The notes beneath the pieces were generated by a model. It was not told where the DNA came from. It saw only the letters and a program-made list of their open reading frames with translations, and made no database searches. Shown here piece after piece: positions 1 through 64,000 of a stretch of 64,000 nucleotides of DNA. The stretch lies in the NCBI RefSeq assembly GCF_037975245.1, contig NC_092568.1:20739001-20803000 (forward strand). The letters are read 5' to 3'. The first letter of the stretch is position 1; each line of letters opens with the position of its first letter. The stretch comes from Apostichopus japonicus. Lineage: Eukaryota > Echinodermata > Holothuroidea > Aspidochirotida > Stichopodidae. The translations under genes and the position numbers were made by a program.

Positions 1-89
1 GACTGACTATAAAATATATCAACAGAATTTCCTAACGCGACCAATGGTGCCGTAAGAAAGCTACCGAAACGTGCTGGTGTGGCAGTTAT

Positions 90-116
90 GAGTGTCCGTG
101 CGTCTCACGGACACTC
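90..116. repeat. Perfect short hairpin (11-bp stem, 5-nt loop)
   Basis: GAGTGTCCGTG is followed by a five-base loop and its exact reverse complement CACGGACACTC. No T-tract or other signal accompanies it, so its role is unknown. Confidence 0.6.
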
Positions 117-445
117 TTTACTAGGATATAGTGTGTCCGCGGTCTGGAGTCTTCCGCCAGAGGAATTTTAGTTTCACAGCGGCTGCTATGGTAGTCCAGA
201 TGGGACATTAATTTTTTTCTACTTTTTGCTAGCTGTATCAATTCCATTGCTTCATCGAAATTTCGACACTTCAACTTTTTTTTTAGCACTACCGTGGAAC
301 GCATTCCTAATTGCAATGAGGGGGTTGGAGAGGGATGGGGGGGGGGGGAGGTGCAGCGGTCACCTCTGCTGGCCTGTCTCTACTTTAATGCACGTATCCC
401 GTCTGATGTATAGAGGAAGAGAAAGAGAAAGAGAAAACTACTTAC

Positions 446-556
446 AGATGGAAACATGACAAAATCATCGAACATGTTGCCATAAGCATCGATCCATTGA
501 ACTTGGACCACCAACACAGTCACCGCCACGAAGCACAATGCAAGAAACTTGTTCAT
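446..556 (-). CDS. First coding exon of a putative secreted peptide or protein
   Basis: The minus strand reads an ATG at 556 followed by a signal-peptide-like stretch (MNKFLALCFVAVTVLVVQVQ, then WIDA). The reading continues YGNMFDDFVMFPS and meets a consensus splice donor, TCT|GTAAGTAG, at 446/445. The exon is 37 codons in phase 0. A TATA box lies about 107 bp upstream of the ATG. The next exon would lie at lower coordinates or beyond the window; I could not choose an acceptor confidently. The short acidic/aromatic stretch after the signal would fit a secreted peptide precursor, but I do not recognise a family. The call rests on signal peptide, donor and TATA box occurring together; chance is not excluded. 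Confidence 0.5.
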
Positions 557-662
557 TTTTCCGGCAAACAAATACCGTAGTATAGGTCAGGATGATAAAG
601 CAAAGCTGGTTTCTTTTCCTACCAAAACCTAGCATATGACTGGTAAATAACGGATGTATCCA

Positions 663-671
663 CTTTATATA
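663..671 (-). promoter_or_regulatory. TATA box for the minus-strand secreted-protein exon
   Basis: TATATAAAG on the minus strand lies 107 bp upstream of the ATG at 556, so initiation would be expected near 635-640. It is placed from sequence and position only. Confidence 0.45.
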
Positions 672-2160
672 AGTCGCTAAAAATATCGACGGAGTCTATT
701 ATGAAGCTCGGGGATTCAGTTTATGTCTGAGGATGGGTAGAATACGTATTTGAAACATTTGAAATTTGGTTGTAACTTCATTTTATGTTTATCTTGGTCT
801 TTCAAGTTCCTATCCTGTTTACTTTTTTGTTTTCTTTTTTTTTTAATAAGCCGATCAGACGGAAAGACACTTTTTTATATATTTTTTTTATATGAGGTTA
901 GTTTTGTACAGGTTGACCTTTTTGTTTTCGTGCTTGTTCCTCTCTAGATTGAAGATTATGCTTAAATTAATCAGATATAAGTGGTAAATCAGAAACTTAT
1001 ATGTATTTCTAACTCCAAGCGAGTTGAAATTATGGGAAGAGAATTGGTCATGTTCCATTTTCTGGATTTTGTAAAAGAGGCGTGGCTGTTGGGATGGCAA
1101 CTTTGAAACTGAATCCCATGTAGGGTGCCTTGGGGGTCCATCCTTATATAAGAAACAATAACATTTTACACGGCAAATGAAGCATTCTGGGGAATATATA
1201 GACTATGATTCACTTATATCTTTAGGTCTTACCGCAGTTTTGTGCTAATAACCGCTATTGTATATTTGTGTGAGATTTAATTTGCGGGTTGTCGCCGCCG
1301 GCGGGAGAGGGGATGGGGATGGGGGGAGGGTACACCAAATACATAAAAAACTGTAAAACTGCGAGACCTTTTTATCACGCTTCCCAGTTTTATGTAGAAA
1401 TGTATACCCCGGGTCGCTCCTCTGTGACGTTGGATGTAATTAAATTCTCTTACTTTTTGCTTCAGAAGAGAGAGAAAGAGAGAAGCGAACAGTTTTAATT
1501 ATAGCGTGTTTGTTAAACAAAACAGTAGCTATTCTATAAATAAAGGTATTATAAATCCAATAAAGATTTTTTAATTAAGTGACAAAACTAATTAAACGCT
1601 ATTGAAATGTGGACTATGAGTATTACAGTTTGGAGTAAGAGTATTACCAAGCGAAAGTGGAAACGCTGTTTGTTATCCATTACATATATTACGAATTAGA
1701 AGAAAAAAAATCACAATGATATTTTCAAAATGATTTTTTTTTTCAACGGTATACAAGTCGCCATTTCCTCCCCCTTCCATCTGTGCAATCTTCGAATGTC
1801 AAACTCACATATGATCTTTTTTTCTTAATTATATTATTTACTATTGTATTAATTATATAAACTATTGTCCAGTCTTGCTTGTGTAAATTGCCATTTGTTG
1901 TTTATAGTTCCTGGGATCAGATACCGTGGGAATAGGTTTAATAGCAAATTATAGGCTTCGAAAGGCAGGAAAAGTAGTTTTGTCAGCATTTGTACTCATT
2001 CGTTCATCTTTATGATTATGGAAATGAAATTTAGTGAAAGTGCGGTTTATTTGGAGCATTTATGAAATAAGGTCTCTCGGGCATTTTTAATTGGGTCATT
2101 TGAGGTCGTTCTTGAAAAAAAAAATGTAAACGTGGTAGTCGCACTGCTCTTGGTCAAATT
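672..2160. other. Non-coding stretch, no gene recognised
   Basis: AT-rich sequence with T-runs near 830-890 and a G-rich patch near 1297-1330. The short open frames show no domain, no codon bias and no convincing splice context. Confidence 0.5.
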
Positions 2161-2163
2161 ATG

Positions 2164-2425
2164 GCTTTGTCGTAGCCAGAGGGGGGCCAGGGGGCAATAT
2201 CTCATTTGGAGCACCAAATTGCATCTAAGGTGAAAATGCAAAATTATGTACAAAATGGAGTGGGTGGGTTGAAGTATGCTATATTGCACCAAATTGCATC
2301 TGAGGCCACCTGGAAATGCAAAAAAATTCCAAAGGGGAGGGGGGCACCCCCCTTAGACCCCTCCCCAGGCCAGCCATCAGTCTTCAGCCCCCCCCCACTC
2401 AAAAGTACCTTCCTACGCCACTGAT
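2164..2425. mobile_element. Degenerate hAT-like MITE
   Basis: The right end reads ...CCTACGCCACTG, the reverse complement of a CAGTGGCGTAGG-type hAT terminus. The left end (CTTTGTCGTAGCCAGAGG) is a decayed match. The interior has two diverged copies of a motif containing ACCAAATTGCATCT and a GGGGG...CCCCC foldback near 2335-2375. No clear 8-bp target duplication survives, so the exact ends are uncertain. Confidence 0.45.
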
Positions 2426-3900
2426 TACAACTTACACGTCGGGTAGCTTCCAATTCAACATTTTAAACTCAATTTTGGAACCTTTTAAATTTAGAAAGTC
2501 ATTTATCTGACTTTTGAAATCGTATATCAATGTCATTGGATAACCATAGATATCTACGGTAACATCTTGCAAGAACTTTTGAAGATAAAAAACCCCAAAA
2601 GCAGTTAATAAGTTGCCTTTACGTGATCTTGAAATATTTTTAAAGGAAATTAAAGTTCTTACCTTGATACTTACACAACCGTATACGGTTATACCTATAT
2701 ACCATATGTAATGATTTCTTCTTCAAAGTGTCTATTGATGTTGATATTATCTATAAAGTTAATTAGCAATCTATTATTCGATGTTGATGTTAGTGGTAAT
2801 GGTTTCGACATGAGTCGGCAATTGATGAAATTCATAAACTGGGGATGTGGTGCTTTCATCGATGATACAGGGGTAATATATAAAATGATCATAGTTTGCA
2901 AGTATGGTGTGGGAGCGGGAAAGGAGGAGGTGGGGGGGGGGAGCAGGGGATGTAAACCTAGGATTACGAAGTGGACAGAATGGATTGCCTTCTGGGTGCT
3001 TTGGTTTTCCTTTCGACCGGCTCTTATCTTATCTCTTATCGTTAAAAAAAAACTAAATGCAAACAAATGGTTCTTACAACTGCAGAGAATATTTATTTTC
3101 AATATCTTTCTTCCCTACCTTTTGCTTTGTCTTTGCTTATGCACATGAATAGAAAATTTAATTTGTTTAATACAAAGCCTTATGGACGCATACAACGACT
3201 TGAAGAAAGTCAATTGAATTCAAGTTACCATCCATCCTTCTGATGTCCGCTATACACTACCCTGAGAAACTGGAAATGTTGTTCCAGACGGGAGAAACTC
3301 AAGCTGGGAATATAAAAATGACGCGCAGAGTGAAGACACAAAGGTGAAGACACAAAGGTGAAGACACAAAGGCGAAGAGACAAATTAATCATCTGAGACG
3401 GGTTTACCTCTTCTTCATCACTCATGTGAGTCTTCTAAGATGTTTTCGAACCTTCGTAAAAACTTTCTCGCTTCCGTGCACTAATTAAGCAATGCAAAAA
3501 TTCATACAATTGTAGAATCGCTTCACAGCTTCCGCCTCAGTCTGCAGTCTGTGACGGATGGAGGGAGGCAGTGATCTAGGGGAGTGGTTATGTTGTGTGA
3601 GTACATCCCCTCCCCCAAGTGGAATTACGACCACCCTTACCGATGTTGAACCTCTGGAATTGTTTGAAGCAACCCACACTATTTTCTCAAAAGAAATAAA
3701 TTCACACAAACAACCTAAATGTTTTTAACTATCTGTAGAAAGCTCGTTCGATTATTTATACGCTCTTTGGTTTGTAAAGATGTGTTACCACTCATTACAT
3801 CCGGAAAAAATTAATTTCACTTCATGGCCTGAATTCGTGGATGTTATTAAGGTCAGAATCTATTTATACGTATACAAGGACTTTTCGTAATAGCAAATAT
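2426..3900. other. Non-coding stretch with a short tandem repeat
   Basis: At about 3331-3380 a 14-bp unit (GAAGACACAAAGGT) repeats three to four times. Two overlapping open frames on opposite strands near 2700-3150 look like chance frames: neither has a recognisable domain or splice signal. Nothing else is supported. Confidence 0.45.
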
Positions 3901-4345
3901 TGGAAAAGAGACATTACAACAACAACAACAACAAAGTAAATAACAATTAAAACTAATTAAAAAGTTTTTTGTCAATACGTTAACTGACGTCACCATTACT
4001 TGGTCCTTTCTATTTAATTAACGAGTGTTATTGTCTTGCATGTAATGAATTCCATGTGAAGTATATTGGAAGCCCTCTATATATTGTCATAATGATCAGC
4101 GTAGATTTAATATTGGAAAAGAGACATTACAACAACAACAACAAAGTAAATAACAATTAAAACTAATTAAAAAAGTTTTTTTGTCAATACGTTAACTGAC
4201 GTCACCATTACTTGGTCCTTTCTATTTAATTAACGAGTGTTATTGTCTTGCATGTAATGAATCCCATGTGAAGTATATTGGAAGCCCTCTATATATTGTC
4301 ATAATGATCAGCGTAGATTAAATATTGGAAAAGAGACATTACCAA

Positions 4346-4417
<72 letters not shown>

Positions 4418-4747
4418 AAAAAACAAATAGTTTAGACTAATTAAGAGTTCGTTTTCTCAATACGTTTACTGACGTCATCATTCATATTGGTTATAAGAGA
4501 ATAGAGATTTGATTGGCCACTTTTTAGCTCCCAGTTCCGCCTTTTTGTTGTTCTGTTTTTTTTCTCTGTTTGCCAAACAAAACAGCCGAACGTACGTCAG
4601 AAGTATAAAGTAAATCAATTGGCTGAAATGAATCAAGAAGCTGTCCTTTTCATTTCATTAACAAGCCATATTGTCTTGAAAGTACTGAATCACATGTAAA
4701 GTATTTTGGAAGCCCTCTATATATTGTCTAGTGATCAGCGTAGATTG

Positions 4748-4752
<5 letters not shown>
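3901..4752 (+). repeat. Tandem repeat, ~213-bp unit, three copies, each with a TGACGTCA site
   Basis: Copies begin at 3901, 4114 and 4326, each with TGGAAAAGAGACATTAC, and end with a GATCAGCGTAGATT motif. The first two are nearly identical. The third is diverged and enlarged by an A-run/(TA)n tract at 4343-4411 and about 100 bp of extra sequence. Each copy contains a perfect palindromic CRE, TGACGTCA, at 3985-3992, 4197-4204 and 4470-4477. The array ends where the (TA)n bounding the mobile-element island begins. Confidence 0.85.

Positions 4753-4827
<75 letters not shown>
4753..4827. repeat. (TA)n microsatellite at the left edge of the island
   Basis: About 75 bp of pure TA dinucleotide directly precede the Penelope-type terminal sequence. 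Penelope-like elements are often found next to such tracts, so this may be the insertion site. Confidence 0.9.
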
Positions 4828-4831
<4 letters not shown>

Positions 4832-4890
4832 AGAGTAGGTTGGCGTCTATCTTGGCGCAGAGTGCTCTATGTCCATTGGACAGAGCGGAA
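4828..4890 (-). mobile_element. Penelope-type terminal extension outside the inverted repeat
   Basis: These bases lie between the (TA)n and the left inverted repeat and have no counterpart on the right side. They contain an imperfect foldback, GCTCT-GTCCA/TGGAC-AT-AGAGC on the minus strand. Assignment to the Penelope end is inferred from adjacency to the hammerhead motif. Confidence 0.4.
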
Positions 4891-4985
4891 TATATGTTGA
4901 TACTAGATGAGACTAGTGGAACACTAGTAGTTGTAACTCGGAGTTTCACGCTTTGTAGCGATCTTCAGACAACTGGTAGCTTCAA
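4891..4985 (-). repeat. Left copy of the 95-bp terminal inverted repeat
   Basis: The reverse complement is identical base for base to 14608-14702. Read on the minus strand it runs from TTGAAGCTACC through the hammerhead core to TATCAACATATA and then toward (TA)n. The pair encloses the two LINEs and the GIY-YIG ORF. Identity over 95 bp implies a recent common origin or gene conversion. Confidence 0.9.
4929..4974 (-). ncRNA. Hammerhead ribozyme motif (type I, short stem III), left copy
   Basis: On the minus strand: stem I AGTTGT; core CTGAAGA (matches CUGANGA); a 4-bp stem II CGCT/AGCG with loop ACAA; core GAAA; a 3-bp stem III ACT/AGT with loop CCG; U at the cleavage position; then ACAACT closing stem I over 6 bp. 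Every catalytic core position is present. The U-U apposition at the base of stem II departs from the usual G-C pair and could lower activity. Hammerheads of this short-stem-III form are known from Penelope-like retroelements. Predicted cleavage lies between 4935 and 4934. Confidence 0.8.
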
Positions 4986-5064
4986 CAACAATAAAGGAAT
5001 TTACCCCTGTTCGACCTCGCAAGAGGTCCTACGGGGGATAATATTTAAGTTTTGTAGAATAGAC

Positions 5065-5095
<31 letters not shown>

Positions 5096-5398
5096 CTAGG
5101 GAAAGTTGTCTATTATTCAAACAGGGAGATGCTGAGAAGTGAAGTATTGTTCGATTAACATTGTTAAGAAGCCATAAGTACACAGGAGGTCGGAGCTGAG
5201 GAGCCAATTAGGTATGGATCACTAAAGGGGGAGGAATTTCTATTTAAATGGGATAAAGAAGACAGAGCGGATTCTATTGTTTTGGTCGGAAGTGGTTGCT
5301 ACTTAGTGGGATTAATGGAGTTGTACTTAGAGTATAAGTACACCTGGAGTTTGTGGTTAGACCCACTTAGGAAATGGACTTTCTAAAGAGGAGAGGCT
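4986..5398 (-). mobile_element. 3' untranslated region of LINE A
   Basis: Read on the minus strand, the sequence after the ORF2 stop contains a 29-nt poly(A) (T-run 5067-5095). A further 81 nt holding a GACCTC...GAGGTC stem-loop (5013-5028) follow, up to the inverted repeat. The LINE may end at the poly(A), or at the repeat edge with the A-run internal. The second reading is favoured slightly because LINE B has a similar small stem-loop at a similar distance from its inverted repeat. Confidence 0.6.
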
Positions 5399-8176
5399 TT
5401 AGGTAAGAAGTTTGAATACAGAGAGGTGGTGGTTTTTACGGAAGTAAGTTAATGCTACATTATGTTTCAATAGAAGTTTATTGATCAATGGATCATTCTC
5501 TAGGTTGTTTTTGTATAGTTTGGTATTAAATTCTAAGAGTAGGGTGAATAAGGATTTTGTATTTCCTGCGAGGAGAACGTGAGAGGTAGCTATATAAGAA
5601 GGGATTTTTAGGGCAAGTCGGTAAGCTGTAGTGTGGATTCTACTTAGGATTTGTTTATTGGAGTCTGAGATGGTAAGCAGAGAGATGCTTCCGTAACTGA
5701 GAATTGGTTTTATTTTGGAGTTGTAGATTTGGATAGTGGTTTTCGCAGGGAAATTATACTTATGTGAGAGGATTTGGATGTATTTAAGGTGGGACCAGCA
5801 GCGGCCTGCGGTTCTAGTACAGTGTAGGTTAAAGGATAGTTTATTATCAAAAGTGATACCAAGGAAGGTTGCATTGGGAGAGGCAGTGATTGGGGAGTTG
5901 AACAGGTTAATTTTGGAAATATAGTTACGAAGTTTTGAGTTTTTAAAGGAGAAATTGACTAAGTTAGATTTTGAGGGGTTTATTTTTATTCTCCACATTG
6001 AGCACCAGTTTTCGAGATGTGTAATTGCTTTTTTGAGATTAAGTTCCGTTATATGAATATTTTTACTGGTGCTCCAGATGGCTATATCGTCAGCGTACTG
6101 ACTATAGTTGCAGTTTGAGAGAGGGGGGATGTTTAGATCATTTACAAACAGGGTGTAGAGGAGGGGACTGAGAACAGCGCCCTGAGGGGTGCCTGCACGA
6201 AGTGGAATGGGGTTAGAATGATGGTTTTTGTAGTAAATTTTTGTGTTGCGATCTTTAAGGAAAGAGGAAAGGAGTCTGGTGTAATTGGGGGGAAGATTAT
6301 AGTTTAGTAGCTTAATTCTTATGCCGTTGTGCCAGGTTTTGTCAAATGCTTTTTCGGCATCAAGGAAGAGGGCAGTGGTATATTGTTTTTTAATGAATCC
6401 GATTCGGATTTCTTCGGAAAGACGAAAAGTTTGATTTAAGGTAGATTTGTGTGTACGGAAACCTGATTGAGATGGGGAGAAATAATCATTTAGTTCTAAG
6501 TGAGTTCTAGTGCGGTTATCTATTATTCTTTCAAAAATTTTGCCAAGGGCTGGGAGGAGGCTAATTGGGCGGTAGTTTTGTATTTTGGTGCGGTCTTTAT
6601 TTGGTTTAGGTATTAGAATCATTTTTGCGTATTTCCACGGGGTTGGGAAATAGCCCAGTCTAAGTAAATCGTTAAAAAGAGGGATAATATGAGAGTTGAT
6701 GAAAATTGGTGGGGATTTTTTAAGCATTAAGTAATTAATATTGTCAAGACCAGGGGAGGAGGTATTTTTGCATTTTTTTGTGGCGCTATACCAATCGTTT
6801 AAGTCTATTTTTTTTAGTAGAGGGATGTTATCGTTGAGATATCCTGAGGAGTTGGGGGTAAAGCTGATTGCATTTCTGCTAATTGTTTGGTCTATTTCTT
6901 GTTTGAAATTGTTATCGTAAGGGGGGCCATCAAAGATATTAAAAATATTTTTAAAGTGTGATTCAATTAGCTTAATTTGATCTTGTGTATTTGTGATCAG
7001 GTTACCTGCATCATCTTTAATGCCTTGGTCTGAATTACCAGTGTTTGGGGTTAGAATGGGATTTATGATGTTTTTTAAGTTTTTCCAGAAGTGTTTTGGG
7101 TTTTTTTCATTTATGATCGAATCGCATTTGTTTTGGACTCGTTTTTGGTCGTCCGCCAAAATTTGTCTATTTATTTGTTTTTTAAGTTGGTTAATTTGGG
7201 TTTTTAGAGTTGGATCTCGAGAGATCATATAGGTTCTGCGAAGACGGCGTCTGAGTTTAATTAGTGTAAGAATATTCCTATTTAGTTTTCGATTTTTGTT
7301 TTGTTTTGTTTTTAACGGACAATGTTTTTTGAAGATATTGAAGATATGTTGGGCAATGCTGTCACAGTAGTTGTCAATATAATTTAGATCGTTGTTGTGG
7401 TTTTTGTAAATGGGGATAGTGTTATATGTTACAAGTTCCTTTTTAAATGTTGTCCAGTTTGTTTTATTGTAGTTATATGTTAAATCGTTATTTTGAATGC
7501 GATTTAGGTTTAAGTCTAGCTCAAAGAGGAGTGGAAGATGGTCACTAATTAGGTTATCTTCTAGGATTTGAGTTGAATGAGTTTTAGTTGCGAGGTGGTT
7601 TGAGGTTATGGCGTAGTCCAGTAGTTCAGTATTATTGTTTATTGGGTTTATCCTAGTTTTGGTATTTTGGTTTATTATAGTTAAGTTGTGTTTATCACAC
7701 AATTCTAAGAGGGATATGCCCTTTTCAGTTATTTTGGAGCTGCCAAAAATGATGTGGTGGGCGTTTAGATCTCCTAGTAGAATTGTGTTTTTGTTAGAGC
7801 ATTTTTTTATTATATCAGTTGATATGGGCTCTCTTGGGGGACTATAGTAGCTAATAATGTGGAGAGGCTTATTATCTCTTTCGAGTACGATTTCAATTAT
7901 TTGATTATTTGTTTGAGTTGGGTTGGAGAGGAGAGTGGCATTGAGATTAGTTTTTACAGCTATAAGTACTCCTCCTCTAGAGCGGGAGATATCATTTCTA
8001 AAAATTTGGTAACCTGGGATGTTCAGGTGGGATTTTGGGTTTAGTTTAGTTTCATTTAGCGAAATGACATCAGGGGAGTGGTTGGTAATTAAACTTAGTA
8101 GGAGACTCAGTTTTGGAAGGATACTGTTTATGTTTAGGTGGAGGAACTTAATCGAAGGTGGGAGGTTGTTTGTCAT
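5399..8176 (-). CDS. LINE A ORF2: apurinic-type endonuclease plus reverse transcriptase (Jockey-like)
   Basis: A 925-residue open frame with no stop or frameshift. The N-terminal endonuclease shows LHLNINSI, LNETKL, GDLNAHH, LDYAIT and ISDHLPL, the usual active-site blocks of the APE-type nuclease. The reverse transcriptase follows with PKPNKDR...NYRPISLLP, SQSGFR, FLDAEKAFDKTWH, GTPQGAVLSPLLY and the catalytic QYADDIAIW. The C-terminal region carries no RNase H, and the total length fits the Jockey group rather than the I clade. The nuclease nicks target DNA and the polymerase copies the element RNA from the 3' end. The ATG overlaps the ORF1 stop as ATGA (8173-8176), pointing to translation by termination and reinitiation. 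The intact frame suggests recent activity. Confidence 0.93.
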   Translation of the reverse strand: MTNNLPPSIKFLHLNINSILPKLSLLLSLITNHSPDVISLNETKLNPKSHLNIPGYQIFRNDISRSRGGVLIAVKTNLNATLLSNPTQTNNQIIEIVLERDNKPLHIISYYSPPREPISTDIIKKCSNKNTILLGDLNAHHIIFGSSKITEKGISLLELCDKHNLTIINQNTKTRINPINNNTELLDYAITSNHLATKTHSTQILEDNLISDHLPLLFELDLNLNRIQNNDLTYNYNKTNWTTFKKELVTYNTIPIYKNHNNDLNYIDNYCDSIAQHIFNIFKKHCPLKTKQNKNRKLNRNILTLIKLRRRLRRTYMISRDPTLKTQINQLKKQINRQILADDQKRVQNKCDSIINEKNPKHFWKNLKNIINPILTPNTGNSDQGIKDDAGNLITNTQDQIKLIESHFKNIFNIFDGPPYDNNFKQEIDQTISRNAISFTPNSSGYLNDNIPLLKKIDLNDWYSATKKCKNTSSPGLDNINYLMLKKSPPIFINSHIIPLFNDLLRLGYFPTPWKYAKMILIPKPNKDRTKIQNYRPISLLPALGKIFERIIDNRTRTHLELNDYFSPSQSGFRTHKSTLNQTFRLSEEIRIGFIKKQYTTALFLDAEKAFDKTWHNGIRIKLLNYNLPPNYTRLLSSFLKDRNTKIYYKNHHSNPIPLRAGTPQGAVLSPLLYTLFVNDLNIPPLSNCNYSQYADDIAIWSTSKNIHITELNLKKAITHLENWCSMWRIKINPSKSNLVNFSFKNSKLRNYISKINLFNSPITASPNATFLGITFDNKLSFNLHCTRTAGRCWSHLKYIQILSHKYNFPAKTTIQIYNSKIKPILSYGSISLLTISDSNKQILSRIHTTAYRLALKIPSYIATSHVLLAGNTKSLFTLLLEFNTKLYKNNLENDPLINKLLLKHNVALTYFRKNHHLSVFKLLT

Positions 8177-9324
8177 TTTGGTGATTGAGGAGGGCTGAAT
8201 ATTGAAGGTTGATGGAGACGTTCCATAATTAAAGTTTTCGGGATATTTAAGTTGAGGTGTTTTAATGCTAGAACGGTGGAGTAGCTAGCAAGGTCTTCAG
8301 GTTTTATGCTGATGTTGGCTTTTTGAAAGGTATATTGAACTAATTCAATTACAAATGTAGTGATATTAAGTTTTTCTTCGGTTGCGATTTTGTTTGTAAT
8401 TTCGATTTTAGGGGCAGCTTTTGTGACATTTGCATAAGTTTTCTGTACTTGTTGTTTGTTAATTGCTTCTGTTTTGGCTTCTTTAAATTTGGGGCAGCCT
8501 TTGTAAAGGGCGGCATGACTCCCTGAACAGTTTGCGCATTTCGTATTTTCTTTTTGTACTGGGCATTCTTTGACCCGGTGGTTTTCTCCACATCTTAGGC
8601 ATCTGGTTTGATTTTTGCAGGTGTGATGAGTGTGCCCAAAGAGCTGGCATTTGAAGCATTGGGTTACTTGGGGGGGTTCGTTATATTCTTCAGTTTTGTG
8701 TTTGGAATATCCTAGGTAAAGGCCTTGTTTGATCAGTGTTTGTTGCTGTTCTTTATCTTCGAAAGTTATTTTTACCTTCCAGGTAGGGTTGTTTGTTGCT
8801 CGACTGATTAATCTTTTTGTTTGGGTTGGTGAGTATTCTTGTTCTTTTAGTTCCTCTTCGATATCTTTAATTTGGATTTCGGGGTTTATACCGCAGGCAA
8901 CTACTGAGAAATTTCTTGATCTTGTTTTTTGGGGGATTCTAGGTTTGGGGTTTCCTAATTTAGTATTTTGTGTCCATGGTTGAAGGAGAATATTTGCCGA
9001 TTTAGGGTCATGGGGGGTAATTAGTATGTCGTTACTGCGGAGACGGTTTATGTTTAGTATCATGGCGTTTGGTTTCTCTTCGTTGATTAGTTTAGCTAGG
9101 GTTATAGGGTTATTTGATATTTCTGGGAGGATACCTGAGACGATGATTGATTGGGCGGATTTTTTTGGGGCTGTCTTGGAGTTTGGGGATGGGTTTGCCT
9201 CAACGGAATTAGGGCGTTGTCTTTTCCTACTGTTTTGAACTGGGATCCAGTCATTTATATCAAAGTCAAGAAGGTTAAGGTTGTCATCAAGGGGGTCAGT
9301 TAAAGTTGGGTTAGGGGTTGCCAT
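8173..9324 (-). CDS. LINE A ORF1: Gag-like nucleic-acid-binding protein with zinc knuckles
   Basis: The start is set at the ATG at 9324 (MATPNPTLTDPL...); the frame is open upstream to 9396 but without another ATG. The product is 383 residues. A central segment with a PTWKVKITF motif resembles the region preceding zinc knuckles in Jockey-type ORF1 proteins. Three knuckles follow: CFKCQLFGHTHHTC, CLRCGENHRVKEC and CANCSGSHAALYKGC. Such proteins bind element RNA and act as chaperones. It aligns with the LINE B ORF1 along its length (both have PxWKV, three knuckles and the YKGCP ending) but is clearly diverged. Its TGA stop overlaps the ORF2 ATG. Confidence 0.9.
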   Translation of the reverse strand: MATPNPTLTDPLDDNLNLLDFDINDWIPVQNSRKRQRPNSVEANPSPNSKTAPKKSAQSIIVSGILPEISNNPITLAKLINEEKPNAMILNINRLRSNDILITPHDPKSANILLQPWTQNTKLGNPKPRIPQKTRSRNFSVVACGINPEIQIKDIEEELKEQEYSPTQTKRLISRATNNPTWKVKITFEDKEQQQTLIKQGLYLGYSKHKTEEYNEPPQVTQCFKCQLFGHTHHTCKNQTRCLRCGENHRVKECPVQKENTKCANCSGSHAALYKGCPKFKEAKTEAINKQQVQKTYANVTKAAPKIEITNKIATEEKLNITTFVIELVQYTFQKANISIKPEDLASYSTVLALKHLNLNIPKTLIMERLHQPSIFSPPQSPK

Positions 9325-9392
9325 AATGGCAAAACAGCCCCTCCCTTTTGGATCTAAATGGCTTCTTGTACAATGAAAAATCGAGCAAAACT

Positions 9393-10271
9393 TCACTTAC
9401 CAGAGAAAATTTGTCTCCAGCCTAAGGCGGCGGACGGAAAAAATAAAAAACTCCTTATGATGAGGCACTTATGGATTGAGATTGGCTTCGTAGCACAGTA
9501 ATGGTAGCAAAGGACGCGTATTGGAGAAAGTGGCGGGTAAGTCCGGAGTGAAGGCTCACGGGACGGTGTATAATACTGCTGACGTGAACGTAACCATGAC
9601 AACAAAATATATATGCTCCATGAATATATAGGATCCTCGTCGGGATTACCGGGGATTATGCGGTTGTTGGTGTATTGTTCTGCCTGAGTATTCTCTTTCG
9701 CGTCCGTTCTGTTTGTGGGTTTGTAAGACTTTCTTCGGTGTTCGGCTGTTGGTGTATTCTCTTTTGCGTCCGATCTGTTGTTGGGGTTTTTTGCCTTCCT
9801 TCGGGGCTCGCTCCTTAGTTGTGTGTGGTTCTCTTGACGGTGTTTGGTGGCGGGACTGGAGTTGTTTATGTAGAACTTGTTTTCGTGGCGACACTTCGAT
9901 ATGAGCTCTGGGCGTTTGTTCAGGAGGGTCCGTTTGTCTGTGTTGATAATGATGAGTTTTTCAGTGAGGCAGAGGTTGCACCGCTTCGACTCGTTGCTGT
10001 AGGCTTTGGCTCTGCTGGCGATCGACCAATTGATAGTGAATGGCTGGTTGTTCTGTTTCAGCTGCCAGATGTGCTTCGAGAGTTCCGTTGCGTTTTGGTG
10101 TTTTTCGTGGTTGAGCGACATCTTGTGGTTACCGTATCTGAGCTTGAAGGGGGGTTCTGTTAGGCCGATGTATGTCTTGCAGTTGTCGGTGGTTTTCACT
10201 TCGGCCTTGTATATGATGTTAGATGCCTGGCAGTTTCCATTTAGTGGGCATGTGGAAAAGGCACAGAACAT
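9393..10271 (-). CDS. Penelope-like element GIY-YIG endonuclease ORF (partial element)
   Basis: This 292-residue frame starts at the ATG at 10271 and resembles the C-terminal endonuclease of Penelope-like retroelements. Visible elements in order: a CAFSTCPLNGNC cysteine cluster (3-14), NIIYKAEV (GIY equivalent, 18-25), TYIG (33-36), R45, NHK (48-50), the SKHIW block, CNLCLTEK with the catalytic Glu near 104, and LLNKRPELISKCRHENKFYI with Asn118. After about residue 137 come two similar ~22-residue basic repeats (RRKAKNPNNRSDAKENT / RRKSYKPTNRTDAKENT). The last ~85 residues look like read-through of untranslated sequence. No reverse transcriptase is present upstream; instead 5'-truncated LINE B begins near 10255. 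The polymerase half has therefore been lost or replaced. The orientation matches the left hammerhead copy. Confidence 0.82.
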   Translation of the reverse strand: MFCAFSTCPLNGNCQASNIIYKAEVKTTDNCKTYIGLTEPPFKLRYGNHKMSLNHEKHQNATELSKHIWQLKQNNQPFTINWSIASRAKAYSNESKRCNLCLTEKLIIINTDKRTLLNKRPELISKCRHENKFYINNSSPATKHRQENHTQLRSEPRRKAKNPNNRSDAKENTPTAEHRRKSYKPTNRTDAKENTQAEQYTNNRIIPGNPDEDPIYSWSIYILLSWLRSRQQYYTPSREPSLRTYPPLSPIRVLCYHYCATKPISIHKCLIIRSFLFFPSAALGWRQIFSGK

Positions 10272-11456
10272 GCAAACAGATTCTCCACCGTCAACCGATA
10301 CCAGTTCCCTGTCGTCATCACCAACCTACCTGATTCACTTCGAACTCCACAAACCTTCGCCAGATACATCGAACAGGAATTCCCGACAGTCTCCTTCACT
10401 GGGATACAGACCACAATCAAGAAAGACATCATCATCGGCGCCACCAACATCACCTCACAGTCCACGCTCCTGAAACCATGGCAACCAACAGAAGGCCGTA
10501 CGCCAATCGCCAGACTACCGGTCTCCACAACTCCAGTTCAGAGAAAACCAGAAGTCATCGTGACTCGCATCCACCCCAACATCCCAGCAGAAGAGATCCT
10601 CCAGGAGATCCAAAGCCAGGGTTACAAGGCCAAAGCTTGTAGACGATTTTTCCGCAAAGGCACCGATACACCGATTTGGAAAGTGGCTGTCACACTCTCC
10701 ACCACGGCAGAATGTAAAGACCTCGTGTTTAATGGCATCACCATCCTCGCAAGCAGATACAACATTGAGCACGTAAAAGACACCCAAGCTGCCATCCAGT
10801 GCCACAACTGCCAGAAATTTGGGCACTACGCCTCATCATGTACGAACCCCAAGACATGTCTACGTTGCGGAGGTACGCACAGTCTTGCAGAGTGCACAAC
10901 ACCTCGTGAACAGCCAAATTGCGCAAATTGCAATCAACAACACATTGCCAGTTACAAAGGATGTCCCAGCTATCTCAAAACAGCCAAGAACCAACAACTG
11001 AAGTCAACGAGAAACCCGGCCTCCTCTCCACGCTCCAACGTGATAACCAACCAAGAAGATATCATCAAACAACTACAAGACCAACATGATAAACAACTCA
11101 TAGAAATCAACCTGAAACACCAACGAGAGATAGCAGACCTGAAAGCCAAGCACGACGCCTTACTGAAGAAAACGCATGAGGACAACGCTGCGTTCTTCCA
11201 CCAAATGCGAGAACACACCACCAAACAGATAGAGATCATCAAAGAAGACATCTCCTACTTCACCGCCGACATACTCATGACCATCGCCACATCAGGGACC
11301 AAAGAACCAGACCGGGATACTCACCTACACTCCATCATCACTCAGAAAATGAAGTCGCATCTTGGTCTCATCATCTCCAAAGAAACTCTCCGGACCAAAA
11401 TTAGCAAAAGATCGATGGATAAACTCACCTCCACCAGCTCCCACAAGACACATTAA
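10245..11456 (+). CDS. LINE B ORF1: Gag-like zinc-knuckle protein, 5'-truncated
   Basis: The frame opens after a stop at 10242 without a suitable ATG. Recognisable ORF1 sequence begins around PVVITNLPDSL (10303 onward) and continues through DTPIWKVAVTL to three knuckles: CHNCQKFGHYASSC, CLRCGGTHSLAEC and CANCNQQHIASYKGC. A predicted coiled coil follows (KQLIEINLKHQREIADLKAK and its continuation). The TAA stop is at 11454-11456. About 50 N-terminal residues present in LINE A ORF1 are missing. The true LINE sequence probably starts at about 10255, abutting the Penelope endonuclease on the other strand. This truncation makes LINE B unlikely to move on its own, although ORF2 is intact. Confidence 0.85.
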   Translation, partial: WACGKGTEHANRFSTVNRYQFPVVITNLPDSLRTPQTFARYIEQEFPTVSFTGIQTTIKKDIIIGATNITSQSTLLKPWQPTEGRTPIARLPVSTTPVQRKPEVIVTRIHPNIPAEEILQEIQSQGYKAKACRRFFRKGTDTPIWKVAVTLSTTAECKDLVFNGITILASRYNIEHVKDTQAAIQCHNCQKFGHYASSCTNPKTCLRCGGTHSLAECTTPREQPNCANCNQQHIASYKGCPSYLKTAKNQQLKSTRNPASSPRSNVITNQEDIIKQLQDQHDKQLIEINLKHQREIADLKAKHDALLKKTHEDNAAFFHQMREHTTKQIEIIKEDISYFTADILMTIATSGTKEPDRDTHLHSIITQKMKSHLGLIISKETLRTKISKRSMDKLTSTSSHKTH

Positions 11457-11518
11457 GTGACGGCCACAAACAGAAACTCTACCATCCACCAACATGGAAA
11501 ACAGATAAAGCTGAAGAA

Positions 11519-14311
11519 ATGGATGAACAACGACTACGAATTATGCAGTTCAACGCTAACTCCATCAACAACAAAATACAAGAAAAACAGGATTACCTTA
11601 ACGCTGAAAATATCGACATAGCATGCTTCAACGAAACCCGTCACAAACGCAGACCATATTTTGCAGATTTCAACATCATAGCCAGTCAGCACACCAATAC
11701 AAGAGGAGTAGTCATCGCAATCAGAAACAGCATCATTTACTCGGAAGTCAGCACAAACCAACTAATCAACAATCACAATCAACTGGGAGGAGAGGCTCTA
11801 GCAATCAATATTACCTTCAACAACGGGAAAAAAGTCATGGTACTATATATCTACTGTAGTCCTACCAAGGCCTTCCCACACCAATTTCTCAACGACATCA
11901 GCAATTCCACAAAGCACATCATCATTACCGGAGATCTCAACGCCAAACACACAACATTAGGGTGTCGCTCCACCAACCTTGCAGGAAAACAGCTCATCAA
12001 CTTACTCTCAACCAGCAACCTCATTTGCCTCAACACCGGTGAACCTACAAGGTACCCATCTACAGATTATGGCACCCCCGAACAACTGGACTACTTTCTC
12101 ATCTCTACCAACATCTATCAACTGTTCCACACCCTCAACACCGGTAAAGACCTCGGATCGGACCATTTTCCAGTCATCCTCCAACTCAACACCACAACCA
12201 AGAAAACCGTTTTACAGCCCAGACCGAATTACAAGGAAGCAGATTGGTCCCTTTATAGGATCCACATCCAGACCAATACTAAAAATTACAAGAACATCAC
12301 CACTATACAACAAATCGACAATGCAGCGGAAGAAATAACCAAAGTTATCACTAACGCCAACACAATCGCAGTTCCCGCGCATCCGCCAATCAGAAGATTT
12401 CAACTCCCAAGACATATCATCCACCTCATCAAACAACGGAGACAACTTCGGAAAGCATTCCAGCGTTCCAAGAATGCAGACATCAAAGCAAAACACAACA
12501 ACATGAAGAAGAAAATCACGGAACTCATCCGCAAGCACAAGGAGGATCAGTACAACAACAGAAGTAAACAACTCTCCAACAACAAAGATGCCAAAGATTT
12601 CTGGAAGACAGTCAACAAAATTTTCAACATCAAATCGAAGCACAGGAATATTCCCACTCTTAACTACGAGGGTCACGCTGCAACAACAGACCAAGAAAAA
12701 GCAGAAACCATCAGGAACTACTTCAGCACAGTCCACTCGATTCCGGATAAACCACAATACAACAAAAACATCTACAAACTAGCCCACTTCATCAAACGAG
12801 GATACCACTCCACCTACCATCCACAAGAAGATGTTTCAGATGAAGAAGACCAAGGACATGAAGAATACACCCGAGAAATTACACCTGATGACATCCGCAA
12901 TATACTTAAACATGCATCCAACACATCTCCAGGCAGGGATGGTATCCAGTACCTGCACCTTAAAGCAGCTCCACCGATACTCCTCGAAGCACTCAGCATG
13001 ATATACACAGCCTCATTCAAGATCGGACACATTCCACAAATCTGGAAGTCAGCCACCACCATCGTAATTCCAAAACCAGGCAAAGACCACAAACATCCAG
13101 GCAGCTACAGACCGATCAGCCTCCTTCCAGTCCTTGGGAAATGCCTAGAAAAAATCATATCCAGACGCCTCTACAAGTTCATTGAAGATTACAACATCAT
13201 CCCAGACAGCCAGGCAGGATTTCGTCGTAATAGAAGCACAACAGATCAACTATTCCACTTCCTACAACACACTTCAACCCATAGAACCAAAGGTCACCAC
13301 ACCATTGCTGCTTTCTTCGATGCAGAAAAGGCCTTCGACAGAATGTGGCACGAAGGGCTCTTACTGAAACTCAGGAAATACAACTTACCGACCAAACTCA
13401 CAAGATGGATCGCCAGTTTCCTGTCACACCGAACTACCAACTTCAAAATAGGATCATCGTTCTCTTCACCACTACACATCACCACCGGAACCCCTCAAGG
13501 CAGCACAATCAGCCCAATCCTCTACATCATGTACGTCGGAGACATCCCACAACCGGAAAACCGCTTCACACAGATCTCCCAATACGCAGACGATATCGCC
13601 ATCTGGACCAGCCACATCAATCCGGTTAGGACAGAAGAATACTTACAGCAGTACATCAACAGTATCAACCAATGGTGCCATGATTGGAGATTAGAACTAA
13701 ACCCGAAGAAATCACAGATACTCTACATCGCCAAACATAACAGACTTAGAAGACAGCCATATCTCACACTCAACAACACCGTAATACCAGTCACCAACCA
13801 AGTGCGTTTCTTAGGAATACATATCGACAGAGGGCTAACACTTGGATACCAACATCGCCTCACCCACAGAAAAGTTAAACAACGTGTTAGACTACTCTTC
13901 AGAATCGCCGGAACTACAGATAACCCTCTTGCATCACCAAGTACAACGATGAAGATCTATAAGATGATGATTAGACCACTCATCGAATATGCAGCACCAG
14001 CCATGGCTCACATCACCACAAACAACATAGAACAACTCGAAGCCACACAACGCAGAGCATGCAGAATAGCCTACCACATGTCACAGGACACAGACAGTGA
14101 AACAATAACAGCCATCGCCGACATTCCATCAGTCATCGAAAGATTAAACCAACTAAGGGATAAATTCCTAGACAGAGTCGCAGTTCCTACACACCACCTA
14201 CACCAATTCACCAAGAATCAGCTGAAACAAACACCGTTCGTCCTTGATGCAAGTCCACTGACCGGCCTGGATCTTGAAATTTGGGACCCCCAACCCTCAG
14301 AAGACATTTAA
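11519..14311 (+). CDS. LINE B ORF2: endonuclease plus reverse transcriptase (Jockey-like)
   Basis: An uninterrupted 930-residue frame. The nuclease blocks are MQFNANSI, CFNETRH, GDLNAKH, LDYFLI and GSDHFPV. The polymerase blocks are PKPGKDHKHPGSYRPISLLP, SQAGFRRNRST, FFDAEKAFDRMWH, GTPQGSTISPILY and QYADDIAIW. There is no RNase H. It is homologous to LINE A ORF2 but diverged throughout, so the two represent different families of one clade. Unlike LINE A it does not overlap ORF1: 62 bases separate them and hold a tiny ATG frame (11493-11507) that ends before the ORF2 ATG, which may affect reinitiation. The base composition is less AT-rich than in LINE A. Confidence 0.93.
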   Translation: MDEQRLRIMQFNANSINNKIQEKQDYLNAENIDIACFNETRHKRRPYFADFNIIASQHTNTRGVVIAIRNSIIYSEVSTNQLINNHNQLGGEALAINITFNNGKKVMVLYIYCSPTKAFPHQFLNDISNSTKHIIITGDLNAKHTTLGCRSTNLAGKQLINLLSTSNLICLNTGEPTRYPSTDYGTPEQLDYFLISTNIYQLFHTLNTGKDLGSDHFPVILQLNTTTKKTVLQPRPNYKEADWSLYRIHIQTNTKNYKNITTIQQIDNAAEEITKVITNANTIAVPAHPPIRRFQLPRHIIHLIKQRRQLRKAFQRSKNADIKAKHNNMKKKITELIRKHKEDQYNNRSKQLSNNKDAKDFWKTVNKIFNIKSKHRNIPTLNYEGHAATTDQEKAETIRNYFSTVHSIPDKPQYNKNIYKLAHFIKRGYHSTYHPQEDVSDEEDQGHEEYTREITPDDIRNILKHASNTSPGRDGIQYLHLKAAPPILLEALSMIYTASFKIGHIPQIWKSATTIVIPKPGKDHKHPGSYRPISLLPVLGKCLEKIISRRLYKFIEDYNIIPDSQAGFRRNRSTTDQLFHFLQHTSTHRTKGHHTIAAFFDAEKAFDRMWHEGLLLKLRKYNLPTKLTRWIASFLSHRTTNFKIGSSFSSPLHITTGTPQGSTISPILYIMYVGDIPQPENRFTQISQYADDIAIWTSHINPVRTEEYLQQYINSINQWCHDWRLELNPKKSQILYIAKHNRLRRQPYLTLNNTVIPVTNQVRFLGIHIDRGLTLGYQHRLTHRKVKQRVRLLFRIAGTTDNPLASPSTTMKIYKMMIRPLIEYAAPAMAHITTNNIEQLEATQRRACRIAYHMSQDTDSETITAIADIPSVIERLNQLRDKFLDRVAVPTHHLHQFTKNQLKQTPFVLDASPLTGLDLEIWDPQPSEDI

Positions 14312-14607
14312 TTCCATCTCAGAAACCAGCCAAGTACATCACCAGCCAAGTTCAAATTGTATCCTCTGTGACGTCCGTCCGTACCATCCGAAGAACCAAC
14401 CATCCCGTTCATGTATCTTTCCTCCTTGTCAGCTTCCAGAAATGTTTCTCCGACCCGGCCCACAAAGTTCATATTTTCCATAATCTCAAAATTTTCAGTT
14501 CTCTCAAACCTTGGAGTCTAATTTTTACCGGCCAGGGGCTTTCGCCCTTGGCTTGCTGAAGCACCTTACGGTGGAAACAGCGTAATACTAGACATAAGTA
14601 AGTAAGC
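14312..14607 (+). mobile_element. 3' untranslated region of LINE B
   Basis: About 296 bases follow the ORF2 stop. Two small stem-loops (GGGGCTTTCGCCC and CACCTTACGGTG, 14562-14573) precede a TAAG-repeat tail (CATAAGTAAGTAAG) that ends exactly at the right inverted repeat. Stem-loops plus a short-repeat tail are typical of LINE 3' ends recognised by the reverse transcriptase. Confidence 0.6.
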
Positions 14608-14693
14608 TTGAAGCTACCAGTTGTCTGAAGATCGCTACAAAGCGTGAAACTCCGAGTTACAACTACTAGTGTTCCACTAGTCTCATCTAGTAT

Positions 14694-14702
<9 letters not shown>
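14608..14702 (+). repeat. Right copy of the 95-bp terminal inverted repeat
   Basis: It is identical to the reverse complement of 4891-4985 and is followed at once by (TA)n. It joins the end of LINE B at TTGAAGCTACC, the same base at which the left copy meets LINE A. Confidence 0.9.
14619..14664 (+). ncRNA. Hammerhead ribozyme motif (type I, short stem III), right copy
   Basis: Stem I strands are 14619-14624 and 14659-14664. The core CTGAAGA is 14625-14631, stem II CGCT/AGCG with loop ACAA covers 14633-14644, core GAAA is 14646-14649, and the 3-bp stem III covers 14649-14657. The cleavage nucleotide is U14658. It is identical to the left copy but on the opposite strand, so each ribozyme lies on the sense strand of the neighbouring LINE and downstream of it. 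Confidence 0.8.
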
Positions 14703-14760
<58 letters not shown>

Positions 14761-14767
14761 AATATTA

Positions 14768-14808
<41 letters not shown>

Positions 14809-14862
14809 TATAAAAATAAATATATATAAATAAATATATTTATATATATAAATATATACTGT
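14698..14862. repeat. (TA)n and TAAATA-rich microsatellite at the right edge of the island
   Basis: Pure TA to about 14753, then interrupted TA/AAATA sequence. It mirrors the (TA)n at the left edge. Confidence 0.85.
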
Positions 14863-17611
14863 GTTTAATATGTGCACAGTAATCAAAGCCAAGGAACCAT
14901 CAGAGGTGTGGCGACAACCTCTTAACGGAACGAACGGATAGGGCGCTCAATCGGGCGTCTGCGGCTTTTATACCCGGAGTGTAAAGGAATGTTCTAGTAG
15001 GCTATGAAAATTCACGAAGTCTGCGAAACACTTTGTTGGCGAGTCCCAGTTATGTAGAATGCGTGAGCGCATCTGTGATCGTAACAATTGGAAGACTAGG
15101 AGACTTGAATGGTAACTTATGTTACGTAATAGGGTAGATGAATAAGTGGGTTATAACAATATATATGAGTTGAGACAACAGGGGTGCCCTAATAAAACAT
15201 CAGTGGTGGATTCAGGATTTCTTAGAAGAGGATGGGGGGGGGGGTGGGGCCAACCGGGGGTTCTCTTCCCCTCCCAGGATCCGCTCCAGCAATTGAAACA
15301 CTTATCCCATACCCACAACCATAAATTACTCCTTCACACCAGATGAAGGACCGTGGGTAAACATTATTGTTTGAAGTCTATGACACTATGTCCACATCCA
15401 ATTGCCCTTCTTAATTAAGAATGGTGTTGATGAGCAGAGACCGTAGACAGTCCTACTTAAAGTAAACAACAAATACGAACAAGAACATATTACAACATAA
15501 AACATACAAAATAGAATCTTTCGAAAGGATAAAAAACACGAGATTAATATATTCCTACATATATATTTATTTAGATAATTGCTTTCTTTTCTTTACGCTT
15601 ACTTTTATAACAACATAAAATATTACTATTACACAAATACATCATCATGAAAGTTACGTAACTGTTCGATTCTCGTCCTGTCGTGGTTTTAAGTATTGTT
15701 AGTGTTGTTATTCTGATTATCGTTGTTGTAACTATTGCAAGTACATATCTAATGGCACCTGTAGAACACCTTACTTCTTGTCGTATTTGAACAGAGTAAC
15801 ATATAATAATTCAATCTGAATCTGCAATTAAATTTGGGTGGTGTCGCTGTTTTTTTTCTGATATCGCAACATGGCGTATAACGTCAAACATACTTCATTG
15901 CCCGCTCGCTCTTTGTCACAATGTTTAAAATAGTAAAATGCGTTTTCTTCACATGGAGCATACAGGCTACAGTAAGAATATTGAAGGTAAGCCCAAACTT
16001 ATAAGTTACATTTGCGTCTAAACTTTCTGAATGCGGCGTGACTAGCAAATTCATCATAAGTTACACCATATATACAGTAATAGCTTAATTCTATGTTAGG
16101 CCTCCCTTCATTGGGACGACCTTTTAGGCTGAACTGTACTTCAAATCACTTTTCTATTCAAGGTTCACAATGTCAGTAAAATTACTTTGAAGCATGATAT
16201 AAGAAAACAGCAAAGATTGATTTAAACAATTCAAAAAATTGTCCTCATTGGCGGTGCCACCCGAATTAGGACAATTAATATGCCTCCCCCGCCTGAAAAT
16301 ACGTTACACAAGTTACAGACCTAACGAGAACCGAACAGTTAATTCGAAAGGGAAGAAAAAAAAATGTCACGTAGTTTTTTTTCTCAGTTGTTCTCAAATT
16401 GTTAACTTTACTTATAATGGTTGTCAGTACAGCAGGAGATAACACCAAATAGTCAATTTCTACCTTAATTGTAAGAGTTTTAATAATGCGCCTAAGTGAC
16501 GATCAGCGACTACTGCTACTGTCATTTTCTTCCATTTAAGTGGTAACATTTATAACGTACTAGTGCAGCAATGACATGATGAGGAGGAACCTTTTTAACT
16601 ATGATTGGTTTTATTGGTCTTATGACGTAATAGTTCTTTTGGGTATACATACGGATATTGGAATGTATGTTTTAAGTAATAATTAGAGTCTTTCATATAC
16701 TTTGTTGAAGATAACATATTGCACTGTGCATTTCGTTAAAATTTATTAAATTAAAACCCTAGAGAGGTAGAAATATTGTTTCTTGACAGTTGAAATCTTT
16801 CATGTGTAATCATTTCACAACCCAACCGAAACCCTCTTGCCAAACCTAATCCAGTCCATGCGCTTCAAAATAAAGGTTTATATAACATACACACAGAATG
16901 CTAAGCTTCTCGTCAGAGGGTTTGCCTTATTCGAAATCCCGGGCAATGACATCAACTTGATAAATAGATAACTAATATATAGTGTTTAAATAAGTAGGTT
17001 TGCTTTCCTGGTCATTCCCACACAAAACGGTTAGTGTTTTAACTTTCTTTGGAAGAAATAGGTTTTATTATATATGCAACTTTTCCGCTGCTTGGTCTGC
17101 TACAGATTAAAGAAACACGCAGGCGAGAGTCAATATTGGACAAATTGACACAAAGCTGTCTATCTCTCTCTCTCTTCCCCTTCCTTCTTTTTGTCATCAA
17201 TTTCATTGCAATTAGTTAATGTCACCTTTTTTTTCATTATGAATGCATTATTTTTATTTATTTATTTACTTACTTATTTTATGATAACATTGAAATTTCC
17301 TCTCATGTAAGACTTATTCACAGCCTACCTTAAGTTAGAGCGACTGGTAACGAATGAAACGGCTGAGGCTGCAAACTACAACACACCAAATTTAGTGATC
17401 AAATTGTACAGTGGAATGAAGAAAATAAGTCATACTAACATATGATAACACGTGCTAAATTGCGAAACAATAACTTCAACTAAATGTTTAATTACTGTTT
17501 TTTCTTTGTTATCAGAGAACACGTAGTTTGCGAATGCCTTTTATCACAAACTCTCGGAAGAAGGAGAAAAAAAGCGATATTCGTATAGTGTAAGGACAAC
17601 AAGATTACAAG

Positions 17612-17662
<51 letters not shown>

Positions 17663-17878
17663 AAGGAAAGTATTTTCTTGTGGGATTTCAAATAAATAAT
17701 ATTTGCTCACATATAGTTCTTTAACCACCACCAAAAGCACAGTATCAGAACAAATATGAGGTAATCTTAAGAAAAAAAGAAACCTTACCCAAAAAAGCTA
17801 TCGAATTGAAAACGAATCACGTCATAAACAAAAATATAATAATAATACTAATATTACTTTAAACAAAACAAAGTTGGC

Positions 17879-17947
<69 letters not shown>

Positions 17948-18300
17948 GTGTGTGTGCTTGTCGCTTTTTAATATTGCCAAATCGACTAAGTCAGTGTGTA
18001 CATATGGTTTGGACAGAATCGCAAAATGTTCAGTGCCATAAGTAGTCGTTAAGGTACAGTTATTGTATGTGTGTTAAAAACTTGCAACAACATGTTAATT
18101 GCAAAGAAAGTAAAAGATTCATCTAAATTGTAAATGTGAGCAAACTTTGTAGTTGATGTAAATGAATGTATATTGTCATATACCGTATACGGGTTGCTTA
18201 CACGAATGCGCAAATCAAATTTTTACACACATGCATAATTGATTTCCTATTATCGATTCGATCGTATCGACTAATATCGACTTTTGCATAGTGAACCTAC
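14863..18300. other. Intergenic stretch with microsatellites, no gene recognised
   Basis: It contains (TA)n at about 17619-17660 and 17882-17943 and a G-run near 15234-15247. The moderately GC-rich piece at 14870-15130 could be more mobile-element sequence but matches nothing I can name. No coding exon is supported. Confidence 0.5.
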
Positions 18301-18304
18301 CATA

Positions 18305-18310
18305 TTTATT
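18305..18310 (-). terminator. Candidate poly(A) signal of the PC2 gene
   Basis: AATAAA on the minus strand, 308 bp downstream of the PC2 stop codon. It is the nearest canonical hexamer I saw. Confidence 0.4.
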
Positions 18311-18617
18311 CAATTTTCGATGTTACCCGGGAATTCTTTGGTTCAAGTACATGAAAATGCGCATGCGTGCTAGCAATGATGTGATTAATGTCCAAAAAGT
18401 CTTTCTACAGGTTCTAGAACACTTAGTGGAATGCCTCTTTTTTTTCGTCTTCTTTTTGTTGTTGCTAAAGATCGAGCTGTTCTTAATTACCACATGTGAC
18501 ACACTCCAGGTTCATTATGGAGCTAATTTTAATCTATGTAATGGGTCTATAATGTGGGATTAACAGAAGATGTGAGATTTGACCAAAGGAGTAATATATA
18601 GACATCACTAAGTAACT

Positions 18618-46642
<28,025 letters not shown>

Positions 46643-46944
46643 CTCGAGAAGATAGCCCTTGTATATACCCTATGTTGATCCTACAACAACTGCACGATTT
46701 TCTTGGGGAAAAGAGATTCAGTCACAATATTTTAATCCAAATAAATCTAGTAAAAGTAGTTTGCCTATCGATGTTCAAGCTTAAAGTCTCCGTCGTTCCT
46801 GTCCAACACAAATAGATGTCTCCACACAGTTCCTTATGGTACTGATTGCATGCTCACCCGAAATTTGTCGGTATATTGACTGCACACCATAGTTAAAGCT
46901 ATACACTTATTTTTGCGCACATAATGAGTTAATTATTTTTTCCA

Positions 46945-46968
46945 TGACGTTTGACGTAATTTACGTCA
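46945..46968. promoter_or_regulatory. Cluster of three CRE-like sites upstream of PC2
   Basis: TGACGT (46945-46950), TGACGTAA (46952-46959) and the inverted TTACGTCA (46961-46968) lie side by side, 303-326 bp upstream of the PC2 ATG. CREB-type factors bind such sites, and cAMP control would suit a neuroendocrine gene; function here is inferred. Confidence 0.5.
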
Positions 46969-47919
46969 TTCATACTCACCCAATGACTACACTCGACCAA
47001 CTCCATCTGCCACTGCCTCTATTCACGAAGTTCCTCCAGGTTGCCATGGATATGAGATCAAGGCGATTTCTCATTTAGGCTGTGCAGGATCGTATAGTTG
47101 ATTGTGTATGGTATGACGTTTGGAAGAAGATAATTAAGTGTAAAGGAGGGTTACCATGGTGAACGTCGTCAGAGACGAGTTAGAGAACTAAGTCCTTCTT
47201 TCAAACAAAGTAAACATTGCGGATATTCGTGCAATTTCCTACAAAGACAGCCAAAAAAGTCCACATTACTAGGGCTTGCGTTGTGTATACAGAGCGATGT
47301 GTTGGTAATATTTGGTGTAAGGGCATGCGATGTGCCATGTATGGGGAATTAATTGCACCTTAATTTGCAGTGCGAAAGTAGAAAATGTTAAAGGATCATG
47401 TTTTTAGTGGTAATGTTGTTGATTTGTTATCAAAGTGAGATAAGGAGTTCGTGAGGAGAAGGTGAGGGCTAGGGTGGGCTAGAGTGGGTAAAGTAATAGG
47501 TAATAATGCAATAATGATTAAGTAATTATGATTTTTCCAAATAAAGTTTCTTGTTTAAACAAATGGCGTTAACGGCGGGAAAGAAGAATGAATGTACAAC
47601 GTTTCAATTTCGTAAAGCCAATATGGAAAAGCAGCGACTGTGGGGAGAACGGACAATATGCTCTATTATCTATCAGAATACGTAATTTGCCGAACGCTCA
47701 ACCGATGGTATTCTGTGCTTATACGTAACGTTATCCATATCTCAATATGACAGCAGTTACAAGATATTTTAGTAACCACCAAAAATGGTATTGAACTTAA
47801 ACTGATAGCAATGTGTTGTGACTGTCTATACGATTTATATCATATCACTTTTTGTGCATAAAGTCATCCGACTCATAGAGTCCAAACTGATTTGTTCATC
47901 ACACTCATACTGCAGTATA

Positions 47920-47949
47920 TATATTCATATATATATTCATATATATATA

Positions 47950-48007
<58 letters not shown>

Positions 48008-48063
48008 TATATATATATTTATATGTATAAATATATAAATATATATATATATATATCTATATA

Positions 48064-48105
<42 letters not shown>
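47920..48105. repeat. Interrupted (TA)n microsatellite
   Basis: Nearly 190 bp of TA with TTCATA and TCTATA interruptions. Confidence 0.9.
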
Positions 48106-48106
<1 letters not shown>

Positions 48107-49413
48107 CGTCGCGTTTATGACGTCATTGTCGGCACCTAGGTCGTCTTTACTGTAAAAATATATATACTAATGAGCTGTATAGACAAGTCCAACAAACTTC
48201 TTGTAAGGACAAAAGATTGTTTACTCAATCCGAGGGTTAAAGGTCATTATGTCATTGGGTCACGGAGATGATGGCGTCTTTATCGAACAACTGATTGTCT
48301 TCTGATTATCTTGTAGAATGTGATTAAATGTCCATGTTATACTTAGCGCTTTGGGAAAGATAACGATGTTAAGACTACAGCCGTATTTATCAACTTATAA
48401 ACTGACAGTGTTTTTTTTCTCTCTAAAGTTGTCACCACTATCACTGGACTTTCCGAAACACATATGCGGCTGCTTTAAACTATTAAAATTATTCATTTTT
48501 CTTGTCAGGTCAATTGGTAAGGCCTTCATGGCAATACAACCATTTAAATTGACAATTTCCACCTTTCAGTTGGTCATTCCCCGATTCAAGTCAGTATATT
48601 GGGCTGCAGATAGCGGTCGGAAGCACGTAAACTCTGCTCTCGCATCGCAACACATTTGATAAAAGTCAAATTCAAACGTCTGCAGGAAGATATTCGTGTT
48701 GCAGCTTAACGATTCCATGCATATGAAACGGAATAATGACTCGAGCGTAAAATATATTGATGCAGTTTGCCACCACTTATAATGCATAACATAATATATA
48801 CATAGACCAACAACACGTTATAATCAGTGCAAATGCGCCTTACCTATAAAGGCCTAACTCTGCGAGCCTTTTTGGTTAGATGTATATGTGTATGTATGTA
48901 TGTATGTATGTATGTATGTATGTATGTATGTACTTTACATCCTCCTGCAAGCATGAAAACGAGAAGAAGTCTCATTGGCTTATCAAAGCCGCTAGCTGAC
49001 CGAAGTCAGTCTCTTACATTCATATTTAACGTCCATGATTATGAATTGTCAACAACTCTGTTACTGGAAGACACACATTAATCTTGGAGTGACTCGAACC
49101 GGGGACCTTATCATTGGAAGGCACTGTTTTCAATTGATGGTGTTTTTAAACCAGAAACCTGAATGCACCAGCAGTTGCACCATGATCACAGTTCCAGTGT
49201 CCGAAAACTAACGGGCTGAAAGAGCTTGTCTGTTGGATCTATCTCAGGTGACCGTTTATCAGGAAGTAGCTTTACATAACGCATACGGGCTCTTTACTTT
49301 TAGGATTACAGAAGCAAAAAACCAACAACACAACAACACCTATACCGGTATTCTAACACCTATTTCTCAACTTCGGATTCGTGGACACCTATAGGTGATC
49401 CGTGACAGGACAT

Positions 49414-49457
49414 GGGGGTGGGAGTGGGGGTGTTGGTGGGGGTGGGGGTGGGGGGGT
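49414..49457 (+). repeat. G-rich tract with quadruplex pattern
   Basis: At least five runs of three or more G separated by one to eight bases. The pattern meets the usual G3+N1-7 criterion several times over. Confidence 0.7.
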
Positions 49458-52400
49458 CAGGGTTCGTATTCATCAATACTTATATACGCTGTCACGACAG
49501 GCAGAACAAGTATAATGAGAGATGTACCTCGAGCAATTAAAACTGACATGTTTCTGACATCAGCCTCAACAATGGTGGTACTCCCTATAAGTCTGGGATC
49601 CTTGAAATTTACTTCATTGTCCTCAGTGGTCCCTGGATGGAAAAGGTTGGCAACATATTGGTACTCAAAATAATTTAGGAGATGATGGGAGGGACGATTT
49701 GGTCAGGAAAGAATAGGCATTGCGGGGGGGGGGGGGGTCGGGTTTGTGAAATTCCAAATGGAATATACGTCATAACTTGTGCTAAAAAGTGCAACACGAT
49801 GCGGGACAGGAAGTAAGCCGGGGGGGGGGGGAGGAATTTTGTCTTCACGTAGATAAAGCTTTGAAAGAATATAAAACCCAATTAGTCTACTTGATCTTAA
49901 AATTGTCTTCAACTTTATACGCCACGAGTATATAACGTAAGCTCTCCATATATTGCATATAAACATGTAAACGGTGATAACAGACGACACTCGGATTACT
50001 GATTTTTTGACATAAATTTTCTATATAGGCTTTATATTTTCCATATATTTGATAATACAGTAGTCTTTCTGAGCGTTTGCATAACACTTGGTGTAATAAC
50101 TGTGTGTTTTATTATCTTTCTTGGGTGAATTAGGGAGGTGTAGGGGATGGAGTTGGAGGCGGGTTAGAGACCATTCTACCCTTCACCGTCCCTTACAAAA
50201 GCACATCATTCACGCGTACAATAATTCTTGTTTTCTGTGTCTTTTATATCGAATAACAAGAACTTTTATTTCTTCTACTAGTCAAGTTCATTCCAAAACG
50301 AACCATACGACTTCTTTTCTGAACAAATCACTCAGCGGATAAACACCGAACCGATACAAGAATAACTGTTGGAACTATACTCTTTGTCCATATATGTTTA
50401 CGTCCATTCAATATCCTCCGCGAAAGATAAGAAAACCCCTCTGTCAATCCTAAAAGTTTATAGTCCTTCATGAATACATTCCCGTCGTTAAGTTCGTGAA
50501 AATTTACTTTGCGATTTGTGATTTATCTCTATTGTGTTAGCATTTCGCATTAGTGACCATTCTGTTGTTTCAGTTTTCCTACTACACATCATCAATGTTA
50601 CAAGGAAGAGATTAGATCAAATTTATAAAGCAATCGACAAAGAACGCAAGGAGGGTTTTAATTGGTTACTACTCGTTATAAAGTCGATGCACCCTTCAGG
50701 GAAACTACTTCACTCAAGGGTTTGTTGCGGTAAGAAGGTAAGTTAGATTTCTTGGTAAACTCTTTAAAGAAACGTTTGTTTGTCGTTTACCAATTCAAAT
50801 AGTTTTCTATATAGTTTTCTGATCTGAGTAAGTATGAAAAACTAAACACTAATAATTAAAAAGAAAACATAACTGCCTTAAAATATTTTCGATCATGTTT
50901 GTCTAATTAGCAATTTGATATTACCATTTCCTAAATTTGTATCGATTGAAAAATCGAATTCGAATTAATTGATATGTCGATTGCTCTTACATCATAGCAA
51001 AATCATTTGTTTGTAGAAGCAAGCAAGAACATTAACCTATACATTCGGTGATAATATGAAACGTTTATAGATTTAGGTTTGTGTATATGAACGATTGTCC
51101 AATCAAATGGAAAAGTCAATCTTTTAGGTTACACTATTGCTTGATTCCGATCTGTTAGATTGAAACAATAATCAATTAGACCATTAACAACTACACATCT
51201 CCAAGGAGTAGATATAAATATGAACAGGAAAAAACAGTATTGAATTCAACGTTTATTACTATCATCTTTGCTTCCTGTCTTTATTTACTGCCATAGTAAA
51301 CCATCTTAACGGTTATGTCGAATTATACAGACAATCTTTTTTGTCCCCAATTTGTGTGCCTAATATATACAGATTATATACATGGTGTCTATTTGTTCTA
51401 TTGAAAGGGACATTACATTGTTTCATGAGACATATCTTGAAGTATAAGTCATGTACTCGTACCGAATAAAAAACATCTAAAGATACTAAATCTTATCATA
51501 ATATTCATCAACTTGATTGTAAATTTGAAAAGACAGGTGTTGGTGGTGTTTTGAATTGAGACTTTCCTTGAGTATTTATTCATAACAGTTCCGAGGGCCG
51601 TAGCCTGTGAGGAGGGGGGGCGGGTGGGGGGTGGACAGGGGGCAGCTGTCTCCCCTGAGATTGCCACTTTTTTAATGAAGGTAGGCCTACGATAATGTGA
51701 ACGCCTGGATAGTATGCGCTATTTAAGTTACTTGTAGCAAAATGTGCATATCATTTCTTGTAATTTCATTAGTCAGTAGTGTGCAAACCTCAATATTATA
51801 GTCACGTATTGTAGGAATGGCATTAAAAAAGAACACACGGTTTAATTTCACCGCTCATCACGTATATGCACGATCGCCGATACGACGACAATGCGTTTGT
51901 TTTGGGTTTTTTTACGAGATTTGTTCGAATAACAATAAACGTAGAGAGCTCCTAATATTTAACTTGCATGCGTAAACAATGTAACAATCTACTGTGAAAC
52001 TACGGTTCATAAATATATTTATCACATCTATGGGTTTTTATGTAGAGATATCAATTTCATTGATATCCCCTTTATCAGTGCCCCAATGTTTTATCTAGCA
52101 ATATTGAGGCACTTTGCATATACAGCAGGGCCTTTTAAAACATACTAACTATGGGGAGATGCGGGCGCCACCAGTCCCATACACGGCCCACCCACTCAGC
52201 TCATTTGGTCACCTGTAGGTCCCATCTTGGCATATACAACAAATAATGATAACACAAACCTAACAATAACTTTGCACCTGAATTCTCCATATGGCTTCCC
52301 CTCAGCATTAGGCTACGGCTACCATCGGCAGTCCCTATCCTGCTTCTATATCTCCAATTACCAATGTTATGCTATGAATAAAGCAGAGCTTATAAAGTAA

Positions 52401-52494
52401 CGCAAAGTCGTATTTTCTCACTAAAAAGTAATTTTACCGAATGAAACTGTTTGAGTGTAAATTTCTAAAACATGAGATCTCAAAATAAAGAATG

Positions 52495-52612
52495 TTCAGA
52501 TGCAACTTACAAGACCTGTGAAGTGCCATTTACGGCAATCTGGCAGGCAATTTTGGGCAAAAATATTTTCGTTCCGCTTAGAAAGTGTCACGACGGTCCC
52601 TTTTGGGAAATG
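52495..52612. mobile_element. Partial copy of the hAT MITE
   Basis: The stretch from GATGCAACTTACAAGACCTG through AAGTGCCATTT and GGCAATTTTGGGCAAAA corresponds to the interior of the MITE at 28530-28825. The termini and target duplication are missing. Confidence 0.75.
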
Positions 52613-53271
52613 CCTCCCCCCCCCCCCCTCACTAAAATCTTCTAGCAAAGGTTCTCGTATATATGCACATTAAGACATTACTATTTAATATTTGGAAGAT
52701 ACAAAACGTTTCTCGATGTTCCTTAACTGCCCCCCCCCCCCCCTAAAGATTCTACACAGGTTACTGATCTGAACTTAATACTCACATTTAAAGATTTCAA
52801 TGACATAAATTTGTGAAGGGCTTCAAATTGTTTAATTTAGTATAAACATTAAATCAATCGCAAACATTTCAGGCTAGAATATTACAAAAATAATGTAGTA
52901 ATGGTACATAAGAAATCATTTCCATACATCGTAAAAATTGCGTTATCTGTCAGAATTATGTTATTTTTTCTAATTGGGGTGATGTAACGTACAGCACCTG
53001 CATTCACAGATAGTTCTTATTTTATAATTTTTTAAAAATAGTTTTTAAATTAAAATTTCAATAAAATGCAAAACATTCATGCCAAATTATATTTATAATG
53101 ATTCAATGTGCATTCCGCAAACGAGCATTCTTATTTTGCTGTTACAGCAATAATTCAATGAATAATTACAAGCACTTCTTGTCCAATTCCTTGAACATAC
53201 CTTTCATATGTTAGTTCATCATTTTGTTTCAACAGAAGTATATAGTATCGTCTAAGAAAAGAGACATCATT

Positions 53272-55156
53272 ATGAAGAGGAACGATATCGCTCATTGGAT
53301 GGGATGTGTCATCGTATTATTGACCATCTCACGTAGTGCAGCATTTGGTAAATTTGGTGATGAACATGTTCTCGACTTGGTTCGTCGACAAGTCAACAAG
53401 GAGACAGAAAACAGCAGCGACTACACCTCAGTGATCACACTGTCCAGCACTGGGTCATTGGTCAGCTCAACAACGGCCTCCGTCAGTACAAAAGCTCCAT
53501 CCTCGGTTGCATCATCGACCAAAGAGGAAGAGACGAACGCCACCGAGCTAGGGATCTTGGGATTACCAACCAACTACCCGCAGGAAGAGAATGACGTCGT
53601 CTATTGCAGGCCAGCTCCAACACCCAGTGACGTTCTGCTAGAGTACGGAAACTTCAGTATGGAAATCGATGATCAATTCGTGAAGATATATGAAGGAAAC
53701 GATGGACATGTAGATATCAGAATCACTGGCTTAAAAAAGATCGTTAAGATCGAGCTGAGGAGTAACGACGAATTGGTCTTTGAGGTCGTCAATGGTAGTG
53801 TTCATCACGACCCAGATAACTATGAGATCCACAATGGGACGTTGACTATCCATCTGAAAGGGTTGCAGCTTGGCGTTTCTCGAATGGTCCTTACCATCTA
53901 CGATCAACACGGTGCGATCGTTATCAAAGAAGATGTCAGGTTCACAGTCAAGACTCTAAGAGTTCCGAGACTGATAGACACAATCTTCAACTATCTTCTG
54001 CTTCCGTTGATCGTTGTATCCTGTGCCGGTATGGGCTGTAAGATGGAGATTGAAATCATCAAAATGAAACTGAAGAAACCTATCAGCATTTTGGTAGGAC
54101 CAGTATGCCAATTCATCTGTCAACCTTTGTTTGCCTTTTCGATTGCCAAGTTGATGAAGTTTGATGGTCTGAGTGCCCTCGGGTTGGTAACAGTTGGGTC
54201 ATGTCCAGGTGGCGGTATGAGTAACATGATCACGCTCCTGATCGGCGCCGATCTCATCCAAAGCGTCACTATGACATTTACGTCCAACATCTGTGCGTTA
54301 GCAATGTTACCTCTGAATATGTTCATCTACGGGAGTCATTTTATGAAAATAATCGTGGAAGAAGGTGGCGGTGGAGCGAGTTTCAAAATCCCCATAACAG
54401 ATATTATGTTCCAGATTGCGATGTTAGCTGGTCCCGTCTTGATCGGTATGGCAGTTCGTTGGAAACTGCCTAAAGTTGCCTATTATGTCAACAAGTCCTT
54501 GGGTGTTTTATCCATGACACTCCTCCTACTTACTCTGGGCATCGGGGTCTATTCAAATATATACGTGTTTACCTCATCGGGATGGAGAATGATGGTTGGT
54601 GCTGCACTGCTACCAAATTGCGGTTTCATCACGGGATTTCTTGTAGCCAGGTAAGCCATGTTGGTCATTTCTACGAAGGTACATCGACATATGCCCTTGA
54701 TAGTGAATATCATATCATATGATGAACATGTTACCATAAACGCTGCGTTATGATGAAATCTTCGCGGTAAGAACCAGTTTATTTGCTCCGCATTCTAAGA
54801 TATTTACCTGAAAAGTAAAATTTTGTTGTAATAGCTTTGGGCACAATTAAAACATGTCAGTTTCCCAAGAAGAACCATTATTGGCTACGTTTAAAAAGTA
54901 ATATGCGACTATTGAACATTTACACTTTGTCATTTCTGTAATTATACCTGGAAGTGTCACATCATGTGAAAACATCCCGTGTCATTCTATGCCCGTATAA
55001 AGGAGCGGGTAGGCACTTAGGGTTTGAACGGACCTTCCCTCCACCCCTCAAAAAAACAAAAAAAAAACACGCAATTCCATGTTTATAGAGGCTGATCGTT
55101 CAAATCAGTTTACATTTACTTCCATATCGAAATTCTTCAATTCTTTGAACATGCAG

Positions 55157-55202
<46 letters not shown>

Positions 55203-56557
55203 TTTTTTTTAAAAACTGTTATTAGATTTAATGATGCATTGCAATTTCTTGAAAGTTAATATTCTATGTTAATCGATCGCACCATTTTACATTTAACCTT
55301 TCTTATACAAAATTTTCTCGCCATCCCCTCATAGACCCCTCCCCATGTATGCAGTCTTTAACTTATGAAAATCACCCAACACCCCCCCTTCCTCTTAGAA
55401 AAAAAGGGGGGGCTTGTTCTGAAATTTCCTATGCCTGATTTTTAGTCTCAATCAGTGAATGGGTGAAATATAGTTAAACCAGCACACGGTTTGAAGTCAT
55501 CTTTCAGGTTGAATGTGAACATAATTATGTAACTTGTCATGACAGTATCGCTGAATCTCGTTTCTACGGAAGCACTGAAGGGTTCAACTTCGTCAAAGTT
55601 TAACTTAAATCTATACTTTCAGTATTTCTTAAATTCACATATCCACTTTTCCCAGGCATTTTTTTAAATTTAAAATGTCTGAATTTAAGTTTATAATGTG
55701 TGAATTTAAGTTTATAATGTGTGAATTTAAGAAAAAAGTGGATTTGTGAGGGTTTAACAGAGGGGGTTAACAGAGGTAAATAAACGTCATGGGGTAGTGC
55801 GGTAAATAATTTGGAAAGCAGGTAAACAATTTTTGTTGTTGTGATACACTCAACTAAACAAATCTATATAGTACGACACTCTACTTTCATCGGTTAGAAG
55901 TAAGATGAATAAATTGGAGACTATTAATACTTTACAATGATCACACAGTGGCCAGTAAGAGTTGAATGTCTAGACAATGGCTTCTGACAGAAAAGCCTGA
56001 GAATATCTAGTAGTTCTTTTTTGTTTTGTTTTTTGATCATGTTAAGTGTGTTTGTTTATCTATTAAATGGGATAGGCTATTGTGTTAATCGTTGTAAAGC
56101 ATGTGATCATATATAATGGTTTGTCATTAAACAATTGAGCATTTTCATTCCCCCATTTTATTTTTTGGTAATCAGATTTGTAACTCGGCAACCTTTAGAT
56201 TCATCGATGACTGTCTGTGTGGAGACTGGTGTTCAAAACAATCTCATTGCCATCTCTATGATTAAGCTAGCCTATCCGCAGCCGGAAGCAGACATGATGG
56301 CCCGTTTACCAATCGTGGTTTCGATAACGGCATTGAGTGTCGGGGTTGGTATGGTACTAGCGTCATTCCCTATTCATCGACTCAGAAGAGACAGAAAGGA
56401 GAAGAGAGAGACCGTGAAAGATTTGGATGATCGATACGAAGGTGTCAACTATAAAAACGTATCCACAAATGACGGGAAGATTCACATGGAATGTGAAATA
56501 CCACCATCTTATCACGACGCGAAAAAGGGGTTTCATGACAAAGAAACAGACGTATGA
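53272..56557 (+). CDS. SLC10-family sodium/bile-acid-type cotransporter with long ectodomain (2 coding exons)
   Basis: The coding exons are 53272-54650 and 56176-56557. They join AG|A across GTAAGC...AATCAG to give 586 residues. The chosen ATG begins a signal-like segment (MKRNDIAHWMGCVIVLLTIS); just upstream TTTCAACAG at 53227-53235 looks like an acceptor from a non-coding 5' exon. A Ser/Thr-rich, mucin-like region follows, then a probable beta-rich ectodomain with several N-glycosylation sites. Multiple membrane segments begin near residue 238. Family signatures are SCPGGGMSNMI (~310-320) and ETGVQNN (~476-482), both in the sodium-coupled transport core. The cytoplasmic tail is rich in Lys, Arg and Glu. 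The long N-terminus resembles SLC10A3/A5-type members more than the short bile-acid carriers. The substrate cannot be read from sequence. Confidence 0.92.
54651..56175 (+). other. SLC10 intron
   Basis: GT-AG intron of 1,525 bp with (TA)n at 55158-55198, C-rich patches near 55040 and 55380, and an 18-bp direct duplication near 55678-55735 (TGAATTTAAGTTTATAATG). No other feature seen. Confidence 0.85.
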
Positions 56558-56882
56558 CTGTCTGTATAGAGCGGGGAGGAATGAACAAAATAATTTCCCC
56601 CCAAAAAGAACGACTAGTTGGTTTGGTTTGCTTCTATAGCTAAACGAATAGCTGCGGGTAATTACGCAAAGTTGTCAATAAGCTTGGTTCATGGGCTATC
56701 GTGCCGGACAGTCTTTATGTCTGTCAACAAAGAGCGATTTTCATATCCTCTGCCAGGAAGCTCAATGTTGAAAACAAGAAGACAAGACCGGCGCGTTTTG
56801 TAAAACATTCAGGTCTTTTCACATTCGTGTAAGTTGAGGATAAAGACATGGGGGGATAGGAAGCAGGTGACTATTATACAAA

Positions 56883-57038
56883 TAATGAATGGTTATGAGT
56901 GCAATAGTGCAAATACTTCATGAGCTGAAAGATGTAATTTGTTCCATTCAACGAGGCGCAGCCGAGTTGAATGGAACAAATTACATCTTTCAACGAATGA
57001 AATATTTGCACTATTGCACGAATGGAAACCATTCATTA
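56883..57038. mobile_element. Long foldback element (MITE-like)
   Basis: Two arms of about 65-70 bp are near-perfect reverse complements, including GATGTAATTTGTTCCATTCA against its complement. They enclose a short centre, ACGAGGCGCAGCCGAGT. The outer ends are TAATGAATGGTT and AACCATTCATTA. The RNA would form one long hairpin. It lies 326 bp past the SLC10 stop and may be in its 3' UTR. I could not define a target duplication. Confidence 0.8.
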
Positions 57039-57714
57039 ATTGTTTTATACAAAATATTATATTAAGATGGGTAAAATGCACTCATGCAACAGATTGTTTT
57101 GAACAGACAGGTTTCTCTGCTCTCTTACCATTGAAAAAAGTGATACCAAAAAAGTATAACCCATGGTTCTATTTCATAGAGTGGAATAGAGCGGATTTTG
57201 CATGCAATCAACGAACAATTGACCAATCAAATGACCAGAATACAATTAGGTGTTGTATAAACTGTTATAACAAATGTTTGATATGTATGGACCTATTGTT
57301 AGCAATTAACTTTGTATGACTAACGCTATCTCCTGTAAGTTCATGTATAATGTATCACTTTATTTAATAAGGCTCGTTGCAAGTATACTGTCATACATCG
57401 ATTCATCAAGACTTTTGGACATATCTTATTCGAAAAATAACTAAACTACAACCTTTTGGGGTAAATCTTTTTTAATGGTGTTAGATGGTATGAAATATTT
57501 TTAATTATGTCAATGCCACTGGGTATTAAGAATTGACCGCAGTCACAATATCAGAAACTATAGCAGTATAAACAGAAGAATGTATAGTAATTAAATTATA
57601 TACGAAAGAAATATCATGTATGATAGGACGTGTTTGTAGCGTGAGTATATGCAAACCTATTGACAGTGCATACTGATCTATATCTTAGCAACATAACTAA
57701 GAATTTCAGTGATT

Positions 57715-57720
57715 AATAAA
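57715..57720 (+). terminator. Candidate poly(A) signal downstream of SLC10
   Basis: AATAAA; another follows at 57980-57985. If either serves SLC10, the 3' UTR would include the foldback element. The assignment is tentative. Confidence 0.25.
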
Positions 57721-58132
57721 TGTTCAAATCTTTTTACTTCATTATGCACTTTCGAAATAATTTACCCTTATTACCCTCTGCACACTTCGCTGGTGTCGAG
57801 TTCGAATTGATCCGATATGTAAAACTTCTATGGACAAGTTTTCTTCTTCTTTCATTCTTCATAAAAATGAAATGTATATTTTGCTGTAAATGTCGATTAA
57901 TGAACGTTTTAATTTTCGATACAGTATAGGTTACCATTGAAGGGATGTATTCAAAATACAACATTACTGTCATAATTGCAATAAAAAAAATGTGTTCTTA
58001 ACTGGCAGCCTGAAGATAATAAAAATAAAGAAATACGATCGATGTCTTCGCAATAATATGATTTATAAAGGCATGAAACTTTATGTAGGGTACTAGATGT
58101 TCCTATAGGGCTGTTAGAAACTGACTCCCATG

Positions 58133-58393
58133 CAGGCTAGGCTATATATATATATAGGCTATATATATAGGCTATATATATAAAGGCTATATATATAAAG
58201 GCTATATATAACCTATAGGCTATATATAACCTATAGGCTATATATAACCTATAGGCTATATATAACCTATAGGCTATATATAGGCTATATATATAGGCTA
58301 TATATATAGGCTATATATATAGGCTATATATAGGCTATATATAGGCTATATATATAGGCTATATATAGGCTATATATATATATATATATATGC
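58133..58393 (+). repeat. AGGCTATATATA tandem array
   Basis: Units of 10-16 bp built from AGGCTATATATA. An inner block of about 17-bp units contains AACCTATAGGCTATATAT (about 58200-58275). It ends in pure (TA)n. Confidence 0.93.
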
Positions 58394-60099
58394 TTGACAT
58401 TTTCAAATCAATTCACAGATTTCGGTTTCATCAATAACAGTTGGCCTTCGTCGACTTATACAGTATCACTGTATAGCCTCTGTTCCCACGATACCCTTTA
58501 TTTTCCTATAGTAACGGTTCTTATAGCTTCTGCTACTTTCCGAAAAAGTAAACGAACCCTGACCAACTATGATACGAATTAAACTTAATCCGATTAAGCC
58601 AGAATAAACTTGCTCTTATCCATTGATTCATTAAAACTGCTTTTCGCACTCCGCTTTAATCCGCTTCACAAATACGGATTATAACTTGTTGTGTTCTATG
58701 GGCCCACATCACACATACTGCTTATTGTAGATGTTAATACACTTGTGTAGTAATGGTAATATTGTCAACATTTATCCAAAATTTCGATCAAAAAAAAAAA
58801 ATCGATCAGCGTCTTCACGTCATCACCGAGTTTCGATATTATAATGATCTTACATGAGATGACAAATTGTAAGTCACAGATAATTTGTATCAGCATGACG
58901 TTTTGTTTTGACGAAATGGACAAATTAAATATAACTGAGGATAATGGGCTAATAGATCTTCATTTTTAATTAATAGTTCGTTAATTGTTTTAATTGCCTT
59001 TGCTCACATTGATTGTGTGATGTAAATCATTCCCTTTTATTTGGAGACTATCCGTATATACAGTGCGGGCGGAATTACAGTCTGCGTCACAGGTGCAATG
59101 TGCCCCATCCACCAGTTTTCTGTAAAAGCACAAAATTTCCTTCATAAATTCCTACTTACTAGTAAATTTTCAGTGTTTTATTGCAATTAAAAAGACACAT
59201 AATGTAATGTAAAAAAAAAAAATGATGAAATAATGATAAAATGATTCAGTTTTGTGATTAAGAAAAAAGGAACCTTTTCATAAACTAAAAGTGCGCCCTT
59301 TTGTTCATGCAAAGGTGCATATATACACCTTTTCTATATAGTACCTGGAAGACATTCAACTATTTATTGTTTTTAGTTGTTTTTATTTATTTATTTTTTT
59401 TGCCACAAGAGTACAACGTGGAGGGAAGTCTTCCATAAAGCTTAAAAGCTTAATAATGTGGAAGACTCCCACATTAAAATACACTACTTTTGTGGGGCCT
59501 TTTTGAGAGAATATCACGGTAAGTTTGCTTCCTCAAATCAAAGTCGCGTACTCCCATTGCCCTTCGAAGTTCGCCCCCCCCCCCACCCAAACACCTCAGC
59601 CCCTCCCGCTTCCTCTGTTGCCTCTGTTTGAAAGGATACAAATAGAAGGAGAAAATGATGAACGCCGTGTTGTGGTTGAAATGTCGGTTCTTTCTTAAGA
59701 AGAGTGAACGAGAGTTAACTTTGCGGCGCTATTAATTTCTCTGTTAAACCACTTGTGCCTTTCACCGGCGATATCCCAGACATCCCAACATGTTACATGC
59801 GGGTTATAAGTTCGTAAATAAGGGCTGAAGGTTCGACTTGAAGAATGCTCACAATAATACAACGTATGACACGAATGATACCCACTGACTAGATTTAGCT
59901 ATATCCATTTATACTTTTTCTCGGATTTTTCTGAACAGAGAAAATTTCTCCCAAAATAAAAAATGAAAATAACAAAACTCATTTGAGCCAGGACTTCGGA
60001 ACGCTATTGGAAGATCTTTGGCCCGTCGATGAGATGCCAAAAGATGTAACTACTTTATTAATTTTCGGCCACTTATAACGCAGCATATCTGTCAACTTG

Positions 60100-60478
60100 A
60101 CACTCCTGGCCCAGGTTTACAGTCTTGTTCAAGGCCAAGGCCCTCTCACACGACTTTACAACTTAACCCTGGTCATTGGACTCATTTGGTTACTTGTCAC
60201 ACCTACACACCAAAGTGTGCACAATTCAATCAATCTCTCCTGTGGCACCACAGTGCACCACAACTACGTGTCCCCCGGGGACCTCTCATATGGTGCAGCC
60301 ACAAACCGGCGCACATAACTGTATTTACAAGTTACCTCGCAGGTCCCAAGGTGAAGAGAGGCAATGGAGATAAAGTGCCTTGCTCAAGGACACAACGCAA
60401 TGATATGGCCAGGACTCGAACCTGTAATGCTTAGATCACAAGTCCACTGCCTTAACCACTTGACCACACAACGCTCTC
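60100..60478 (-). mobile_element. tRNA-derived SINE, minus strand
   Basis: Read on the minus strand the head has an A box, TGGTCAAGTGGTTAAGG, and a B box, GGTTCGAGTCC, in Ser/Leu-tRNA-like arrangement. A body with CCTTGAGCAAGGCACTTTATC follows, a segment I recognise as frequent in SINEs of marine invertebrates. The head differs from the SINE at 29615, so it is a different family. The 3' end of the body is set only approximately. Confidence 0.75.
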
Positions 60479-62196
60479 TGTAGAAGGGAAACGGTGACAG
60501 ATGAACAAAATGCCCCCCCCCCCCCGTGTTTACCCTCAGTTTGTACGTGCTTCAAAGTTAAAATAAAAGTTGAGATTAATTCTCAGTCTGAAGTGTAGCT
60601 TAGAGTGAAATTCTTGTAGGTGTCACAAAAGATTTTATTTTTCTAGTTTATTTGGTTAAAGAAGTAAGATTTGGTAAGTATTAGCAGTTAACAATGCAAA
60701 CATCTGCATTATTCAGTAGAAATGAAACCCTGTGAATATGAGACATTATCCAAAGGAAATATTCAGAGGTGATTCATTCTCCACAAAACTGAGAGGATTC
60801 CCATGAACTCACACTATGCAACATTTCAAAGTGTATATGTTAAGGACGGCTGTATATTTGTTAGACCTTAAAAGTCAGATTTAGTCCTAAGGAAATCAAA
60901 CCAAAATCAAAGGGTGAAATGTTTCAGTCTTTGCTTCTTCATTTGTCCTTAGCATAAGTTACGAAAATAAGATAACATTATTATTATTATTTTTTATCAC
61001 AAAATTTCCCCCAGGCCCCATTATAGATCCAGGGCCCCAGGAATGTATAGTCCCACTTACCTCCAGTCATGCACCACCTGTAAGGAAAATATGACACGTG
61101 GTCCTAGGTCACAAACATACGTTATACCACCGAGGTGTATTTTATTTGAACGTGCCTTGCACTTTGGCACGGTTTATACCATTATCTTGAGTTTAGTCTT
61201 TATTTCCTACTCACTTTGAAGTAATCTCTACCTCAGATGTAGTTCAAAGCTAATTTGACAATTTTCTGAGAAATCGGCTGCGTAGGCGAACTTTACTTTG
61301 TTATATATCATCAATGAGATTTTGATCAAGAAACATCAACCTATACCAAGTCTCTGCACCCTGTACTATTTGTCACCTAATATGTTCTTTCTTTTGTAAT
61401 CTTTTCCAGTTTAATGCAACAATGTGTTATCTGCAAATTACAGAAATTACAGAAATTTTACCTTCGAAATAGCTGTTGCGAGAGTTCCTTGGCTAGCTTC
61501 GAATAGTCGGTATTTCACCCCTAGTTAAGTAATGCGCTCTGATTGGCTACACGATGAAAACTGAGTGACGTAATGATTAGGAAGCTTAGATCGCCTAATG
61601 GAGTCCATAACATATAACAATATCATGTCTATTATATTACAGGTCAAGGTACTCAGCGATGCCTGAGTTTGAGATTACAATGTAAACACAATGGTTTGAT
61701 CTTTGTATTATTTAACAAGTTTTAGCACAACGTATATACCAGTAGCGGCAGAGGGAAAGAAGAAGGTATATATTTACTTATAATTTTTTTTACGTTTGTG
61801 AAATTTTTAACGTGCAAAACGTAAATATGTAAATATATGTAGATATATGCGTGGACTACTTTGCATTTAATACTCAACGCGATATGATCTACGTTAATGC
61901 TATAGCTAATAAAGGCAAAGGAAATAAGGCACACATTGTTAATAGATACCTTGTCCAAACACCCAAAGTAGCTCCACCAAAGAAACATGTTAGTGCTACA
62001 ATTTACGGTTAGACTAAGTCATAGAGAACAGATGGACCTCTGGCACTTCCGTAACTTGATGGTTCAAACTTTTGTTGCGCAGTTATAATTTCTATATGTA
62101 TATAGTTAGATATAGATAGGCACAGAGAACCAACACGTTAGTTTTAAACGTTTGAAGATCTGAACACATACAGCAGGGTGAAAGAGGTCTTCGAAA
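60479..62196. other. Non-coding stretch
   Basis: C-run near 60513 and AT-rich sequence; no gene recognised. Confidence 0.5.
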
Positions 62197-62327
62197 ATGA
62201 TATTTCAGCAGGCAGTGATCACATTTAGTCTACTGTCTCTGGTATGTGCGGGAAAGTTTTCGTTCAAGGAGAGAAGTTCATTTCAACTACACCGTCTTGG
62301 TGACATTAATGTTGAAGTTAGCATTGT
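62197..62327 (+). CDS. Candidate first coding exon of a secreted or membrane protein
   Basis: ATG at 62197 opens MIFQQAVITFSLLSLVCAG, a good signal peptide, followed by KFSFKERSSFQLHRLGDINV and EVSI. The exon ends at a consensus donor (ATTGT|GTAAGT) in phase 2. The F-x-LHRLGDINV segment recalls the start of the ligand-binding domain in family C receptors and related extracellular receptors, but one short segment cannot establish this. No downstream exon could be joined before the end of the window. Confidence 0.5.
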
Positions 62328-63476
62328 GTAAGTATAGATGATCGCCATCTTTCAAACCAATCTCCGAGTATTCATGTCGAATTGCAAAACTTACGTAGGC
62401 CCCAGTAGTGAATTTATATGTTGCAGAAAGTTTGTTTACAAATTAGCAGACTTTTTTTGTGGGCGATAAAATACCGTCAGAAATCGTTTGATGTACGCTG
62501 TACGCACCTATAACAACGTATTATTGTAGGAGAATTAACTTTCAGTAATACAACTATTACGTATTGGTTGTGCATTCGAGGATTACATAATTTAATTCGT
62601 CACCCACCAGATGCCCATCCCCCCAGCCCCACCTTCCTCTTTCTTAATGTCGGCCAATGGCTCCTCCAACGAGGTGCTTGCTCAAACAGGTGAGGAAGGT
62701 ACTAGTACCCACTGAGAGTGGAGGCAAAAATTTTAAATTTAGATACCGACCTGTGATCTGTGTTTCCTTCAAGTTAACTGATAGGACATGTTTAAACCAA
62801 GTTGCCAGCTGCTAAACAATTCAAACCACCTTACCATTTGGATTTAGTTATAGGTTACTTCATATGTGTACTGTTTGTTAATATATATACCCGATAAGGA
62901 AAGAAGGCCGCTTTATTCACAATATTTCGTTACTAAGGTAGTCACCATCATCCTTCGACCTGCTGAAATTTTCAGTCTTAATGATACATCTGTAGAACTC
63001 CCGGTTTATTGTCAATATCAAAAACACAGTTACACGCCTATACGTGTACATCCGCCATTGTACAACGCAGTATGTAAAGGGAAGTTGTTGTAACCTTTAC
63101 GACATCCTGGCTTTAATCCAAACACGAGTCAGAATTGCAGAGAACCATAATCGAACTTGTAATAAACGAACAAAGTCTGCCATTATGGTTCTTATATACC
63201 AAAGAAATAGAAAGTCATGGTCCTTTTCCAGTTCATTGGTTCGTATTTCAATGGTTATATGTTATGTTGAAGTCAAAATGTTAAGTTGAAGTTAACAAAG
63301 AGGGGTCCTTCCTTGAAAGACATATATCGGGGATTACATTATATAGTGTCAAAGTTCATTTAAGAATAAACGTTCACTTTAGCTATCTTTATATCTGGAA
63401 ACTCTGGAAAAATTCACACTATCTTCTCAATCTCCGTTCCTTACAAGTCCCAAATGTCATAGTGCATGAACTCTTC
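62328..63476. other. Non-coding stretch, probably intron of the candidate gene
   Basis: No further exon with plausible splice signals and domain content was found; short open frames look random. Confidence 0.4.
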
Positions 63477-63776
63477 CAGGCGCGTAGCCAGGAATTTGCC
63501 AACGGAGGGGCGAACCTGTAGGCAAACTATCAGAGCCGTAGATTCTGCATTGAAAACTGTCTGAGCGTAGCGCCACCGTAAGTTGGCGCTACGCGTACAA
63601 ACAAATTTTGGCTGAAAATGATTTCCAGATGGCTGGAAATGGCACTTCCCATGCCATGTAAGTTGCATCTAAGCTAGCAATAACATAAAAACATACAAAA
63701 AAATTCTGCTCAAAGGGGGAGGGGCGGTCGCCCCCTTCGCCCGCCCCCTTCGCCGACCCCCTTGGCTACCCGCCTG
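63477..63776. mobile_element. Second full-length hAT-type MITE
   Basis: It starts CAGGCGCGTAGCCAGG and ends with the reverse complement of CAGGCGGGTAGCCAAGG. The flanks AACTCTTC and AACTCATC are an 8-bp target duplication with one mismatch. The interior matches the element at 28530-28825 in reverse orientation. There is no coding capacity. Confidence 0.9.
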
Positions 63777-64000
63777 AACTCATCAGCTGTTTGTTGTAAG
63801 TTTACGCTAATTACTGCAGCGAGCAATTTATTGTTTCCAATGAACCCTATATATCCCAGACGCCTTTTGTTTTTTCTTAACTAAGAGAAGGTGCTTCCCT
63901 CGGGTAGTAGAAGCCGACTGACAATTAGAGCGTCTTATATTCTGCTCCAGAAATAAAATAAAATTTAATAAGATGCATGTGAAATGATGCATTCTGAGGC
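63777..64000. other. Window end, nothing recognised
   Basis: AT-rich sequence after the MITE target duplication, with no feature. Confidence 0.5.

Follow-up and report, generated by a model that had tools for sequence, protein, structure and literature searches.

A probable insertion of a Penelope-like element into (TA)n repeats of Apostichopus japonicus, with LINEs at the stop-codon site of the element

The 9.8-kb unit bounded by inverted 95-bp ends at C8:20.74-20.75 Mb, within a 43.0-Mb contig of Apostichopus japonicus, is probably (about 0.72) an insertion of a Penelope-like retroelement (PLE) in a (TA)n array, with LINEs at the PLE stop-codon site. Its ribozymes, inverted ends, one-ended extension and cargo are features already published for PLEs. 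What looks new is the site, AAC^TTGAAGC, at which PLEs are entered by two LINE families (LINE-L and LINE-R) and by R', a SINE-like repeat. A literature search at title level, mostly without subscription papers, found no report of LINEs or SINEs inserted at the stop codon of a PLE.

Results

Features of the unit are listed in Table 1, numbered from the first base of the window, the whole 64-kb stretch of DNA that was analysed.

Table 1. Features of the 9.8-kb unit and its flanks
Feature	Position	Strand	Basis or remark
Left (TA)n target array	4749..4828	.	Tandem repeat scan and end table
PLE "tail" extension, ~62 nt, outer to the 95-bp repeat	4829..4890	-	100% match to PLE copies
Left 95-bp core, PLE terminal repeat (pLTR)	4891..4985	-	Self-complementarity; genome copies
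Putative minimal type I hammerhead motif, left	4929..4974	-	Cleavage expected after base 4935, minus strand
LINE-L, full length, 3' end (TTG)n	4986..9606	-	99.7% copies in L009 and L014; copy ends and flanks
LINE-L ORF2, 961 aa, APE endonuclease and reverse transcriptase	5399..8284	-	Pfam RVT_1 1e-39, Exo_endo_phos_2 2.2e-18
LINE-L ORF1, 407 aa stop to stop, CCHC-like knuckles (motif reading)	8173..9396	-	Translation
PLE minus arm, 5'-truncated, 214-aa C-terminal piece	9612..10254	-	98.4-98.9% to other PLE copies; translation
Filler of 12 nt at the head-to-head junction	10255..10266	.	GCATGT...ACATGC complementarity spans the filler
LINE-R, 5'-truncated inside ORF1, 3' end (AAGT)n	10267..14607	+	Two other copies extend further upstream
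LINE-R ORF2, 962 aa, APE endonuclease and reverse transcriptase	11423..14311	+	Pfam RVT_1 1.1e-44
Right 95-bp core, PLE terminal repeat (pLTR)	14608..14702	+	Self-complementarity; genome copies
Putative minimal type I hammerhead motif, right	14619..14664	+	Cleavage expected after base 14658
Right (TA)n-rich target array, met directly, without extension	14703..14858	.	Tandem repeat scan and end table

The two 95-bp cores are exact reverse complements, as had been predicted, and the arms are 100% complementary over 4890-4985 and 14608-14703. The inner limit of the repeat is the point at which a LINE adjoins it in each arm, at the same nucleotide. Pfam confirmed the two APE-endonuclease LINEs that had been placed between the ends. 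Both ends had also been said to abut (TA)n; this holds for the right end, but the left is separated from its array by the PLE extension. A tRNA scan of the window detected no tRNA.

At least 40 places in the genome carry the 95-bp repeat with 99-100% identity, the two in the window included, so that at least 38 scored places lie beyond it. The search for copies with the same two ends thus recovered the ends in abundance but no second whole unit (40 of 82 candidates scored). Among the candidates scored, the central junction is complete in the window alone, and the other 41 entries of the junction search hold one half of it or less, so the 9.8-kb unit is not a repeating element. Among 21 loci examined, 13 units were readable; in these the pLTRs are inverted, an extension of about 60 nt is present at one end only (13/13) and (TA)n-rich sequence flanks both ends (13/13). 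The PLE arms meet head to head, and their 5' truncation points vary, leaving some arms shorter than 100 nt. The pLTRs stand in direct tandem at L016 and L015, single truncated arms are found at L017 and L022, and the 95-bp ends also bound units of other sizes and contents. The proposed link to Penelope-like elements is supported by these copies, by the inverted pairs, the one-ended extension and the (TA)n targets, and by reading frames that end at the repeat.

These stop-to-stop frames, of 567-668 aa, are found in other PLE copies and contain FISFDIVEFYPSI, LYRDDG and IIYKAEV..TYIGLTEPPF, which we take to be PLE reverse transcriptase and GIY-YIG endonuclease motifs. The 214-aa piece in the window is read, by motif only, as a putative GIY-YIG endonuclease. 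Searches of the PLE protein against Pfam, NCBIfam and PDB returned no relevant domain, which counts against this assignment, and single-sequence structure prediction of the endonuclease piece was uninformative (mean pLDDT 39).

In the window, LINE-L adjoins the repeat at TTGAAGC without target duplication and with 2 nt lost, and a TATAT filler (9607-9611) lies beside it; it may be either cargo or a nested insertion. LINE insertions can thus lack a target duplication too, a point that counts against transport as cargo. ORF1 of this element matched no Pfam family at E<=0.01; its CCHC-like knuckles presumably fit the I/Jockey group, and the Jockey-type label originally given to the LINEs is a putative placement. 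Four of the 23 best LINE-L places are inside a PLE, two of these at AAC^TTGAAGC, and the copy at L030 occupies the same stop-codon site with a target duplication. The copies in L009 and L014 entered one other PLE site independently, the amplification of one master insertion being ruled out by their different SNP lineages. The family is also found outside PLEs.

The ORF2 products of LINE-R and LINE-L are 30% identical (BLASTP). The (AAGT)n end of the LINE-R in the window lies directly against the PLE repeat, and neither PLE plus-arm sequence nor a TTGAAGC duplication was detected at its 5' end. It might instead have inserted into an existing arm and removed a stretch of it, which would also speak against cargo. 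The LINE-R family likewise occurs outside PLEs, and 5 of 17 three-prime ends are joined to the PLE repeat at the stop-codon site. A candidate target stretch for its APE domain is ATAACTTGAAGCTACC.

The insertion nucleotide, AAC^TTGAAGC, coincides with the stop codon that closes the PLE frame (ATA ACT TGA), beside the putative ribozyme. Other PLE copies hold LINE-L, LINE-R or R' at this position, and for each of the three there are cases flanked by target duplications. R' is about 360 bp in length, and no tRNA head was detected in six inserts. Forty of 446 R' candidates were scored; 15 of them join the PLE repeat at the stop-codon site and two more have antisense PLE body as their 3' flank. The duplications match the letters of each host copy (TTGAAGCTAC, TTGAAGCCAC, CTGAAGC, TTGTTGTCTG, TTGAAGCTACC and TTGAAGCTACCAGTA), which indicates at least six independent R' events. 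A single R' insertion in a master PLE copy, amplified afterwards, is ruled out for the R' copies read, in which duplications and ends differ. The duplication, 10-15 nt where read, restores the PLE stop codon, so that the PLE frame and the 3' repeat are both kept. Since R' and both LINEs insert elsewhere too, the site is preferred and not required.

The original prediction described a complete hammerhead fold with a 4-bp stem II. The CUGANGA and GAAA cores, stems I-III and H at position 17 are present by sequence, with stem I of 6 bp and stem III of 3 bp (loop 3 nt), but stem II consists of three Watson-Crick pairs and a U.U apposition at 10.1/11.1. The 46-nt letters of the motif occur once per strand in the window, and a gapped core pattern has two matches there against a mean of 0.01 across 100 shuffles. 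No Rfam hammerhead model was detected at gathering score across the 64 kb, and none was among the 10 matches that a 10.4-kb search gave at E<=10 or the 3 that a 111-nt search gave at this threshold. By the refuting test set for the original prediction, the missing Rfam match formally counts against it, but PLE hammerheads are reported to be minimal variants (PMC7761336, available text). Minimum-energy folds did not give a complete hammerhead. Across six motif variants, substitutions fall at 6 of 11 free positions and 4 of 35 constrained ones (Fisher p 0.006), or at 6 free and 2 constrained when the indel-shifted stretch of L071 is removed (p 0.001); two indel-bearing copies, L012 and the second copy at L015, were left out. 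That diverged L015 copy has lost core G8, and the L054 copy has lost one stem I pair. The 95-bp ends carry the letters of a putative minimal type I hammerhead.

Discussion

The ends, copies and contents bear on several ways in which the unit could have arisen. A novel composite transposon bounded by ribozymes and moving two LINEs as one 9.8-kb unit, as originally proposed, could be argued from the exact terminal inverted repeats and the long ORF2 frames. It is not supported and very improbable, since the ends look like ordinary inverted PLE repeats that also stand on units of differing size and content, both LINE families live outside PLEs too, and the full junction is confined to the window among the candidates scored. 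Because the 95-bp ends are inverted and lie in TA-rich targets, and because short copies vary in length, the unit might also recall a TA-targeting DNA transposon that has terminal inverted repeats. This reading, scarcely credible, was rejected on the unequal ends of all 13 readable units and on the head-to-head joining of variably truncated arms; direct tandem copies and frames with motifs read as reverse transcriptase also stand against it, and no transposase was noticed among the listed frames. Palindromic, TA-flanked repeats are difficult to assemble, and one arm could in principle be a false mirror of the other. An assembly artefact is nonetheless highly unlikely, given that the two arms hold different LINEs and different ends and that 12 further units elsewhere share the end architecture, with different junctions where mapped. 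A Terminon is rejected, as the unit has an internal position in (TA)n and owes its long frames to the two LINEs, and a retrozyme is rejected because the only two motif-pattern matches in the window are those of the PLE.

For the PLE insertion itself, it is proposed that the PLE enzyme would nick both strands within (TA)n and that reverse transcription would begin, on each side, at either of two start points inside the repeat. The templates would be PLE RNAs, in this case with LINEs aboard, and the joining of two truncated cDNAs would give the head-to-head arms. On this view the PLE would have moved LINE-R, which is cut short in ORF1 and borders the other arm directly, as cargo, an inferred step that is held to be slightly better than an even bet. 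Of five fusions between LINE-R and a PLE end, four (those in the window and at C2:4.74 Mb, C7 and C12:20.98 Mb) lack both PLE plus-arm sequence and TTGAAG within the 50-65 nt read upstream of the LINE, a pattern that transport of LINE-R by the PLE would predict. The truncated LINE-R at C2:4.74 Mb adjoins an unrelated old repeat, which favours cargo; that it does not meet (TA)n at its LINE side counts against cargo, although the single-arm copies at L017 and L022 do meet (TA)n. Also against cargo, the C7 and C12 fusions are old and only 91-93% alike. At C2:25.37 Mb both the plus-arm sequence and TTGAAG are present, with a proper 10-nt duplication, and this copy fits plain nesting, in which the PLE unit came first, LINE-L and LINE-R later entered its arms at the hot spot, nothing was co-mobilised and the missing duplications reflect 5' junctions formed by deletion and microhomology. 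Nesting, which competes with the cargo step only and is given a chance somewhat short of even, also accommodates the duplicated LINE-L at L030, the PLE sequence upstream of LINE-L in the window and the independent entries at L009 and L014. It must explain four fusions at four different LINE truncation points, and in the window it needs the loss of any plus arm between LINE-R and the other arm. If cargo transport is taken further, LINE-R and its SINE-like partner R' might be hyperparasites of PLEs that home to the stop codon and travel with the PLE to further (TA)n targets. The 9.8-kb unit would then be one two-sided PLE insertion primed with two LINE-carrying RNAs; this fuller reading is held somewhat less likely than not.

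Much of this has precedent. In Adineta vaga, the available text of PMC3846280 describes endonuclease-containing Penelope elements that are 5'-truncated, with inverted pLTRs, mostly head to head, and palindromes at inverted junctions; one of the inverted pLTRs may end, on its 3' side, in a 31-bp tail. It also describes captured DNA of 0.9-1.5 kb between the ORF and the 3' pLTR of Pen1, and an NRPS gene captured between pLTRs, which are said to be sufficient in cis. The present unit shares with these the inverted pLTRs, one-ended tail, 5' truncation, junction palindrome and foreign DNA; unlike them, as far as that text describes them, its extension is about twice as long and one-ended in every readable unit, and the foreign DNA consists of LINEs and a SINE-like repeat found repeatedly at one nucleotide, the stop codon. 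The Anolis PAc/Poseidon PLE (PMC11167929, in the part consulted) likewise has a hammerhead in the pLTR and AT-rich targets, where both strands are cleaved and extended. As is proposed here, it has two internal reverse-transcription starts, which bound the tail. No start-site difference between strands was seen in vitro, in contrast to the one site per end in each readable insertion here, and the part consulted describes no LINE passengers.

Terminons, as presented in the accessible portion of PMC6431247, are also PLE-related, with hammerhead motifs and many ORFs, but are giant and telomere-attached, whereas this unit is internal and owes its extra ORFs to inserted LINEs. Animal retrozymes have type I hammerheads in retroelement-derived repeats as well, but are small circular-RNA elements (~170-400 nt) in the sections of PMC7229834 used here, whereas the motifs of the window are at both PLE ends. 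Target-specific non-LTR retrotransposons insert into repeated sequences at a set nucleotide, and their known targets include transposons (PMC4640811), and LINE-L, LINE-R and R' resemble them in this; unlike them, LINE-R and R' prefer the site without requiring it, and a PLE target goes unmentioned in the available text of that source.

Conclusions

PLE integration is poorly understood. Units in which the two ends differ in start site, as in every readable case, and in which each arm can bear its own passenger would preserve the natural traces of target-primed reverse transcription that proceeded from both sides and used two RNAs. That different LINE and SINE-like families keep arriving at the PLE stop codon suggests that one retroelement can offer another a safe harbour, and that foreign machinery could move LINEs in this way. 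If the hyperparasite reading is true, the stop-codon site would cost the PLE nothing and would give LINE-R and R' a ribozyme-bearing 3' end.

Terminal repeats

The 95-bp inverted repeats and their hammerhead letters lie where the original prediction placed them. In the source genome (671.6 Mb, 35 contigs), the 95-mer is present at 99-100% identity in at least 40 places, including the window's two, with the best 40 of 792 candidates scored. In the loci read, the first bases of the repeat are the end of the reading frame of a probable Penelope-like element (PLE). Between stops this frame measures 567 aa in L025, 635 aa in L022 and 668 aa in L017 (L numbers denote other loci of this genome). By eye, these frames contain what we take to be YRDD-type and GIY-YIG-like motifs; searches of the frames against domain libraries gave no confirmation of either.

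The architecture of the PLE copies is distinctive. They occur as head-to-head 5'-truncated arms and as tandem copies, with (TA)n targets, and a PLE extension of 60-odd nt outside the 95-mer is present at one of two ends only. Among 21 loci inspected (L009-L028 and the window), both inverted ends are readable in 13 units (the window, L009-L014, L018, L019, L021, L025, L026 and L027). All 13 have one extended and one unextended end (probability 1e-4 under independent ends) and (TA)n-rich sequence around each. The count leaves out tandem copies (L015, L016), a broken copy (L020), single truncated arms (L017, L022) and three loci whose second end was not found (L023, L024, L028). These units resemble published PLEs with inverted terminal repeats (pLTRs), one of them tailed (PMC3846280), and the one-ended extension is like a published PLE tail bounded by two internal reverse-transcription starts (PMC11167929).

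The fold originally proposed for the hammerhead was retained except in stem II, where a U.U apposition accompanies three Watson-Crick pairs in place of the 4 bp. The core pattern matches twice in the window, against 0.01 matches expected by chance. The suggested Rfam scan gave no hammerhead match with Rfam 15, which is not decisive because PLE hammerheads are described in a review as minimal variants without helix III or without loop-loop contacts (PMC7761336). In six variant copies, substitutions affect 6/11 unconstrained and 4/35 constrained positions (Fisher p 0.006); excluding an indel-shifted stretch of L071 changes the counts to 6 and 2 (p 0.001). Both counts omit the indel-bearing L012 and second L015 copies, the latter of which lacks core G8.

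Composition of the unit

Features of the unit and its surroundings in the window
Feature	Position	Strand
PLE extension (left end)		
Core repeat	4891-4985	-
Hammerhead letters	4929-4974	-
LINE-L, full-length	4986-9606	-
PLE arm, 643 bp		-
Filler, 12 nt		
LINE-R, 5'-truncated	10267-14607	+
Core repeat	14608-14702	+
Hammerhead letters	14619-14664	+
Host gene piece, proprotein convertase P-domain	18621-19397	-
Minisatellite, 49-bp, 6 copies, near the 27-bp one	31533-31825	
Minisatellite, 27-bp, 33 copies	32591-33488	
Host gene piece, bile-acid sodium symporter family frame	53215-54651	+

The ORF2 proteins of LINE-L and LINE-R are 30% identical, and the two are therefore separate families; copies of both are also found outside PLEs. 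The 5' truncation of LINE-R falls within ORF1, as shown by copies on contigs C12 (31.68 Mb) and C3 (30.91 Mb) that extend further upstream. A short palindrome, GCATGT / ACATGC, flanks the head-to-head junction (10235-10280); it resembles Adineta vaga PLE palindromes that have been read as self-priming marks. LINE-L also lies beside LINE-R at C3:30.90-30.91, C12:31.67-31.68 and C17:19.58-19.59 Mb. Among scored matches the central junction of the 9.8-kb unit is whole only in the window, so the unit records a single event, or a brief series of events at this locus, rather than a new element family.

Insertion at the PLE stop codon

Both LINEs join the repeat at TTGAAGC, so the inverted repeat begins there, and in the PLE frame the insertion site reads ATA ACT TGA, the stop codon. 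The same nucleotide has received LINE-L in L030, LINE-R at C2:25.37 Mb, where the duplication is 10 nt long, and R', a SINE-like repeat of ~360 bp that resembles LINE-R at 74-80% over its final 43 to 75 nt. R'-repeat junctions make up 17/42 of the junction matches listed. R' occupies the site in 15/40 scored candidates (the best 40 of 446), 11 placed via coordinates common with the junction list, including a rearranged cluster at C3:2.67 Mb, and four by reading the letters. In two further R' copies, L059 and L070, the 3' flank is PLE body in antisense orientation; in L059 such sequence lies on both sides. Because each duplication reproduces the variant of the PLE that was entered, at least six of the R' insertions are independent.

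The LINE-R 3' end is reached at ≥85% in 17 matches, five of which run on into the repeat among the junctions listed. One of the remaining 12 was read and is located elsewhere; the other 11, absent from those junctions, are presumably not at the PLE repeat either. LINE-L lies in PLEs at 4 of its best 23 places, two at the stop-codon site and two (L009, L014) at a different PLE site, where both copies have an identical duplication but belong to distinct sublineages. PLE placements of R', LINE-R and LINE-L are in large excess even at a PLE share of 0.35% of the genome, a generous guess; the probabilities are rough because this share is guessed and places were ranked by score. At L020:7600-7730, a further sequence interrupts the PLE minus arm at the same AAC^ nucleotide, without duplication.

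Other targets

R' has entered one site of another repeat family three times (L062/L081, L064/L083 and L068/L087, by eye), at ...GATCAGAGTACTC... or close, and may therefore have several preferred multicopy targets. Two LINE-L copies (L038, L040) share an insertion site in another repeated sequence; the copy in L035 lies directly upstream of a U2 snRNA gene (Rfam U2; a second U2 is 5.3 kb away), and the one in L032 lies inside what is presumably histone H3-like coding sequence.

Proposed origin

In Anolis, the PLE enzyme cuts both strands and extends each of them (PMC11167929), so that two RNAs, one primed at either side of the target, would produce head-to-head truncated arms with repeats pointing outward. 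Both RNAs in the window's case would have held a LINE, placed after the PLE stop codon and before the 3' repeat. LINE cargo is plausible because PMC3846280 describes PLEs with captured DNA between ORF and 3' pLTR, the pLTRs being sufficient in cis.

Transport as cargo fits LINE-R best. On the right LINE-R runs into a PLE end that lies in (TA)n, on the left it is truncated and fused to the other arm, and the PLE sequence and duplication expected of in-place insertion are both absent from its 5' side in the window, as they are from three other fusions within the 50-65 nt read. In one of these three (L016), the LINE precedes a PLE copy, and its neighbour is an old, unrelated repeat instead of (TA)n. 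The fifth fusion (C2:25.37 Mb) has both upstream PLE sequence and duplication, and is a plain nested insertion. LINE-L, which borders PLE sequence at the end away from the repeat, may have been cargo or may have nested there later.

Within the literature accessible to our search, no account of non-LTR landing at a PLE stop codon or of PLE-borne LINE-R transport was found. The novelty is that several non-LTR families have repeatedly landed at the PLE stop codon, together with the likely transport of LINE-R by a PLE.
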